This document shows positions 1-64,000 of a stretch of 64,000 bases of DNA, in pieces (the first letter of the stretch is position 1; each line of letters begins with the position of its first letter). The notes below the pieces were generated by a model. That model saw only the letters and a program-made list of their open reading frames with translations. It did not search any database and was not told the DNA's origin. A program made the translations under genes and the position numbers. Origin of the DNA: Caulobacter sp. (GTDB lineage: Bacteria > Pseudomonadota > Alphaproteobacteria > Caulobacterales > Caulobacteraceae); NCBI GenBank assembly GCA_030678995.1, contig JAUXTQ010000005.1:62001-126000 (forward strand). The letters are read 5' to 3'.

Positions 1-405
1 CGGCAGGATCGGCAGGCGGTGCTGCTGCGCCCGGACGCCCGGCGCTTTGCCGCCGACCTCTGGGCTCGCCGGCGCGGGCTGGCGATCGCGGTCGATGCGG
101 AGGGCGAGCGCGACGCCCTGTTCACCTGCGACCGCTTCGCCTGCCTGCCACGCGCGCGGCCGGACCTGGCGCTGTGGAACGGCAAGAATCAGCCCAAGCT
201 GATTGAATTCGATCAGCTTTGTGCGCCGGGACGGCTGGTGGTGTTGCGCTCGGACAGCCCCTGGCGTGGCTGCGAGGGCGCGTTCCTGTTGTCGGCCCCC
301 GACTTCGCCCGCGGCGGCTCGGCGGAGCTTTGGCGGAAGGAGTCGGGCTGGAAGGTGCGGTGGGCGAATGATCTGCGCGGGGTGAGGCCGTGGACGGTGC
401 ACTAA
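1..405 (+). CDS. comEC: ComEC/Rec2 family DNA-uptake protein, C-terminal end (partial)
   Basis: The 3' end of a gene entering from the left; 134 codons are visible and the frame is open to the first base. The tail contains 'RPDARRFAADLWARRRG' and 'LWNGKNQPKL' and has no membrane segment, which fits the extreme C-terminus of ComEC/Rec2, the inner-membrane channel for incoming single-stranded DNA. The call rests on resemblance to caulobacter ComEC tails and on the usual comEC-lexA neighbourhood. It converges on lexA, with a hairpin repeat between them. The channel and catalytic parts are outside the window, so intactness cannot be judged. Confidence 0.6.
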   Translation, partial: RQDRQAVLLRPDARRFAADLWARRRGLAIAVDAEGERDALFTCDRFACLPRARPDLALWNGKNQPKLIEFDQLCAPGRLVVLRSDSPWRGCEGAFLLSAPDFARGGSAELWRKESGWKVRWANDLRGVRPWTVH

Positions 406-406
406 T

Positions 407-526
407 CCTCCCCATCGGGGGAGGTGGACCTGCGTAGCCTTGGCGAAGCAGGGACGGAGGGGGTCCGCTCCGGTCTCGGGAGACCCCCTCAGTCGGCTTC
501 GCCGACAGCTCCCCCAAGGGGGGGAG
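407..526. repeat. G-run/hairpin composite repeat, copy A1
   Basis: Inverted pair of units of the dispersed family described in the findings. One unit runs from GGGGGAGG (about 417) through a weak CTGC/GCAG stem to GGAGGGGG. The opposite unit has a perfect stem, GTCGGC (492-497) with loop TTC and GCCGAC (501-506), flanked by CCCCCTC and CTCCCCC. Outer hairpins CTCCCC/GGGGAG close both ends. It fills the gap between the convergent comEC and lexA genes and could act as a bidirectional terminator. Confidence 0.75.
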
Positions 527-537
527 CATCTTTCAGC

Positions 538-1233
538 TCAGTGATACTTCCGGATCAACCCGACCAGCTTGCCCTGCACCTCGACCTGGTCGGGGCCGTA
601 GACGCGGGTCTGGTATTTCGGATTGGCCGCCTCCAGCGCGATGCTCGCGCCCTTGCGGCGCAGGCGCTTGAGGGTGGCCTCCTCGCCCTGGACCAGGGCC
701 ACGACGATCTCGCCGCTGTGGGCGGTGTCGGCCCGGCGGATCAGTACGAAGTCGCCGTCGAGAATGCCGGCCTCGATCATCGAGTCGCCCTGCACCTCGA
801 GCACAAAGTGTTCGCCGGCGCCGAGCATGCTCTCGGAGACCAGCATCTTGTCCCGCTCGACCTGCAAGGCCTCGATCGGCGAGCCGGCGGCGATTCGGCC
901 CAGCAGGGGAATTTCGCGGACGTCGTTGGCGAACGGCGGGGCGCTGGCGGACCGGTCGCCGGCCACCACCTGCGGCTTGAAGGTCTGGCGCCCGCCGGAG
1001 GGCGCCGAGGGGGTCGCCTGCTGCGGCAGCTTGGTCACCTCCAGCGCCCGCGCCCGGTGGGGCAGGCGGCGCAGGAAGCCGCGCTCCTCGAGCGCCGTGA
1101 TCAGCCGGTGGATGCCGGACTTGGAGGCCAGGTCCAGCGCCTCCTTCATCTCGTCGAACGAGGGGGAAACGCCGCTCTCCTTGATCCGCTCGTGGATGAA
1201 CATGAGCAGCTCGTGCTGTTTGCGGGTGAGCAT
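538..1233 (-). CDS. lexA: LexA repressor (SOS response, self-cleaving)
   Basis: Transcriptional repressor of the SOS regulon that autocleaves when RecA is activated. The 231 residues start with a winged-helix domain ('[17 protein letters not shown]', '[11 protein letters not shown]'). The cleavage site Ala-Gly lies in '[12 protein letters not shown]', followed by the S24 peptidase domain with catalytic Ser in 'GDSMIEAGI' and the Lys in the 'EEATLKRL' region. The linker is longer than in E. coli LexA, as is common in alphaproteobacteria. A direct-repeat SOS box lies 55 nt upstream of the start, so autoregulation is expected. The gene is transcribed away from trpC and towards comEC. Confidence 0.97.
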
Positions 1234-1287
1234 CGCCTGGCCTCGCTTACGAATCTGTCGCGGAACAAACCGCTAACACCTGTCGAT

Positions 1288-1302
1288 GTTCTCTAGGCGT
1301 TC
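1288..1302. promoter_or_regulatory. SOS (LexA) box, GTTC-N7-GTTC
   Basis: GTTC at 1288-1291 and GTTC at 1299-1302 are separated by exactly seven bases, the established alphaproteobacterial LexA operator pattern. It lies 55 nt upstream of the lexA start codon, at promoter distance, which predicts negative autoregulation. Confidence 0.85.
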
Positions 1303-1335
1303 TTGGTTTCTGTCAAGTTAACGCCGGCCAGTCTC

Positions 1336-1419
1336 GGGGACTGGCTCGCGCAGCGTGCCTGTCCCGTTGTCTGGAAGGGGTTTCAGGGACAGGCACGCCC
1401 CGTGGGCGAGCCTGTCCCC
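1336..1419. repeat. Nested GGGACAG-type hairpins downstream of trpC
   Basis: Inner stem GCGTGCCTGTCCC (1353-1365) pairs perfectly with GGGACAGGCACGC (1386-1398). An outer stem pairs GGGGACTGGCTCGC (1336-1349) with GCGAGCCTGTCCCC (1406-1419) with one mismatch. The element ends a few bases beyond the trpC stop codon and can serve as its terminator. The GGGACAG core recurs at 23103-23156 and 25902-25931. Confidence 0.7.
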
Positions 1420-1425
1420 TTCGAC

Positions 1426-2214
1426 TCAGCCGAGCAGCACCCGTGTCGCCGCTTCCACATCCGCCTGGCGCATCAGGCTTTCGCCCACCAGCATGGCCTT
1501 CGCGCCCACGCCTTCCAGCCGGGCCGCGTCGGCGGCGGTGAAGATGCCGCTTTCGGTCACCAGCAGGGCGCCGGTGGGCGCGCGGGCGGCGAGGCGTTCG
1601 GTGATGGCCAGATCGACGGTGAACGTCCGCAGGTCGCGGTTGTTGACGCCTACGAGCGTCGCCCCCAGCGCCCCGGCGCGGTCCATCTCGGCCTCGTCAT
1701 GCACCTCGACCAGGGCGTCCATGCCGAAACGGGCGGCCTCGGCCAGCAGGTCGGCGGCCAGGGCGTCGTCGACCATGGCCAGGATCACCAGGATGGCGTC
1801 GGCCCCGAGCGCCCGCGATTCGGCCACCTGCCAGGGATCGACGAGGAACTCCTTGCGGATGCAGGGCAGGGCGGTCGCCCCGCGGGCGGCGACCAGATAG
1901 CGGTCCGCCCCCTGGAAGCTGGGTCCGTCGGTCAGCACCGACAGGCAGGCGGCGCCGCCGGCTTCGTAGGCTTTGGCGAGGGCAGGCGGGTCGAAGTCGG
2001 CGCGGATCAGGCCCCTGGACGGGCTGGCCTTCTTGATTTCGGCGATCAGCGCCAGGCGCCCCGGCGCATGATGGCGCTCCAGGGCGGCCTTGAACCCCCG
2101 CGGCGCGGCCGCGGCCTTTGCGGCGGCTTCGAGCTCGGCGAGGGACCGCGCGGATTTGCGCACAGCCACCTCGTCGCGCTTGTAGGCGGCGATTTCCGCG
2201 AGGATGTCAGTCAT
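1426..2214 (-). CDS. trpC: Indole-3-glycerol phosphate synthase
   Basis: Tryptophan biosynthesis: closes the indole ring from CdRP to give indole-3-glycerol phosphate, in the cytoplasm. A single (beta/alpha)8 barrel of 262 residues with family motifs '[12 protein letters not shown]', '[13 protein letters not shown]', '[10 protein letters not shown]' and 'VTESGIF'. I chose the ATG at 2214 (MTDILAEI) over an ATG seven codons upstream because family members begin at this point. It is a stand-alone TrpC, not fused to TrpF. It follows trpD in the same direction, separated by about 190 bp holding a repeat. Confidence 0.96.
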
Positions 2215-2224
2215 TTGGGCAACG

Positions 2225-2386
2225 CTCCTCCCCATTCATGGGGAGGTGGGCTTTCGAGCGCGCTGAAACCCCGGACTTGATCCGGGGGAGAAAGGTCGGT
2301 GGGGCCGATGCGCGGGGTTGGCCCCATCGTCGTCTGTCGCGCTTGCAGCGCGCTCCAGACGACACTTCCCCAGCTCGCTGGGGAAG
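2225..2386. repeat. G-run/hairpin composite repeat, copy A2
   Basis: Three nested or serial hairpins: CTCCCC...GGGGAG near the left end, GTCGTCTG (2329-2336) pairing perfectly with CAGACGAC (2356-2363), and CTTCCCC...GGGGAAG (2365-2386). It closely matches the copy at 8704-8853 and shares its core with the intragenic copies in pdhB and pdhC. It separates trpD from trpC, so it may tune distal trp expression. Confidence 0.8.
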
Positions 2387-2406
2387 AGCGTGGCGTGGGG
2401 GGCAGG

Positions 2407-3420
2407 CTAGCCATTGGTGATCGCCACCAGCTGCTCCAGCGCCTTCAGCGCCCGGCCGTCGTCGATCACCGCGCCGGCCAGTTCGACGCCCTCGCGCAGA
2501 GTCTCGACCCGGTCGGCCACCAGATAGGCGGCGGCGGTGTTGAGCAGGACGATGTCGCGATAGGCGCCGGTCCTGCCGTTCAGCAGATCGCGCAGGGCGG
2601 CGGCGTTGAAGTCCGGATCGCCGCCGGTGAGGTCGGCCAGGGATCCTCTAGGCAATCCAACAGCTTCCGGCGTAATCGTGAACAGCCGGACGCCGCCGTC
2701 GCGCCATTCGGCGACCTCGGTCTCGCCGGTGATGGTCAGCTCGTCCATGCCCCCGCCATGCACCGCCCAGGCGCGGACGGCGCCGAGCGCGCCCAGGGCG
2801 TGGGCGATCGGCTCGACGAACCGTGGCGCCGACACGCCAACTACCTGCCGCTTCGCCCCGGCGGGATTAGTCAACGGCCCCAACAGATTGAAAATAGTGC
2901 GAAAACCCAGTTGCTGGCGGATCGGCGAGACGTGCCGCATCGCGCCGTGGTGCGCCTGGGCGAACAGGAAGCAGATGCCGGCTTCGTCCAGCGCCTTGCG
3001 CTGCCGCTCAAGCCCTGGATCGATGATCACGCCCAGGGCCGCCAGCACATCGGCCGCGCCGGACTTGCTGGTGATCGCCCGGTTGCCATGCTTGGCCACC
3101 TTCAACCCGCCACCGGCGGCCACGAAGCCCACGGCGGTTGAGATGTTGAGGGTGTGCAGCCCGTCGCCGCCGGTGCCGCAGACGTCGACCGTCTCGTAAG
3201 GCAGGTCCAACTTCACCGCCGCTTTGCGCATGGCCCGGGCGCAGGCGACGATCTCGCCGACCGTCTCGCCGCGCAGGCGGATGGCGGTGACGGCCGCGGC
3301 TACCTGGGCCGGCGTCGGCTCGCCGCGCAGGCAGGCGCTGAAGAAGGCCTCGGCGTCGGCTTCCGACAGGGTCGCGCCGTCGGCCAGACGGCCCAGCAGG
3401 GGCTTGAAGGCGTCCGACAC
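2407..3420 (-). CDS. trpD: Anthranilate phosphoribosyltransferase
   Basis: Transfers phosphoribosyl from PRPP to anthranilate, the second committed step of tryptophan synthesis. 337 residues, normal family length. The glycine-rich PRPP loop is '[17 protein letters not shown]', followed by '[17 protein letters not shown]' for anthranilate and metal binding. The start is GTG at 3418-3420 (MSDAFKPLL). The gene begins four bases after the trpG stop, indicating one transcript and translational coupling with trpG. No fusion to trpG, unlike enterobacteria. Confidence 0.96.
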
Positions 3421-3424
3421 CGCC

Positions 3425-4015
3425 TCAGACCGCTTCCGCGCGCTTCACGCCGGTCAGGTCGAGGAAATTGGCCAGCAGGTGGTGGCCACCCTCGGTGGCG
3501 ATGGATTCAGGGTGGAACTGCACCCCGTGCACCGGCCGGGTTCTGTGCTGGAAGCCCATAATCTCGCCGTCGTCGGCCCAGGCGGTGACCTCGAGCACGT
3601 CAGGCAGGCTTTCCTTCGGCACCGACAGGCTGTGGTAACGGGCCGCCGTGAAGGGATTGGGCATGCCGGCGAACAGCCCCTTGCCGGTGTGGTGGATCGG
3701 GCTGGTCTTACCGTGCATGATCGCCTTGGCCCGCACCACCTCGCCGCCATAGGCCTGGCCGATGGCCTGGTGGCCCAGGCAGACGCCCAGGATCGGCAGG
3801 TCCTCCGGCGCCCCGCGCAGCAGCGGCAGGCAGATCCCCGCCTGGTCCGGCGCGCACGGCCCCGGCGACAGCAGCACCGCCTCGGGCCTGAGGCCGAGCG
3901 CTTCCTGCACGGTCAAGGCGTCGTTGCGGTAGACGACCGTCTCCGCCCCCAGCTCGTTCAGGTAGTGAACGAGGTTGTAGGTAAAGCTGTCGTAGTTATC
4001 GATTACGAGGATCAT
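3425..4015 (-). CDS. trpG: Anthranilate synthase glutamine amidotransferase subunit (component II)
   Basis: Supplies ammonia from glutamine to TrpE; in some bacteria the same subunit also serves p-aminobenzoate synthesis. 196 residues forming a class I glutamine amidotransferase: nucleophile Cys in '[11 protein letters not shown]', the His/Glu pair in '[14 protein letters not shown]', and oxyanion region '[13 protein letters not shown]'. Followed directly by trpD. It is separated from trpE by 300 bp that hold an oppositely oriented small gene, so it may have its own promoter rather than simple read-through from trpE. Confidence 0.95.
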
Positions 4016-4079
4016 GACCCTGCCCTTCTAGGGGCTGGCGCCATTTGCGCCAAGGGGCGGCGCGCTTCATCCTGCGGTC

Positions 4080-4319
4080 ATGGCCAACGCTGATTCCGTT
4101 CTCGACCACGAGGCCCTGGCCTATGCCAGGGCGCTGCTCAAGCCGCCGCTGGAGAAGGAGAGCGTCCTGGCCGCCCTGGCCGCGGCGCTGTTCGCGGCGG
4201 TTTCGGCCCTGGCCTTCGCCGTGGCGATGGTGATGGCCCCGCCGGTGACAACCAGCAGGCTGGCGCTTGAGACCGAGCCGACGAAAACCGAAGTCGTGTC
4301 GAGCAGCGAGAACAACTAA
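4080..4319 (+). CDS. Small single-pass membrane protein, unknown function
   Basis: 79 residues: a hydrophilic N-terminus with 'LDHEALAYARALLKPPLEKES', one strongly hydrophobic Ala/Val-rich segment at about residues 29-52, and a polar Glu/Thr/Ser tail. No family recognised. It runs opposite to the flanking trpE and trpG, and its last codons overlap the trpE 3' end by four bases. Acidic/basic patterning and a clear membrane segment make it more credible than a chance frame, but no ribosome binding site stands out. Confidence 0.5.
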   Translation: MANADSVLDHEALAYARALLKPPLEKESVLAALAAALFAAVSALAFAVAMVMAPPVTTSRLALETEPTKTEVVSSSENN

Positions 4320-5851
4320 CCGAACCGCCACGCCTCCGCCGCCGCCCGGCGCAGGGCGTTCGACTTGTGGATGGTCTCGTCGTACTCAGCGTCCGGGTCG
4401 CTGTCGGCGACCACGCCGCCGCCGGCCTGGACGTACATTGTGCCGTCCTTCACCAGGGCGGTGCGCAGCACGATGCAGGTGTCCACCGAGCCGTCGGCGC
4501 CGAAATAGCCGACGGCCCCGGCGTAGCCGATGCCGCGCTTCTCGATCTCCAGCTCGTCGATGATCTCCATCGCCCGCACCTTGGGCGCGCCGCTGAGGGT
4601 GCCGGCGGGCAGGGCGGCCATCAGCACGTCCACCGGGTCCAGACCGTCAGGGGCGTCGCCCTCGACGTTGGAGACGATGTGCATCACGTGACTGTAGCGC
4701 TCGATGATGAAGCTCTGGGTGACCCGCACCGCCGGGCCGCGCTGGGCCTTGGCCGGTTCGTTTCGGCCGGGCTCGCGCAGGCGGGCGACGCGGCCCACGT
4801 CGTTGCGGCCCAGGTCCAGCAGCATCAGGTGCTCGGCCCGCTCCTTGGGATCGGCCAGCAGCTCGGCCTCCAGCGCCGCGTCCTCCTCCGGCGTCTTGCC
4901 GCGAGGCCGGGTGCCGGCGATCGGCCGGATGGTCACCTTGCCGTCGCGCAGCCGCACCAGGATCTCGGGACTGGAGCCGACCAGCTGGAACGGTCCGAAG
5001 TTCAGATAGAACAGGAACGGCGAGGGATTGGTCCGCCGCAGGGACCGGTAGAGGGCGAACGGCGCCTGGGTGAACGGCGCGCGGAAGCGGTGGCTGGGCA
5101 CCACCTGGAAGATGTCGCCGGCGCGGATGTAGTCCTTGGCCTTCTCGACGATCTGCGCATAGGCGGCCCGGCTGACCGGGGTGTCGAAGATATCCGGGCC
5201 GGGCGCGCCTTCCGGGGCCGGAGCGGGCAGGGGGCTGCGCAGGTCGGCCATCACCGCGTCCAGCCGGGCGTTGGCGGCGGCCCAGGCCTCCTTGGCGCTG
5301 ACGCCCTTCACCGGCCGCGCGGGGGTGACCAGCACGATCTCCTGGGCGATGGCGTCGAACACCGCCACGATCGAGGGCCGAATCATCACCGCGTCGGGCA
5401 GGCCCAGCGGGTCGGGGTTGATGTTCGGCAGCTTCTCCACCAGCCGGACCATGTCGTAGCCGATGGCGCCATAGACCCCGGCGGCGGGCGGCGGCAGGCC
5501 GGCCGGCAGTTCGATGCGCGAACGGCTGACCAGGTCCCGCAGGCTGTCCAGCGCCCCGCCGGGCTGCGGCGTGAAGCGGTCCTGGGCGATGGCGTCGCCC
5601 TCGGCCACCTCGGCGGCGTCGCCCCGGCAGCGCCAGACCAGGTCCGGCTTCATCGCCAGGATGGAATAACGCCCGCGCCAGGCGCCGCCCTCCACCGACT
5701 CGAACAGGAAGGCGTAGGGCCGCTCGCGGGCCAGCTTGAGGTAGGCCGAGACCGGCGTCTCCAGGTCGTCGATCAGACGCGTCCAGACGACCTGGGGCCG
5801 TCCGCCGTCCCAGGCCGCCGCGAAGCTGTCGTAGGACGGCTCTGTCGTCAC
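4316..5851 (-). CDS. trpE: Anthranilate synthase component I
   Basis: Converts chorismate and ammonia to anthranilate and is the usual target of tryptophan feedback. 511 residues: N-terminal regulatory domain, then the chorismate-binding domain with 'IFQVVPSHRF', 'FLFYLNFGPFQLVGSSPE', 'PIAGTRPRGKTPEEDA', 'DLGRNDVGRV' and 'GTLSGAPKVRAMEIIDELE'. The GTG start overlaps the ppiD stop codon (GTGA), implying translational coupling to ppiD. No leader peptide or attenuator can fit ahead of it for that reason. Confidence 0.96.
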   Translation of the reverse strand: MTTEPSYDSFAAAWDGGRPQVVWTRLIDDLETPVSAYLKLARERPYAFLFESVEGGAWRGRYSILAMKPDLVWRCRGDAAEVAEGDAIAQDRFTPQPGGALDSLRDLVSRSRIELPAGLPPPAAGVYGAIGYDMVRLVEKLPNINPDPLGLPDAVMIRPSIVAVFDAIAQEIVLVTPARPVKGVSAKEAWAAANARLDAVMADLRSPLPAPAPEGAPGPDIFDTPVSRAAYAQIVEKAKDYIRAGDIFQVVPSHRFRAPFTQAPFALYRSLRRTNPSPFLFYLNFGPFQLVGSSPEILVRLRDGKVTIRPIAGTRPRGKTPEEDAALEAELLADPKERAEHLMLLDLGRNDVGRVARLREPGRNEPAKAQRGPAVRVTQSFIIERYSHVMHIVSNVEGDAPDGLDPVDVLMAALPAGTLSGAPKVRAMEIIDELEIEKRGIGYAGAVGYFGADGSVDTCIVLRTALVKDGTMYVQAGGGVVADSDPDAEYDETIHKSNALRRAAAEAWRFG

Positions 5852-7785
5852 TTGCCCTTGCCCGCGGGCGCTTCCTTGCCGGGGGCGGTTTCGGCGGCGA
5901 CGGCCGGATCGACGCCCATGGCGACGCGGGCCCGGGTCAGGTCGGTCTTGGTCTTGAGCCTGGTGCGGGCGTAGCCGCGGGCCGACTCGCTGATGTCGCC
6001 GAACAGCTCCTGGGTGAACTGCATGCGGCTCTGCTCGGTGGCCTGGGCCACCTGCATCGGATCGCCCGCGCGGATGGCGGTGATCACCGCCACGGCGACG
6101 GTGAAGTTGGGTCCGCTGGCGGTGAAGGGCTCGCCCTTCTTGGCGCCCAGAGCCCCGCCGACCAGTTCGCGGCCGAGCGCCTGTTGCGCCTGCAGGGTGG
6201 CGCGGCTGATGGCGTTGACCCGCACGACCGTGGCCCCGGTCGAGGCGGCCACGGCGTCGATCGGCTCGCCCTTCTTGACGCGGGCCAGCAGGGCGTCGGC
6301 CCGGGCCTGCATCAGTTCGGCCTGCCGGCGCATCTTCAGCGTTTCGAGCACCTTGGGCCGGATCGAGGCCATCGGCGGCATGGTCGGCGGGATGATGGTA
6401 TCGACGCGCAGGGCGAAATAGTCGCCGCCGCCGGCGTCCAGGATGCCGCTCTCGCCGCCCTGGGACTGTTCGTAAGCCGCCGCCAGGACCTGGGGCGAGA
6501 TGCCGGCGACGGGCTTGCCGTCCTGGCCGCGACCGTCGCTGGACACCGGGCCGACGACCGTCATCGGGGCGCCGGCCTTGCGGGCGGCTTCCGGCAGGCT
6601 CGAGCCGGCGTCGATGGCGGCCTCGAAGGCCTCGGAGATGTCGGACACCTTCGATCCGGCGAGATCGCCGCGGACCTTGGCTTCGATCTCTTCGCGGTGC
6701 TCCTCGAGCGTGGCGACCTTGCCGGCCGTGACCTTGACGACCTTCACCACGGCCAGGCCGAACTGACCCTTGATCGCGCCGCTGACGCCGCCTTCGGGCA
6801 GGGTGAAGGCCGCGGCGCCGATGGCCGGGTCAAAGAAGGCCGAGCGCGGCTTGTCGTTGAACGCCACCGGCGTAACGCCGAGAGCCTTGGCCACGGCGGC
6901 GGGATCCTCGCCCTTCTGCAGCCGGTCGATGATGGCCGCGGCCTGGGCGGCGTCCTTGGCCGGGATCTGCGCCACCGAGCGCAGTTCCGGCTTGGACAGC
7001 GACTCCTTGAGGAAGGCGAACTGCCTTTCGACCTCGGCCGGATCGACCACCACGCTGCCCTCAACGTCCTTGGCCGAGAAGCGGACCACGGTGAAGGTGC
7101 GGAATTCCGGCAGGGGGCCGACGTTCTGCTTGATAAAGGCGCTGATCTCCGCCTCGGTCGGCTCGGGGACGGCGCCGACGGAGGCGGCGTTGATGGTGAA
7201 ATAGGCCAGGTCGCGCTGCTCGAGGGCGAACAGGCCGCCCAGCGCCGAATAGGCCCGCGGCGCGCGCAGGCCCGAGGCGGCCGCGGCGACGAACTGGTTG
7301 CGGCGCATTTCGTCGCTGAGGATGCCCTCGAAGATCGTCGGGGTGAGCCCCTTGTCCTTCAACTGCTGGGCGTAGCGGACTTCGTCGAACGCGCCGGTCA
7401 CTGGATCGAAGAACACCGGCGCCTTGCGCAGTTCGTCGGTCAGCATCCTGTCCGAGGCGCGCAGGCCCATGCGGGACAGCAGTTCGTCCAGCGATTCGCG
7501 GAACGCCAGTTCCTCAAGCACCCGGCGGTCGAGGCCCTGTTGCAGGGCCAGCTCATTGGGGATTTCCTGCTGGAAGCGCTGCTCCAGCTGGCCCTTGTAG
7601 CCTTTGAACTCCCGCTGGAAGTCGACCGCCGTCAGGATTCGGCTACCCGCCTTGACGACATAGCCCGTTCCGGCGCCGGCGAGGATGTCGCTGTTCACGC
7701 CGAATATCGCGAACCCGATCAGCAGCGGGGCGAACAGGAGGGCGGCGAGCCAGGACTTGGCGAACTTCCGCATCAGAGCGAGCAT
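5848..7785 (-). CDS. ppiD: PpiD-like periplasmic peptidyl-prolyl isomerase/chaperone
   Basis: Inner-membrane-anchored folding factor facing the periplasm. About 645 residues: a hydrophobic anchor near residues 9-27 ('WLAALLFAPLLIGFAIFGV'), a SurA-like N-terminal chaperone region, a parvulin-type PpiC domain around residues 250-350 ('FFDPAIGAAAFTLPEGGVSG'), and a second, degenerate C-terminal region. I start at ATG 7785 (MLALMRKF) because upstream residues are polar and unlike the family; ATG 7773 is an alternative. Its stop overlaps the trpE start, so this chaperone heads the trpE transcript. It is divergent from tpiA. Confidence 0.85.
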   Translation of the reverse strand: MLALMRKFAKSWLAALLFAPLLIGFAIFGVNSDILAGAGTGYVVKAGSRILTAVDFQREFKGYKGQLEQRFQQEIPNELALQQGLDRRVLEELAFRESLDELLSRMGLRASDRMLTDELRKAPVFFDPVTGAFDEVRYAQQLKDKGLTPTIFEGILSDEMRRNQFVAAAASGLRAPRAYSALGGLFALEQRDLAYFTINAASVGAVPEPTEAEISAFIKQNVGPLPEFRTFTVVRFSAKDVEGSVVVDPAEVERQFAFLKESLSKPELRSVAQIPAKDAAQAAAIIDRLQKGEDPAAVAKALGVTPVAFNDKPRSAFFDPAIGAAAFTLPEGGVSGAIKGQFGLAVVKVVKVTAGKVATLEEHREEIEAKVRGDLAGSKVSDISEAFEAAIDAGSSLPEAARKAGAPMTVVGPVSSDGRGQDGKPVAGISPQVLAAAYEQSQGGESGILDAGGGDYFALRVDTIIPPTMPPMASIRPKVLETLKMRRQAELMQARADALLARVKKGEPIDAVAASTGATVVRVNAISRATLQAQQALGRELVGGALGAKKGEPFTASGPNFTVAVAVITAIRAGDPMQVAQATEQSRMQFTQELFGDISESARGYARTRLKTKTDLTRARVAMGVDPAVAAETAPGKEAPAGKGK

Positions 7786-7944
7786 GGACAGACAGACCTT
7801 CAGGTGCGCGGAGGGCTTGCGCCGCCCCGGCGGTATAGTGGAGGCGTATCCAACCCCGCAAGCGTGGCGCGGATGCGGCGTGACAGGGCGCACGCCTTCG
7901 CGTAGGCCGCGACACAGTTATCCTGAACCCCCGAGGCCCTGTCC

Positions 7945-8694
7945 ATGACCGCTCCACGGCCCCTGATCGCCGGAAACTGGAAGATGAACGGCCTGGAGCT
8001 GGCCCTCGACGAGGCCCGCGCCGTGGCCGCGGCGGTCGATGCCCGCCCGCCCGCCGCCCGGGTGGCGCTCTGTCCGCCGGCGACCCTGGTCCACCGTATG
8101 GCGGAGGCGTTGGGGGGCGCCTGCGTGGAGGTCGGCGGCCAGGACTGCCGGGCCGAGGCGTCGGGGGCCTTCACCGGCGACATCGCCGCCGAGATGCTGG
8201 CCGACGCCGGCGCCACGCTGGTCATCCTGGGTCACTCCGAGCGCCGCGCCGGCTATGGCGAAAGCGACGCCCTGGTCGCCGCCAAGGCCCAGGCCGCCCT
8301 GCGCGCGGGCCTTGAGCCGATCGTCTGTGTCGGCGAGACCCTGGCCGAGCGGGAGGCCGGCCGCACCCTGTCGGTGGTTGCCGGGCAGGTGAGGGGATCG
8401 CTGCCGGCGGAACTGGCCGGCAAGGCCTTCGCCGTCGCCTACGAGCCGGTCTGGGCCATCGGCACCGGCCTGACGCCGTCGCTGATGCAGATCGAGGAGG
8501 TCCATGTGGCCATCCGCGGGGAGCTGACCGGGATGTTCGGCGCCTACGGGGCCGGGGTTCCGATTCTCTACGGCGGCTCGGTGAAGCCCTCGAACGCGGT
8601 CGAGATCCTCGCCATCCCCGACGTCGGCGGCGCCCTGGTCGGCGGGGCGTCCCTCAAGGCCGCGGACTTCCTGGGGATTGTCGAGGCGGCTTAG
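7945..8694 (+). CDS. tpiA: Triosephosphate isomerase
   Basis: Interconverts dihydroxyacetone phosphate and glyceraldehyde 3-phosphate. 249 residues, normal TIM length. Substrate Lys in 'LIAGNWKMNG', catalytic His in 'VILGHSERRAGYGE', catalytic Glu in 'AYEPVWAIGTGL', phosphate-binding 'YGGSVKPSNA' and 'GGALVGGASL'. Divergent from ppiD and convergent with the next gene, with a hairpin repeat immediately downstream. Confidence 0.97.
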   Translation: MTAPRPLIAGNWKMNGLELALDEARAVAAAVDARPPAARVALCPPATLVHRMAEALGGACVEVGGQDCRAEASGAFTGDIAAEMLADAGATLVILGHSERRAGYGESDALVAAKAQAALRAGLEPIVCVGETLAEREAGRTLSVVAGQVRGSLPAELAGKAFAVAYEPVWAIGTGLTPSLMQIEEVHVAIRGELTGMFGAYGAGVPILYGGSVKPSNAVEILAIPDVGGALVGGASLKAADFLGIVEAA

Positions 8695-8703
8695 GTGCGC
8701 CTG

Positions 8704-8853
8704 CTCCTCCCCATGCAATGGGGAGGTGGGCTTTCGAGCGCGCTGTAAGCGCGAGAAAGGTCGGAGGGGCAGTCGGTGCACTTGACGCCCCATCGTCGTC
8801 TGTCGCGCTTTCAGCGCGCTCCAGACGACACTTCCCCAGCGAAGCTGGGGAAG
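8704..8853. repeat. G-run/hairpin composite repeat, copy A3
   Basis: Near-duplicate of the copy at 2225-2386: CTCCCC...GGGGAG at the left, GTCGTCTG (8795-8802) pairing with CAGACGAC (8822-8829), and CTTCCCC...GGGGAAG at the right. It fills the space between the convergent tpiA and GNAT genes. Confidence 0.8.
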
Positions 8854-8862
8854 AGCGGATAT

Positions 8863-9378
8863 CTACAGCAGCGTCCCCCACAGGCGGCAGTCGCGGCGTT
8901 CGCCGTCGCGGTCGACGTGGCCGCGCAGGTAGCCTTCCTCCTCGAAGCCCAGCTTGCGCAGCAGGCTCTCGGAGGCGTTGTTGCCCACATGGGTCCTGGC
9001 CCACAGCCGCTTGAATCCCAGCGTCGCGGCGTGTCCCAGCACCGCCTGCATGGCCTCGTAGCCATAGCCCTTGCCCCAGGAGTCCTTGCCCAGGATAAAG
9101 CCGACCTCGGCCCGGTGATGCCGCCAGTCGATGTCCGACAGATCGACGCTGCCGAGGTAGACCGCCCCCTCGTTGAGCCGCACCGACCAGTAGAAGGCCT
9201 GTTCGTTGGCCATCTCGATCAGCTGGCCGCTGATGAAGGCGTTGACCACGTCCGGGTCGTCGATGGCGGCGCTGTCCATGTGCGCCATGACCTCCGGATC
9301 GGCCATGATCGGGTGAATCAGCGGCGCGTCGGCCTCTGTGACGGGCGTAAGGGTCAGACGGTCGGTTTCGAGAATCAT
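8863..9378 (-). CDS. GNAT family N-acetyltransferase (RimJ/RimL-like)
   Basis: 171 residues with the RimJ/RimL layout: N-terminal 'ETDRLTLTPVTEADAPLI', acceptor-side 'AEVGFILGKDSWGKGYGYEAM' region carrying the acetyl-CoA pyrophosphate loop, and C-terminal 'NNASESLLRKLGFEEEGYLR'. Such enzymes acetylate protein N-termini or small amines; the substrate cannot be told from sequence. It converges on tpiA and is transcribed away from secG. Confidence 0.85.
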   Translation of the reverse strand: MILETDRLTLTPVTEADAPLIHPIMADPEVMAHMDSAAIDDPDVVNAFISGQLIEMANEQAFYWSVRLNEGAVYLGSVDLSDIDWRHHRAEVGFILGKDSWGKGYGYEAMQAVLGHAATLGFKRLWARTHVGNNASESLLRKLGFEEEGYLRGHVDRDGERRDCRLWGTLL

Positions 9379-9481
9379 GGGGTTGCGCCAGCGGGATCCA
9401 TGCCCAGCTATGGCGTGGCCGCCTGCGTGGTGCTAGAGGGGCCGGCTTGTTTCGACCGCGCCGACCGGACTCCAGATCGCC

Positions 9482-9928
9482 ATGCTGCTGAATATCCTGC
9501 TCACCTTCCAGATCATCGTCGCTGTGCTGCTGGGCATCACCGTCCTGCTGCAGCGCTCCGAAGGCGGCGCCCTGGGCATGGGCGGCGGCCCGTCGGGCTT
9601 CATGACGGCGCGCGGGCAGGGTGACCTGCTGACCCGGGCGACCTGGACGCTGTTCGCGATCTTCCTGCTGCTGTGCGTCGGCCTGACGATCCTCCAGGGC
9701 CATGAGCGCGCCGGCGCTTCCGTGGCCGGCCGTGAGGACATTGGACGGCTCAACGCCACGGACCTGGCGCCCCGCGCGGCGACGACCGCGCCCGACGCGG
9801 CGCCGGCCCCCGGCGTTCCGGCTTCGGAACTGCGGGGCCTGCCCGCCGCCCCGACGACGACACCCGGCTCGGCGGTCGACGGCGCCCTTGGCGGCGTGGC
9901 CCCCGCCCAGACCCCGCCGACCAAGTAA
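9482..9928 (+). CDS. secG: Preprotein translocase subunit SecG
   Basis: Auxiliary subunit of the SecYEG export channel. 148 residues: two membrane helices (about residues 2-20 and 53-75) around the family loop 'LLQRSEGGALGMGGGPSGFM'. The long Ala/Pro/Thr-rich C-terminal tail of about 70 residues is characteristic of alphaproteobacterial SecG rather than of E. coli SecG. It precedes pyrG by 60 bp in the same direction. Confidence 0.93.
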   Translation: MLLNILLTFQIIVAVLLGITVLLQRSEGGALGMGGGPSGFMTARGQGDLLTRATWTLFAIFLLLCVGLTILQGHERAGASVAGREDIGRLNATDLAPRAATTAPDAAPAPGVPASELRGLPAAPTTTPGSAVDGALGGVAPAQTPPTK

Positions 9929-11638
<1,710 letters not shown>

Positions 11639-11675
11639 TGGTGGACGGGCGAGCATTCGTGGATATCATGCGCCC

Positions 11676-11915
11676 ATGTCCGTGACCCTGACCCCGAAAT
11701 TGGAGCAGTACGTCCGCGCCAAGGTGGCCGCGGGCGAGTATCGCGACGAGGCCGAGGTCATCGCCGATGCTCTTTACCTGCTGGAGCAACGGGATTCTGA
11801 CCGGCGCGCGGCGCTCATCGGGGCTATCGACCAAGGCGAAGCCGACATCCGGGCGGCGCGTTACACGACGCTCAGCACGCCTGAAGAGATCGACGCCTTC
11901 TTTTCCGCCCTGTGA
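11676..11915 (+). CDS. ParD/CopG-type antitoxin
   Basis: 79 residues: an N-terminal ribbon-helix-helix region ('MSVTLTPKLEQYVRAKVAAG', 'YRDEAEVIADALYLLEQRD') typical of ParD antitoxins, then an acidic C-terminal tail expected to wrap the toxin ('TPEEIDAFFSAL'). Its stop codon overlaps the GTG start of the next gene (GTGA), the usual coupling of antitoxin and toxin. Expected to repress its own promoter with the toxin. Confidence 0.85.
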   Translation: MSVTLTPKLEQYVRAKVAAGEYRDEAEVIADALYLLEQRDSDRRAALIGAIDQGEADIRAARYTTLSTPEEIDAFFSAL

Positions 11916-12208
11916 AGCCGGTCAGGCTTTCGGCGCGGGCCAGGCGAGACACGCAGCTGATCGCGGCGTCGAGCAGACGCGAATGGGGCGAGGAACGGAC
12001 GGCCCGCTACCTCGCTGACCTGGCCGCGGGGCTCAAGCGAATTGGCGACAATCCCGGGATCGGCTCGCTGTTTGGTCCGGAACGACCCGACCTTCGCCGG
12101 CTGCGAGTCGGGCGCCACATCATCTTCTATCGCGACGAAACCGATGCCGTGGCTGTCCTGCGGGTGCTTCACGAACGGATGGAACATCTTTCACGCCTGG
12201 GGGATTGA
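11912..12208 (+). CDS. ParE/RelE-superfamily toxin
   Basis: 98 residues with the ParE fold signatures: 'LSARARRDTQLIAASSRREWG' at the N-terminus, 'LKRIGDNPGIGSLFGPERPDLRRLRVG' in the middle, and 'HIIFYRDETDAVAVLRVLHERM' at the C-terminal strand. ParE proteins poison DNA gyrase and RelE proteins cleave mRNA; the sequence favours ParE but the target is not proven. The GTG start overlaps the antitoxin stop by four bases. Located between pyrG and rpmF. Confidence 0.85.
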   Translation: MKPVRLSARARRDTQLIAASSRREWGEERTARYLADLAAGLKRIGDNPGIGSLFGPERPDLRRLRVGRHIIFYRDETDAVAVLRVLHERMEHLSRLGD

Positions 12209-12313
12209 GGTCCGGCTTGAATCCCCAGCCGCTTTCCGGCATATACCCGCGCTCACGCGGCGGCCCCACGGCCGCCGTCACCGTTTTCATGCTCAGCGAG
12301 CAGAGTTACTCCG

Positions 12314-12496
12314 ATGGCCGTTCCTAAACGCAAAGTCTCCCCGTCGCGTCGCAACATGCGCCGCTCGCACCATGCCCTGGGCGCGAACGCCTATGTCGAG
12401 GACAAGGACACCGGCGAGCTGCGCCGCCCGCACCACGTCGATCTGAAGACCGGCATGTACGGCGGCCGCCAGGTGATCACGCCCAAGGAAGACTAG
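12314..12496 (+). CDS. rpmF: 50S ribosomal protein L32
   Basis: 60 residues, standard length, beginning '[20 protein letters not shown]' as in alphaproteobacterial L32. The zinc-binding cysteines found in some L32 proteins are absent, giving the Cys-minus form. Monocistronic in appearance, with a strong hairpin 32 nt after the stop codon. Confidence 0.97.
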
Positions 12497-12527
12497 TCCG
12501 CTCCAGCGGTTGGTCCGATGCAATTCG

Positions 12528-12557
12528 ACGGCGCCCGGGGATCCCTCCGGGCGCCGT
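12528..12557 (+). terminator. Rho-independent-type hairpin after rpmF
   Basis: ACGGCGCCCGG (12528-12538) pairs perfectly with CCGGGCGCCGT (12547-12557) across an eight-base loop and is followed by a short T-containing stretch (TTCGCATTT overlapping the arm end). Placement just after rpmF supports termination. Confidence 0.75.
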
Positions 12558-12624
12558 TCGCATTTGGCGGACCCAAAGTGCGGCAACGTGGTATTCTCCC
12601 TGAAAGTACAGGGGGGAGGACCCC

Positions 12625-13557
12625 ATGCTCAGCCGCCGTCAACTCGCTCTCGCCCTCGCCAGCGCGGCTTTCGCGCCCGGCCTTGCGGTCGGCCAGGAGC
12701 CCGAGCCCGAGCCCACCTCGATCATTGGCGCCGGCGAGGACCGCTACGACCGCTTGACCATTCCGGTGCGCGTCGGCGGCCAGGGGCCTTACGACTTCGT
12801 GGTTGATACCGGCGCCGACCGCAGCGTGCTGTCGCAGGACATAGCTGATTCGCTGGGTCTGGAGCCGGGCAAGCCGGTCATCGTCCAGGGCATCGTCGGC
12901 GCCGAGCTGACCCAGACGGTCAAGGCGCCCGAGCTGGACCTGGGCAGGATCGTTCTGAAGGGCCTCGACATGCCGGTCCTGCCGCGGGAGCGGCTGGGCG
13001 CGGACGGCCTGCTGGGCGTCGACGCCCTGCAGCGGCGCCGGCTGATCATGGACTTCCGCGAGCGCCGGCTGGAGATCCAGGCGGCATCGGGCGCCTTTTA
13101 CCCCAACTCCACGCGCACTGACGCCTTCGTCCCGGTGCGTGACCGGTTCGGCCGGCTGGTTATCATCGACGCCAACGCCAACAGAGTGCCGGTGGCCGCC
13201 TTCATCGATTCGGGGGCCGGCATGAGCATCGGCAACCGCGCCCTGGCCGACGCCATCCGGGCCAGGGGCGACTGGCGCGACTCCGCGCCCCTGGCGCCGC
13301 TGTACGGCGTGACCAGTCACGAGGCCACCGGCGAGGTGCGCAGGCTCGATTTCGTGCGGCTGGGCGGCGTGCGTTTCACCGACATCCCGGTGTTGATCGC
13401 CGACCTGGACCTGTTCGAGCAGTGGGGCGTGGCCAACCGTCCGACCCTGCTGCTGGGAGTCGATGTGCTGCGATTGTTTTCGCGGGTGGAGATGGACTAC
13501 GGCCGCAAGCGGGTGATGTTCCGCGTCGGCGCCGACCCGCAAATCTGGCTGGCGTAG
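12625..13557 (+). CDS. Exported retropepsin-like (double aspartyl protease) protein
   Basis: 310 residues. The N-terminus 'MLSRRQLALALASAAFAPGL' is a signal peptide with twin Arg, possibly Tat-dependent, cleaved near 'LAVGQ'. Two aspartyl-protease half-domains follow: 'FVVDTGADRSVLS' (about residues 58-70) and 'AFIDSGAGMSIGN' (about residues 192-204), each with the D-T/S-G-A active-site triplet. A bilobal periplasmic protease with both aspartates is predicted; the substrate is unknown. A strong ribosome binding site (GGGGGGAGGA) precedes the ATG. Confidence 0.75.
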   Translation: MLSRRQLALALASAAFAPGLAVGQEPEPEPTSIIGAGEDRYDRLTIPVRVGGQGPYDFVVDTGADRSVLSQDIADSLGLEPGKPVIVQGIVGAELTQTVKAPELDLGRIVLKGLDMPVLPRERLGADGLLGVDALQRRRLIMDFRERRLEIQAASGAFYPNSTRTDAFVPVRDRFGRLVIIDANANRVPVAAFIDSGAGMSIGNRALADAIRARGDWRDSAPLAPLYGVTSHEATGEVRRLDFVRLGGVRFTDIPVLIADLDLFEQWGVANRPTLLLGVDVLRLFSRVEMDYGRKRVMFRVGADPQIWLA

Positions 13558-13565
13558 CCCTCACC

Positions 13566-13690
13566 AGTCATCCCGGAAGCCGCGCAGCGGCTATCCGGGA
13601 CCCAGATCCAAGCCCACCCGAAGCAGCTGAAGCCAAAGCTGGGTCCCGGCTCTCCCCCCGGCCTTCGCCGGGGTTCGGCCGGGATGACAG
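13566..13690. repeat. TCATCCCGG-type palindromic repeat, copy B1
   Basis: Outer arms TCATCCCGG and CCGGGATGA face each other. Inner hairpins include GGAAGCCGCGCAGCGGCT, and the pair CCGGGACCCAG / CTGGGTCCCGG. It lies between two convergent genes. Related copies: 19855-19942 and 26930-27038. Confidence 0.75.
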
Positions 13691-13696
13691 TGGAGT

Positions 13697-14470
13697 CTAG
13701 TTCTGGGTTCGGGCTCTTGCCAAAATACCCAGGCGCCGGGCCTCGACAGCTTCCGGCGTGACGGTGCGGTTGTTGGCCGTTGAGCGGGCGTGTTCCAGCT
13801 TCAGCGAGTCGCCGAAGGATTCGGCGAAGCCATCGTCGATGATCCGCTTGTACAGGGTCAGGGTTTCCACCGGGATGGTGGCCATGTCGGCGGCCAGCTT
13901 TTTCGCCACGGGCAGCAGGTCGGCCGCCGGGACCACCCGGTTCACCAGGCCCCAGTCGCAGGCGGTCTGCGCATCGAGGAAGTTGCCGGTCAGGCTGAGC
14001 TCCTTGGCGCGATAGAGGCCGATCAGCCGCGACAGCTTCTGCGACAGGCCCCAGCCGGGCATGATGCCGACCCGGGCGTGGGTGTCGGCGAAGCGGGCGT
14101 TCTCCGAGGCGATCAGCACGTCGCAGGCCAGGGCCACCTCGAAGCCGCCGGTGATGGCCACCCCGTTGATCGCCCCGATCACCGGCTTGGTGCACAGCTC
14201 GATGGCCTTGACCGGGTTTTCGTCGGCGCCTTCGGCGTTGGCCGCGCCCATGGCGCCCGGCTCGCTGCCCAGCTCCTTGAGGTCCAGCCCGGCGGTGAAG
14301 GCCCGCTCCCCGGCGCCGGTGAGAATCACCACGCTGACCTCGGGATCGGCGTCCAGCGCCACCATCGCCTTGTACAGCGCGGAGCGAAGCGCCTTGCTGA
14401 GGGCGTTCATCGCCTCGGGGCGGTTCAGGGTAACGACGGCGACGCCGTCCTGTTTCTCGACCAGCAGCAT
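13697..14470 (-). CDS. Enoyl-CoA hydratase/isomerase (crotonase) family protein
   Basis: 257 residues, crotonase fold. Oxyanion-hole segments are 'RAFTAGLDLKEL' and 'NGVAITGGFEVALACDV'. The first catalytic Glu is kept (GGFEVAL), whereas the second usual Glu position reads 'FADTHARVGIMPG', with His/Ala instead, as in a large subfamily of annotated hydratases; isomerase or other activity is possible. I start at ATG 14470 (MLLVEKQDG), because the ATG five codons upstream forms part of its GGAGGT ribosome binding site. Acyl-CoA substrate unknown. Confidence 0.88.
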   Translation of the reverse strand: MLLVEKQDGVAVVTLNRPEAMNALSKALRSALYKAMVALDADPEVSVVILTGAGERAFTAGLDLKELGSEPGAMGAANAEGADENPVKAIELCTKPVIGAINGVAITGGFEVALACDVLIASENARFADTHARVGIMPGWGLSQKLSRLIGLYRAKELSLTGNFLDAQTACDWGLVNRVVPAADLLPVAKKLAADMATIPVETLTLYKRIIDDGFAESFGDSLKLEHARSTANNRTVTPEAVEARRLGILARARTQN

Positions 14471-14535
14471 GCGCGCGACCTCCATCAGGAGATCGCGTTG
14501 AGCCGCCCGCCCGTGGGGAAGTCAAGCCGCCGGCC

Positions 14536-14608
14536 AGTGTGCTGGATTTGAAGTTCGCTTCATTGTTGGATCAAGCCGCGAGCGAACTTCAAATCCAAAA
14601 AGCACACT
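14536..14608. repeat. Quasi-palindrome D1 (73 bp), first of a tandem pair
   Basis: Left arm AGTGTGCT+GGATTTGAAGTTCGCT (14536-14559) pairs with 14581-14608 across a 21-base loop. The only asymmetry is four extra A bases in the right arm. It lies upstream of the hydratase gene and is partner of the element at 14624-14698. Confidence 0.8.
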
Positions 14609-14623
14609 AGAAACATACATTTG

Positions 14624-14694
14624 CTAGTGTCCTCTTCGATTCCGAAGTTCGTCGGAGCCCGCCAAGAGCGCTTGCGAACTTCGGAATCGGGACA

Positions 14695-14698
<4 letters not shown>
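14624..14698. repeat. Quasi-palindrome D2 (75 bp), second of a tandem pair
   Basis: The left arm (14624-14651) pairs with the right arm (14675-14698) across a 23-base loop, again with one four-base asymmetry near the outer end. The arm core GAAGTTCG and outer TAGTGT resemble D1. Its edge supplies the stop codon of the small gene at 14695-14940. Confidence 0.8.
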
Positions 14699-16361
<1,663 letters not shown>

Positions 16362-16374
16362 GGCTGATCTTAAT

Positions 16375-16526
16375 CCTCTCCGCGAAGCGGGGAGGGGGAC
16401 CACGCGGAGCGTGGTGGAGGGGTTGCGCGGGCGGGGGTGGATAGCTGCGTTCTGGCTTCGACGCCTGACGCTGGCGCCGCCCCTCAGTCACGCTCCGCGT
16501 GCCAGCTCCCCACAAGGGTGGGGAGC
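16375..16526. repeat. G-run/hairpin composite repeat, copy A4
   Basis: Right-facing unit: GGGGAGGGGG, stem ACCACGC (16399-16405), loop GGA, GCGTGGT (16409-16415), then GGAGGGG. An inverted unit follows (GCCCCTCAGTCACGC...GCGTGCCAGCTCCCC), and closing hairpins CCTCTCC/GGGGAGG and CTCCCC/GGGGAG flank the pair. Located downstream of eno. Confidence 0.8.
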
Positions 16527-16590
16527 ATTAGGGTGGGCTTAACCACGCCCGCCCAAAGGTGCGCTCGTACCGCCGCCCGGATTCGCGAGC

Positions 16591-16887
16591 TTGTTCCAGC
16601 GCCTGCAGCCCCTTCTTCCGACGTTCGCGTTGATCGCGCTGATCGTCTATTTCGTGTTCCACGGCCTGACCGGGGAGCGTGGGCTGCTGCTGGGATCGCA
16701 ACGTCAGGCCCTGCTCGCGCAACGGACCAGCGAGTTGAAGGTTCTGCACAGTCGCAGGGTGGACCTGGAGGCCCGGGCCCGGCTATTACGCGACGGAAGC
16801 CTGTCGGCGGACCTTCTTGAGGAACGCGCGCGGTCTTTGCTGGGATTCGCGGACCCCAAAGATTATGTGATCCGCACCAAGCCCTGA
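16591..16887 (+). CDS. ftsB: FtsB/DivIC-family cell division protein
   Basis: 98 residues: one membrane helix at about residues 9-25 ('PTFALIALIVYFVFHGL'), then a heptad-like coiled coil rich in Leu/Arg ('SELKVLHSRRVDLEARARLL') and the family end 'LLEERARSLLGFADPKDYVI'. FtsB bridges FtsL and FtsQ in the divisome. The eno-ftsB-pdhA order is usual in alphaproteobacteria. The start is the TTG at 16591; no in-frame ATG fits, so the exact start is uncertain. Confidence 0.85.
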   Translation: MFQRLQPLLPTFALIALIVYFVFHGLTGERGLLLGSQRQALLAQRTSELKVLHSRRVDLEARARLLRDGSLSADLLEERARSLLGFADPKDYVIRTKP

Positions 16888-16894
16888 CCGGGGG

Positions 16895-16930
16895 CAGTTT
16901 CCATCCCGGCGCTCGGCGAGGGATGGACTG
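16895..16930 (+). terminator. Hairpin between ftsB and pdhA
   Basis: TCCATCCC (16900-16907) pairs with GGGATGGA (16920-16927), extended by CAGT/ACTG with a small bulge. There is no T-tract, so it may terminate ftsB weakly or shape the pdhA leader. Confidence 0.4.
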
Positions 16931-16962
16931 GCCGGGAATGAGACGATCCAAGGGAGCACGGA

Positions 16963-17997
16963 ATGGCGCGGGCGCGTAAAGCGGAAACAACATTGGGCAA
17001 GGCTGCTGACAACGTTGTCAATTCAAGCCTGAAGGGCGCGTCGCAGGCGCAGCTGCTCAAGTTCTATCGCGACATGCTGCTCATCCGCCGTTTCGAGGAG
17101 CGGGCCGGCCAGCTGTACGGCATGGGTCTGATCGGCGGCTTCTGCCACCTCTATATCGGCCAGGAAGCGATCGCCGTGGGCATGGACGCCATCCGCAAGC
17201 CCGGCGACCAGATCATCACCGGCTACCGCGACCATGGCCACATGCTGGCCGCCGGCATGGACCCGAACGCGGTCATGGCCGAGCTGACCGGCCGCGCCGG
17301 CGGCTCATCCAGGGGCAAGGGCGGCTCGATGCACATGTTCTCGACCGCCGCCGGCTTCTACGGCGGCCACGGCATCGTCGGGGCGCAGGTCAGCCTGGGC
17401 ACCGGCCTGGCCCTGGCCGACAAGTACCGGGACAACGGCGCCGTCAGCTTCACCTATTTCGGCGACGGAGCGGCCAACCAGGGCCAGGTCTACGAGAGCT
17501 TCAACATGGCCCAGCTCTGGGACCTGCCGGTGGTCTATGTGGTGGAAAACAACCAGTACGCCATGGGCACCTCGATCGAGCGGTCCAGCTCCGAGACCCG
17601 GCTGCACAAGCGCGGCGTGTCGTTCAACATCCCGGGCGAGGAAGTCGACGGCATGGACGTGGAGGCGGTGGCCGAGGCCGGCGCCCGCGCCGCCGGGCAC
17701 GCCAGGTCCGGCAAGGGCCCCTACATTCTCGAGATGAAGACCTACCGCTACCGCGGCCACTCGATGAGCGACCCGGCCAAATACCGCACCAAGGAGGAGG
17801 TCGACGAGGTCAAGAAAACCCGCGATCCCATTGAACACCTTCGGGAACGGCTGGCGGCTGTAAAGGTCGAGGAGGACGAGCTTAAGGTCATCGACGCCGA
17901 GGTGAAAGCCATCGTCGCCGCCGCCGCCGAGTTCGCGCGGACCAGCCCCGAGCCGGACCCGGCCGAGCTGTACACCGACGTCTATCTGGAGGCGTGA
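16963..17997 (+). CDS. pdhA: Pyruvate dehydrogenase E1 component, alpha subunit
   Basis: With PdhB forms the thiamin-diphosphate-dependent E1 that decarboxylates pyruvate. 344 residues. Thiamin-binding motif 'GDGAANQGQVYESFNMAQLW' ends near 'VENNQYAMGTS'; phosphorylation-loop-like 'RYRGHSMSDPAKYRTKEEV' is present. An AGGGAG ribosome binding site precedes the ATG. The stop codon overlaps the GTG of an extra gene lying between pdhA and pdhB. Confidence 0.97.
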   Translation: MARARKAETTLGKAADNVVNSSLKGASQAQLLKFYRDMLLIRRFEERAGQLYGMGLIGGFCHLYIGQEAIAVGMDAIRKPGDQIITGYRDHGHMLAAGMDPNAVMAELTGRAGGSSRGKGGSMHMFSTAAGFYGGHGIVGAQVSLGTGLALADKYRDNGAVSFTYFGDGAANQGQVYESFNMAQLWDLPVVYVVENNQYAMGTSIERSSSETRLHKRGVSFNIPGEEVDGMDVEAVAEAGARAAGHARSGKGPYILEMKTYRYRGHSMSDPAKYRTKEEVDEVKKTRDPIEHLRERLAAVKVEEDELKVIDAEVKAIVAAAAEFARTSPEPDPAELYTDVYLEA

Positions 17998-18437
17998 GGG
18001 TGGCTAACTTTTTGGCAGTTTCTCTCGCTGTTGGAGCCGTCCTCCTTGGGCCCGCGGCGTCCGCCCAAACGCCGCCTGTGACCGCCGCGAGCCGCGCTGA
18101 TCTGGTTTGTGTGTCGTTTATTTCGGGCGTTACGTCGCCAAACCAAGCCACTTATCTGATTGACGGTCGAGAGACGTCGAGACGCGACTTGGCTAGGTCG
18201 ATTGCAGAGGCAGCGCGCGGCAAGCGGCTCGTAGGGTTCTACTTCGAGACTGGTGCGGCCATCATGGGTGGCGGGATGCCAGCCATCAACGACCAACGTG
18301 CCCGGATCATTGAGCTCGGCGAAATTTTTAAACGGGTTGAGGGAAGCGAGGGAACGCCTTCCAGATCGAGTAGTCACCGGAACTGCGAGGACTTGATCAC
18401 CACCGACCGCGCTGAATCGACTGGAACAAGTCAATGA
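17994..18437 (+). CDS. Exported protein of unknown function inside the pdh operon
   Basis: 147 residues: a signal peptide ('[19 protein letters not shown]') cleaved after ASA-Q, then about 125 residues with two Cys ('DLVCVSF', 'RNCEDLI') that could form a disulphide. No family recognised. The GTG start overlaps the pdhA stop and its TGA overlaps the pdhB ATG, so it is coupled at both ends. Codon use is visibly less GC-rich at third positions than in pdhA or pdhB, suggesting recent arrival. Its role in a cytoplasmic dehydrogenase operon is unclear. Confidence 0.6.
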
Positions 18438-19837
18438 CCGACATCCTGATGCCGGCCCTCTCCCCCACGATGGAGGAGGGCACCCTCGCCAAGTGGCACG
18501 TGAAAGCGGGTGACACGGTCAAGGCCGGTGATGTCATCGCCGAGATCGAGACCGACAAGGCGACCATGGAGGTCGAGGCCGTCGACGAGGGCGTCGTCGG
18601 CGCCATTCTTGTGCCGGCCGGAACCGAGAACGTGAAGGTCAACACGCCGATCGCGCGGTTGGGCGAGGGTGAGCCCCCCTCGGCGTCTGTCGCTTCGCCC
18701 CAGACGCCACTCCCCCCGGAGGGGGGAGAGCCGGCCTCCGCTCCTCCCCCTGAGGGGGAGGTGTCGCCTGGAGCAGCGCGACAGGCGACGGAGGGGGCAA
18801 GTGGCGGCCGGCCCAAAGTCGAACTTCAGGACCCGCAAACCCCCGCCGGCGCCAAAATGGTCCGCATCACCGTGCGCGACGCCCTGCGCGACGCCATGGC
18901 CGAGGAGATGCGCCGCGACGGCGACGTCTTCCTGATGGGCGAGGAGGTCGCGCAGTACCAGGGGGCCTACAAGGTCTCCCGCGACCTCTTGCAGGAGTTC
19001 GGACCACGCCGGGTCATCGACACCCCGATCACCGAGCACGGCTTCGCGGGCCTGGGCGTCGGCGCGGCCATGGCGGGCCTGAAGCCGATCGTCGAGTTCA
19101 TGACCTGGAATTTCGGCATGCAGGCCATCGACCAGATCATCAACTCCGCCGCCAAGGCGCACTACATGTCCGGCGGCCAGATCCGGGCGTCGATCGTGTT
19201 CCGCGGTCCCAACGGCGCGGCCAGCCGCGTCGGGGCCCAGCACAGCCAGGACTACAGCGCCTGGTACGCCCAGGTGCCCGGCCTGAAGGTCATCGCGCCG
19301 TACGATGCCGCCGACGCCAAGGGCCTGCTCAAGGCGGCCATCCGCGACCCCAACCCCGTCGTCTTCCTTGAGCACGAGATGATGTACGGGACCGAGTTCG
19401 ACATCCCCGATGTCGAGGACTGGGTCGTCCCGATCGGCAAGGCCAAGGTCCGCCGCGAGGGCAAGGACGTGACCATCACCGCCCACAGCCGCATGGTCGG
19501 CTTGGCGCTGAAGGCCGCCGAGACGCTGGCCGCCGAGGGCATCGAGGCGGAGGTCATCGACCTGCGCACCCTGCGCCCGCTGGACCATGAGACGATCCTG
19601 CAAAGCGTGCGCAAGACCAACCGCCTGGTCAGCGCCGAGGAAGGCTGGGGCCCGATGGGCGTCGGCGCCGAGATCGTCGCCCGGGTGGTCGAACACGCCT
19701 TCGACTACCTCGATGCGCCGCCGCTGCGGGTGCATCAGGAAGACGTCCCGCTGCCCTACGCCGCCAACCTGGAAGCCCTGTCGCTGCCCGGTCCGGACAA
19801 GATCGTCCGGGCGGTGAAGGCGGTGTGTTACCGGTGA
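18434..19837 (+). CDS. pdhB: Pyruvate dehydrogenase E1 component, beta subunit, with N-terminal lipoyl domain
   Basis: 467 residues. Residues 1-78 are a lipoyl domain with the acceptor Lys42 in '[16 protein letters not shown]'. Residues 81-122 are a Pro/Glu/Ser/Ala-rich linker encoded by a palindromic repeat. Residues about 138-467 are the transketolase-like E1-beta ('[20 protein letters not shown]', '[20 protein letters not shown]'). Lipoyl-bearing E1-beta is known in alphaproteobacteria. The ATG overlaps the stop of the upstream exported-protein gene. The lipoyl segment shares long exact nucleotide identity with pdhC. Confidence 0.96.
18674..18797 (+). repeat. G-run/hairpin composite repeat inside pdhB, copy A7
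   Basis: Two units head to head: stem GGCGTCTG (18682-18689) with CAGACGCC (18701-18708), hairpin CTCCCCCC/GGGGGGAG, hairpin CTCCCCC/GGGGGAG, and stem GTCGCCTG (18763-18770) with CAGGCGAC (18782-18789), bounded by CCCCCCTC and GGAGGGGG. It is read in frame as the linker between lipoyl and E1-beta domains. Confidence 0.85.
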
Positions 19838-19854
19838 GCCCGTGTTCCCCCTTC

Positions 19855-19942
19855 CCGTCATCGTCGGACTTGTTCCGACGACCCACGAACACCCATGAAC
19901 GTCGGTGTGCATGGGTCCTCGCGACAAGCGCGAGGATGACGG
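19855..19942. repeat. CCGTCATC-type palindromic repeat, copy B3
   Basis: Outer arms CCGTCATC and GATGACGG, with inner stems GTCGGACTTGTTCCGAC and CCTCGCGACAAGCGCGAGG, and CACCCATG/CATGGGTC in the middle. It sits between pdhB and the GFA-family gene. Confidence 0.65.
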
Positions 19943-19958
19943 TAAAATTGGAGCGCTA

Positions 19959-20363
19959 ATGACCGCCCCCGCTTTCTTCCCCCACACCGGCGGCTGCCAC
20001 TGCGGCGCGGTGCGGTTCGAGGTCGACCTGCCGGCCGTGGTCGAGGCCCAGACCTGCAACTGCTCGATGTGCGAGAAGGTCGGCTTCATCCACATCATCG
20101 TGCCGGAAAGCCGCTTTCGCCTGACCTCGGGCGCCGACCAGATCACCACCTACACCTTCAACACCGGCGTCGCGAAACACACCTTCTGCAAGGTCTGCGG
20201 CGTGAAGAGCTTCTACCGGCCGAGGTCCAATCCGGACGGCTGGTCGGTCAACGCCCGCTGCCTCGACACCACCGAAGGCCTCGATCTGCGCATCGAGGCC
20301 TTCGACGGCCAGAACTGGGAGGCCCACGCGGCCGCCCTGGCGCATCTCAGTAAGGAAGACTGA
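19959..20363 (+). CDS. GFA-domain (glutathione-dependent formaldehyde-activating-like) zinc protein
   Basis: 134 residues with the GFA/CENP-V zinc pattern: 'GGCHCGAVRFEVDLP', 'CNCSMCEKVGF' and 'TFCKVCGVKSFYRP', giving the seven-odd Cys ligands of the fold. The family includes glutathione-formaldehyde-related proteins, but most members have no proven reaction. I start at ATG 19959 (MTAPAFFP); the preceding residues derive from a repeat. Its stop codon abuts the pdhC ATG without a gap, so it is co-expressed within the pdh cluster. Confidence 0.85.
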   Translation: MTAPAFFPHTGGCHCGAVRFEVDLPAVVEAQTCNCSMCEKVGFIHIIVPESRFRLTSGADQITTYTFNTGVAKHTFCKVCGVKSFYRPRSNPDGWSVNARCLDTTEGLDLRIEAFDGQNWEAHAAALAHLSKED

Positions 20364-21686
20364 ATGTCCATCGAGATCCTCATGCCCGCCCTGTCTCCGA
20401 CCATGGAGGAGGGGACGCTGGCGAAATGGCACGTGAAGGCGGGTGACACCGTGAAAGCGGGCGACGTCATCGCCGAGATCGAGACCGACAAGGCGACCAT
20501 GGAGGTCGAGGCCGTCGACGAGGGCGTCATCGAGGCGCTGCTGATCGACGCCGGGACGGAGAATGTGAAGGTCAATGCGGTGATCGCGCGGCTGGCGGGG
20601 GAGGGGGAGCCCCCCTCGGCGTCTGTTGCTTCGCGCCAGACGCCACTCCCCCCGGAGGGGGGAGAGCGATCCGCATCTGCTCCTCCCCCTGAGGGGGAGG
20701 TGTCGTCGGGAGCGAAGCAACCGGCGACGGAGGGGGCAAGTCCCATGGCCCCAAAGCTCAACGGCTCGTCGGGCGAACGCATCTTCGCCTCGCCACTGGC
20801 CCGCAGGCTAGCCCAGGCGGCGGGTATCGATCTCAAATCCATCGCCGGCTCCGGCCCGCACGGCCGGGTGATCAAGGCCGACGTCGACGCCGCCCGCGGC
20901 AAGGCGCCCTCGGCTGCGCCCGCGCAATCCGGCGCCGCGCCTGCCTCTGCGCTCCCCCGCCAGCACCAGTCGCTGGAGCAACAGGGCATCCTCGCCGGCA
21001 GCTACGACCTCGTCCCGCTCGACGGCATGCGCAAGACCATCGCCCGGCGGATGACCGACAGCTTCCGCGACGTGCCGCACTTCCCGCTGACCATCGACCT
21101 GGAGATTGACGGCCTGCTGGCGGCGCGGGCGAAGATCAACGCCATGCTCGAGAAGGACGGCGTGAAGGTCAGCGTCAACGACCTGGTGATCAAGGCCGTC
21201 GCCGTGGCCCTGGGGCGCGTGCCGGAGGCTAACGCCAGCTACACGCCCGAAGGCATCGCCCTGCACCACCATGCGGACATCGCCATGGCCGTGGCCATCG
21301 ACGGCGGCCTGATCACCCCGATCATCCGCGCCGCAGAGACCAAGGGCCTGGCCCGGATCGCCACGGAGGCCAAGGACCTGGCGACCCGGGCCCGGGACAA
21401 GAAGCTCAAGCCCGAGGAGTTCCAGGGCGGCACCTTCACGGTGTCCAACATGGGCATGATGGGCATCCGGTCCTTCGCCTCGATCATCAACGAGCCTCAG
21501 GCCTGCATCCTCAGCGTCGGCGCCGGCGAGCAGCGGCCGGTGGTGAAGAACGGAGCCCTGGCGATCGCGACCGTGATGACCGTGACCCTGACCTGCGACC
21601 ACCGGGTGGTCGATGGCGCCATCGGCGGCCGCTTCCTGTCGGCGTTCAAGGCGCTGATCGAAGATCCCCTGACGATGATCGTTTGA
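20364..21686 (+). CDS. pdhC: Dihydrolipoamide acetyltransferase, E2 of pyruvate dehydrogenase
   Basis: 440 residues. Lipoyl domain at 1-80 (acceptor Lys43), then a linker at 83-125 encoded by a palindromic repeat, the peripheral-subunit-binding domain ('[19 protein letters not shown]', '[14 protein letters not shown]'), a second Ala/Pro linker, and the catalytic acetyltransferase domain with '[15 protein letters not shown]' and active-site '[11 protein letters not shown]'. It forms the core of the complex. One lipoyl domain here plus one on PdhB is the expected alphaproteobacterial arrangement. Confidence 0.97.
20610..20736 (+). repeat. G-run/hairpin composite repeat inside pdhC, copy A8
   Basis: Same architecture and position as the pdhB copy: stem GGCGTCTG (20618-20625) with CAGACGCC (20637-20644), two C/G-run hairpins, then GTCGTCGG (20702-20709) with CCGGCGAC (20721-20728), bounded by CCCCCCTC and GGAGGGGG. 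It is 127 nt against 124 nt in pdhB, a difference of exactly one codon. Confidence 0.85.
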
Positions 21687-21696
21687 GGCTGTAACC

Positions 21697-23097
21697 ATGG
21701 ATTTCGACGTCATCATCATCGGGTCGGGGCCCGGCGGCTATGTGACCGCCATCCGCGCCAGCCAGCTGGGCCTGAAGACCGCCATCGTCGAGCGGGCCGA
21801 GCTGGGCGGCATCTGCCTCAACTGGGGCTGTATCCCGACCAAGGCCCTGCTCAAGAGCGGCGAGGTCTATGAGCAGCTGTCGCATCTGGGCGACTACGGC
21901 CTGTCGGCGACCGGCGCGGCCTTCGACTTCGGCAAGATCATCGCCCGCTCGCGTGGCGTGGCGAAGAAGATGGAGGGCGGGGTCGCCTTCCTGATGAAGA
22001 AGCACAAGATCGAGGTGCTGTTCGGGACGGCCACCCTGGAGAAGGGCGCGCCGACGCCGAAGGTGACCGTGGCGCTCAACGCCGGCGGCAAGCGGACGAT
22101 CACGGGCAAACACGTGATCCTTGCCACCGGCGCCCGCGCCCGGACGATCCCGGCCATCGGGCTGGAGAGCGACGGCGACCGGGTCTGGACCTATCGCGAC
22201 GCCTTGGCGCCCAAGGCCTGTCCGAAGAGCCTGATCGTCATCGGCTCGGGCGCGATCGGCGTCGAATTCGCCAGCTTCTACAGGGCGCTAGGCGCTGAAG
22301 TTACCGTCATCGAGGCGCTTGACCGCATCCTCCCCGTCGAGGACGAGGAGGTCTCCAGGGCCGCCCACAAGGCCTTCGAAAAGCGCGGCCTGAAGTTCCG
22401 GGTGGCGGCCAAGGTGACGAAGCTGTCGAAGCGCAAGACCGGCGTGTCCGTGGCCCTCGAAGCCGGCGGCAAGGCCGAGACGCTGGAGGCCGATGTGGCC
22501 ATCGTCGCGGTCGGCATAACCGGCAACGTCGAGAACCTCGGCCTTGAAGCCCTGGGCGTAACGGTTGATCGCGGCCACGTCGTCACCGACGGCCACGGCA
22601 AGACCAATGTGGCCGGCCTCTACGCTATCGGCGACATCGCCGGTCCGCCCTGGCTGGCGCACAAGGCCAGCCACGAGGGCGTCCACTGCGTCGAGCATAT
22701 CGCCGGCCTCAAGCCGTCAAACCTCAACGCCCCGATCCCCGGCTGCACTTATTCCAACCCGCAGATCGCCTCGGTCGGCCTGACCGAGGCCGCGGCCAAG
22801 GCCGCCGGTCATGAACCGAAGGTCGGCCGCTTCCCCTTCCGGGTGAACGGCAAGGCCGTCGCCGCCGGCGAGATCGAGGGCTTCGTCAAGACGGTGTTCG
22901 ACGGCAAGACCGGCGCGCTACTGGGCGCCCACATGATCGGCCACGAGGTCACCGAGATGATCCAGGGCTTCGCCCTGGCCATGACCCTGGAGGCCACCGA
23001 GGAAGACCTGATGGCCACCGTCTTCCCCCACCCGACCATGAGCGAAGCCATGCACGAGGCCGTGCTGGATGCGTATGAGCGGGTTCTGCACCTCTGA
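21697..23097 (+). CDS. lpdA: Dihydrolipoamide dehydrogenase (E3)
   Basis: Reoxidises dihydrolipoamide with FAD and NAD+. 466 residues. FAD motif 'IIIGSGPGGYVTAIRASQLG', redox disulphide 'GGICLNWGCIPTKALL', NAD motif 'IGSGAIGVEFASFYRALGAE', second FAD motif 'GLYAIGDIAG', and C-terminal catalytic His-Glu in 'VFPHPTMSEAMHEAV'. The spacing of ten bases from pdhC indicates one transcript; a long palindrome lies just after the stop. Confidence 0.97.
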   Translation: MDFDVIIIGSGPGGYVTAIRASQLGLKTAIVERAELGGICLNWGCIPTKALLKSGEVYEQLSHLGDYGLSATGAAFDFGKIIARSRGVAKKMEGGVAFLMKKHKIEVLFGTATLEKGAPTPKVTVALNAGGKRTITGKHVILATGARARTIPAIGLESDGDRVWTYRDALAPKACPKSLIVIGSGAIGVEFASFYRALGAEVTVIEALDRILPVEDEEVSRAAHKAFEKRGLKFRVAAKVTKLSKRKTGVSVALEAGGKAETLEADVAIVAVGITGNVENLGLEALGVTVDRGHVVTDGHGKTNVAGLYAIGDIAGPPWLAHKASHEGVHCVEHIAGLKPSNLNAPIPGCTYSNPQIASVGLTEAAAKAAGHEPKVGRFPFRVNGKAVAAGEIEGFVKTVFDGKTGALLGAHMIGHEVTEMIQGFALAMTLEATEEDLMATVFPHPTMSEAMHEAVLDAYERVLHL

Positions 23098-23102
23098 CGG
23101 GG

Positions 23103-23156
23103 GAGGCGGGGACAGGTTAAGGTGTCCCAAGGGACACCTTAACCTGTCCCCGCCTC
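23103..23156. terminator. 54-bp perfect palindrome after lpdA (GGGACAG family)
   Basis: Twenty-six-base arms (23103-23128 and 23131-23156) pair without mismatch around a two-base AA centre. The arms contain GGGGACAGG and TTAAGGTGTCCC. It lies between the convergent lpdA and the acyl-activating gene and is a likely bidirectional terminator, while also belonging to the GGGACAG repeat type. Confidence 0.8.
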
Positions 23157-23162
23157 GCAACC

Positions 23163-24722
23163 CTAAGCCGCCCGCGCTTCCGTTTCGGCCATGCGCTGGA
23201 TGGCGACGTAGTCGGTCTTGCCGGTGCCAAGCACCGGGACCTCTGGAACCTTGACGATCTTGCGCGGCACGGACAGCTCGGGCGCGCCCTGGCTCTGGGC
23301 GTGGGCCAGCAGCGGGGCCACCGTCGCGTCGCCGCGGTCGGTGAACAGCACCAGCCGCTCGCCCTTCTTCTTGTCAGGCATGGCGATGACCGCGTGGCGG
23401 CCCTCCGGCCAGACGGCCACGGCCAGGTCCTCGGCGGCGGTCAGGGAGACCATCTCGCCGCCGATCTTGGCGAAGCGCTTGACCCGGCCCTTGATGGTCA
23501 CCCAGCGATCCTCGCCCTCGATCATCACCACGTCGCCGGTGTCGTGCCAGCCGCCGGGCAGGGGATCGACCCCGCCCTTGTCGTTGAGATAGCCGGCCAT
23601 GACGTTGGGGCCGCGCAGGAACAGGCGGCCGCCGCCGGCGATGCCCTCCACCGTCTCGATGCGGGTCTCCATGCCTGGCAGCATGCCGCCCACGGTGCCG
23701 CGGCGGTTGTCGGTCGGCTTGTTGACCGCCACCACGGGTGAGGCCTCGGTGGCGCCGTAGCCTTCGAGGACCGGAATATTGCCGAAACGCTCGGCGATCA
23801 GGTTGTGAGTCTCCTCGCGCACCTTCTCGGCGCCGCAGACAATGAACTCCAGCCCCGACATGTCACCCGGATCGGCGGAGCGGGCGTACTGGTTCACGAA
23901 GGTGTCCGTGGCCAGCAGGATCGACGCCCCGGTCTCGCGGATCAGGGTCGGGATCTGTTTGATGTGCAGGGGCGAGGGGTACTGGAAGGCCTTCATGCCG
24001 GTGAGGATCGGCAACAGCACCCCGCCGGTCAGGCCGAAACAGTGGAAGGTCGGCAGCGGGTTGAACATCACCCAGTCGGGGTCGAGTTTGATATGCGCCT
24101 CGACCTGCCGCACGTTGCTGACCAGGTTCTTGTGGCTGAGCACCACCCCGCGCGGCGCGCCGAAGCTGCCGGAGGTGAACAGGATCACGCCCGCTGCGTC
24201 GTGGTGCAGCTTGGCGCGGAAGCGCTGCGGGAACAGGGCCGCGGTGGCGGCGAACAGCTTGTCGGCCAGGCCGATCTTCTCGCGCAGGTCCTCGAGATAG
24301 ACGATCGTCGCCCCACCGTTCTCCAGCGAGTCGACCAGGTCGTGCAGCTTGCCCTGTTCGATGAAGGCGTGGGCGGTCAGCACCGTCTTGACCCCGGCCA
24401 GCTTGCAGGCGGCCCGCAGGTTTCTGAGGCCCGCCGTGAAGTTCAGCATGGTCGGGATGCGGGCGAAGGCATGCAGGCCGAAGAAGGTGACCACCGCCCC
24501 GGCGCTGGACGGCAACAGGATGCCGACGTTCTCACCCTTCTCGGTGATGCCCGCGATCTTGCGGCCCAGAGCGAAGCTGCCCCGGATCAGGTCGGTGTAG
24601 GTTAGCGGTGTACGGTTCTGATCCTCAAGGATCGGCTTCTTGGCCCCGTATCGTTCGCGGGCTTCGAGGAGGGCGTCAAAGACCGTACGCTCCCCGGCCC
24701 GCGCGTCGTAAGCACGCGGCAT
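23163..24722 (-). CDS. AMP-binding acyl-CoA/acyl-ACP synthetase, Aas C-domain-like
   Basis: 519 residues, adenylate-forming family. The P-loop-like motif is 'ILFTSGSFGAPRGVVLSHKN' (Phe in place of the usual Thr/Glu), with 'VLEGYGATEASPVVAVNKP', 'WHDTGDVVMIEGEDRWVTIK' and the hinge 'GRVKRFAKIGGEMVS'. C-terminal catalytic Lys in 'VLGTGKTDYVAIQ'. It most resembles the acyl-ACP synthetase half of Aas, which activates fatty acids for lysophospholipid acylation; here without the acyltransferase half. Long-chain fatty acid is the likely substrate. Confidence 0.8.
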   Translation of the reverse strand: MPRAYDARAGERTVFDALLEARERYGAKKPILEDQNRTPLTYTDLIRGSFALGRKIAGITEKGENVGILLPSSAGAVVTFFGLHAFARIPTMLNFTAGLRNLRAACKLAGVKTVLTAHAFIEQGKLHDLVDSLENGGATIVYLEDLREKIGLADKLFAATAALFPQRFRAKLHHDAAGVILFTSGSFGAPRGVVLSHKNLVSNVRQVEAHIKLDPDWVMFNPLPTFHCFGLTGGVLLPILTGMKAFQYPSPLHIKQIPTLIRETGASILLATDTFVNQYARSADPGDMSGLEFIVCGAEKVREETHNLIAERFGNIPVLEGYGATEASPVVAVNKPTDNRRGTVGGMLPGMETRIETVEGIAGGGRLFLRGPNVMAGYLNDKGGVDPLPGGWHDTGDVVMIEGEDRWVTIKGRVKRFAKIGGEMVSLTAAEDLAVAVWPEGRHAVIAMPDKKKGERLVLFTDRGDATVAPLLAHAQSQGAPELSVPRKIVKVPEVPVLGTGKTDYVAIQRMAETEARAA

Positions 24723-24802
24723 ATGGGCGAAACTCCCCGGATGTTTCCCACCAGTATCGTTGCAATGACCCTATCGTCCGGGTCCACGCTTGAAAAGGTC
24801 CG

Positions 24803-25849
24803 TTACAGTCCGTGATCGACGGTGGGGCCAATGAGGAAGGCCCTGGCCCCGGTCCGCTCGCGGATAAAGCCGTCGATGGCCTCCAGCCAGGGGGCGCGGA
24901 CGGCATCCCGTTCCAGGTGCAGGGCGTGGCGGCCGCCCTTGAGGCTGGCCAGCTCGCAGGCCGGCATTGCCTTGCAAAGCGCGGCCTGGGCTGTCGGGGC
25001 CCTGACCGTGTCGGCGTCGCCGGCCAGCAGCAGGGTCGGCGTCTTCAGGCCGGGCAGGCCCGTTTCGACGGCTTTCGAGGTCGTCCGGAGCGCCGCCAGC
25101 CAGCCCAGGCTCTCGCCGCCCATGCGCAGGTCCGGATTGGCGGTCTGCCAGGCCATCTGCACGGCCCCGCGCCATTGGTCGCCGGTCAGGCCCTTCGCCC
25201 GGGCGTCCGGACCGCCGCGCTTCCAGCCGGAACCCCAGCCGGAGGGCAGGCGGCCCAAACCCGCCTTGACCAGCCAGGTCTTTGAACTGTCGACCAGGTC
25301 ATCGCCGGCGAGGACCGGGGCCGACAGGATCAGCCCCTCGGCCGGCGCGCCCTGTTCCACGGCGGCGAGGGCTGCCAGGGCGCCCTCGGCGTGACCCATC
25401 AGGATCAACGGGGCGTCGGGCGCGGCGGCGGTCATCATCCGCGACAGGGCCTTCACCGCCGCGATGTCGTCCTTGAAGGACGGCGCATGGCCCAGGTCTC
25501 GCGGCTGGACGTAGCGTTCCGACCCGCCCTGGCCGGCCCGTTCCAGCACCCATACGCTGTAGCCCCGCCGGTTGAGGTCGCGGGCGGTCTCGAACCAGGC
25601 CTCGGCGGACTCGCCATAGCCGGTGAGGATCAGAATCTGCGCCTGCGGCGTGATCGGGGTGGAGGAGACGCCGTAGCGCTGCGCCGGCGCTTCACCGACC
25701 TTGAGCAGCCCCCAGGCCCAGCCATCGGGCGCCCAGAAGCGCGGCGACAGCGATGGTGGAATACGGCTCTCGACAAACGGCGCCCGCCCGTCCCCCGCGC
25801 CACAGGCCGCGAGAAGGAGCAGGCAGAGAAGGGAAAGGGCGCGCGCCAT
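24803..25849 (-). CDS. Alpha/beta-hydrolase-fold lipoprotein with Ala at the nucleophile position
   Basis: 348 residues starting at ATG 25849. The lipobox is '[12 protein letters not shown]', so membrane attachment through Cys is expected. The fold resembles lysophospholipase/monoacylglycerol lipase (PldB-like): '[20 protein letters not shown]', '[15 protein letters not shown]'. The nucleophile elbow reads '[12 protein letters not shown]', with Ala154 where Ser is expected. The acid ('[13 protein letters not shown]') and His ('[13 protein letters not shown]') regions remain. It may be inactive as a hydrolase or use another mechanism. Transcribed away from lipA. Confidence 0.75.
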
Positions 25850-25901
25850 GGCGCGACTGTCTCCCGCTTCGCCGAAAAACCGCAAGCCCGTGCACGCTGC
25901 A

Positions 25902-25931
25902 AGGGACAGACACCTTCGGGTGTCTGTCCCT
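25902..25931. repeat. GGGACAGACACC hairpin with TTCG loop
   Basis: AGGGACAGACACC (25902-25914) pairs perfectly with GGTGTCTGTCCCT (25919-25931) across the stable tetraloop TTCG. It lies between the divergent hydrolase and lipA genes, so it would be in the 5' region of one of them rather than at a gene end. Confidence 0.8.
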
Positions 25932-25973
25932 ATCCGGCTTGATCCGGGGCCTCAGAAAGACGATCTAGGCCCC

Positions 25974-26927
25974 ATGGCCACGGTCATCGACACCTTCAAG
26001 GCGCGGCCGCGCCATCCCGAGAAGCAGAACCGGCCGGAAACGCCGCTGCTGCGCAAGCCCGACTGGCTGCGCGTTCGTGCGCCCGGCTCGGCCGGCTACA
26101 ACGAGACCCGCGACCTGGTCCGCTCGCACGGCCTGACCACGGTCTGCGAGGAGGCGGCCTGTCCCAATATCGGCGAATGCTGGACCCAGAAGCACGCCAC
26201 CATGATGATCATGGGCGAGATTTGCACCCGCGCCTGCGCCTTCTGCAACGTCATCACCGGCAAGCCCAACGCCCTGGACCCCACCGAACCCGCCCGCGTG
26301 GCCGAGGCGGTGGCGAAGATGGGCCTCAAGCACGTGGTCATCACCTCGGTCGACCGCGACGACCTGGACGACGGTGGCGCGGCCCATTTCGCGGCCGTGG
26401 TCCACGCTATCCGCGCCGCGGCGCCGGGCACGACCATCGAGATCCTGACCCCCGACTTCCTGCGCAAGGACGGGGCGGCGGAGGCGGTCATCGACTCCGC
26501 CCCGGACGTGTTCAACCACAACCTGGAAACCGTGCCGCGGCTGTATCTGAAGATCCGCCCCGGCGCCCGTTACTACAATTCCCTGCGCCTGCTGGAACGG
26601 GTCAAGGACCGCGACCCCCGCCGCTTCACCAAGTCGGGCCTGATGGTCGGCCTGGGCGAGGCGAAGGAGGAGGTGATGCAGGTGATGGACGACATGCGCT
26701 CGGCCGGCGTCGATTTCCTGACCATCGGCCAGTATCTGCAGCCGACCCGCCGTCACGCCGCAGTCGACCGGTTTGTGCACCCAGACGAGTTCGCCGCCTA
26801 TGAGACCATCGCCCGCGCCAAGGGCTTCCTGATGGTCTCCGCCAGCCCCCTGACCCGCTCCTCGCACCACGCGGGCGAGGACTTCGCGAGGCTGAAGGCG
26901 GCGCGCGAAGCTCTTGAGGCCAAATAA
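25974..26927 (+). CDS. lipA: Lipoyl synthase
   Basis: Radical-SAM enzyme that inserts sulphur into octanoyl groups to make the lipoyl cofactor used by PdhB and PdhC next door. 317 residues from ATG 25974. The auxiliary cluster is '[13 protein letters not shown]', the radical-SAM cluster '[10 protein letters not shown]', and the C-terminal Ser ligand in 'TRSSHHAG'. The conserved '[12 protein letters not shown]' is near the start. Longer upstream reading is rejected because family N-termini match here. Confidence 0.97.
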
Positions 26928-26929
26928 TC

Positions 26930-27038
26930 CCGCTCACCCCGGAGAATGCCGGGGCCCAGATCGGAGGGCGCCGGAGCTTGTGGGAATCGGCCAACATCGC
27001 GAATGCATCTGGGTCCCGGCATTCGCCGGGATGAGCGG
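26930..27038. repeat. TCATCCCGG-type palindromic repeat, copy B2
   Basis: Outer arms CCGCTCACCCCGG and CCGGGATGAGCGG pair with one mismatch. Inner pairs include GGGGCCCAGAT / ATCTGGGTCCC. It begins just after lipA and ends 12 nt before the presumed TTG start of the next gene. Confidence 0.75.
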
Positions 27039-27050
27039 TTTGGGATTGTC

Positions 27051-27500
27051 TTGAAACATCGGCTCACCCGCGTCCTGCCTTACACGCCGGACCAGCTGTT
27101 CCTGCTGGTCGGCGATGTGGAGCGGTATCCGGAGTTCGTGCCGTGGATCACCGCCCTGCGGGTGTGGAACCGCCAGGATCCCGGCGACGGGGTGACCCTG
27201 CTGGACGCCGAGGCGGCGGTAGGCTTCTCGTTCCTCAAGGAGCGCTTCTCGACCCGGGTGCGTCGCGACGCGGCGGCCCGGACGATCGAGGTGAACCTGC
27301 TCAGCGGCCCGTTCCGGCGGCTGCAGAACCGCTGGGGCTTCGTCGAACACCCGCAGGGGACCTGCGTGGAGTTCGAGATCGACTTCGAGTTCAAGCTCGG
27401 CTTCCTCGACCGCCTGCTCAACGCCAACTTCGACCATGCGGTGAACCGGCTGATCCAGTGTTTCGATGATCGGGCGAGGGTGCTGTACGGGCAGAAATAA
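27051..27500 (+). CDS. Coq10/RatA-like START-domain protein (ubiquinone-binding)
   Basis: 149 residues of the polyketide cyclase/START family: 'YTPDQLFLLVGDVERYPEFV' then 'SGPFRRLQNRWGFVEHPQGT' and 'FDHAVNRLIQCFDDRARVLYG'. In mitochondria Coq10 binds coenzyme Q and aids respiration; the E. coli member RatA was linked to ribosomes. The coenzyme Q role is more likely here. The start is the TTG at 27051, since the sequence before it belongs to a repeat; an ATG start is not available in frame at the family N-terminus. Confidence 0.82.
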   Translation: MKHRLTRVLPYTPDQLFLLVGDVERYPEFVPWITALRVWNRQDPGDGVTLLDAEAAVGFSFLKERFSTRVRRDAAARTIEVNLLSGPFRRLQNRWGFVEHPQGTCVEFEIDFEFKLGFLDRLLNANFDHAVNRLIQCFDDRARVLYGQK

Positions 27501-27501
27501 T

Positions 27502-27664
27502 CCTCCCCGGAGCGGCGCGAGGGGGAGGGGGACCGGCGGAGCCGGTGGAGGGGCGGCGCTGACGTTAGCGGCCCGATCCTGAATTCAGGTCCTTCCGACT
27601 CGACCGGCGCTGCCCCTCCACCATCCTGCGGATGGTCCCCCTCCCCAGCAAGCTGGGGAGGATC
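27502..27664. repeat. G-run/hairpin composite repeat, copy A5
   Basis: Unit 1: GGGGGAGGGGG, stem ACCGGC (27532-27537), loop GGA, GCCGGT (27541-27546), GGAGGGG. Unit 2 inverted: CCCCTCC, stem ACCATCC (27620-27626), loop TGC, GGATGGT (27630-27636), CCCCCTCCCC. Between convergent genes; outer CTCCCC/GGGGAG pairs close it. Confidence 0.82.
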
Positions 27665-27666
27665 CT

Positions 27667-28155
27667 CTAGATCGCGTCCCGCAGCATCTGCAGCGCCACC
27701 GCCGCCGCCGCCATCTGGACTTCCAGCCGGGTCTCGCCCTCGAACAGCTCATGCCGGTGGCGGATGCCGGCGGTGCTGCGCGCCGTGGCGATATGCACCG
27801 TGCCCACCGGCTTCATCGGACTGCCGCCGCTGGGGCCGGCCACGCCGGTGATCGCTACGGCGATATGGGCATGGGAGTTGGCCAGGGCGCCCTCGGCCAT
27901 CATCCGGGCCACCGGCTCGGACACCTCGCCGAAGTCGGCGATCAGGTCGCCCGGCACGCCCAGCATCTCCTGCTTGGCGCGGTTGGTGTAGGTGACGAAG
28001 CCGCGCTCGAAGACGTCCGAGGCCCCCGGGATCGAACAGATGGCGGCCGCGACCAGCCCGCCGGTGCAGCTCTCCGCCGTGGTGATCCGCAGATGACGCT
28101 CGCGCACCTCGTCGATCAGCAGCCGGGCCAGGGTCTCGACTTCGAGGGGGAACAT
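27667..28155 (-). CDS. pncC: CinA C-terminal domain protein (nicotinamide-nucleotide amidohydrolase, PncC-like)
   Basis: 162 residues from ATG 28155. Signature 'TTAESCTGGLVAAAICSIPG' with the catalytic Ser, then 'VTYTNRAKQEMLGV' and 'VAITGVAGPSGGSPMKPVGT'. PncC deamidates NMN to recycle pyridine nucleotides. Only the C-terminal domain of CinA is present, the common stand-alone form. Divergent from the large membrane protein gene that follows. Confidence 0.92.
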   Translation of the reverse strand: MFPLEVETLARLLIDEVRERHLRITTAESCTGGLVAAAICSIPGASDVFERGFVTYTNRAKQEMLGVPGDLIADFGEVSEPVARMMAEGALANSHAHIAVAITGVAGPSGGSPMKPVGTVHIATARSTAGIRHRHELFEGETRLEVQMAAAAVALQMLRDAI

Positions 28156-28238
28156 GCGGGCAGTCTCCGGGGGGCTGGTCAAAGCGAGCCAGCCTAGCCC
28201 AACATCGCCCACCCGCGGCTGACAAGACGATTCGATCC

Positions 28239-30512
28239 ATGACCGACACGATCGACGGCCCCTCTGAAGCATCGAAGGCCCTCGCCACGCCCACGCCGCC
28301 GCTGTTCGTGGTCGCGGTGTTCACCAGCGCGGCGCTGGTGTTCATGGTCCAGCCGATGGTGGCCAAGCTGGTGCTGCCCTTGCTGGGGGGCTCGCCGGCG
28401 GTGTGGAACACCAGCATGGCCTTCTTCCAGATCGCCCTGCTGGCCGGCTACGGCTACGCCCACCTGCTGCAAAAGCTGCCGTCGGTGCGGCGGCAGATAA
28501 CGGTGCATATCGCCGCCCTGGCCATCGCCGGGCTGACGGTGTTTCCGCTGAACATTTCGCGGCTTATGGGCGATCCCTCATCCGACCAGCCGGCCCTGTG
28601 GCTGTTTGGCCTGCTGAGCCTGTCGATCGGCCTGCCGTTCGCCATCCTGTCAGCCACCGCCCCGTTGGTGCAGGCCTGGCACGCCCGGGTGATGCGCGGG
28701 GAGGGGGCCGCCGAGCCCTGGAGCCTCTACGCCGCCAGCAACCTGGGCAGCCTGCTGGCCCTGCTGGCCTATCCGGTCATCCTCGAGCCCCTGCTGACCC
28801 TGCAGGCGCAGCGCTGGACCTGGACCAGCGGCTATCTCGGGTTCGTGTTGATCCTGGCCTCGCTGGCGGTGCTGGTGTGGAAGCGGGCGCAGGCCCAGGC
28901 CGGCATGGTCGCGCCCTCCGCCGAGGTGGCCCCGGCCAAGCTCACCCCGGCCCCGACCTGGCTGACCCGGGTCATCTGGGTGGCGCTCGCGGCGATCCCG
29001 TCCAGCCTGATGCTCGGGGTCACGGCCCACCTGGCCACCGACGTTGCCTCCGCGCCCTTCCTGTGGGTCGCGCCGCTGGCGCTGTATCTGGTCACCTTCA
29101 TCATCGCCTTCCAGAACAAGCCGCTGATCAAGCCGGGCGGCGCGCTGATGTTCCAGGCGGCGTTCGCCGCCGCCTGCGCCGCAGTGCTGCAGCTGTTCGC
29201 CGCCGGGGCCATCGAGCTGCAGATCTTCGTCCACCTGGGCTGCTTCTTCCTCACCGCCCTGGTCTGCCATCAGGCCCTGGTGGCCCGCCGGCCGGATCCG
29301 GAGCACCTGACGGTCTTCTATCTGTGCATGTCGCTGGGCGGGGTGGTCGGCGGCTCGTTCAACGCCTTCCTCGCGCCGCTGATCTTCAGCAACGTGTTCG
29401 AGTATCCGATCGTGCTGGCGCTGGCCTGCCTGGCCCGGCCCTGGGGCAGGGGGCGGCCGACCTACTGGCAGTCCAGCGTCCTGGGCGCCGGCCTCCTCGG
29501 CGCGGGCCTCGCCTGGGTGGCCGTCATCCAGATGGGCCAGCAGGACCTGACCACCAAGGCGGCCCTGGCCGTGGCCGTGGTGGCTGTGTTCCTGCTGCGC
29601 GACCGGGCGCTGTTGATGTTCGCCATGATGGTCGTGCTGTTGTTCGCCGCCGGCAAGGTCGGCGACCGGGCCGACGTGATCCGCACCGACCGCAGCTTCT
29701 TCGGCGTCCTGCGCGAAACCCGTACGGTGGTGTCGGGCCTGGGCGGGGAAGTGCGCATGCTGGCCCACGGCACGACCCTGCACGGCTCGCAGGCGCAGGA
29801 CCCGAGATATCGCTGCCGGCCGCTGGTCTACTATGCGCCCGAGACGCCGATCGGCCAGGTGTTCATCACCGAACAGGCCATGCGGCCGGCCCTGCGCATC
29901 GGGGCGGTGGGCCTGGGCACCGGGTCGGTGGCGGCTTATGTGCGGCCCGGCGACCACCTGACCTTCTTCGAGATCGATCCCCTGGTGATCCGCATTTCCG
30001 GCGGCTCGGGGGCCTTCACCTATGTCCGTGACTGCGCCAAGGGGAAGGTGGACTTCGTTGTCGGCGACGCCCGCCTGACCCTGGACAAGCAGCCTGAGGG
30101 CATCTTCGACATCCTGCTGATCGACGCCTTCTCGTCGGACTCGGTGCCGGCCCACCTGCTGACGGTCGAGGCGCTGCAGGGCTATCTCAAGCGGCTCAAG
30201 CCGGACGGGGTGCTGATCCTGCACCTGTCCAACCGCAACCTCGAACTGCGGGCGCCGGCCATGGCCGTGGCGAAGGCGGCCGGCGGCTACGCCCTGCTGC
30301 AGCGGCACAACAAGGACTGGGACACGCCCAATATGTGGGAGTCCTCCGAGGACGCCCTGATCGTCGGCCGCACCGCCGCGGCGCTGGCCGCCTATGAGGC
30401 CGACGAGCGCTGGCAGCGGTCCGACCCGACCCTCGCCCGCCCCTGGACCGACGACTACACCAACCTGGTCGGGGCGTTGTGGGGGAGGCTGAAGGAGCGG
30501 TTCGAGCGGTAA
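28239..30512 (+). CDS. Membrane protein with C-terminal spermidine-synthase-like domain
   Basis: 757 residues. The first about 460 contain many hydrophobic helices in an MFS-like arrangement ('LFVVAVFTSAALVFMVQPMV' at the start of the first). The rest is a Rossmann methyltransferase-fold domain with the SAM loop 'RIGAVGLGTGSVAAYV' and 'FFEIDPLVIRI'. Where true aminopropyltransferases have a D-x-x-D-P-x-G-P-A motif, this has 'LIDAFSSDSVPAHLLTVEAL', so polyamine synthesis is doubtful. This fused family is widespread and poorly characterised. Confidence 0.8.
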   Translation: MTDTIDGPSEASKALATPTPPLFVVAVFTSAALVFMVQPMVAKLVLPLLGGSPAVWNTSMAFFQIALLAGYGYAHLLQKLPSVRRQITVHIAALAIAGLTVFPLNISRLMGDPSSDQPALWLFGLLSLSIGLPFAILSATAPLVQAWHARVMRGEGAAEPWSLYAASNLGSLLALLAYPVILEPLLTLQAQRWTWTSGYLGFVLILASLAVLVWKRAQAQAGMVAPSAEVAPAKLTPAPTWLTRVIWVALAAIPSSLMLGVTAHLATDVASAPFLWVAPLALYLVTFIIAFQNKPLIKPGGALMFQAAFAAACAAVLQLFAAGAIELQIFVHLGCFFLTALVCHQALVARRPDPEHLTVFYLCMSLGGVVGGSFNAFLAPLIFSNVFEYPIVLALACLARPWGRGRPTYWQSSVLGAGLLGAGLAWVAVIQMGQQDLTTKAALAVAVVAVFLLRDRALLMFAMMVVLLFAAGKVGDRADVIRTDRSFFGVLRETRTVVSGLGGEVRMLAHGTTLHGSQAQDPRYRCRPLVYYAPETPIGQVFITEQAMRPALRIGAVGLGTGSVAAYVRPGDHLTFFEIDPLVIRISGGSGAFTYVRDCAKGKVDFVVGDARLTLDKQPEGIFDILLIDAFSSDSVPAHLLTVEALQGYLKRLKPDGVLILHLSNRNLELRAPAMAVAKAAGGYALLQRHNKDWDTPNMWESSEDALIVGRTAAALAAYEADERWQRSDPTLARPWTDDYTNLVGALWGRLKERFER

Positions 30513-30518
30513 TGAAGC

Positions 30519-30660
30519 CTCTCCCTCCCCTTTATGGGGAGGGATGTCGGCGTAGCCGACAGGGTGGGGAGGCCGGACGCCGTGCTGGATACATCGGGGA
30601 GGTCGCCTGCTCCCCCACCCGTCCGTCGCTTCGCGCCGGCCACCCTCCCCATGAGGGGAG
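30519..30660. repeat. G-run/hairpin composite repeat, copy A6
   Basis: Unit 1: GGGGAGGGA, stem TGTCGGC (30545-30551), loop GTA, GCCGACA (30555-30561), GGGTGGGGAGG. Unit 2 inverted: CCCCCACCCGTCCGTCGC...GGCCACCCTCCCC with an imperfect stem. Outer hairpins CTCCCC/GGGGAG at the left and CTCCCC/GGGGAG at the right. Located between convergent genes. Confidence 0.8.
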
Positions 30661-30668
30661 CGAGGGCG

Positions 30669-31805
30669 CTACATCTCCACAGCCGCCACGGCCTGCGCCG
30701 CCAGGCCCTCGCCGCGGCCGGTGAAGCCCATGCCTTCGGTGGTGGTGGCCTTGACGCTGACCCGGTCGAGGGGGAGGCCGAGGATCGCCGCCAGCCGCTC
30801 GCGCATGGCCTGGCGGTGCGGTTTGATCTTCGGCCGCTCGCAGATCAGGGTGACGTCGACATTGAGGATCCGGCCGCCCTTCGCCGCCACCAGCGCCGCC
30901 GCGTGCTCCAGGAACAGGTCGCTGGAGGCGCCCTTCCATTTCGGGTCGGTGGGCGGGAAGTGGTCGCCGATGTCGCCCTCGCCGATGGCCCCCAGCAAGG
31001 CGTCGGTCAGGGCGTGCAGGCCGGCGTCGGCGTCGGAATGGCCGATCAGCGTCTGGTGGTGATCGATGCGCACCCCGCACAGCCAGACCGCCTCGCCCGG
31101 CCCCCAGCGGTGGGCGTCAAAGCCCTGGCCGATGCGGGTGACCCGCGTTGCGCCCGCCAGCCGCTCGGCCATGTCGAAGTCCTCGGGGAAGGTCAGTTTC
31201 ATCAGCATCGGGTCGCCCGGGACCAGGACGACGCGGCCGTGATGCGCCTCCATGACCTGGGCGTCGTCCGTCGGCTCGTCCGCCCGCCAGTCGTGGTAGG
31301 CGTCCACGAGCCGTCCGCGCCGGAAGGCCTGCGGCGTCTGCGCGCGCCAGAGACCGTCGCGCGGTGTCGTGCGCAGCCTGTCGCCGTCTTGGCGCTTCAG
31401 CGTGTCGGCGACGGGCAGGGCGGGGATGGCCCCGTCGGCATCGATCAGGCCGATCAGCAGGCCGCGGACATGGGCGGCGGTGACGAACGGCCGGGCAGCG
31501 TCGTGGATCAAGACCGGCTCGTCCTCGGGACCCTGGATGGCGCGCAGGCCGTTGTAGACCGACACGGACCGGGTGCTCCCACCCCGCGCCGTCGTCCAGC
31601 CGGTCAGGCCCCTGAGGGCCTCGGCGGCCGGGGCCTCGCCGTCCTCGCTGACCACGACGACCAGCTGCCGCGCCCCGGCGGCCAGCAGGGCCTCGACCGA
31701 CCAGCGCAGCACCGGTTTGCCGGCCACGGTGCGCCACTGCTTGGCCAGCCCCGGCCCGGCCCGGGTTCCGCCGCCGGCGGCGACGATGACGGCTGAAAAG
31801 CTCAT
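30669..31805 (-). CDS. ispDF: Bifunctional IspD/IspF (MEP isoprenoid pathway)
   Basis: 378 residues joining 2-C-methyl-D-erythritol 4-phosphate cytidylyltransferase (residues 1 to about 220; 'AVIVAAGGGTRAGPGLAKQW', 'VLIHDAARPFVT') with 2-C-methyl-D-erythritol 2,4-cyclodiphosphate synthase (about 221-378; zinc ligands in 'GQGFDAHRWGPGE' and 'GHSDADAGLHALTDALLGA', and 'NVDVTLICERPKI'). The fusion is common in alphaproteobacteria. Divergent from dusB. Confidence 0.97.
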   Translation of the reverse strand: MSFSAVIVAAGGGTRAGPGLAKQWRTVAGKPVLRWSVEALLAAGARQLVVVVSEDGEAPAAEALRGLTGWTTARGGSTRSVSVYNGLRAIQGPEDEPVLIHDAARPFVTAAHVRGLLIGLIDADGAIPALPVADTLKRQDGDRLRTTPRDGLWRAQTPQAFRRGRLVDAYHDWRADEPTDDAQVMEAHHGRVVLVPGDPMLMKLTFPEDFDMAERLAGATRVTRIGQGFDAHRWGPGEAVWLCGVRIDHHQTLIGHSDADAGLHALTDALLGAIGEGDIGDHFPPTDPKWKGASSDLFLEHAAALVAAKGGRILNVDVTLICERPKIKPHRQAMRERLAAILGLPLDRVSVKATTTEGMGFTGRGEGLAAQAVAAVEM

Positions 31806-31895
31806 TCATCCTGTCTAGGCGGCGGCACGGCTAACTCCAACCTTTACTGCACCGCACAATATGCCTAAAAAGGCAGCGTTCGGGGTGATTATAGA

Positions 31896-32903
31896 ATGAG
31901 CACAACGCTCACAGTCGGAGATGTCGAGGTGCCCGGGCACGTGTGGATCGCGCCGATGACGGGCATTTCCGACCTTCCTTTCCGCAAGGCCGCGGGCCGC
32001 CTTGGGGCCGCCTATGCGGCCACCGAGATGGTCGCCTGCGCCGAGTTCGCGCGGGGCCGGCCCGATGTGGTGCGTCGCGCGGTCGTGGGCGACGGCCATC
32101 CGCTGATGGTCGTCCAGCTGGTCGGTCGCGAGGCGCGCTGGATTGCCGAGGGCGCCCGCCTGGCCGAACAGGCCGGGGCCCAGATCATCGATCTCAACTT
32201 CGGCTGTCCGGCCCGCGAGGTCACCGGCATCCAGTCCGGCTCGGCCCTGATGCGCGACCTGGACCTGGCCGAAAGCCTGGTTGTCGCCGCCGTCGAGGCG
32301 GTGGATGTGCCGGTGACCGTCAAGATGCGGCTGGGCTGGGATGACGCCACCCGCAACGCACCCGAGTTCGCCCGGCGCGCCGAGGCTGTCGGCGCGAAGG
32401 CGCTGACCGTGCACGGCCGCACCCGCTGCCAGTTCTACAAGGGGGCCGCCGACTGGGCCGCCGTGCGGGCGGTCAAGGACGCCGTGTCCCTGCCGGTGCT
32501 GGTCAACGGCGACATCACCGACGGCGCGTCCGCGGCTCGCGCGCTCGAACAGTCCGGGGCGGACGGGGTGATGGTCGGCCGCGGCGTGCTCGGCCGGCCG
32601 TGGATCGCCCGGTCGATCGAGGCGCAGCTGCAGGGCGCGGTCGACGCCGAGCCGCCGATGGCCGAGCGGCTGCAGATCGTGCTGGACCACTTCCGCGACA
32701 GCGTCGCCTTCTACGGCCCGCGCCTGGGTCTGCGCATGTTCCGCAAGCATCTGGCCGCCTATATCGAGAACGCCACCGTGCCCGCCGGCGCTGACGCCCG
32801 GCGCGAGGCCCGGGCGCGGCTCTGCCGGCTGGACGACCCGGCCGCGGTTGAAGGCGAGCTGGTCGCTCTGTGGACCAGCGCGCCCGAAAGGCTGGCGGCA
32901 TGA
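31896..32903 (+). CDS. dusB: tRNA-dihydrouridine synthase (DusB family)
   Basis: Flavoenzyme reducing uridines in the tRNA D-loop. 335 residues: 'IAPMTGISDLPFRKAAGRLG' FMN region, catalytic Cys in 'IDLNFGCPAREVTG', 'VTVKMRLGWDD', 'LTVHGRTRCQFYKGAADW' and 'GVMVGRGVLGRPW'. It heads the nitrogen-regulation operon, as in many alphaproteobacteria; its stop overlaps the ntrB ATG. Confidence 0.95.
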   Translation: MSTTLTVGDVEVPGHVWIAPMTGISDLPFRKAAGRLGAAYAATEMVACAEFARGRPDVVRRAVVGDGHPLMVVQLVGREARWIAEGARLAEQAGAQIIDLNFGCPAREVTGIQSGSALMRDLDLAESLVVAAVEAVDVPVTVKMRLGWDDATRNAPEFARRAEAVGAKALTVHGRTRCQFYKGAADWAAVRAVKDAVSLPVLVNGDITDGASAARALEQSGADGVMVGRGVLGRPWIARSIEAQLQGAVDAEPPMAERLQIVLDHFRDSVAFYGPRLGLRMFRKHLAAYIENATVPAGADARREARARLCRLDDPAAVEGELVALWTSAPERLAA

Positions 32904-34006
32904 CCGGCCGGCCATTTCCCCTTACCGGCCTGTCGGCCGACGCCCTGAAGGCCGCCGCCTTCGACCTCAGCCCCGAGCCGGCGCTGCTGATCGGCAAGGA
33001 CGGAGCGCTCGCCGCCGCCAACGAGGCCGCCGAGGCGCTGTTCGGCCAGGGCCTGGGCCTGCTGGCCCGGGGCAGGATCAGCGGTGTGCTGCCGGCGTCC
33101 TCACCCCTGATGGCTCTGCTGACCCGGGCCGTCGAGGAGGGGGTGCGGGTGCGCGAGCACGGGGTGGAGATCGCCCTGTTCGGCAATTCCGGCTTCGAGG
33201 CCGACTGCGCCGCCTCGCCGCTTGGCGACGGGGCGGTGCTGCTGACCCTGCATGTGCGCGCCGCGATCGGCGGGGAACGATCCAGCGATCCGGCCGGGCT
33301 GCGCTCGGTGGTCGGCCTTGGCCGCATGCTGGCCCACGAGATCAAGAACCCGCTGGCCGGCATCCGCGGCGCGGCCCAGCTGCTCAAGACCGGGGCGGCG
33401 GCCGAGGATCAGCCCCTGGCCCAGCTGATCGTCGATGAAACCGAGCGGATCCGCCGTCTCGTCGACCGGATGGAGGCCTTCTCCGACGACGCCCCGCCGC
33501 AACGCGAGGCGGTCAACATCCACAGCGTGCTGGACCGGGTCCGGGCGCTGGTCGCCAACGGCGTGGCCGAGGACCTTGTGCTCAAGGAGCGCTACGACCC
33601 CTCGCTGCCGCCGACGTGGGGGGACGAGGACCTGCTGATCCAGATCTTCCTCAACCTGGTCAAGAACGCCGCCGAGGCGGCCAACATGCGCACCGACGGC
33701 GGCGGCGAGATCACCTTATCCACCGCCTGGCGGCCGGGCGTGCGCGTGCGCGGCGCCGACGGCCAGGTGCTCAAGGGCGCGCCGCTGGAGGTCAAGATCC
33801 AGGACAACGGACCGGGGGTGCCGCCGCTGATGCGCGACCACCTGTTCCAGCCGTTCGTCACCTCCAAGTCGTACGGGGCGGGCCTGGGCCTGGCCCTGGT
33901 CGCCAAGCTGGTCGCCGGACACGGCGGTCTGATCGATTTCGAATCCGAGCCGGGCAGGACGGTCTTCCGCGTCCTGCTGCCGGTCGCGCCCTCCGGGACC
34001 CCTTAA
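32900..34006 (+). CDS. ntrB: Nitrogen regulation sensor histidine kinase NtrB (GlnL)
   Basis: 368 residues from ATG 32900, which overlaps the dusB stop. An N-terminal PAS-like domain (about 15-120), then the phosphoacceptor His146 in 'MLAHEIKNPLAGIRGAAQLL' and an HATPase domain with 'LNLVKNAAEAANM', 'DNGPGVPP' and 'KSYGAGLGLALV'. No membrane segment. In the well-studied system it is controlled by PII and phosphorylates NtrC. The earlier GTG at 32870 is less likely. Confidence 0.94.
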   Translation: MTGRPFPLTGLSADALKAAAFDLSPEPALLIGKDGALAAANEAAEALFGQGLGLLARGRISGVLPASSPLMALLTRAVEEGVRVREHGVEIALFGNSGFEADCAASPLGDGAVLLTLHVRAAIGGERSSDPAGLRSVVGLGRMLAHEIKNPLAGIRGAAQLLKTGAAAEDQPLAQLIVDETERIRRLVDRMEAFSDDAPPQREAVNIHSVLDRVRALVANGVAEDLVLKERYDPSLPPTWGDEDLLIQIFLNLVKNAAEAANMRTDGGGEITLSTAWRPGVRVRGADGQVLKGAPLEVKIQDNGPGVPPLMRDHLFQPFVTSKSYGAGLGLALVAKLVAGHGGLIDFESEPGRTVFRVLLPVAPSGTP

Positions 34007-35425
<1,419 letters not shown>

Positions 35426-35495
35426 CGGCCCCGCTGACGCAAAGCAGCCACAAGGCTGTTGCAAGAAGGGCGCAGTTGGTCTTAGGCTGCCGCCC

Positions 35496-37724
35496 ATGAG
35501 TTTGTCCGCGTCAAAGGCCGTCGAGAGCGGCGACGCTCCACTGCCGGCGTGGCGGCGGCTGATCGAGTCGCGCTACGTCGTTGGCGGCGGCTATGCGGTG
35601 GCGGCCCTCCTGACCATTACCGGCGCCCTGCTGGTCTCCAGCCCCCCCGCCGTGGGGCCGATCGGCCCCGCGGTGCAGGCCATGCTGGTGGTGCTGGGCC
35701 TCAACCTGATCCTGATCCTGGGCCTCGCCACCCTTGTCGGCATGCGCGTGTTCCGTCTGCTGCGCGAGCGGGAATCGGACGCCGGCGCCCGGCTGCATCT
35801 GCGATTCATGGCCCTGTTCGGCACGGCCGCCGTCGCCCCGGCGATCATCGTGGCGATCTTCTTCGGCGGCTTCGTCCTGACCGGGGTCGAGACCTGGTTC
35901 GGCCGCAAGATCAGCACCCTGGTGGAGAACTCCGCCACCACCGCCCGATCGGTGGTCCAGGAGCAGACCCAGATCCTCAGCGACAACATGATGCTGGTGA
36001 CCGCAGACCTGAACGAGGCGGCCGGCGCGCTGGAGTCCACGCCGGTCGCCTACGCCCACTTCCTGGCCCAGGTCTCGTCCGGCGCCTTCTCGGCCGTCTA
36101 TGTGATCGACCGAGACGGCCGGGTGCTGGCGCGGGCGGAAAAGCCCAACGCTCCGGCCTTCGTCGCCCCGCCGGCGACCAGCTACAAGGCCGCCGACGAG
36201 GAGGACATTTCCGCCCAGACCTTCGAGTCGGAGAACGTCATCCGGGCGCTCTATCGCCTCAAGGCCTATCCGGATCCCGTTCCTTACCTCTACGTCGTGC
36301 GGCCCGTGGGCACCGGCATTCTCAGCCAGCTGCGCGAGGCCGAGGCGGCCCTGGTGGCGCTGCGAGAGGCGGCGGACAATCGCGAACGGATCAAGGGCGC
36401 TTTCCTGCTGACCTACATCGAGACGGCCCTGCTGGTGCTGGTCGGCGCCGCCTGGCTGGCCATCGCCGCGGCCAACTCGATCGCTGCCCCGGTCGCTCGC
36501 CTGGTGCAGGCCGCCGGCAAGGTGGCGACGGGCGACCTCAACGCCAGGGTGGACACCCACGATCAACCTGAAGAAATGGCCGTATTATCCCGCGCATTCA
36601 ATAGTATGACGCATGATCTTCAGGTCCAGCAGGTGGCTCTGCGAACCGCCAGCCTCGACGCGGAGTCCCGGCGCCAGTTCATCGAGACGGTGCTGCTGGG
36701 CGTCAGCGCCGGGGTCATTGGCCTGGACCTGACCGGCGGTATTTCCGCCGCCAACCGTCAGGCGTCGCTGCTGCTGGGCGCCGATCCGGGCGACATGAGC
36801 GGTCTGAAACTGGCGGATATCGCCCCGGAACTGGTGGCCGTGGCCGAGCGGGCCGAGGAGATCGGCGGCGAGGCCGAGGAAGAGGTTGATGTGGTTCGCG
36901 GGGCCGAGACCCGACGCCTGCGGGTGCGGGCCTGCAGGGCCTCCGACGGGGTGGTGCTGACCTTCGACGACATCACCCGGCTGATCACCGCCCAGCGCAA
37001 CGCCGCCTGGAAGGACGTCGCCCGGCGCATCGCCCACGAGATCAAGAATCCGCTGACCCCGATCCAGCTGTCCGCCGAGCGGCTCAAGCGCAAGTATCGC
37101 AAGGAAATCACCTCGGACCTGGAAACCTTCGACCGCTGCACCGAGACGATCATCCGTCAGGTCGGCGATATCGGCCGGATGGTCGACGAGTTCTCCTCCT
37201 TCGCCCGCATGCCCGCGCCTCGCTTTGCGCCGGTTGATCCGGCCGAACTGCTGCGGCAGGCGGTGTTCGCCCAGCGGGTGGCCAGCCCGGAGCTGACCGT
37301 CGAGATGACCGAGCCGCCGCGGGACATCAGCCTGGTCTGCGACGAGCGGATGGTTGGCCAGGCCCTGGCCAACATCCTCAAGAACGCCGCCGAGGCTGTC
37401 TCCGCCCGTGGGCTGCCGGCGAAGGAGGGCCGCATCCAGGCCGCCTTGGTGGTCGACGGCGGCGGTCTGTCGTTCCGCATTGAGGACAACGGCGTGGGCC
37501 TGCCCACGCGCGACCGTGACCGGCTGACCGAACCCTATGTGACGACCCGCGAAAAGGGCACCGGCCTGGGCCTGGCCATCGTCAAACGCATTCTCGAAGA
37601 CCACGGGGGGGAGCTGGCGCTGGGGGACGCCGACGACCTGCCGGGAGCCCGCGTGACCCTGATTTTCCCGACGGCGCGTACGACGACCGCGCCTGCATCC
37701 AAGGAGGCGGCCCATGGCGGCTGA
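35496..37724 (+). CDS. ntrY: Membrane sensor histidine kinase NtrY
   Basis: 742 residues: three to four N-terminal membrane segments (about 30-115 and 305-330) bounding a periplasmic region, a HAMP domain ('NSIAAPVARLVQAAGKVATG'), a PAS-like domain, then the kinase core with His514 in 'RRIAHEIKNPLTPIQLSAER' and 'LANILKNAAEAV', 'GVGLPTRDRDRLTEPY' and 'TGLGLAIVKRI'. It partners NtrX in sensing nitrogen or redox state in alphaproteobacteria. It overlaps ntrX by 11 bp. Confidence 0.94.
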   Translation: MSLSASKAVESGDAPLPAWRRLIESRYVVGGGYAVAALLTITGALLVSSPPAVGPIGPAVQAMLVVLGLNLILILGLATLVGMRVFRLLRERESDAGARLHLRFMALFGTAAVAPAIIVAIFFGGFVLTGVETWFGRKISTLVENSATTARSVVQEQTQILSDNMMLVTADLNEAAGALESTPVAYAHFLAQVSSGAFSAVYVIDRDGRVLARAEKPNAPAFVAPPATSYKAADEEDISAQTFESENVIRALYRLKAYPDPVPYLYVVRPVGTGILSQLREAEAALVALREAADNRERIKGAFLLTYIETALLVLVGAAWLAIAAANSIAAPVARLVQAAGKVATGDLNARVDTHDQPEEMAVLSRAFNSMTHDLQVQQVALRTASLDAESRRQFIETVLLGVSAGVIGLDLTGGISAANRQASLLLGADPGDMSGLKLADIAPELVAVAERAEEIGGEAEEEVDVVRGAETRRLRVRACRASDGVVLTFDDITRLITAQRNAAWKDVARRIAHEIKNPLTPIQLSAERLKRKYRKEITSDLETFDRCTETIIRQVGDIGRMVDEFSSFARMPAPRFAPVDPAELLRQAVFAQRVASPELTVEMTEPPRDISLVCDERMVGQALANILKNAAEAVSARGLPAKEGRIQAALVVDGGGLSFRIEDNGVGLPTRDRDRLTEPYVTTREKGTGLGLAIVKRILEDHGGELALGDADDLPGARVTLIFPTARTTTAPASKEAAHGG

Positions 37725-39105
37725 TATTCTGGTCGTCGACGACGAAGCGGACATCCGTGAACTCGTCTCCGGCATTCTCACCGACGAGGGCTACGCGGTC
37801 CGCACGGCCGCGGATTCCGAACAGGCCCTGCTGGCGATCCGCGCCCGCAAGCCGACCCTCGTGGTGCTCGACATCTGGATGCAGGGCGGGGGAATGGACG
37901 GGCTGGAGCTGCTCGACCTGGTCAAGGCCCTTGATGGGGACTTGCCAGTCATAATGATCAGTGGCCACGGCAACATCGAAACCGCCGTCAGCGCCATCAA
38001 GCGCGGCGCTTACGAGTTCCTCGAGAAGCCGTTCAAGTCCGACCGCCTGTTGCTGATGGTCGAGCGGGCCATCGAGTCGGCCAGCCTGCGTCGCGAGAAC
38101 CGTCGCCTGCGCACCCAGGCCCTGACGCCGGACGGCCTGATCGGCCGCTCGCTGCCGGCCCAACAGCTGCGCCAGATGATCACCAAGGTCGCCCCCGCCA
38201 ACAGCCGGGTGCTGATCGCCGGGCCGGCCGGGTCGGGCAAGGAGATGGTCGCGCGGATGATCCATGCCGCCAGCCCCCGGGCCAAGGGCGAGTTCGTCGC
38301 CATCAGCGCCGCCGGCATGGCCCCCGAGCGCATGGACCTGGAGCTGTTCGGCGAGGAGGGCGAGGGCAGCCGCCCCGGCAAGATCGGCGTGTTCGAGCGG
38401 GCCCACGGCGGCACACTTTATCTCGACGAGGTAGCCGACATGCCTCGCGAGACCCAGAGCCGCATCCTGCGGGTGCTGGTCGAGCAGCGCTTCCGCCGCG
38501 TGGGCGGCGACGCCGACGTGCAGGTCGATGTGCGGGTGATCTCTTCCAGCTCCCGCGACCTGCGCGAGGAAATCTCCGCCGGCCGGTTCCGCGAGGACCT
38601 GTTCCACCGCCTGAACGTGGTGCCCATACGGGTGCCGGGCCTGGCCGAGCGCCGCGACGATGTCCCCGAGATGATCAGCTACTTCATCGAGCGGATCGCC
38701 GAGGCCACAGGCCTGCCGCGCCGCCGGCTGGGCGAGGACGCCATCGCGACCCTGCAGGTGCACGACTGGCCGGGCAACGTTCGCCAGCTGCGCAACAACG
38801 TCGAGCGGATGATGATCCTGGCCTCGGGCGACCCCAATGATCCGATCAGCGCCGACATGCTGCCCTCCGAGACGCCCAGCGCCTCGCAGAGCGGGGCCAT
38901 CGGCACGGAGAAGATCATCGCCCTGCCGCTGCGCGAGGCGCGGGAGCTGTTCGAGCGCGAGTATCTCAACGCCCAGATCCTGCGCTTCGGGGGCAATATC
39001 TCGCGCACCGCGTCCTTCATCGGCATGGAGCGCTCGGCCCTGCACCGCAAGCTCAAGTCCCTGGGCCTGACCGGGGCCCGCACCGGCGAGGATCTGGAAG
39101 CCTGA
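37714..39105 (+). CDS. ntrX: Response regulator NtrX (AAA+ type without GAFTGA)
   Basis: 463 residues: receiver ('DILVVDDEADIRELVSG', Asp in 'LVVLDIWMQGG'), AAA+ domain ('LIAGPAGSGKEMVARMI', 'GTLYLDEVADMP') and a C-terminal helix-turn-helix ('ISRTASFIGMERSALHRKLK'). The loop after 'LELFG' (about residue 213) reads 'EEGEGSRPGKIGVFERAHGG' rather than GAFTGA, as in other NtrX proteins. An AAGGAGG ribosome binding site lies within the end of ntrY. The stop overlaps the following ATG. Confidence 0.94.
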   Translation: MAADILVVDDEADIRELVSGILTDEGYAVRTAADSEQALLAIRARKPTLVVLDIWMQGGGMDGLELLDLVKALDGDLPVIMISGHGNIETAVSAIKRGAYEFLEKPFKSDRLLLMVERAIESASLRRENRRLRTQALTPDGLIGRSLPAQQLRQMITKVAPANSRVLIAGPAGSGKEMVARMIHAASPRAKGEFVAISAAGMAPERMDLELFGEEGEGSRPGKIGVFERAHGGTLYLDEVADMPRETQSRILRVLVEQRFRRVGGDADVQVDVRVISSSSRDLREEISAGRFREDLFHRLNVVPIRVPGLAERRDDVPEMISYFIERIAEATGLPRRRLGEDAIATLQVHDWPGNVRQLRNNVERMMILASGDPNDPISADMLPSETPSASQSGAIGTEKIIALPLREARELFEREYLNAQILRFGGNISRTASFIGMERSALHRKLKSLGLTGARTGEDLEA

Positions 39106-39971
39106 TGTCGCGCTGGGCCTATGTGAACGGACGGTTCGTGCGCCACGGCGAGGCGGCGGTCCATATCGAGGATCGCGGCTACCAGCTGGCCGACGGCATC
39201 TATGAAGTCTGGGCGGTGATCGGCGGCCGACTCATCGACGTCGAGGGCCATTTCGAGCGCCTGGCCCGCAGCCTGGCGGAACTGCGCATCGCCGAGCCGA
39301 TGGGCCGGCGGGCGCTGGAACTGGTCCTGCGCGAGGCGGTGCGGCGCAATCGCGTCAGCTACGGCCTGGTCTATCTGCAGGTCACCCGCGGCGTCGCGCG
39401 ACGGGATCACGCCTTTCCCGATCCGCCCCCCCCGCCGGCGATCGTCATCACCGCCAAGTCCCTCGATCGCGCGGCGGCGGAAGCCCGGGCCGCCAGGGGC
39501 ATCAGCGTCATAACCCTGCCGGAGAACCGCTGGGGCCGGTGCGACATCAAGACGGTCGGGCTGCTGCCCAACGCCCTGGCCAAGCAGGCGGCCAAGGAAC
39601 AGGGGGCGGGAGAGGCCTGGTTCGTCGATGCCGACGGCCTGGTCACCGAGGGGGCCTCGTCCAACGCCTGGATCATCGACAAGGACGGCGTTCTGCGCAC
39701 CCGTGACACCACGGCGAACATCCTGCGCGGGGTTACCCGCAAGACCGTCATGGGCCTGGTCGGCGAGCTCAATATCCGCCTGGACGAGCGCGCCTTCACG
39801 CCCGAGGAAGCCAAGTCGGCGCGGGAGGCCTTCATCACCGGGGCAGGGGCCCTGGTGATGCCGGTGGTCGCCGTCGACGGGACCCCGATCGGGGATGGCA
39901 AGCCCGGTCCGGTGGCGCAACGGTTGCGGGCGCTCTATATCCTCAACGCCCAAGCTTCGAACAACCTGTGA
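39105..39971 (+). CDS. Class IV PLP aminotransferase (D-amino-acid / branched-chain type)
   Basis: 288 residues: 'YVNGRFVRHGEAAVHIEDRG' N-terminus, PLP Lys in 'WGRCDIKTVGLLPNALAKQ', and 'VTEGASSNAWIIDKDG' with the family's phosphate region 'NILRGVTRKTV'. The 'EDRGYQLADGIYEV' segment favours D-alanine aminotransferase over BCAT, but activity needs testing. The ATG overlaps the ntrX stop (TGATG), so it belongs to the ntr operon. A short CTGACG/CGTCAG hairpin lies just after its stop (39974-39987). Confidence 0.88.
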   Translation: MSRWAYVNGRFVRHGEAAVHIEDRGYQLADGIYEVWAVIGGRLIDVEGHFERLARSLAELRIAEPMGRRALELVLREAVRRNRVSYGLVYLQVTRGVARRDHAFPDPPPPPAIVITAKSLDRAAAEARAARGISVITLPENRWGRCDIKTVGLLPNALAKQAAKEQGAGEAWFVDADGLVTEGASSNAWIIDKDGVLRTRDTTANILRGVTRKTVMGLVGELNIRLDERAFTPEEAKSAREAFITGAGALVMPVVAVDGTPIGDGKPGPVAQRLRALYILNAQASNNL

Positions 39972-40075
39972 CCCTGACGTTCGTCAGAGGTTGCGGACGG
40001 CGCTAACGGGCGCCTAGCATCCAACTTCGTGTGTGGAAGGCCTTCTGCCTTCCGACCAACAAGAGGGGAATCCCC

Positions 40076-40318
40076 GTGACGGACAAAAAACAGAACCTGC
40101 AGGACACCTTCCTCAACAGTGTGCGCAAGTCCAAGACGCCGCTGACCATCTTCCTGGTGAACGGTGTGAAGCTGCAGGGCGTGGTAAGCTGGTTCGACAA
40201 TTTCTGTGTGCTGCTGCGGCGGGACGGCCAGTCCCAACTGGTGTACAAGCACGCCATCTCGACCATCATGCCCGCCCAGCCGGTCCAGCTGTACGAGCCC
40301 TCCGACCAAGACGATTGA
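40076..40318 (+). CDS. hfq: RNA chaperone Hfq
   Basis: 80 residues from a GTG at 40076, preceded by AGAGGGG. Sm1 motif '[20 protein letters not shown]' followed by '[20 protein letters not shown]' and Sm2 '[12 protein letters not shown]'. Forms a hexameric ring pairing small RNAs with mRNAs. The C-terminal tail is short, as usual in alphaproteobacteria. Its stop overlaps the hflX start. Confidence 0.97.
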
Positions 40319-41631
40319 CCCAACTCATCGATCACGAAGACCCGGTCCTCAAGGCCCTGGTCCTTCACCCCGTCCGGTCTTCACAGGCCAACGCGCGCGA
40401 TCCCCAGGCCCGCCTTGAGGAGGCGACGGGGCTTGCCCTGGCGCTGGACCTGGATGTGGTCGAGTCCCGCGTCGTGCCCCTGCGCGAGCGCACCCCGGCC
40501 ACCCTGTTCGGCAAGGGCAAGGTCGAGGAGCTGCGCCTGCTCTGCGAGGTCGAGGAAATCGACGTCGTGGTTGTCGACGAGGCCCTGTCGCCGGTCCAGC
40601 AGCGCAATCTGGAGAAGGCCTGGGACGTCAAGGTCGTCGACCGCAGCGGCGTGATCCTGGAGATCTTCGGCCGGCGCGCGCGGACCAAGGAGGGCGTGCT
40701 GCAGGTCGAGCTGGCGCGGCTGGAATACGAAAAGTCGCGCCTGGTGCGCACCTGGACCCACCTGGAACGCCAGCGCGGCGGCACCGGCAGCACCGGCGGC
40801 CCGGGCGAAACCCAGATCGAGCTCGACCGTCGCCAGATCGCCGACCGCATCATCAAGATGAAGAAGGAGCTGGTCGAGGTTCGCCGAACCCGCACCCTGC
40901 ACCGTTCGCAGCGCAAGAAGGTCCCGTATCCGACCATCGCCCTGGTCGGCTACACCAACGCCGGCAAGTCGACCCTGTTCAACCGCCTGACCGAGGCCCA
41001 AGTCCTGGTCCAGGACATGCTGTTCGCCACCCTGGATCCGACGCTGCGCACGGTGAAGCTGCCCGACGGCCGGCCGGCCATCCTGTCCGATACCGTGGGC
41101 TTCATTTCTGACCTGCCGCACGAGCTGATCGAGTCCTTCCGCGCCACCCTGGAGGAGGTGCAGGAGGCGGACGTGGTCCTGCATGTGCGCGACATCGCCG
41201 GTCCCGACACCCAAGCCCAGAGGCGCGACGTCGAGAAGGTGATGGCCGAACTCGACGTGACCACCGAGTCCGGGCGCAAGATCATCGAGGTGTGGAACAA
41301 GGCCGATCTGCTCTCTGACGATGACCGTATCGAGGCCGAGGGCGCCGCCCGGCGCACCGGGGCGGCCCTCGTGTCAGCGGTCACGGGTCAGGGCTGTGAG
41401 GCCCTGCTCCAGCGGCTGGCGGCCCTGGTCGATGAAACGCCAGAGATCGATGTGATCCTGGCAGCCGAGGACGGCCAGGCCCTGGCCTGGCTCTATCGGC
41501 ACGGCCGCGTCGTCGGCCGCCACGAAAGCGGGGAGGGAGGGCTGCATCTGCGGGTGCGCCTCGACGGCCAGGCTCTTGGGCGGTTCGAGCGGATGTTCCC
41601 CCAAGCCTCGGTGGCCGAAGCCGTCGAATAA
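40315..41631 (+). CDS. hflX: GTPase HflX (ribosome rescue)
   Basis: 438 residues from the TTG at 40315, which overlaps the hfq stop (TTGA). N-terminal domain '[20 protein letters not shown]', the family sequence '[20 protein letters not shown]', then the GTPase motifs G1 '[14 protein letters not shown]', G3 'DTVGFI' and G4 'NKADLL'. HflX splits stalled ribosomes after heat shock in E. coli. The hfq-hflX pair is a conserved arrangement. Confidence 0.95.
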
Positions 41632-41647
41632 TCTGGCATCACCCATT

Positions 41648-41665
41648 GCGGCCGGGTTTGGCCGC
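41648..41665 (+). terminator. Possible terminator hairpin after hflX
   Basis: GCGGCC (41648-41653) pairs with GGCCGC (41660-41665) over GGGTTT, followed by GCGTTTGT. The stem is short and the T-run poor, so it is a weak candidate; the next gene starts 20 nt later. Confidence 0.35.
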
Positions 41666-41685
41666 GCGTTTGTCTGGAGATACCC

Positions 41686-42087
41686 ATGCGTCGTTCGACC
41701 CTGATCGCCGGAGCGGCCCTGATCGTGCTGGCCTCCGCTGGGCCAGCCCTGGCCCTGAAAGCCGTTCGCGCGCCCGTTCTCTTGGACAACGCCGCCGGCG
41801 CCCGGCTGGATTGGCGTATCCGGCCATCGGCCGTGCAGGTTGCGGGAATCGCGCGCGGATACAGTGTCAGCGGCGGAGCGATGACGGTCGAATGCGTGCT
41901 CGACCGAAACGGTCGCCCCGGCGATTGCGTCGATGTCGCCGTCGGCGGCGGTGACCTTGGCTTCCTGCGCTTTGCCCAGGAGGTCGCTCACGTCTTCAAG
42001 GCCGCCAGCAAGGACTCCCTCGGCGCCGCGGTCGCCGGCCGCAAGGTCACCTTCAACCTCGAGTTCGGCGGCGAATCCAGCCTGTAG
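41686..42087 (+). CDS. Small exported protein, unknown function
   Basis: 133 residues: signal peptide 'RSTLIAGAALIVLASAGPALA', then a mature domain with 'GIARGYSVSGGAMTVECVLD' and a Cys pair ('VECVLDRNGRPGDCVDV') likely bonded in the periplasm. The V-x-G-x-A-x-V-x-C-x-L layout vaguely recalls TonB-like C-terminal domains, but I would not assign it. It lies downstream of hflX and converges on mazG with a three-base gap. Confidence 0.7.
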   Translation: MRRSTLIAGAALIVLASAGPALALKAVRAPVLLDNAAGARLDWRIRPSAVQVAGIARGYSVSGGAMTVECVLDRNGRPGDCVDVAVGGGDLGFLRFAQEVAHVFKAASKDSLGAAVAGRKVTFNLEFGGESSL

Positions 42088-42090
42088 CCG

Positions 42091-42909
42091 TTAACCTCGA
42101 ACCTTTTCAGCCGCCTTGGCCTGATCCCAGAGCGCGTCCATCTCCGCCAGGTCGGACTGGTCTGGCGTTCGCCCGTCCGCGGCCAGCGCCGTTTCGATGA
42201 AGCCGAAGCGGCGCACGAACTTGGCGTTGGTGGCGCGCAGGGCGTCCTCGGGCTCGATGTCCAGCGCCCGGGCCAGGTTGGCGATGACGAACAGCACATC
42301 GCCCAGCTCCGCCCGCAGCTTTTCCCGGTCGCCGCCGGCCACCTCGGCCTTCAGCTCGGCGACCTCCTCGTCCAGCTTGTCGAGCACTTCCTGGGTGCTG
42401 GGCCAGACGAAGCCAACCCGGGCGGCCCGCTTGGACAGCTTGACCGCGCGGGTGAGGGCAGGGAGCCCGACGGGCACGTCGTCGAGCACGCCGCCCCTGG
42501 CCTTGTCCGTTCGTTCCTGCTGCTTGATGACCTCCCAGGCCACGGTCTGCTCGCCGGCGGTCCGGTAGCCCTCGCCGCCGAAGACGTGCGGGTGGCGGCG
42601 GATCATCTTGTCGGAGATGGCGGCGGCCACGTCGGCGAAGTCGAAGGCCTGCTGTTCGCTGGCCATGCGGGCGTGGAACACCACCTGGAACAGCAGGTCG
42701 CCCAGCTCTTCCTTCAGCTCCTTCAGGTCGTTCCGCTCAATGGCGTCGGCGACCTCATAGGCCTCCTCCACTGTGTAGGGCGCGATGGTGGCGAAGGTCT
42801 GCTCCAGGTCCCAGGCGCAGCCGCCCGCCTGGTCGCGCAGCCGGTCCATGATCTCCAGCAGACGGAAGATCGGGTGGCCCGGCTCAGGTGACGGCGGGGT
42901 TTGCGACAT
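42091..42909 (-). CDS. mazG: Nucleoside triphosphate pyrophosphohydrolase MazG
   Basis: Hydrolyses (d)NTPs to NMPs, cleaning aberrant nucleotides. 272 residues from ATG 42909 with the two MazG repeats: 'PYTVEEAYEVADAIERNDL' plus 'ELKEELGDLLFQVVFHARMA', and a C-terminal 'EEVAELKAEVAGGDREKLRA' plus 'ELGDVLFVIANLARAL'. The E-x-x-E and E-x-x-D metal motifs are present in both halves. The start lies inside the 3' end of the transporter gene upstream (26 bp overlap), suggesting coupling. Confidence 0.95.
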   Translation of the reverse strand: MSQTPPSPEPGHPIFRLLEIMDRLRDQAGGCAWDLEQTFATIAPYTVEEAYEVADAIERNDLKELKEELGDLLFQVVFHARMASEQQAFDFADVAAAISDKMIRRHPHVFGGEGYRTAGEQTVAWEVIKQQERTDKARGGVLDDVPVGLPALTRAVKLSKRAARVGFVWPSTQEVLDKLDEEVAELKAEVAGGDREKLRAELGDVLFVIANLARALDIEPEDALRATNAKFVRRFGFIETALAADGRTPDQSDLAEMDALWDQAKAAEKVRG

Positions 42910-44317
42910 TCGGTTCGGTCCCCGCCACATCCTCTGGAACAACCGGCGGGAACGCGGCGTCCTGCTCGCCCAGCTGGCGGAGAATCTCCGCGTGTTTGGC
43001 TTCGGTGAGGGGATAGCCGATCATCACGGCCGCGGCGATCAGCCCGACGATGCCGGGCGCGAAGGCGTAGAGCGCTTGCAGTCCAGCCATCGACAACTCG
43101 GTGCTCTTGTCCGCGTGCGCCGCGTCGAAGCCCAGGGCTCCGAGCAGGATCAGACTGGTGACGGCCAGGGCCGAGCCGATCTTCACCGTGCCCGTCAGGA
43201 TGGCGAACAGCAGGCCCGTGCGGTCAACACCGGAGGTCAGCCGCTCCTCGTCTCCATAGTCGGCCATCATCGAGCGTAGCAGCAGGGCGCCGGCGGAGTA
43301 GGGGATGCCCGCCGCGACCAGGAAAGGCGTCGCCAGCCAGAAGTTGCCCGCCGGCAGGGTGACCACCGCGAACTGCACCACCGCGTAGGTGACGCAGGCG
43401 GCGATCAGCGCCTTAGACTTGCCCATGCGCTTGGCCAGGCGCGTCCAGATCATCGCGCCGAAGATGGCGGCGACGAAATAGATCAACAGCAGGGCCGAGG
43501 ATTCCAGGAAGCTGAACTGCTTGATGCGGATGAAGAAAAAGAAGAACAGCGTGCCCGCCACGCCGGGCGCCAGGCCGGTCAGCAGGTCCGCGGCGAGGAT
43601 GCGCACCACCGTCGGCCGCTTCAGCAACCGGAAATAATCCGCCAAGGTCGCGTGGTTGGCGACGATCGCGCCGGCGCTGTCACGGACCGTGCTCTCGATC
43701 GGCCTCGGCTCGGGCACCCGCCAGAGGGTCACGGCGACCATCAACGGCAGCAGAACGACGATGAACCAGCCCTGGCCGTGCAGGATGTTGGGCTGTGTGA
43801 CACCCTTGATGACCAGGCTCAGCACCAGCGGCATGGCCAGGATCATGATCATCCCGACCACGTTGCCGGTCTGCCAGAAGGCGTAGATCCGCGACCGCTC
43901 GTGATAGTCGGTGGTCAGCTTGGCCGCCCAGGAGGTGTGGGACAGCACCGCGATCGAGTAGCCGAAATAGACCACGATCAGCCAGAACCACAGGTAGCCG
44001 GCGCCGACGCCGGGCCTGGCCATGAACAGCATGTAGATGGCCAGCATCAGGACCGGCGTGCTGATCGCCATCCAGCCCTTGAAGCGGCCGAAGGACCAGC
44101 GCGTCCGGTCCAGGATGGTGCCGAAGATCGGGTCGAAACCGATGTCGACCAGACGGACCAGGAGGAAGGCGAATCCGACCGCAGCGACCTCCAACCCGAG
44201 CGTCTCGGAATAGTAGTGCGGCAGGCTGATCGTCAGCGGCAGGCCGAAGGCCGCCAGCGGCAGGCAGGGCGCGGCGAACGCCGCAAGCGTAAGGGTGGAA
44301 CGTCGGCCGCCGGCCAT
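42884..44317 (-). CDS. GPH-family (MelB-like) sugar/cation symporter, MFS superfamily
   Basis: 477 residues with about 12 predicted membrane helices. Features of the glycoside-pentoside-hexuronide family: 'LVRLVDIGFDPIFGTILDRT' (the N-terminal D-x-x-x-D-P cation motif), 'RFKGWMAISTPVLML' and 'YLWFWLIVVYFGYSIAVLSH'. Sugar specificity cannot be deduced. The C-terminal tail is polar and overlaps the mazG start. Upstream 121 bp show no clear feature. Confidence 0.85.
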   Translation of the reverse strand: MAGGRRSTLTLAAFAAPCLPLAAFGLPLTISLPHYYSETLGLEVAAVGFAFLLVRLVDIGFDPIFGTILDRTRWSFGRFKGWMAISTPVLMLAIYMLFMARPGVGAGYLWFWLIVVYFGYSIAVLSHTSWAAKLTTDYHERSRIYAFWQTGNVVGMIMILAMPLVLSLVIKGVTQPNILHGQGWFIVVLLPLMVAVTLWRVPEPRPIESTVRDSAGAIVANHATLADYFRLLKRPTVVRILAADLLTGLAPGVAGTLFFFFFIRIKQFSFLESSALLLIYFVAAIFGAMIWTRLAKRMGKSKALIAACVTYAVVQFAVVTLPAGNFWLATPFLVAAGIPYSAGALLLRSMMADYGDEERLTSGVDRTGLLFAILTGTVKIGSALAVTSLILLGALGFDAAHADKSTELSMAGLQALYAFAPGIVGLIAAAVMIGYPLTEAKHAEILRQLGEQDAAFPPVVPEDVAGTEPNVANPAVT

Positions 44318-44438
44318 ATTGCCTCGCTATCGGGGGTCCGGCGTTATGTGATCGCCGTTCACGCGATGAGAGCCCGCGAAAGGCGATGACGCAAGCGAAA
44401 GCAACGGCAGCGCGGCCGAAAATCGCGCCCACGCGGGC

Positions 44439-44948
44439 CTATCGGGCGGCGAGCGCTTCGCCCTTGACCAACCGCCGGGAGAAGCGGTCGAAGGTGTTCT
44501 GGGCGTCGGACCAGGTGCTGGTTCCCATCGACCAGCGGATGTCGCTCTCGTACCAGCGGTAGCCCACCGGAATCGTCCGGCCGTCGGCGGTGGTCAGGAC
44601 CCCGCTGATCTCGGCGCCGCCGATGCCGAAGCTCTCGTAGGAGAGGCCGGGCGTGGCGCTCATCTGGCGGAAGGTGGGGCGGTTGGGGATGGCGTCCTCG
44701 ATGACCAGGTCCAGCGAGCCGCCGGCCGGCGCCAGGTCGCCACTGCGGCTCAAGGAGCGCTCGACGGACTCACGCAGGTCGGCGGCCAGATAATCGAGGT
44801 CGCGCGGGCCGTACTTCTCGGCCTTGGCGGCGAGATCTTCGCCGATGGTCACGTTGATGGTCGCCACGGGCCCCAGCGGTCCGGCCTGCGCCGAGACGGC
44901 GGCGGCCGAGGCGATCAGGGCGGTGGATAGAAAGGCAGCGATACGCAT
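44439..44948 (-). CDS. Exported protein, unknown function
   Basis: 169 residues from ATG 44948: signal peptide 'IAAFLSTALIASAAAVSAQ', then 'YGPRDLDYLAADLRESVERS' and 'LVIEDAIPNRPTFRQM', 'SYESFGIGGAEISGVLTTAD' and a C-terminal amphipathic stretch ('NTFDRFSRRLVKGE'). It has the look of a periplasmic or outer-membrane-associated lipid- or metal-handling protein without diagnostic residues. I cannot name a family. The next 414 bp to the right are non-coding. Confidence 0.65.
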   Translation of the reverse strand: MRIAAFLSTALIASAAAVSAQAGPLGPVATINVTIGEDLAAKAEKYGPRDLDYLAADLRESVERSLSRSGDLAPAGGSLDLVIEDAIPNRPTFRQMSATPGLSYESFGIGGAEISGVLTTADGRTIPVGYRWYESDIRWSMGTSTWSDAQNTFDRFSRRLVKGEALAAR

Positions 44949-45194
44949 GAGCGGTCTCCGCGAAACGACTGTGTCCCTCGCGGGAGAAGATAGGCCGGGC
45001 AGGGGGGCTTGGGAAGCTGCCGCTCCATCACGTTCGCGGCCGCCGCGAGGCCCTGATCCGCTGCGATTGCGACTTCGATTGGCCATCGCGGCATTTCCTG
45101 CATTTTCTGTTGGAAGGTGTGGCCTGATCGTGGGCAACCTTGTCATGGTGCGGTAGCCGTGCTGATCCTTGTGGCGACAACCCGCAGTGACCGT

Positions 45195-45208
45195 TTGAGC
45201 TAGATCAA
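45195..45208. promoter_or_regulatory. FNR/FixK-type box TTGA-N6-TCAA
   Basis: TTGA (45195-45198), six bases, TCAA (45205-45208), close to the Crp/FNR-family consensus TTGAT-N4-ATCAA (one half-site matches fully). It lies in a 414-bp non-coding stretch, 155 nt before the start of the sensor kinase gene. This intergenic stretch otherwise shows only a partial GGAAC-N16-CGTG match to an EcfG-type promoter at 45213-45237. Confidence 0.5.
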
Positions 45209-45362
45209 GGTCGGAACGCGCGTGCGCGCTGATCGTGTTGGCCTTTCCTTGGCGGCCCAGGTTTGAGCGGCGCCGGGGAGCGCGTCGTCTGTCGATTCAG
45301 GTCGCTTAGCCCGCTCGGGCCGTTGGCCGTTGCGCACAAATTCGGAACAATCGGAAGTCCGT

Positions 45363-46415
45363 ATGCCGGAAGAGGTCGAAAAGTCTGAAGAGCAGGAGGG
45401 GGCCGAGGCCGAGGTCGACGGCCATCGCCAGGACCTTGGGCCGTTCGTCGTCGCGGCCGAAGCCACCCGTATGCCGATGGTATTCACCAACGCCAAGGAA
45501 CCCGGCAACAAGATCATATTCGCCAATGACAGCTTCCTGGCGCTGACTGGCTACGCGCGCGAGGAGGTTCTGGGACAGGGCTTTGATTTCCTGCTGGCCC
45601 AGGACACCGATCCCAAGGTGCGCTCTCGGGTCGCGGCGGCGTTCGCGGGCCAGAGCGAAGATCTTCTGGAACTCCAGTATCGCCGCAAGGATGGAAGCCC
45701 ATTCTGGGCCGTGGTCTTCATCAGCCCGGTTCGCGACGATGCCGGGGATATCGGGCAGCACTTCGCCTCCTTGGCCGACCTCACCAGGCACCGGCAGGAA
45801 GAGGATCATCTCCGGTTCCTCCTCGATGAACTGAACCACCGCACCCAGAACACGCTCGCCACCGTGCTTGCGATTGCCGGCCAGACCCTGCGCACGGCGA
45901 CCGACCGGGACCAGGTGGACGCCTTCGAGGGGCGTATCCTGGCGCTGTCGAGGGCCCACAGTCTGCTGGGGCGTCAGGACTGGCTGGCGGTGAGTCTGCG
46001 CGACGTTATCGAACGGATCCTGCAGCCTTTCGGCCTCGGCGACGACGGTGACTCACGCTTTTTGGTCAAGGGCGTCGATGTTCGCCTTGAACCCAAGATG
46101 GCGCTCAGCCTCGCCATGGTGTTTCACGAGCTGGCCACCAATGCCGCCAAATATGGCGCCCTGTCGAAGGCGGGCGCGGGCAGGGTGGAAATCTCCTGGG
46201 AGGTCGATCCGGGGGCGCAGACCGACCGGATGCGCCTGCGCTGGCAGGAAGCGGGCGGACCGCCGGTGACGCCGCCCGGGCGGAGCGGCTTCGGGTCACG
46301 GCTGATCGCGAAAGGACTGGCGCAGGAACTGGGCGCCGAGGTCAAGCTCGACTTCGATGTGGCGGGCGTGATCTGCACGATCGCCATGCCCGTTCCTCGC
46401 ATGGCGGGCCGATAG
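45363..46415 (+). CDS. LOV-like PAS / HWE-family sensor histidine kinase lacking the photoactive Cys
   Basis: 350 residues. The PAS domain (about 30-150) matches LOV sequences: 'IIFANDSFLALTGYAREEVL' and 'YRRKDGSPFWAVVFISPVRD'. In LOV the next motif is GRNCRFLQ; here it is 'GQGFDFLL', with Phe74 at the adduct Cys. The kinase is HWE-type with His159 in 'DELNHRTQNTLATV' and 'VFHELATNAAKYGALS'. A hydrophilic N-terminal tail precedes. It is followed two bases later by a single-domain receiver, its probable partner. ATG 45363 chosen over an upstream TTG. Confidence 0.88.
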   Translation: MPEEVEKSEEQEGAEAEVDGHRQDLGPFVVAAEATRMPMVFTNAKEPGNKIIFANDSFLALTGYAREEVLGQGFDFLLAQDTDPKVRSRVAAAFAGQSEDLLELQYRRKDGSPFWAVVFISPVRDDAGDIGQHFASLADLTRHRQEEDHLRFLLDELNHRTQNTLATVLAIAGQTLRTATDRDQVDAFEGRILALSRAHSLLGRQDWLAVSLRDVIERILQPFGLGDDGDSRFLVKGVDVRLEPKMALSLAMVFHELATNAAKYGALSKAGAGRVEISWEVDPGAQTDRMRLRWQEAGGPPVTPPGRSGFGSRLIAKGLAQELGAEVKLDFDVAGVICTIAMPVPRMAGR

Positions 46416-46417
46416 GT

Positions 46418-46816
46418 ATGCCTGGACGACTGCGCGGTCTGCGCGTCCTGGTGGTCGAGGACGAGGTCCTGGTGTTCTGGCTCACCCAGGACATGCTCGA
46501 GGAGATGGGCTGTCTGGTCCTGGGGCCGATGACGACCGTCGCTCAGGCCCTGTCGGCGATCACGGCGCAGGAGATCGACGCGGCGGTGCTCGACATCAAC
46601 CTCAATGGCCAATTGAGCTACCCCATCGCCGACGCGCTCGCCCGGAAGGGGGTGCCGTACATCTTCGTCACCGGTTACGACATTGAGCGGAGGCCCGCCG
46701 CCTACCGTGACGCGCCCGCCTTGCAGAAGCCGCTGCACCGCAAGGATCTGGCCCGGACACTGGCAAGCGTGCTGCCACCGACGCCCGATGTGCAAGGCGA
46801 GGCCACCCGCGCGTGA
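46418..46816 (+). CDS. Single-domain response regulator
   Basis: 132 residues, receiver domain only: acidic pocket 'VLVVEDEVLVFWLTQDML', phosphoacceptor Asp59 in 'AAVLDINLNG', Thr in 'IFVTGYD' and Lys in 'LQKPLHRKDLA'. No output domain. Stand-alone receivers following HWE kinases commonly shuttle or buffer phosphate. The gap of two bases from the kinase gene indicates one transcript. Confidence 0.93.
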   Translation: MPGRLRGLRVLVVEDEVLVFWLTQDMLEEMGCLVLGPMTTVAQALSAITAQEIDAAVLDINLNGQLSYPIADALARKGVPYIFVTGYDIERRPAAYRDAPALQKPLHRKDLARTLASVLPPTPDVQGEATRA

Positions 46817-46960
46817 CCCCCGGGAAAAGGCCATCGTCACGCTTCTACAATTTGCGCCTAAGGAATATTATCAGAAATAGTGGGCCGGGATCGGGAATGG
46901 TCGCGATCTAACGCGCAACGGCTTGCGCCAGCGCCCCATCTGGCGACAGCCTGCGCCCAG

Positions 46961-47662
46961 ATGAGCGACCGGGAAGAAATCGCCGCCAGAAACAACGCTG
47001 ACTGGTGCGTCGCGGTCTGGCGTTCCCACGGGTTGCCGGTGGAAACCGGTCCGGGTCTGGTGGCGTGCCGTCGCCGCACGCCGCGATCCTATCCCAACGT
47101 GGTCACCGTTGACCGCAACGCGGATGCCGCCGCCCAGGCGGACTTCATCGCGGCTTTGTGCGCCGCCGCTCCGCACGTGGATGTCGGCGTCAAGGACAGC
47201 TTTGTGCGCCTGGACCTTACGGATCAAGGGTTTGAGCTGCATTTCGACGCCCGCTGGGTGTTCCGCGCCGCCATGCCCGATACCGCCGACCCCGGGCCGC
47301 TGCGCTGGCGACGGGTCGAGACCGCCGCGGACCTTGCGGCCTGGGAAGCGGCCTGGAGCGCAAGCGCGCCGGCGCCGTGCGTTTTCCGCGCCAGGCTGCT
47401 TGCCGAGCCGGCCGTGGCCGTCCTGGCGGGCTTCGACACCGGGGACCGGCTGCGCGCCGGCGGCGTGGCCAGCCGGGCGGCCGGCGTGTTGGGTCTGAGT
47501 AACATCTTCGGATCCCGACGGGGGTTCCTGCAAGCCGCCGCAAGCCTCTGGCCGGACCTGGACATGGTCGGCTACGAGACCGGCGACGACCTCAAGGCCA
47601 TGGAATACTACGGTTTCGCGGCGCTCGGGCCGCTGCGGGTGTGGACGAAACCGACCCGCTAA
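46961..47662 (+). CDS. GNAT-fold acetyltransferase-like protein
   Basis: 233 residues from ATG 46961. The C-terminal half ends 'DMVGYETGDDLKAMEYYGFA' followed by 'ALGPLRVWTKP', the pattern seen at the end of GNAT-fold enzymes. Only weak similarity elsewhere, and the acetyl-CoA loop is not clearly visible ('RAAGVLGLSNIFG' may correspond). Substrate unknown. It converges on the PhnP-like gene with a four-base overlap. Confidence 0.6.
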   Translation: MSDREEIAARNNADWCVAVWRSHGLPVETGPGLVACRRRTPRSYPNVVTVDRNADAAAQADFIAALCAAAPHVDVGVKDSFVRLDLTDQGFELHFDARWVFRAAMPDTADPGPLRWRRVETAADLAAWEAAWSASAPAPCVFRARLLAEPAVAVLAGFDTGDRLRAGGVASRAAGVLGLSNIFGSRRGFLQAAASLWPDLDMVGYETGDDLKAMEYYGFAALGPLRVWTKPTR

Positions 47663-48462
47663 AGCGCGATGTCGACCGTCATTCCGTCGAACGCCGGCTC
47701 GACCCCGTCCGGAAGTTGCGCCCGCAAGGCGTTGTAATCCATATCAATATGCATGTTCGTCAGGATCGCCCGGCGCGGCCGGACCCGGGCGATCCAGTCC
47801 AGCGTTTGCTGCAGATGCGCATGGGTTGGATGGGGCGTGTAGCGCAGGGCGTCGACGATCCAGGTGTCCACGCCCGCCAGCGCCGCGAAGGCCGCCTCCG
47901 GCAGGCCGTTGACGTCCGGCGAATAGGCGACCGGGCCAAAGCGGTAGCCGACGCAGCGGATGTTGCCGTGATCCTGGTCGAAGCTGTCCACCGGAATCGG
48001 CCCTGACGGTCCGTCGATGGCGAAGGCCTCGCCATGGGGCGGCAGGTCAACCGCCTCCAGGATTGCCGGATAACCTCCCGTATTTTCAAAGATATATCCG
48101 AATCGTCGTTCAAGACTCGCGCGCGTTCGCGCATCCATCCAGGCCGGTATCCGCGCCCGCTGGCGCTGGAAAAAGGCCCGCAGGTCGTCGATGCCGTGCG
48201 CCTGGTCGGCGTGGTCATGGGTGAACAGCACCGCGTCGATGCGGCGGACCTGGGCGACGATGGCCTGCTCGCGGAAGTCAGGCGAGGTGTCGACCAGCAC
48301 GGTCGTTTGGGGCCCCTCCCCCTTTTTCCGCACCAGCAGGGAACAGCGGCGGCGACGGTTCTTCGGCTCGGCCGGATCGCAGCCGCCCCATTCGCCGTCG
48401 GCCCGCGGCACGCCGCCGGAGGAGCCGCAGCCCAGCACCGTGACCTCCAGAACCCCGCTCAC
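47659..48462 (-). CDS. Metallo-beta-lactamase-fold phosphodiesterase (PhnP-like)
   Basis: 267 residues. 'VTVLGCGSSGGVPRADGEWG' start, metal motif 'LFTHDHADQAHGIDDLRAFF' (H-x-H-x-D-H form as THDHADQAH), later ligands in 'DQDHGN', 'YSPDVNGLPE' and 'NMHIDMDYNAL'. PhnP cleaves cyclic phosphates in phosphonate catabolism; family members beside tatD are of unproven role. The GTG start overlaps the tatD stop by four bases. Confidence 0.85.
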   Translation of the reverse strand: MSGVLEVTVLGCGSSGGVPRADGEWGGCDPAEPKNRRRRCSLLVRKKGEGPQTTVLVDTSPDFREQAIVAQVRRIDAVLFTHDHADQAHGIDDLRAFFQRQRARIPAWMDARTRASLERRFGYIFENTGGYPAILEAVDLPPHGEAFAIDGPSGPIPVDSFDQDHGNIRCVGYRFGPVAYSPDVNGLPEAAFAALAGVDTWIVDALRYTPHPTHAHLQQTLDWIARVRPRRAILTNMHIDMDYNALRAQLPDGVEPAFDGMTVDIAL

Positions 48463-49238
48463 GGCCGGGGAATCCTACTGAACAGGGCGAAGAAGGCGTC
48501 CTCGGTGCGCTGTTCCGCCTCGGCCAGGGTCCAGCCGCGGATTTCGGCCAGTTTGACCAGCACATGCGGCAAGTAGGCCGGCTCGTTGCGGCGGCCGCGC
48601 ATGGGTACGGGGGCCAGATAGGGGCAGTCGGTCTCGAGGATGATCCGGCCTTCCGGCATGTCGGCGATCACGTCACGGACGTCCTGCGCAGCTTTGAAGG
48701 TCGCGATGCCAGAGACAGAGAACCAGGCCCCCAGAGTCGCCGCCCGGCGGGCCAGGTCCGCGCCGCTGGTGTAGCAGTGCATCAGAAGGCGGAACGGCCC
48801 GGCGGCATATTCCTCTTCCAGGATGTCGCCCATGACCGCGTCGGCCTCGCGGGTGTGCACCACCAGCGGCAGGCCGGTCTCGCGGGCCGCGATCACATGC
48901 TGGCGGAACACGGCGGCCTGAACGTCGCGCGGGCTGAGGTCGTAGTGGAAATCCAGCCCCGTCTCGCCGATGCCGACGACCCGCGGGCGTTCAGCCAGCT
49001 GGATGAGGTCTTTCGCCTTAAGGTCCGGATTTTCCTTGGCTTCATGAGGATGCGTGCCGACCGTGGCCCAGATGTCCGGGTTGTCCGCCGCCACGGCGTA
49101 GGTCGCCTCGAAGGTCGAGACCTTGTCACTGATGTTGACCATCAGGGCGACGCCGGCCTCGCGGGCGCGGTCGATCACCGCCTGGCGATCCTGCGCGAAC
49201 TGCGGCGCATGCAGGTTGACGTGGCTGTCGATCAGCAC
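48459..49238 (-). CDS. tatD: TatD-family metal-dependent hydrolase/DNase
   Basis: 259 residues, TIM-barrel hydrolase. The N-terminal metal motif, H-x-H in most TatD proteins, reads 'LIDSHVNLHAPQF', so the second His is Asn and the following Asp is His. Later ligands appear intact: 'GIGETGLDFHYDLSP', 'VVHTREADAVM', 'MHCYTSGADLARR' and 'ILETDCPYLAPVP'. TatD proteins have 3'-5' exonuclease or D-aminoacyl-tRNA hydrolase-related roles. GTG start, four bases after the holB stop. Confidence 0.88.
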   Translation of the reverse strand: MLIDSHVNLHAPQFAQDRQAVIDRAREAGVALMVNISDKVSTFEATYAVAADNPDIWATVGTHPHEAKENPDLKAKDLIQLAERPRVVGIGETGLDFHYDLSPRDVQAAVFRQHVIAARETGLPLVVHTREADAVMGDILEEEYAAGPFRLLMHCYTSGADLARRAATLGAWFSVSGIATFKAAQDVRDVIADMPEGRIILETDCPYLAPVPMRGRRNEPAYLPHVLVKLAEIRGWTLAEAEQRTEDAFFALFSRIPRP

Positions 49239-49242
49239 GGGC

Positions 49243-50244
49243 TCAGGCCGCCGCCGCGGCGCGCAGCTCGCGCAGGGCCGTCCAGAAGGCGTCCGCCCGG
49301 TCGAGGTTGAGCCCCTCGGCCTGGTCGGGCAACACCCGCAGCCGCTCCCAGGCCAGCACCCAGCGGTCGAGCCCCTCCCCCGTGCCGCTCATGGCCTGGC
49401 CCACGGCCATGGCGCGCACCTGGGCCGCCAGCCGGTCTAACAGCAGGTCGAACCGCGCCTGGCCCTCCGCGCCGCGGAAACCGTCCGCCAGATGCAGCAG
49501 CGCCGCCTCGTCCAGCCGGGGCAGGTTGCGCAGGATCTCGTGGGCCGCGTCGTCGGCCGTCAGGGCGTCCGCCGCCGCCAGCCGCAGGGCCAGGCCCGGC
49601 GCGCCGCCGGCCATCCGGGCCAGCCGCAACGCCTGGTCATGGGCCAGGTCGGTGCGGGCGGTCAGGAAATCGGTGGTCACGTCCTCGCCCGGCGCGGTGA
49701 AGGCAAGGCGGCGGCAGCGGGACCGGATCGTCGGCAACAGCCGTCCCGGCGCATGGCTGACCAGGAAGATCACCCCGCGCGGCGGCGGCTCCTCGAGGGT
49801 CTTGAGGATAGCGTTGGCCGAATTGACGTTGAGATCGTCGGCCGCGTCGATGATCGCCACGCGGTAGGGCGAGGTGGCCGGGGTCTGGCTGAAGAACTCC
49901 GGCAGCCGGCGGGCCTCGTCCACCGGGATCACCTTGCGCACCTTGCCGTCCTCGCCCAGGCGCTCGAGCACCATCAGGTCTGGGTGCGAGCGGGCCGCGA
50001 CCTGCCGCACCACGTGATCGGCGCCGTCCGAGCCCAGCAGGCCGTTGGCCGGGTTGGGCGCCGCGCCCAGCAGCCGCCGCGCGGCGCGGTAGGCGAAAGT
50101 GGCCTTGCCGACGCCCTCTGGCCCGGTCAGCAGCCAGGCGTGGTGCAGCCGGCCCCGGTCAATGGCGTCGAGAAACGCCTGCTCCTGGGCCTGCGCGCCC
50201 TCCAGCGCAAAGGCATCGCGAGGATGGACCGGCGCCTCGGTCAT
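49243..50244 (-). CDS. holB: DNA polymerase III delta-prime subunit
   Basis: Clamp-loader subunit. 333 residues: 'HAWLLTGPEGVGKATFAYRA' (P-loop), 'VDEARRLPEFFSQTPATSPY', 'IIDAADDLNVNSANAILKTL', 'EEPPPRGVIFLVSHAPGRLL' and 'TIRSRCRRLAF'. The Cys4 zinc motif of the E. coli protein is absent, usual here. The ATG overlaps the tmk stop, so tmk-holB is a translational unit. Confidence 0.93.
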   Translation of the reverse strand: MTEAPVHPRDAFALEGAQAQEQAFLDAIDRGRLHHAWLLTGPEGVGKATFAYRAARRLLGAAPNPANGLLGSDGADHVVRQVAARSHPDLMVLERLGEDGKVRKVIPVDEARRLPEFFSQTPATSPYRVAIIDAADDLNVNSANAILKTLEEPPPRGVIFLVSHAPGRLLPTIRSRCRRLAFTAPGEDVTTDFLTARTDLAHDQALRLARMAGGAPGLALRLAAADALTADDAAHEILRNLPRLDEAALLHLADGFRGAEGQARFDLLLDRLAAQVRAMAVGQAMSGTGEGLDRWVLAWERLRVLPDQAEGLNLDRADAFWTALRELRAAAAA

Positions 50245-50870
50245 GACGCCAGCCGGTCCATGACCGTGCGCCAGATCACCGCGGCGACCTCGTCCTCGGT
50301 TCCCGAGGCGTCGATCACGGCGCAGCGGCCGGGCTCGTCGCGGGCGATGGCCAGATAGGCGGCGCGCAAGCGGTTGTGGAAGTCGATGTCCTTGGTCTCG
50401 AAGCGGACCTCGAACATGTCCCGGCCGAAGGCGCGCTCCAGGCCGATCTGCGGCGGCAGGTCGAACACCAGGGTCAGGTCGGGCCGGTTGTCCCCGACCA
50501 CGGCCCGCTCCAGCGTGGCGATGAACTCGGCCGGTACGCCGCCTCCGGCGCCCTGGTAGGCGCGGGTGGAGTCGGCGAAGCGATCGCAGATCACCCAGTC
50601 TCCCTGCTCCAGGGCCGGCGCGATGGTCCGCTCCAGATGGTCGCGCCGGGCGGCGTTCATCATCAGGGTTTCGCTGAGGGGCGACCAGCGGTCGGCGCGC
50701 CCTTCAACCAGCAGGCTGCGCAGGGCCTCGGCCCCGTCCGATCCGCCAGGCTCGCGGGTGCGGATCGCCGGCCGGCCCTCGCTCATGAGTCGGGCCGTCA
50801 GGATGCGGGACTGGGTGGATTTCCCGGTCCCCTCTCCGCCTTCGAAGGTGATGAATTTTCCGCGCGCCAC
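50241..50870 (-). CDS. tmk: Thymidylate kinase
   Basis: Phosphorylates dTMP to dTDP. 209 residues: P-loop 'ITFEGGEGTGKSTQSRIL', 'TREPGGSDGAEALRSLLVEG', 'DRFADSTRAYQGAGGGVP' (DRF motif) and lid region. GTG start. Located between rlpA (64 bp upstream) and holB, as in many alphaproteobacteria, though the often interposed metG is absent. Confidence 0.96.
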   Translation of the reverse strand: MARGKFITFEGGEGTGKSTQSRILTARLMSEGRPAIRTREPGGSDGAEALRSLLVEGRADRWSPLSETLMMNAARRDHLERTIAPALEQGDWVICDRFADSTRAYQGAGGGVPAEFIATLERAVVGDNRPDLTLVFDLPPQIGLERAFGRDMFEVRFETKDIDFHNRLRAAYLAIARDEPGRCAVIDASGTEDEVAAVIWRTVMDRLAS

Positions 50871-50934
50871 GGCTCTCTCAATCGGCCGGAACGGGACCGA
50901 TGTCCAGAATGGGCGGGCGACGAACTGTGGATGG

Positions 50935-51450
50935 TTAGCGGGCGGCGGGCGCCGGGCCGATGTAGCGCACCCGAACCCGGGCCACGCCCTTCTGATAGGT
51001 GCCCAGTTTCCTGGCCGCGCCCTTTGAGAGGTCGATGATTCGGCCGGCCACGAAGGGGCCGCGGTCGTTGACCCGCACCCTGATCTTCTTGCCGGTGTCG
51101 AGGTCGGTAACCTCCACGATGGAGGGCAGCGGCAGCGTCTTGTGGGCGGCCGTGATCAGATCCATGTCGAACACCTCGCCGTTGGCGGTGTTGCGGTTTT
51201 GGAACTGCTCGCCATACCAGCTGGCGATGCCCTTCTCGTCATAGTCCGGGTCGTGGCGCGGCGTGTACCAGACGCCCTTCACCTGATAAGGCCGCATGGT
51301 CGCCGGGACGCGGCCACCCGCCGAGGCGCGCGGCGGCCCGGCGCCCTGCCCTCGGGCGGCGTACCGCGGCGTGGCGCAGGCGGCGACCGTCAGGCAGGCC
51401 AGCAGGACCGCAACGGCGCTCAGCGACAGATTGTGGCGCGAGGCTGACAT
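50935..51450 (-). CDS. rlpA: RlpA-family septal lipoprotein
   Basis: 171 residues: lipobox 'LACLTVAACATP', then the double-psi beta-barrel: 'GIASWYGEQFQNRNTANGEV', 'LITAAHKTLPLPSIVEVTDL' and 'KIRVRVNDRGPFVAGRIIDL' with the catalytic-type Asp of lytic transglycosylases. The C-terminal SPOR domain present in E. coli RlpA is absent. Likely cuts denuded peptidoglycan glycans at the septum. First gene of the tmk-holB-tatD run. Confidence 0.92.
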   Translation of the reverse strand: MSASRHNLSLSAVAVLLACLTVAACATPRYAARGQGAGPPRASAGGRVPATMRPYQVKGVWYTPRHDPDYDEKGIASWYGEQFQNRNTANGEVFDMDLITAAHKTLPLPSIVEVTDLDTGKKIRVRVNDRGPFVAGRIIDLSKGAARKLGTYQKGVARVRVRYIGPAPAAR

Positions 51451-51577
51451 GCCCCCTCCCCCATTCGATGGGCGTCAGCATGCGCCGGAAGGGTTTTCGA
51501 CGTGGTTAAAGGCCGATGTGCGACTCGACGGCGCCGCCGCGAAGGTTAGGCTGTCCCCCGAACCTTCGGAGACCGCC

Positions 51578-52813
51578 ATGACCGCTTCCCTTCCCCAGCA
51601 GGGCCAGCCCTGGGACGCCGTGCGCGCGCAGATGACCGGGATGGCCACTGGCGACGTGAAATGGCGGGACGGCAAGGCCGCCGTCTATGTGTTCAACGCC
51701 GGGGAAGACATCGAGCGGGTGCAGAAGGAGGCCTATGCGATGTTCGCCTCCGAGAACGGACTGGGCCCGGCCGCCTTCCCCAGCCTGGCCCGGATGGAGA
51801 GGGAGGTGCTGGGGTTCGGCCTGGGCTTGCTGCACGGCCCGGAGGGCGCGGCCGGGGCCATGACCAGCGGCGGCACCGACTCGATCCTGATGGCGGTCAA
51901 GGCCGCCCGCGACTTCGCCCGCAAGGAACGGGGCCTCACGGGACAGCTGAACATCGTCCTGCCGCGCTCGGCCCATCCGGCCTTCGACAAGGCCTGCGCG
52001 GTGATGGAGATCGAGGTCCGCCGCACGCCGCTGAAGGCTTTCCTCGCCGATCCCGAGGCCATCGAGGCGGCGGTCGATGAGGCGACCATGATGATCGTCG
52101 GTTCGGCCCCCTGTTTTCCCTATGGCCTGATCGACCCCATCGAGGCCCTGGGCGACCTGGCCGGGCGGCGCGGACTTTGGCTGCACGTGGACGCCTGCGT
52201 CGGCGGCTATATCGCCCCGTTCGTGCGGATGAACGGCGGCGACGTGCCGCCCTTCGACTTCGCGGTTCCGGGCGTCTCGTCGATGTCGGCGGACCTGCAC
52301 AAGTACGGCTATTGCGCCAAGGGCGCCTCGACCGTGTTCTTCCGCAGCGAGGCATTGCGGGCGCACATGGTCTTCACGGTCAGCGACTGGCCGGCGGGCA
52401 AGATGGTCACGCCCACGCTGGCCGGCACCCGGCCCGGCGGCGCCATCGCGGCGGCCTGGGCGGTGATGACCTTCCTCGGCGTCGAGGGTTATCGCGCCCG
52501 GCACGGCCAGGTGACCCGCGCCCGGGAGCAGATCGAGGCCGGCGTCCGCGAGCGGGGCTTTACGGTCATCGGCGCGCCGCAGCTGGGCATCGTAGCCTTC
52601 TCCCATCCGGACGTCGATGGCCTGGCCATCCTCGGCAAGCTCTACCAGCGCGGCTGGGTGACCAGCGCCATCACCGAGCCCCGTGGCCTGCACCTGATGC
52701 TGTCGCCTGTGCATCTGACGGTGGCAGACCAGTATCTGGCGGACCTCGACTGGGCGACAGAAGCGGCGCGGGGCGAGACCGGCGCCGGCGCGACCGTGGG
52801 CTATGGCCGGTAG
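51578..52813 (+). CDS. PLP-dependent sphingosine-1-phosphate-lyase-like decarboxylase/lyase
   Basis: 411 residues from ATG 51578. Group II PLP fold: 'GAMTSGGTDSILMAVKAARD' (cofactor phosphate), 'GLWLHVDACVGGYIAPFVRM' with the Asp for pyridinium, and the Schiff-base Lys in 'MSADLHKYGYCAKGAS'. It matches S1P lyase rather than glutamate decarboxylase. Caulobacters make sphingolipids, so long-chain base phosphate breakdown is a reasonable but untested role. Monocistronic. Confidence 0.85.
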   Translation: MTASLPQQGQPWDAVRAQMTGMATGDVKWRDGKAAVYVFNAGEDIERVQKEAYAMFASENGLGPAAFPSLARMEREVLGFGLGLLHGPEGAAGAMTSGGTDSILMAVKAARDFARKERGLTGQLNIVLPRSAHPAFDKACAVMEIEVRRTPLKAFLADPEAIEAAVDEATMMIVGSAPCFPYGLIDPIEALGDLAGRRGLWLHVDACVGGYIAPFVRMNGGDVPPFDFAVPGVSSMSADLHKYGYCAKGASTVFFRSEALRAHMVFTVSDWPAGKMVTPTLAGTRPGGAIAAAWAVMTFLGVEGYRARHGQVTRAREQIEAGVRERGFTVIGAPQLGIVAFSHPDVDGLAILGKLYQRGWVTSAITEPRGLHLMLSPVHLTVADQYLADLDWATEAARGETGAGATVGYGR

Positions 52814-52980
52814 AAGGGCGCTCGCGATGAAGGCCCCGGGGGAACAGACAGACCGTTGATGTCGGTCAATGTTGGCCGACGGAAGGGCGGTCAGTCTGCT
52901 CATCATAGTCGCCGCGTTCCCTCCCCCTGCGCCATGGCCGGCGCAAAGCCCCCAGCCTGATCGCTGGCGAGGAGAGACTC

Positions 52981-53769
52981 ATGAAACGGATTGTGACCGC
53001 CGCCCTGGCCCTGTCACTGCTGACCAGCGTCTCGGCCCTGGCCCAACCCGCCTATCCGGACCGGGACCGGGGCCAGTATTCCGACTATCGCCCCGGCGGC
53101 CCGCGCTGGTCCCGCGGCGACCGCTTCCCCAACCAGTACCGCCAGGAGCGGTATGAGGTGAGAGACTGGCGTCAACGGGGCCTGCGCCAGCCGTTCCGCG
53201 GCTATCGCTGGTACCGCTATGGCGACAGCAACTATTTCCTCGTCAACGTCGCCACGGGCCTGATCTACGAGACGGTCTATCGTGATGTCCGCGACCAGCG
53301 CTGGCAGCAGGGCTATTCCCGCACCTACACCTACAATGACGACCTCTACTACCGCGAGTGCCGCAACGAGTCCGACCCCGGCGGGGCCCTGATCGGGGCC
53401 CTGATCGGCGGCCTGATCGGCAACCGGGCCGGCGATGACGGCGACCGGGCCGGGGCGACCGTCGCCGGTGTGATCATCGGCGGCGTCATCGGCGCCGCCA
53501 TGAGCAAGGACCTCGACTGCGACGACCGCAGCTACGCCTACCGGTCCTACTACAACGGCTTCAACTCGGGCCGCACCGGCAGCCGCTACAGCTGGACCAA
53601 CCCGCGCTCCAGCCGGCGTGGCGACATGGTCGTCAACAGCTACTACACCGACCGGTACGGCTTCCGCTGCGCCAACTTCACCCAGACGGTCTACTTCCAG
53701 GGCCGCCCGCGGGTGACCCGCGGCAGGGCCTGCCGGCAACCTGACGGCGCCTGGGCCGTCGTGGACTGA
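52981..53769 (+). CDS. RcnB-like envelope protein with glycine-zipper segment
   Basis: 262 residues: signal peptide ('IVTAALALSLLTSVSALAQ'), Tyr/Arg/Asp-rich region with 'QPFRGYRWYRYGDSNYFLVN' typical of RcnB (about 65-110), a glycine-zipper two-helix segment 'GALIGALIGGLIGNRAG' and 'VAGVIIGGVIGAAMSKDLDC' (about 137-180), then a second Tyr/Arg-rich region. RcnB tunes metal efflux in E. coli; this fusion may be an outer-envelope structural protein. A terminator hairpin follows. Confidence 0.75.
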   Translation: MKRIVTAALALSLLTSVSALAQPAYPDRDRGQYSDYRPGGPRWSRGDRFPNQYRQERYEVRDWRQRGLRQPFRGYRWYRYGDSNYFLVNVATGLIYETVYRDVRDQRWQQGYSRTYTYNDDLYYRECRNESDPGGALIGALIGGLIGNRAGDDGDRAGATVAGVIIGGVIGAAMSKDLDCDDRSYAYRSYYNGFNSGRTGSRYSWTNPRSSRRGDMVVNSYYTDRYGFRCANFTQTVYFQGRPRVTRGRACRQPDGAWAVVD

Positions 53770-53808
53770 GGCGTCCAGCTGTCGTTCGCGACGGCCGCCG
53801 AAGGGAGT

Positions 53809-53831
53809 CCCCCCGCGGTGAACGCGGGGGG
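53809..53831. terminator. Bidirectional terminator hairpin
   Basis: CCCCCCGCG (53809-53817) pairs perfectly with CGCGGGGGG (53823-53831) over a GTGAA loop, between the convergent RcnB-like and VOC genes. No strong T-tract on either side. Confidence 0.6.
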
Positions 53832-53836
53832 CTCGC

Positions 53837-54367
53837 CTAGGTAACCACCCGCACCGGATCGCTCCCGTCCCAGTCCACCGCCGCGCGGCGGATGTGGTCG
53901 AAGAAGCGCATCTTGGTTCCGCTGACGTCGGACAGCTCGATCACCGTTCCGGGGTGGTCCAGGTCGGTGTCGAAATAGGCGAATCGGCCGTTGGGGCCGT
54001 TGATCTGGCCCTCGTGGCCGATGGTCAGGCCACGGGCCAGGGCGGCGTCATAGTCGGCCTGGTAGGTCGTCGACCACCAGGACATGTGCTGCAGCCCCTC
54101 GCCATGCCTGGCCATGAACTCGCGGTACATCGATGGCGCGTCGTTGTTCTGCTGGATCAGCTCGATCTGCAGATCGCCGCTGTTGGCCAGCGCGATGCTC
54201 ATGTCCAGCTCCTGGGCCACGCCGCGATGGCGGAACCAGTCGATGGGGACCTTTTCGATGAAGAAGAACGGCCCCACCCCCAGCACCTCGATCCAGTGGG
54301 TCATCGCCGCCCGCACGTCGCGGACGACATAGCCGTTCTGGCGGACCGGACCGGTGAAACGGCTCAT
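53837..54367 (-). CDS. VOC-family (glyoxalase/bleomycin resistance fold) protein
   Basis: 176 residues from ATG 54367 (MSRFTGPVRQNG): 'GPVRQNGYVVRDVRAAMTHW', 'DLQIELIQQNNDAPS' and 'FAYFDTDLDHPGTVIELSD', a two-module beta-alpha-beta-beta-beta fold with likely metal ligands in 'QHMSWWS' and the terminal 'VIEL'. Such single-domain VOC proteins include isomerases and dioxygenase-like proteins; the reaction is unknown. Divergent from the monooxygenase gene, so a shared degradative role is possible. Confidence 0.8.
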   Translation of the reverse strand: MSRFTGPVRQNGYVVRDVRAAMTHWIEVLGVGPFFFIEKVPIDWFRHRGVAQELDMSIALANSGDLQIELIQQNNDAPSMYREFMARHGEGLQHMSWWSTTYQADYDAALARGLTIGHEGQINGPNGRFAYFDTDLDHPGTVIELSDVSGTKMRFFDHIRRAAVDWDGSDPVRVVT

Positions 54368-54600
54368 GGCGTCACGCTCCGGTCCCCAGCGACGAACATC
54401 CACACCCTCCGCGGATCAGGTCTCACGGAAGCGTAAGGTTTCATGGCGCGTCTCGTCCTGTCCGTCTGGCCCGACTTTGACCGGCGCCGGGCCAGCGCAG
54501 TCAAGCCGGATGCCGCAACGGCAAGGCAATTGGCGCGTGACCGGGGCCGCGATCCTCACGTAGCCTGAAAGAAAAACACCGCGACCAGGGACCAGACGCC

Positions 54601-56235
54601 ATGCCGGATCATGCTTCAACCGCCGCCGCCACCGAGGTGGATGTGGTCATTGTCGGGGCCGGCTTTTCCGGCCTTTACCTGCTCCACAGGATGCGCGGGC
54701 TGGGCCTGACGGCGCGGGTGTTCGAGGCTGGCGATGGCGTGGGCGGCACCTGGTACTGGAACCGCTATCCCGGCGCCCGGGTCGATATCGAAAGCCAGGA
54801 ATATTCCTACTCCTTCTCCGAGGAGCTGCAGGACGACTGGCGGTGGACCGAGCGCTACGCCGCCCAGCCGGAGCTGCTGGCCTATCTCAACCACGTCGCC
54901 GACCGGTTCGACCTGCGGCCCGACATCCAGTTCGAGACCCGGGTCACAGCGGCGGTCTACGACGAGCCGTCGGCGACCTGGCGCGTGACCACCGACCGCG
55001 GCGACGCCGTCACCGCCCGGTTCTGCGGCATGGCCACCGGCTGCCTGTCCTCGCCCAATGAGCCGGACTTCCCGGGTCTTGAGACCTTCAAGGGGCCGAC
55101 CTGGCACACCGGCAAATGGCCCCACGAGGGCGTCGACTTCACCGGCCAACGGGTGGCGGTGATCGGCACCGGCTCGTCGGCGATCCAGTCGATGCCGCAG
55201 ATCGCCGCCCAGGCGGCGCATCTCTACGCCTTCCAGCGCACGCCCAACTACAGCGTCCCGGCGCACAACGGCCCGATCGATCCGGCAGTGGTCGCCGACT
55301 GGAAGGCCAACCGCGCCGACTATCGCCAGCAGGAGCGGATGTCGGCCATCGGCATCTTGGCCATCGCCCCCACCGAACGGCTGGCGCTGGAGACCCCGCC
55401 GGACGAGCGCCAGAAGATCTTCGAGGAGAAATGGGCCCAGGGCGGCTTCGCCATCGGCGGCGCTTTCGCCGACACCGGCGTGGACCTGAACGCCAACGCC
55501 ACGGCGGCCGCCTTCGTCGCCGGCAAGATAAGGGAGATCGTCAAGGACCCGAAGGTCGCCGAGCTGCTGACGCCCAGGGACTATCCTTTCGGGACCAAGC
55601 GGTTGTGCGTCGACACCGGCTACTACGAGATGTTCAACCGCGACAACGTCACCTTGGTCGACGTCTCGAAAGCCCCTATCGAGGCCATCACCCCGACCGG
55701 CATCCGGACGGCCGACGGCGAGTACGCGGTCGACAGCATCGTCTTCGCCATCGGCTTCGACGCCATGACGGGGGCTCTGGGCAAGATCGATATTCGCGGT
55801 CGCGGCGGCCAGGCCCTGAAGGACAAGTGGGCGCATGGTCCGCGCACTTACCTAGGCCTGATGTCGGCGGGCTTTCCCAACCTGTTCATGGTCACCGGAC
55901 CGGGAAGCCCGTCGGTGCTGTCCAACATGGTGGTTTCCATCGAGCAGCACGTGGACTGGATAGCCGACTGCATCGACCATCTGGGCGCCCGCCAGCTGAG
56001 CTCCATCGAGGCCACCGGCGAGGCGGAGGACGCCTGGGTCGCCCATGTCAACGAGGTGGCCGACACCACTCTCTATCCCCTGGCCAGTTCCTGGTATCTG
56101 GGCGCCAATGTGCCGGGCAAGCCCCGGGTTTTCATGCCCTATGTCGGGGGCGTCGGACCCTACCGCGAGAAGTGCGACGGGGTCGCGGCCAACGGCTACG
56201 AAGGCTTCGCGCTCGCTTCCGCCGGACGCGGTTGA
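54601..56235 (+). CDS. Flavin-containing Baeyer-Villiger-type monooxygenase
   Basis: 544 residues. FAD Rossmann 'DVVIVGAGFSGLYLLHRMRG', NADPH Rossmann 'RVAVIGTGSSAIQSMPQIA', and between them the Baeyer-Villiger fingerprint in 'FKGPTWHTGKWP' (F-x-G-x-x-x-H-x-x-x-W-P), plus 'GGTWYWNRYPGARVDIESQE' of cyclohexanone-monooxygenase-type enzymes. It would insert oxygen next to a ketone to give an ester or lactone. The neighbouring carboxylesterase, after a tRNA gene, could hydrolyse such esters; this link is inference. Confidence 0.9.
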   Translation: MPDHASTAAATEVDVVIVGAGFSGLYLLHRMRGLGLTARVFEAGDGVGGTWYWNRYPGARVDIESQEYSYSFSEELQDDWRWTERYAAQPELLAYLNHVADRFDLRPDIQFETRVTAAVYDEPSATWRVTTDRGDAVTARFCGMATGCLSSPNEPDFPGLETFKGPTWHTGKWPHEGVDFTGQRVAVIGTGSSAIQSMPQIAAQAAHLYAFQRTPNYSVPAHNGPIDPAVVADWKANRADYRQQERMSAIGILAIAPTERLALETPPDERQKIFEEKWAQGGFAIGGAFADTGVDLNANATAAAFVAGKIREIVKDPKVAELLTPRDYPFGTKRLCVDTGYYEMFNRDNVTLVDVSKAPIEAITPTGIRTADGEYAVDSIVFAIGFDAMTGALGKIDIRGRGGQALKDKWAHGPRTYLGLMSAGFPNLFMVTGPGSPSVLSNMVVSIEQHVDWIADCIDHLGARQLSSIEATGEAEDAWVAHVNEVADTTLYPLASSWYLGANVPGKPRVFMPYVGGVGPYREKCDGVAANGYEGFALASAGRG

Positions 56236-56295
56236 CGGCGCGCACCGAGCGCCGGACGAGTGGATACGTCTATCCGGGGCCATCTCCGGCCAGGA

Positions 56296-56385
56296 TGGCG
56301 GACGGGGTGGGATTCGAACCCACGGTAGGCTTCCACCTACGGCGGTTTTCAAGACCGCTGCCTTAAACCACTCGACCACCCGTCC
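56296..56385 (-). tRNA. tRNA-Ser (anticodon UGA)
   Basis: 90 nt on the minus strand including an encoded CCA. Acceptor GGACGGG pairs with CCCGTCC, anticodon loop TGA within GGTC-TTGAAA-ACC, a long variable arm characteristic of serine (stem GTAGG/CCTAC), and T-loop GGTTCGAATCC. Read by complement of 56385-56296. It reads UCA codons. An open frame crossing this spot on the plus strand is a chance frame. Confidence 0.97.
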
Positions 56386-56590
56386 GTTGGCGGCGCTTCT
56401 AACAGCGCCCGGCGCGGGTCTCAAAGCGCTATCGGCCGGCCGCCGTCACGAGGACCCCAGCGGTCCCATGGAGGGACAGCGTGAGTGTTCCCGGCGCATC
56501 ACCGATGACGTCCCGTTGATCCTGGAACGCGAGGACACTGGAGCCCGTCGCCACGATGCGTCACTGTCAGCCGCTGGGAGGCCGTGCGCC

Positions 56591-58153
56591 ATGAAGCCCT
56601 CGAGACGTTCAACCCTTCTCGGGCTGGCGGCGGCCTCGGTCGCCGCGCCGGCGCTCGCCAACCGGTACACGCCCGTTGTGCGCACCAGCCTGGGCGAGGT
56701 GGCCGGGGTTCACGAGGACGGCGTCTCCCGGTTCTTCGGCATTCCCTATGGCGAGCCGGTCGCAGGCCGCCGCTTCCAGCCGCCGCTTCCGGTGAAACCC
56801 TGGCAGGACACCCTGCGCGCCTACGCGTTCCGGGAGGCCTCGCCCCAGCGCGGCGACGAACCGAACCAGGCGGAAGACTGCCTGTACCTGAACATCTGGA
56901 CGCCTGGCGTGGAAGCCGGGTGCCGGCCGGTGATGGTCTACATCCACGGGGGCGCCTACAGCACCGGGTCCGGCTCCGCGCCGCTGTACGACGGTCGGCG
57001 CATGGTTCGCCGGGGCAATGTGGTCGTGGTCACCCTGAACCACCGGCTGAACGTCTTCGGCTACCTGTCGCTGGCTGGCCTGGGCGTGAAGCGATGGGCC
57101 GACAGCGGCAACGTCGGCCAGCTGGATCTGGTGCTGGCGCTGCAGTGGATACGCGACCACATCAGGACGTTCGGCGGGGATCCCGAGCGGGTGACCCTGT
57201 TCGGCCAGTCCGGCGGCGGGGCCAAGATCGCCACCCTGATGGCGACTCCGGCGGCCAGCGGCCTGTTCCACCGCGCCATCACCATGAGCGGCCAGCAGGT
57301 GACCGCATCGGAGCCCCGGAACGCGAGGCTGCGGGCCCAAGCCTATCTGGACGCGTTGAACCTGCCCCCGGAACGCATTGAAGATCTTGAGACAATGCCG
57401 GTCGAACGGCTGATCGAGGGGCTTGCCGCGAAGGATCCGATTCTACCCTTCGGCTCCATCTATTTCGGGCCGGTGCGCGACGGCCGCACCCTGGAGCGGC
57501 ATCCGTTCTCGCCGGACGCGCCGCCGCAGTCGGCGCACATTCCGATGATCATCGGCAATACCCGTGACGAGGCGCGGGCCTTCCTGGCCGGGGACGAGCG
57601 CAACCACCACCTGACCTGGGACGAACTGCCGGCGCGGCTGACCCCCGAGCTGCGGGTGACGATCGACGCGACGATGGTGGTCTCCGAATACCGGCGGCTC
57701 TATCCCTCCTGGTCGCCCAGCGAGGTGTTTTTCGCGGCCGCGACGGCGTCCAGGTCCTGGCGCGGGGCGGTCATCGAGGCGGAGGCGCGGGCGCGTCAGG
57801 GTTCGGCCACTTGGGTCTACCAGCTCGACCGCAAGAGCCCGAAGGACGGCGGCAAGTGGGGCGCACCGCACACCATGGATATCCCGCTGGCGTTCGGAAA
57901 CCTCGATGCGCCGGGGTCATACGCCGGAACGACGCCTGAGGACCGGGTGCTGTCGGATCGTGTCCAGGATGCCTTCATCGCCTTCGCCCGGTCAGCCGAC
58001 CCGAACCACGCGGGCCTGCCCCGATGGGAGCCCTACGGCCTGCCCCGTCGCCAGACGATGATCTTCGATGCGCCGCCCCGGATGGCTGACGATCCCCGCG
58101 GGGCGGAACGGGCGCTGTTCGCCCGCGTCCCCTACATCCAGCCCGGGACCTGA
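56591..58153 (+). CDS. Carboxylesterase type B, Tat-exported
   Basis: 520 residues from ATG 56591. Tat-like signal 'SRRSTLLGLAAASVAAPALA', then the type-B esterase fold: 'FFGIPYGEPVAGRRFQPPLP', oxyanion 'VMVYIHGGAYSTGSGS', nucleophile Ser in 'VTLFGQSGGGAKIATLMATP', Glu/Asp in 'PMIIGNTRDEARAFLAGDE' and His in 'GAPHTMDIPLAFGNLD'. Broad ester specificity; substrate not predictable. It converges on the pectate lyase gene. An earlier in-frame start would cross the tRNA gene. Confidence 0.9.
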   Translation: MKPSRRSTLLGLAAASVAAPALANRYTPVVRTSLGEVAGVHEDGVSRFFGIPYGEPVAGRRFQPPLPVKPWQDTLRAYAFREASPQRGDEPNQAEDCLYLNIWTPGVEAGCRPVMVYIHGGAYSTGSGSAPLYDGRRMVRRGNVVVVTLNHRLNVFGYLSLAGLGVKRWADSGNVGQLDLVLALQWIRDHIRTFGGDPERVTLFGQSGGGAKIATLMATPAASGLFHRAITMSGQQVTASEPRNARLRAQAYLDALNLPPERIEDLETMPVERLIEGLAAKDPILPFGSIYFGPVRDGRTLERHPFSPDAPPQSAHIPMIIGNTRDEARAFLAGDERNHHLTWDELPARLTPELRVTIDATMVVSEYRRLYPSWSPSEVFFAAATASRSWRGAVIEAEARARQGSATWVYQLDRKSPKDGGKWGAPHTMDIPLAFGNLDAPGSYAGTTPEDRVLSDRVQDAFIAFARSADPNHAGLPRWEPYGLPRRQTMIFDAPPRMADDPRGAERALFARVPYIQPGT

Positions 58154-58186
58154 CCGGCCAGCGCCGCGCGCCGCGAGACCGGCCCC

Positions 58187-59590
58187 CTAGGTGCCCCGGG
58201 CCTTGGCCCCGGCGTCGAGGAGGTCCGGCCGCAGGGGCGTCATGTCGTCCAGGTTCCAGTCGGACTCGACGAACGGGCGGCTGGTCGGCGTGTGCTTGGG
58301 GTAGCCATGCAGGTCGTTCTCGGAGTCGATGATCTCGCCGCGACCCTCGGCGGTGTCGCTGATCAGCTGCACATCGTTGGCGTCGCGGTCCCAGGGCCGC
58401 GCCCCGGCGTTCTGCAGCACCCACTGCTGCACCTGCTCGGCCGGAATGGCCACCAGGCCGGCCGGCCAGAACGGCGCCTTGTTGAGCATAACGATCTTCG
58501 CCGGCGTCGTGGTGTAGCGGCCGAACATCGGCAGCGGCGCGCCCCAGCGGTCGACGGCGATGTTGTCTCGGCCGAAGTACTCCACGTCCGCATAGCCGCC
58601 GAGCATGAACAGGGGCAGGCCCTCGGGCGTGTCCGGGCCGCCGCGCAACACGTTGCCGACCACCACCAGCTTGCCGATCTGCCAGGGGTTGGTCCCCCAC
58701 TCCTCGGCCATCAGGTTGTAGTGGATCGCCCGCTGGCCGGGATTGAAGATCAGGTTGTTGACGATCACCGCCCAGACGCCGCCCTTGAGCATCGGATTGC
58801 GCTCGTAGTTGTGGGCGTAGAGGTTGCCCCAGATCAGCACGCCCGTGACGTTGTCGTGGATCAGGGTGCCCTTGGAGTGCTCGATCTTGCCGTGGGTCGA
58901 ATTGCGCAGGCTCTCGGCGATGATGTTCTGCGAGAAGGTGATGTTGCGCGAGGTGCCCGCGCGCCACTCCTCCGGCGTCTTGCCGACGAAGCGCGGGCCC
59001 GAGGCCGACAGGTTCTCGTCCGTGCCCCAGGTCAGGGTGCAGTGGTCGATGATGACGTTGAAACTGATCCCCTGGGTGGAGATCGAATCGAAGTCATGGC
59101 CGCTCTTCTTGGCAAAGCCCGCCTCGCCCGGCCGCACGCGGATATGGCGCACGACGACGTCGTGGGTGGCGATATCGAGGCCGCCCTTGATGAAGGTCAC
59201 GCCCGGCGAGGGCGCGGTCTGGCCCGCGATGGTCAGGAACGGCTCGCGGATGGTCAGGGTCTGGCCACCCAGGTCGATGACGCCGCCGACCTCGAACACC
59301 ACCGTGCGCGGCCCCCTGGTCTCCACCGCCTCGCGGAAGGAGCCCGGACCGTCCGTGGCCAGGGTGGTGACCCGGATGATCCTGCCCCCTCGCCCGCCCG
59401 GCGTCGTCGCGGCCCAGCCCTGGGCGCCCGGAAACGCCAGGGGGGCGGCGGGCGCGGCGACCGTCACGGCGGCCGAATCGCGGTTGCCGAATGGCCAGGC
59501 CGCCAGGGCCGTCGATGCCACCGCCAGGCTAAGGCTCAGGCCAACTAGGACAGGTCGCAACACGTGTTTCACTCCCGGACTTTGCTTCAT
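58187..59590 (-). CDS. Secreted polysaccharide lyase, pectate-lyase-like
   Basis: 467 residues from ATG 59590. Signal peptide 'RPVLVGLSLSLAVASTALAA', then a right-handed parallel beta-helix with 'AFPGAQGWAATTPGGRGGRI', 'LTIAGQTAPSPGVTFIKGGL', 'DVVVRHIRVRPGE', 'VIIDHCTLTWGTDENLSASG' and repeated Asn-ladder strands ('VWAVIVNNLIFNPGQRAIHY'). Matches PL1-type pectate lyase of the Bacteroidota-like long form. Cleaves polygalacturonate to unsaturated oligomers outside the cell. Divergent from the hydratase-transporter pair. Confidence 0.85.
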   Translation of the reverse strand: MKQSPGVKHVLRPVLVGLSLSLAVASTALAAWPFGNRDSAAVTVAAPAAPLAFPGAQGWAATTPGGRGGRIIRVTTLATDGPGSFREAVETRGPRTVVFEVGGVIDLGGQTLTIREPFLTIAGQTAPSPGVTFIKGGLDIATHDVVVRHIRVRPGEAGFAKKSGHDFDSISTQGISFNVIIDHCTLTWGTDENLSASGPRFVGKTPEEWRAGTSRNITFSQNIIAESLRNSTHGKIEHSKGTLIHDNVTGVLIWGNLYAHNYERNPMLKGGVWAVIVNNLIFNPGQRAIHYNLMAEEWGTNPWQIGKLVVVGNVLRGGPDTPEGLPLFMLGGYADVEYFGRDNIAVDRWGAPLPMFGRYTTTPAKIVMLNKAPFWPAGLVAIPAEQVQQWVLQNAGARPWDRDANDVQLISDTAEGRGEIIDSENDLHGYPKHTPTSRPFVESDWNLDDMTPLRPDLLDAGAKARGT

Positions 59591-59693
59591 TCGCGGGTCT
59601 TGGCGCCGCATGCCGTTGAAAATGACACCGGTTTCCTCTAGATACAATCAGGACCTCGAAACTGAGGCCAATGTGTGGGGGAGGACAAGCGGC

Positions 59694-60566
59694 GTGACAG
59701 CAGGGGTGAGGGCTTCGATGACTCCGGCCGCGTCCGCGACGGCCCCCGGCGAGATCGCCCAGGCCTTCGTCGGCGCCCGTCTGGCCGCCCGCGCCCTGCC
59801 CGGCTTTCCCGGCGTCATGCCCGCCACCCTTGCTGAGGCCTACGCCGTCCAGGACGCCGCCCTGGCCCTGTTCCCCGACCAGATCGCCGGCTGGAAGGTC
59901 GGCCGGGTGCCGCCGGACCTGCAGGCCCGCCTGGGCAACGAGCGCGTCGCCGGCCCGACGTTCCTGGGCGCCCTGCGTACCCCGGCGGCGGGCAAGACCG
60001 TCGCCCTGCCCGCCATCGCCGGAGGCTTCGCCGCCGTCGAGGCCGAGTTCGTTTACCGCCTGGGCAGCGACGCCCCCGCTGGCAAGACAGACTGGACCGT
60101 GGACGAAGCGCTGGCCATCGTCGCCGCCCTGCATGTGGGCATCGAGTTCGCCGGCAGCCCGCTGCAGGCCATCAATGACCTGGGCTCGACCGCTGTGGCC
60201 TCCGACTTCGGCAACAACGCCGCCCTGGTGGTCGGGCCGGAGATTCCCGGCTGGCGGGATCGCGCCGATGCCTCCCTGACCGTCGAGACCTTCATCGACG
60301 GCGTTCGCGTCGGATCGGGCACGGCCGCCTCGGTGCCCGGCGGCCCGGCCCCGGCCCTGGCCTTTCTGCTGGGTCACTGCGCATCGCGCGGCCTGCCGCT
60401 CAAGGCCGGCCTGTACGTGACGACGGGCGCGGCCACGGGCATTCATGAGATCATGGCGGGCCAGACGGCCCGCGTCAGTTTCGGTGAGTTCGGCGAGATC
60501 CTCTGCGTCGCGGAGATCGCGAGACCGGCCGCCCGCCAGGGAGACGACCATGACGACCGAGGCTGA
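59694..60566 (+). CDS. 2-keto-4-pentenoate hydratase-like (MhpD/FAH superfamily) enzyme
   Basis: 290 residues from a GTG at 59694, chosen for the strong GGGGGAGGA ribosome binding site; ATG 59718 is an alternative. 'AGWKVGRVPPDLQARLGNER', 'FAAVEAEFVYRLGSD' (Glu metal ligands), 'IEFAGSPLQAINDLGSTAVA' and 'ATGIHEIMAGQTARVSFGEF'. MhpD-type hydratases act on 2-hydroxypenta-2,4-dienoates; in this uronate setting it might act on a keto-deoxy sugar acid instead. Its end overlaps the transporter start by 17 bp. Confidence 0.8.
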   Translation: MTAGVRASMTPAASATAPGEIAQAFVGARLAARALPGFPGVMPATLAEAYAVQDAALALFPDQIAGWKVGRVPPDLQARLGNERVAGPTFLGALRTPAAGKTVALPAIAGGFAAVEAEFVYRLGSDAPAGKTDWTVDEALAIVAALHVGIEFAGSPLQAINDLGSTAVASDFGNNAALVVGPEIPGWRDRADASLTVETFIDGVRVGSGTAASVPGGPAPALAFLLGHCASRGLPLKAGLYVTTGAATGIHEIMAGQTARVSFGEFGEILCVAEIARPAARQGDDHDDRG

Positions 60567-61824
60567 CGCCGCGCCGACCGCGCGGATCGGAAACTACCGC
60601 TGGGCCGTCGTCTGGCTGCTGTTCGCCGCCATGGTCATCAACTATGTCGACCGCCAGACCATCGGCCTGCTCAAGCCGACGCTGAGCGAGGAGTTCGGCT
60701 GGGACGAAACGGACTACGCCAATCTGATCCTCTGCTTCCAGGCCTCCTATGCGGTCGCCTACCTGGCGTTCGGGCGGGTGATGGACCGGCTGGGCGCCCG
60801 CTGGGGCTTCGGCATCGCCTTCCTGATCTGGCAGCTGGCCCATATCGCCCACGCGGGGGCGCGCGGCCTGACCGGGTTCATCTTCGCCCGCATGGCGCTG
60901 GGCATCGGCGAAGGCGGCGGCTTCCCGGGCGGCATCAAGGCGGTCACCGAGTGGTTCCCCAAGACGGAACGCGCCTTCGCCACGGGCATCTTCAACGCCG
61001 GCACCAACATCGGCGCCATCGTCACCCCGCTGATCATTCCGGGCATCGTGCTGGCCTGGGGCTGGCAGATGGCCTTCATCATCACCGGCGTGGCCGGGCT
61101 GATCTGGCTGCCGATCTGGCTGCTGGTCTATCGCCGCCCGCGCGAGCACGCCAAGGTCACGGCGGCGGAACTGGCCCATATCGAACAGGATCCCGCCGAC
61201 CCGGTGGAAAAGGTCAGCTGGCTGAAGCTGTTCACCAAACGGGAAACCTGGGCCTACGCCCTGGGCAAGTTCCTCATCGACCCGATCTGGTGGATGTTCC
61301 TGTTCTGGCTGCCGGACTTCCTCGGCAAGCGCCATGGCCTCGACCTGAAGACCTTCGGCCCGCCGCTGATCGCCATCTATCTGCTGTCCGACATGGGCAG
61401 CGTCGGCGGCGGCTGGCTGTCCTCGACCCTGATGAAGCGCGGGCTGAGCCTCAACGCGGCGCGCAAGATCGCCATGCTGATCTGCGCCGTCTGCGCCCTG
61501 CCCGTGGGCTTCGCCGCCCTGGCCGACAATCTGTGGGTGGCGGTCGGCGTCATCGGCCTGGCCACGGCGGCCCACCAGGGTTTCTCGGCCAACCTCTACA
61601 CCCTGCCCGGGGACGTCTTCCCGCGCTCGGCGGTGGGCTCGGTGATCGGCATCGGCGGCATGATCGGCGCCATCGGCGGCATGGCCATGGCCCGCTACGC
61701 CGGCTGGGTGCTGGACACCATCGGCACCTACACGCCGATCTTCGTCGTCGCCGCCAGCGCCTATCTGGTCGCCCTGGGCGTGGTCCACCTGCTGTCGCCG
61801 AAGATGGAGCCGGTGAAGCTCTGA
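60550..61824 (+). CDS. exuT: ExuT-like hexuronate MFS transporter (anion:cation symporter)
   Basis: 424 residues, 12 predicted membrane helices. ACS-family motifs: 'FAAMVINYVDRQTIGLLKPT', 'AYLAFGRVMDRLGARWGF' and 'GEGGGFPGGIKAVTEWFPKT', 'ERAFATGIFNAGTNIGA', 'FWLPDFLGKRHGLDLKTFGP'. Import of galacturonate or glucuronate fits the pectate lyase and KDG kinase nearby. ATG 60550 overlaps the hydratase gene, giving a two-gene operon. Confidence 0.88.
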   Translation: MTTEADAAPTARIGNYRWAVVWLLFAAMVINYVDRQTIGLLKPTLSEEFGWDETDYANLILCFQASYAVAYLAFGRVMDRLGARWGFGIAFLIWQLAHIAHAGARGLTGFIFARMALGIGEGGGFPGGIKAVTEWFPKTERAFATGIFNAGTNIGAIVTPLIIPGIVLAWGWQMAFIITGVAGLIWLPIWLLVYRRPREHAKVTAAELAHIEQDPADPVEKVSWLKLFTKRETWAYALGKFLIDPIWWMFLFWLPDFLGKRHGLDLKTFGPPLIAIYLLSDMGSVGGGWLSSTLMKRGLSLNAARKIAMLICAVCALPVGFAALADNLWVAVGVIGLATAAHQGFSANLYTLPGDVFPRSAVGSVIGIGGMIGAIGGMAMARYAGWVLDTIGTYTPIFVVAASAYLVALGVVHLLSPKMEPVKL

Positions 61825-61831
61825 CGGAGGC

Positions 61832-62623
61832 TCAGTCCTGATCGTCCGTGAGCAGCCGGATACGACCGCCTTCGACCGACCAGGCGCCGTGCTCGGTCAT
61901 TACATAGAGGGTCTTCTTGAGCCAAAGCGACAGGAAGACGTGTATCTCCGTCGGTGTCGGATCAAGGTTGTGCGTGATGCCCGGGAATGAGCCATCGTTC
62001 GCGCCGACCGGCATGTTCATGCAGGCGCGCGTGAAGCGCCGCGAGGCGACGACATCGCCGTTCGCGCCGATCTCGACGAGGAAATGGCCGCCGAACGGAT
62101 AGACGCCGTTCTGCACCTGAGGCGTCAGCAGATAGACCAGCCATGGTCCACCCTCGGTTTCCGGCGGTAGAACGACGGTGTTGAACGGCGCATTTGCGCA
62201 GGCGGCGAACTCGCTACCCATGGCTGTTGCCCGCGCCTTGATGATCGCCTGCTGGGCCTGGGAAAGGACGGCGGGCTCCCCCAGGTCGTAAACCGTGCTG
62301 GCCGCTACCTTGTTGTCGACCACATCCGCTGAATAGACGGGGAATGGTGTCGCCCCCCGAAGGCCATAGTAGGTGGCCGTCAGCATCTCGCCCTTCGGCT
62401 CGACGATCCAGCCTGCGACCTTGGCCTGTCCCGAGCGAGGCAGCTCGACGAGCATGGTGTCGGTAGAGACCCATGCCGCCTGGTCGTAGCTGTAGATCAA
62501 CTTGCCGCGGGCCAAGGCGAGGCCGAGGGCCTTCTCTTCGGCTGGCGTCACTGCGGCCCAGCCCAAGGTGACAGCCGCCAGTCCGACGACCAGCGCCGAC
62601 ACTCCTAGAACAAGCCAGCGCAT
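61832..62623 (-). CDS. Exported protein of unknown function
   Basis: 263 residues from ATG 62623, which has GGGGAGGG upstream; a GTG one codon earlier is also possible. N-terminal anchor or signal 'WLVLGVSALVVGLAAVTLGW'. The mature part has 'IIKARATAMGSEFAACANAP' and 'EGGPWLVYLLTPQVQNGVYP', 'GGHFLVEIGANGDVVASRRF' and 'TRACMNMPVG', giving a Cys pair. No family is named with confidence. Slightly less GC-rich than neighbours. Convergent with exuT. Confidence 0.7.
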   Translation of the reverse strand: MRWLVLGVSALVVGLAAVTLGWAAVTPAEEKALGLALARGKLIYSYDQAAWVSTDTMLVELPRSGQAKVAGWIVEPKGEMLTATYYGLRGATPFPVYSADVVDNKVAASTVYDLGEPAVLSQAQQAIIKARATAMGSEFAACANAPFNTVVLPPETEGGPWLVYLLTPQVQNGVYPFGGHFLVEIGANGDVVASRRFTRACMNMPVGANDGSFPGITHNLDPTPTEIHVFLSLWLKKTLYVMTEHGAWSVEGGRIRLLTDDQD

Positions 62624-62686
62624 CACGCCCTCCCCAAGCTCCCGGGCAAGGCTAGCGGCCCAAGAGCGCGGGGTCGAGGCCGGGGC

Positions 62687-63109
62687 TCAGGCGTCCACCG
62701 GTCCGAATCGGTAGACGCACAGCTTGTTGCCGTCCGGATCGCGGAAATAGGCGCCGTAGAAGCCGTCGGGCTCGTCGCCGCGCACGCCGGGCGGCCCGTC
62801 GCAGGTCGCGCCCATCTCCAAGGCCCGGGCATGGACCGCATCGACCTGCGCCCGGGATCGAGCGGCCAGGGCGGTCATCGCGCCGTTGCCGCTGGTGGCT
62901 CGGCCTTCGTCATAGGGCCGGCAGACCATGATCTGCGGGCGCTTCACGCCGTAGATGATGCTGCGGTCGCCCACCATCAGCCGTTTGCCGCCCAGCGGTT
63001 CGAACACCGCATCGTAGAAGGCGTACGACTTTTCCAGGTCGTTCGATCCGATGGTCACATAGCCGAGCATGGGCGTCTCTCCAGGCTTCGGCGCAAGGGC
63101 GCCGGTCAT
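62687..63109 (-). CDS. VOC-family glyoxalase-like protein
   Basis: 140 residues: 'LGYVTIGSNDLEKSYAFYDA', 'VFEPLGGKRLMVGDRSIIYG', 'HARALEMGATCDGPPGVRG' and 'FYGAYFRDPDGNKLCVYRFG', the typical single-module glyoxalase/dioxygenase fold with D-P-D-G-N. Both ATG 63109 and ATG 63070 have purine-rich sites; I use the first. Substrate unknown. Confidence 0.85.
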   Translation of the reverse strand: MTGALAPKPGETPMLGYVTIGSNDLEKSYAFYDAVFEPLGGKRLMVGDRSIIYGVKRPQIMVCRPYDEGRATSGNGAMTALAARSRAQVDAVHARALEMGATCDGPPGVRGDEPDGFYGAYFRDPDGNKLCVYRFGPVDA

Positions 63110-63142
63110 GACGCCCCCTCCTGAAGACCGTCCTGTCGCAGA

Positions 63143-63484
63143 TCAGGCCTGGACGTAACCCATGCCGGTGAGCTGCTGGTTGAACCACCAGTACAGCAGG
63201 GCGCCCAGGGCCACGGCGCCGATAGTCAGCACGTAACCCCACATCGTCGGGCGCTGCCCGCCGGGCTGCCGCAGCAAGGCATCGGCCTTGGCCCCGCCGG
63301 CCACGTAGGCGATGCCCAGGACGAAGCCGATCGGCACGGCGAACACGCCCTTCATCCGGTAGCTGATCTCAGACACGCCCGTCTGGGCCATCTGCAGCGG
63401 TTCATAGACGGCCCAGTAGGCCAGCAGACAGCCGAGCCCGATAAGGCCCACGCCGGCGGCCCGGCACACGAGATCACGGTACAT
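63143..63484 (-). CDS. Small multi-pass inner-membrane protein, unknown function
   Basis: 113 residues from ATG 63484 with three hydrophobic segments: about residues 8-27 ('AAGVGLIGLGCLLAYWAVY'), 43-64 ('GVFAVPIGFVLGIAYVAGG') and 80-101 ('GYVLTIGAVALGALLYWWF'). No catalytic motif and no family recognised. It lies between the KDG kinase and the VOC gene on the same strand. Confidence 0.75.
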   Translation of the reverse strand: MYRDLVCRAAGVGLIGLGCLLAYWAVYEPLQMAQTGVSEISYRMKGVFAVPIGFVLGIAYVAGGAKADALLRQPGGQRPTMWGYVLTIGAVALGALLYWWFNQQLTGMGYVQA

Positions 63485-63565
63485 CTTTGAGCACTCCCCC
63501 TGCCGATACGCTCGCATGGCTTCGGGGCGGATTCAATCAGGCAGGCCGCCGGATCGACGTCGAGC

Positions 63566-64000
63566 CTACCGGATAACCCGCGCGCCCTTGCCCTGCATCA
63601 CCGCCTCGACCTCGGCGGCGCGGACCATCGAGGTGTCGCCCGGGGTGGTCATGGCCAGGGCGCCGTGGGCCGCGCCGTATTCGACGGCGGCCTGGGGGCC
63701 CTTCCCTTCGAGGAAGCCGTAGGCCAGCCCGGAGGCGAAGCCGTCGCCGCCGCCGACGCGGTCGTAGATCTCCAGGCCCTCGCGCATCACCGACTGATAG
63801 AACTCGCCGCCGGCCCAGAGGATCGCCGACCAGTCGTTGACGCTGGCGGTCCTGGCGTTGCGCAGGGTGGTGGCCGCGACCTTGAAGTTGGGGAACCGGG
63901 CGACCGCCGTCTCGATCATCGTCTTGAAATTGGCCGGGTCGATCGACGAAATGTGCTCGTCCAGGCCCTCGACCTCGAAGCCGAGGCAGGCGGTGAAGTC
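63566..64000 (-). CDS. kdgK: 2-keto-3-deoxygluconate kinase, C-terminal part (partial)
   Basis: 145 codons before the stop; the gene continues past the right edge. PfkB-family sugar kinase: the anion-hole and catalytic Asp motif is 'RVGGGDGFASGLAYGFLEGK', preceded by 'TLRNARTASVNDWSAILWAG' and 'EGLEIYD'. KDG kinase makes KDPG for Entner-Doudoroff aldol cleavage, the end of pectin/uronate breakdown, in accord with the nearby lyase and transporter. Other PfkB sugar kinases cannot be ruled out without the N-terminal part. Confidence 0.8.
   Translation of the reverse strand, partial: DFTACLGFEVEGLDEHISSIDPANFKTMIETAVARFPNFKVAATTLRNARTASVNDWSAILWAGGEFYQSVMREGLEIYDRVGGGDGFASGLAYGFLEGKGPQAAVEYGAAHGALAMTTPGDTSMVRAAEVEAVMQGKGARVIR

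Follow-up and report, generated by a model that had tools for sequence, protein, structure and literature searches.

The pdh locus of a Caulobacter sp. genome raises the question of whether dispersed palindromic DNA can come to encode a working part of a central metabolic enzyme. A preliminary description of the 64,000-nt stretch of DNA analysed here (the window) had proposed that a palindromic repeat found between genes also lies in frame inside pdhB and pdhC, where it encodes the linkers of the lipoyl domains. Linkers of pyruvate dehydrogenase (PDH) act as flexible arms. The genome is probably a MAG, and its nearest named relatives are Caulobacter MAGs. We conclude that the PdhB and PdhC linkers are very probably in-frame BIME-like palindromes of one family (family A), and that such linkers are recurrent in Caulobacteraceae, involve at least five families and would serve as swinging arms.

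Two palindromic dimers are read in frame in pdhB and pdhC

The locus contains the following features, all on the + strand:

16963..17997, +, pdhA, E1 alpha of pyruvate dehydrogenase, given as context (Pfam E1_dh, E 8.6e-102)
18434..19837, +, pdhB, E1 beta with an N-terminal lipoyl domain and the repeat as linker (Pfam)
18674..18797, +, 124-nt family A palindromic dimer, read in frame in pdhB as lipoyl/E1 beta linker
18682..18708, +, pdhB left stem-loop GGCGTCTG/CAGACGCC, arms 18682-18689 and 18701-18708
18710..18728, +, pdhB left inner hairpin CTCCCCCCGGAGGGGGGAG
18744..18760, +, pdhB right inner hairpin CTCCCCCTGAGGGGGAG
18763..18789, +, pdhB right stem-loop GTCGCCTG/CAGGCGAC, arms 18763-18770 and 18782-18789
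20364..21686, +, pdhC, E2 acetyltransferase with lipoyl, E3-binding and catalytic domains and the repeat as linker (Pfam)
20610..20736, +, 127-nt family A palindromic dimer, read in frame in pdhC as lipoyl/E3-binding linker
20618..20644, +, pdhC left stem-loop GGCGTCTG/CAGACGCC
20646..20664, +, pdhC left inner hairpin
20683..20699, +, pdhC right inner hairpin
20702..20728, +, pdhC right stem-loop GTCGTCGG/CCGGCGAC, one T/G mismatch

The positions and lengths given in the preliminary description are correct, and the one-codon difference between the elements sits in the central spacer. Both are dimers of two inverted units and consist of a left stem, two CTCCCC..GGGGAG hairpins and a right stem. 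As had been proposed, both are open and in frame, in pdhB with the lipoyl and E1 beta domains (Pfam Biotin_lipoyl 3-76, Transket_pyr 145-318, Transketolase_C 335-457) and in pdhC with the lipoyl, E3-binding and acyltransferase domains. The statement that all stems pair holds for the right stem of pdhB (8/8 pairs), but the mismatch in the right stem of pdhC limits it, pairing as G-U in RNA. Set against codon shuffles by RNA folding energy, the pdhC element stands out (z -2.8, 0/100 as low); the pdhB element does not and falls outside the lowest 28 of 137 linkers, which speaks against the observation.

Repeat copies are dispersed outside the pdh genes

Further copies, of families A and E and listed here without a strand, are present in the window:

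2223-2267 and 2320-2388 (within 2223..2388), family A copies, apparently intergenic (G000:C1:64224-64268, 64321-64389)
8702-8769 and 8786-8855 (within 8702..8855), family A copies, apparently intergenic (G000:C1:70703-70770, 70787-70856)
484..530, family E copy, 86% over 51 nt to the L126 pdhC linker
16373..16422, family E copy outside the pdh genes, 86% over 50 nt to the L126 pdhC linker
27520-27553 and 27613-27665 (within 27520..27665), family E copies outside the pdh genes, 92% and 79% to the L126 pdhC linker

Copies were termed intergenic from the surrounding open frames and not from annotation. The pdh elements are the same repeat as that between genes, as first suggested: apparently intergenic copies of the genome align to them with 79% identity over 85 nt (pdhB) and 74% over 115 nt (pdhC). 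The family A core GTCGTCTG..CAGACGAC is found outside genes at 2329-2363 and 8795-8829 (2 matches, against a mean of 0.00 in 100 shuffles), and the CTCCCC hairpin motif occurs 261 times genome-wide versus 5 for a control; chance hairpins are thus rejected. A known RNA family was likewise rejected, Rfam at gathering thresholds giving only a tRNA in the window. Family E, which is dispersed in the window, makes up pdh linkers in L126, L184, L195 and L203.

Repeat-derived linkers exceed what codon choice can produce

Linkers were scored by their similarity to non-PDH repeat copies, against 200 random recodings of the same peptide. Similarity was used as detector, and not RNA folding energy, because the latter finds 8/137 linkers at z below -3 but misses the pdhB linker of the window. 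A pooled null of 50 recodings per linker, in which 937/9650 had a match, was uninformative, and each linker was instead set against recodings of its own peptide. The window's linkers score 68.9 bits (pdhB) and 62.6 bits (pdhC), and the best of 200 recodings reach 44.6 and 35.6, respectively. The survey comprised 158 pdhB and pdhC linkers from this genome and 80 named genomes, the pdhC linker being not extractable in 4 of the 81 (L145, L167, L172, L198). Twenty-two linkers score at least 51.8 bits, none being equalled by any of its 200 recodings, whereas the remaining 136 stay at or below 32.8 bits; the cut-off for calling a repeat linker, 40 bits, was a choice. The survey library did not include the L195 pdhC linker, and the L195 call still stands. 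The uncalled pdhC linker of L186 (32.8 bits) also outscored its 200 recodings.

The idea that GC-rich Pro/Glu/Gly codons converge on repeat-like palindromes, with no mobile repeat involved, draws on the Pro/Ala-rich, GC-rich nature of most linkers in these genomes and on best recodings of repeat peptides scoring 36-101 bits, but it is refuted for the 22 called linkers by the recoding test and made hardly credible by the low scores of the ordinary linkers of the same genomes and by the many closely similar DNA copies outside these genes. The preliminary description had named a linker common to all relatives and explained wholly by codon bias, together with a failure of intergenic copies to align, as the finding that would overturn it; the copies align, and codon choice is insufficient.

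Repeat linkers recur across Caulobacteraceae

Five palindromic families build the 22 called linkers, which are distributed over 15 of the 81 genomes, and on the tree at least 8 changes are needed for pdhB and at least 9 for pdhC. In the clade of five that includes the window's genome, the families are A, B, B, B, B in pdhB and A, E, B, B, none in pdhC. The linker is not shared by all relatives, as is also seen in 18 relatives whose linkers, read directly, differ. In no other genome among 75 searched in the genus did we find a family A linker in the pdh genes, whether judged by DNA (up to 11 candidates per genome scored) or by peptide (all candidates scored). What had been described as unusual is not a single case but recurs in the family. 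Judged by their titles, all named carriers of repeat PDH linkers are MAGs, except B. aveniformis. Two carriers are in culture, as DSM strains and not MAGs: Brevundimonas aveniformis DSM 17977 (pdhC, bkdB) and B. basaltis DSM 25335 (glyS).

At E 0.001 or better, and counting both strands and partial copies, we found at least 57-106 matches per genome for family B (6 genomes), at least 80-101 for D (4 genomes) and at least 18-53 for E (5 genomes), with up to 40 candidate stretches scored per genome for these three families, and 7-10 for C (4 genomes). All eight full-length DNA matches of family C, from three of the four genomes searched, are in frame inside genes, and no full-length intergenic copy of it was found in these four; its intergenic origin is assumed by analogy. 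Compared with base shuffles, stop-free frames are more numerous in family A, about equal in E, and at or below the shuffles in B and D. The possibility that the elements are built open in all frames was rejected on the values for B and D, and since family A alone exceeds its shuffles, repeat copies are not generally 'coding-ready'. The frame used is the richest of the six in disorder-promoting residues in 22/22 repeat linkers and in 129/136 ordinary ones.

In-frame copies lie in other proteins, in several of them between domains

A search for in-frame copies elsewhere, as had been recommended, recovered the same families in BCKDH-E2 linkers, glyS (two sites), rsmB, an Lhr-type helicase and a Uup-like ABC-F protein. 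An in-frame copy preceding an acyltransferase-like gene (L269) was left out of the coding copies. By Pfam, the repeat is placed between domains in BCKDH-E2, begins at residue 219 between DEAD (37-208) and Helicase_C (298-399) in the helicase, and occupies residues 501-517 of the ABC-F protein, after ABC_tran (280-414) and before the CTD (521-590). At the two sites in glyS, the inserts add a net 31, 35, 35 and 38 aa relative to insert-free homologues. In rsmB, the insert-free homologue of G011 (91% identity over query residues 1-385) has 11 residues at the place of 54 in this genome. Alignments show that the insertions are imperfectly clean, a few residues being replaced in glyS and rsmB, and no target duplication was seen in the alignments of these two genes.

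Is the function in the nucleic acid?

Hairpins might slow ribosomes between domains or stabilise pdh mRNA, the peptide being incidental. The stems are predicted to be strong, and between pdhC and a second copy, pdhC2, the element is the best conserved part (2/137 sites differ, against 18/242 in the lipoyl part and 101/944 in the rest). However, pdhC2 sits on another contig (C3) of a genome with 3.45% contamination, and recent conversion would also explain its conservation. Linkers of relatives are on the whole no more structured than codon shuffles (median z 0.12 over 137). The use of the most linker-like frame in all 22 cases also argues against a role of the nucleic acid, which we consider improbable.

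One insertion or two?

The pdhB and pdhC copies could descend from a single insertion, shared by duplication or gene conversion of a lipoyl-linker cassette. Within this genome, whole elements align mutually only among pdhB, pdhC and pdhC2 (87-99%), and other copies align in part, such as rsmB (93% over 58 nt) and C52 (73-74% over 101-113 nt). The linkers are 87% alike, compared with 82% for the adjoining lipoyl DNA, and six of the seven genomes called in both genes carry the same family in each. On the other hand, the linkers of L127 and G011 (locus L039) are closer to their orthologues (96% and 91%) than to the linker of the other gene (83%), which indicates that there is no ongoing homogenisation between pdhB and pdhC. 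The family C pdhC linker matches bkdB (91%) about as well as pdhB (92%), and a single event leaves the recurrence across species unexplained. We give this origin an even chance; two separate insertions need not be invoked.

Recruitment or tolerance?

According to the reading that we prefer, BIME-like palindromic dimers in high copy, otherwise located between genes, would be dispersed by some copying mechanism. One would then, presumably, insert in a linker or surface loop, in a frame that yields a Pro/Ala/Gly/Ser/Glu-rich peptide. The protein would stay functional and the copy would be kept, and copies elsewhere in genes would presumably be purged. In PDH, the older linker would be lost and the repeat peptide would act as the swinging arm that moves the lipoyl domain between active sites. 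The same course would have been repeated across Caulobacteraceae with at least five families, in pdhB, pdhC and other proteins.

An alternative that differs solely in denying recruitment holds that the repeats hit genes at random and survive in linkers and loops alone, no copy bringing a benefit. It is favoured by the inserts in glyS and rsmB, proteins with no known need for a swinging linker, and the same point has been made for other REPs (PMC3733652). Against it, the repeat has largely taken the place of the old pdh linker instead of being appended to it. Repeat-bearing linkers measure 64-83 aa in pdhB and 58-74 aa in pdhC, compared with medians of 64 and 55.5 aa for those that lack repeats, so that the work of the linker has to fall to the repeat. 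Tolerance is slightly better than an even bet. Of the earlier proposal that the repeat was domesticated as a flexible linker, the in-frame placement in a linker stands, while for domestication in the sense of selection tolerance is an adequate alternative.

Recruitment can be taken one step further. Dispersed palindromes might, tentatively, form a renewable supply of linkers, from which unrelated families would independently have become the swinging arms of PDH and BCKDH and been swapped for one another within a genus. Family C may persist mainly through its encoded peptide, since its full-length copies in the four genomes are all in frame in genes. The convergence of several unrelated families on one site offers natural replicates, which make it testable whether, and how, mobile non-coding DNA can become working protein sequence, and insert-bearing and insert-free relatives are available for pdhB, pdhC and glyS. 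A further caution is that linkers rich in Pro/Ala may, in such proteins, derive from repeats. Our literature searches found no earlier report of palindromic-repeat-derived linkers.

Comparison with known palindromic elements

The BIMEs of enterobacteria are composites of inverted palindromic units and are, to our knowledge, intergenic by definition. Family A shares the composite of inverted units, but is found in genes as well. REPs can be mobilised by RAYT transposases. The CGTC- and GTAG-tagged REPs are high-copy, often form head-to-head dimers and are sometimes intragenic, and it has been suggested that they are tolerated in flexible linkers or loops (PMC3733652). The CGTC-tagged stem described there has 8-9 bp, with A/T pairs at positions 1 and 2, and a loop of 4-5 nt (PMC3733652), whereas the pdhB stem has 8 bp, opens with G-C then T-A and encloses an 11-nt loop. 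The terminal unpaired GTAG of the other group is absent from the pdhB element, and neither GTAG nor CTAC is found in 7/8 family A copies, the one occurrence being in L005. The main text of PMC3733652 names no dehydrogenase or lipoyl protein.

The CIR of Caulobacter are similar in size (∼110 bp) and also have two palindromic arms, but they contain GANTC sites and, in the words of the passage on them, 'have not been found intragenically' (PMC2229807). GANTC is absent from 8/8 family A copies examined, and family A is in frame in pdhB and pdhC, whereas CIR have stops in all frames.

The Rickettsia palindromic elements (RPE), with which the repeat had been compared from the outset, are a good match in behaviour. 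According to PMC2229807, they are palindromic, 105-146 bp long, and occur between genes as well as in frame within conserved proteins. The elements described here agree in size (124 and 127 nt), in their palindromic stems and in this double placement, the genes that carry them in frame being conserved ones too. Palindromes that encode protein are known above all as selfish DNA of obligate intracellular bacteria (see also PMC2229807). RPE belong to Rickettsiales, whereas the repeats here belong to Caulobacteraceae and, compared by description with the palindromes of RPE and Wolbachia, are high-GC families of another structure. Here, unlike there, unrelated families have been used repeatedly for the same linker in one enzyme complex. 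The Caulobacteraceae elements would work like RPE in behaviour, whether or not they belong to that class, and the same behaviour is now found in a family in which several unrelated repeats converge on one site of a central metabolic complex.

Palindromic elements in frame in pdhB and pdhC

The source genome (3.62 Mb; 67 contigs, with the window at 62001-126000 of contig C1; completeness 89.5%, contamination 3.45%) is, judging from these values, probably a MAG. The nearest PdhB proteins, with records from the genome itself possibly excluded, come from named Caulobacter MAGs (88%). The features concerned are:

18434-19837, pdhB, starting with a lipoyl domain
20364-21686, pdhC, starting with a lipoyl domain
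2329-2363 and 8795-8829, extragenic cores with the stem GTCGTCTG/CAGACGAC

The preliminary description placed an element within each gene, and its positions proved exact: an element of 124 or 127 nt follows the lipoyl domain, and the reading frame is continuous through both. Both elements are dimeric, with the two units inverted relative to each other and with CCCCCCTC/GAGGGGG ends; from left to right they comprise a stem-loop, two CTCCCC..GGGGAG hairpins on either side of a short spacer, and a second stem-loop. An identical layout is also found outside genes elsewhere (locus L006). The claim that all stems pair holds in general but not for the right stem in pdhC, where one pair is T/G and not a true pair. 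Between pdhA and pdhB lies a 147-aa ORF (17994-18437) with no Pfam match, and between pdhB and pdhC a GFA-domain gene (glutathione-dependent formaldehyde-activating enzyme family; 19905-20363). The pdhB-GFA gap holds another palindromic stretch (19850-19945, CGTCATCGTCGGACTTGTTCCGACGA .. CTCGCGACAAGCGCGAGGATGACG), perhaps of a further repeat family.

The linkers were scored against a library of repeat copies taken outside the pdh genes, with 200 random recodings of each peptide as the null. The pdhB linker scored 68.9 bits against 44.6 for its best recoding, and the pdhC linker 62.6 against 35.6. Codon bias, which the preliminary description had named as a possible source of the repeat-like DNA, is thus ruled out, since recodings of both peptides score lower (0/200 as high in either case). 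Genome-wide, CTCCCCN{2,14}GGGGAG occurs 261 times versus 5 for the backward control. In RNA folding energy relative to codon shuffles, the pdhC linker was an outlier and the pdhB linker was not.

Repeat-derived linkers in relatives

Among 75 genomes of the genus, a DNA search (at most 11 candidate stretches scored per genome) found no family A linker in pdh genes outside the window's genome, and a peptide search with every candidate scored returned the pdh genes of that genome only; the linker is thus not common to all relatives. We then considered the best 80 of 491 loci from one scan of named genomes, plus the window, giving 81 pdhB and 77 pdhC linkers (pdhC was not extractable in 4). With a linker called repeat-derived at ≥40 bits and 0/200 recodings as high, 22 of the 158 linkers, in 15 of the 81 genomes, were called, and they fall into five palindromic families. 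The lowest called linker scored 51.8 bits and the highest uncalled 32.8; the latter (pdhC of L186) likewise exceeded all its 200 recodings. The MAG G106 carries two pdhC-like genes, one with (L168) and one without (L239) a family C linker, and its assembly may be mixed.

Table. Palindromic families in pdh linkers: loci; library copies; matches per genome at E 0.001 or better (genomes), the counts for B-E being inflated because palindromes are counted on both strands and partial copies included, and those for B, D and E lowered because no more than 40 candidate stretches were scored in any genome.
A: window; apparently intergenic
B: L126, L127, L128, L131; apparently intergenic; 57-106 (6/6), window's genome 67
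C: L130, L133, L153, L168; themselves coding (glyS, bkdB); 7-10 (4/4)
D: L164, L194, L197; apparently intergenic; 80-101 (4/4)
E: L126, L184, L195, L203; including an ABC-F copy and L269; 18-53 (5/5)

In-frame copies in other genes

The search for in-frame copies in other genes, which the preliminary description had proposed, was successful. Within the window's genome, the pdhB linker gave 14 DNA matches, including pdhB, pdhC and apparently intergenic copies. A second pdhC-like gene, pdhC2 (contig C3; L085 4623-5920), is 91.9% identical to pdhC over 1302 nt, with a nearly identical repeat linker; nothing else in the surrounding 12 kb matches the window's pdh genes. A family A copy lies in frame in an RsmB/F-type rRNA methyltransferase; the protein of the relative G011 (91% identity across residues 1-385 of the query) counts 11 residues at the point where the window's genome has 54. 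A family E repeat occupies residues 501-517 of a Uup-like ABC-F protein, within the stretch that links the second ABC domain (280-414) to the C-terminal domain (521-590). At L269 (C66:35342-35462), a family E dimer in an open frame immediately precedes an acyltransferase-like gene (named by eye), and may either belong to the upstream region or lengthen the protein at its N-terminus.

Of the 80 named genomes, 50 were searched with a 38-aa peptide of family C, which gave 12 matches in 7 genomes, all within open frames of 464-821 aa. With the aid of Pfam, the matches were assigned to pdhB (3), pdhC (3), glyS (4) and BCKDH-E2 (2), in the last of these between lipoyl domains. A protein query favours open frames, so a DNA search is the fairer count; in four genomes, all 8 matches with E below 1e-30 (query included; three of the four genomes) were in frame within genes of this set. 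In glyS, the insert occupies two distinct sites: site 1 but not site 2 in L260, site 2 but not site 1 in L265 and L261, and site 2 in L258, where site 2 alone was inspected. The insert lengthens the protein by a net 31 aa at site 1; at site 2 the figures are 35, 35 and 38 aa. A few residues are exchanged at each junction, and the alignments show no apparent target duplication.

The near relative G028 has two adjoining repeats in an Lhr-type helicase, between the DEAD and Helicase_C domains. B. aveniformis DSM 17977 has family E both in pdhC and in the linker of BCKDH-E2, and B. basaltis DSM 25335 has family C in glyS; both strains are cultured, which argues against binning artefacts. In BCKDH-E2 of Brevundimonas L266 and L243, the region joining the second lipoyl domain to the E3-binding domain shows further repeat-like linker stretches (e.g. 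SPPAGGSTREAGEGGK).

Turnover and origin of the linkers

On an E1beta-domain tree built from 81 rows by a quick method, with weak support for 29 of the 75 inner branches, at least 8 changes of linker state are required for pdhB and at least 9 for pdhC, a count blind to gain versus loss. The window groups with L126, L127, L128 and L131 (support 88; internal order mostly unresolved). In that order, the pdhB linkers are A, B, B, B and B, and the pdhC linkers A, E, B, B and none. On the simplest reading, the pdhB linker of the window's lineage was once of family B and gave way to family A.

The elements of pdhB and pdhC might represent one event, by transfer between the genes. This fits the whole-element mutual alignment confined, in the window's genome, to pdhB, pdhC and pdhC2, and the identity between pdhB and pdhC (87% in the linker, 82% in lipoyl DNA). 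However, in L127 and G011 each linker is closer to its orthologue, and among family C copies, those of bkdB and pdhB are equally near to that of pdhC. Between pdhC and pdhC2, the element differs at 2/137 sites, the lipoyl part at 18/242 (Fisher p 0.015 against the element) and the rest at 101/944 (p 0.0001), a low divergence in keeping with either recent conversion or a constraint at the DNA level.

Repeat linkers are equal in length to the others or somewhat longer; therefore the old linker has been largely replaced, and the repeat must do its work. All 22 use the frame that is richest of the six in P, A, G, S, E, Q, D, T, K and N (mean 0.88), as do 129 of 136 ordinary linkers (mean 0.94). 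We suggest that palindromes spread and strike genes at random, and that copies would persist where a hydrophilic, flexible peptide does no harm. The PDH linker is the arm swinging the lipoyl group, and this arm would be such a site. Tolerance, without selective favour for any copy, fits most of the evidence.

Comparison with known systems

The in-frame palindromic repeat first noticed as the pdhB/pdhC linker is thus real, and its interpretation as a repeat turned linker is supported, selective favour for the copies forming no part of it; the phenomenon is wider and stranger than first proposed. Among open-licence PMC papers (titles and abstract openings), no earlier report of palindromic repeats as 2-oxoacid dehydrogenase linkers or in glyS was found for Caulobacteraceae. 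In its way of working, the system resembles Rickettsia palindromic elements, as judged by behaviour and not by sequence, and intragenic CGTC/GTAG REPs. The family A element was tested for the structural marks of CGTC REPs, GTAG REPs and CIR and does not show them, and for this reason is not assigned to the CGTC/GTAG REPs; nor is it placed among the Rickettsia palindromic elements. Protein-coding palindromic repeats are a kind already known, of which the present case is a new form.
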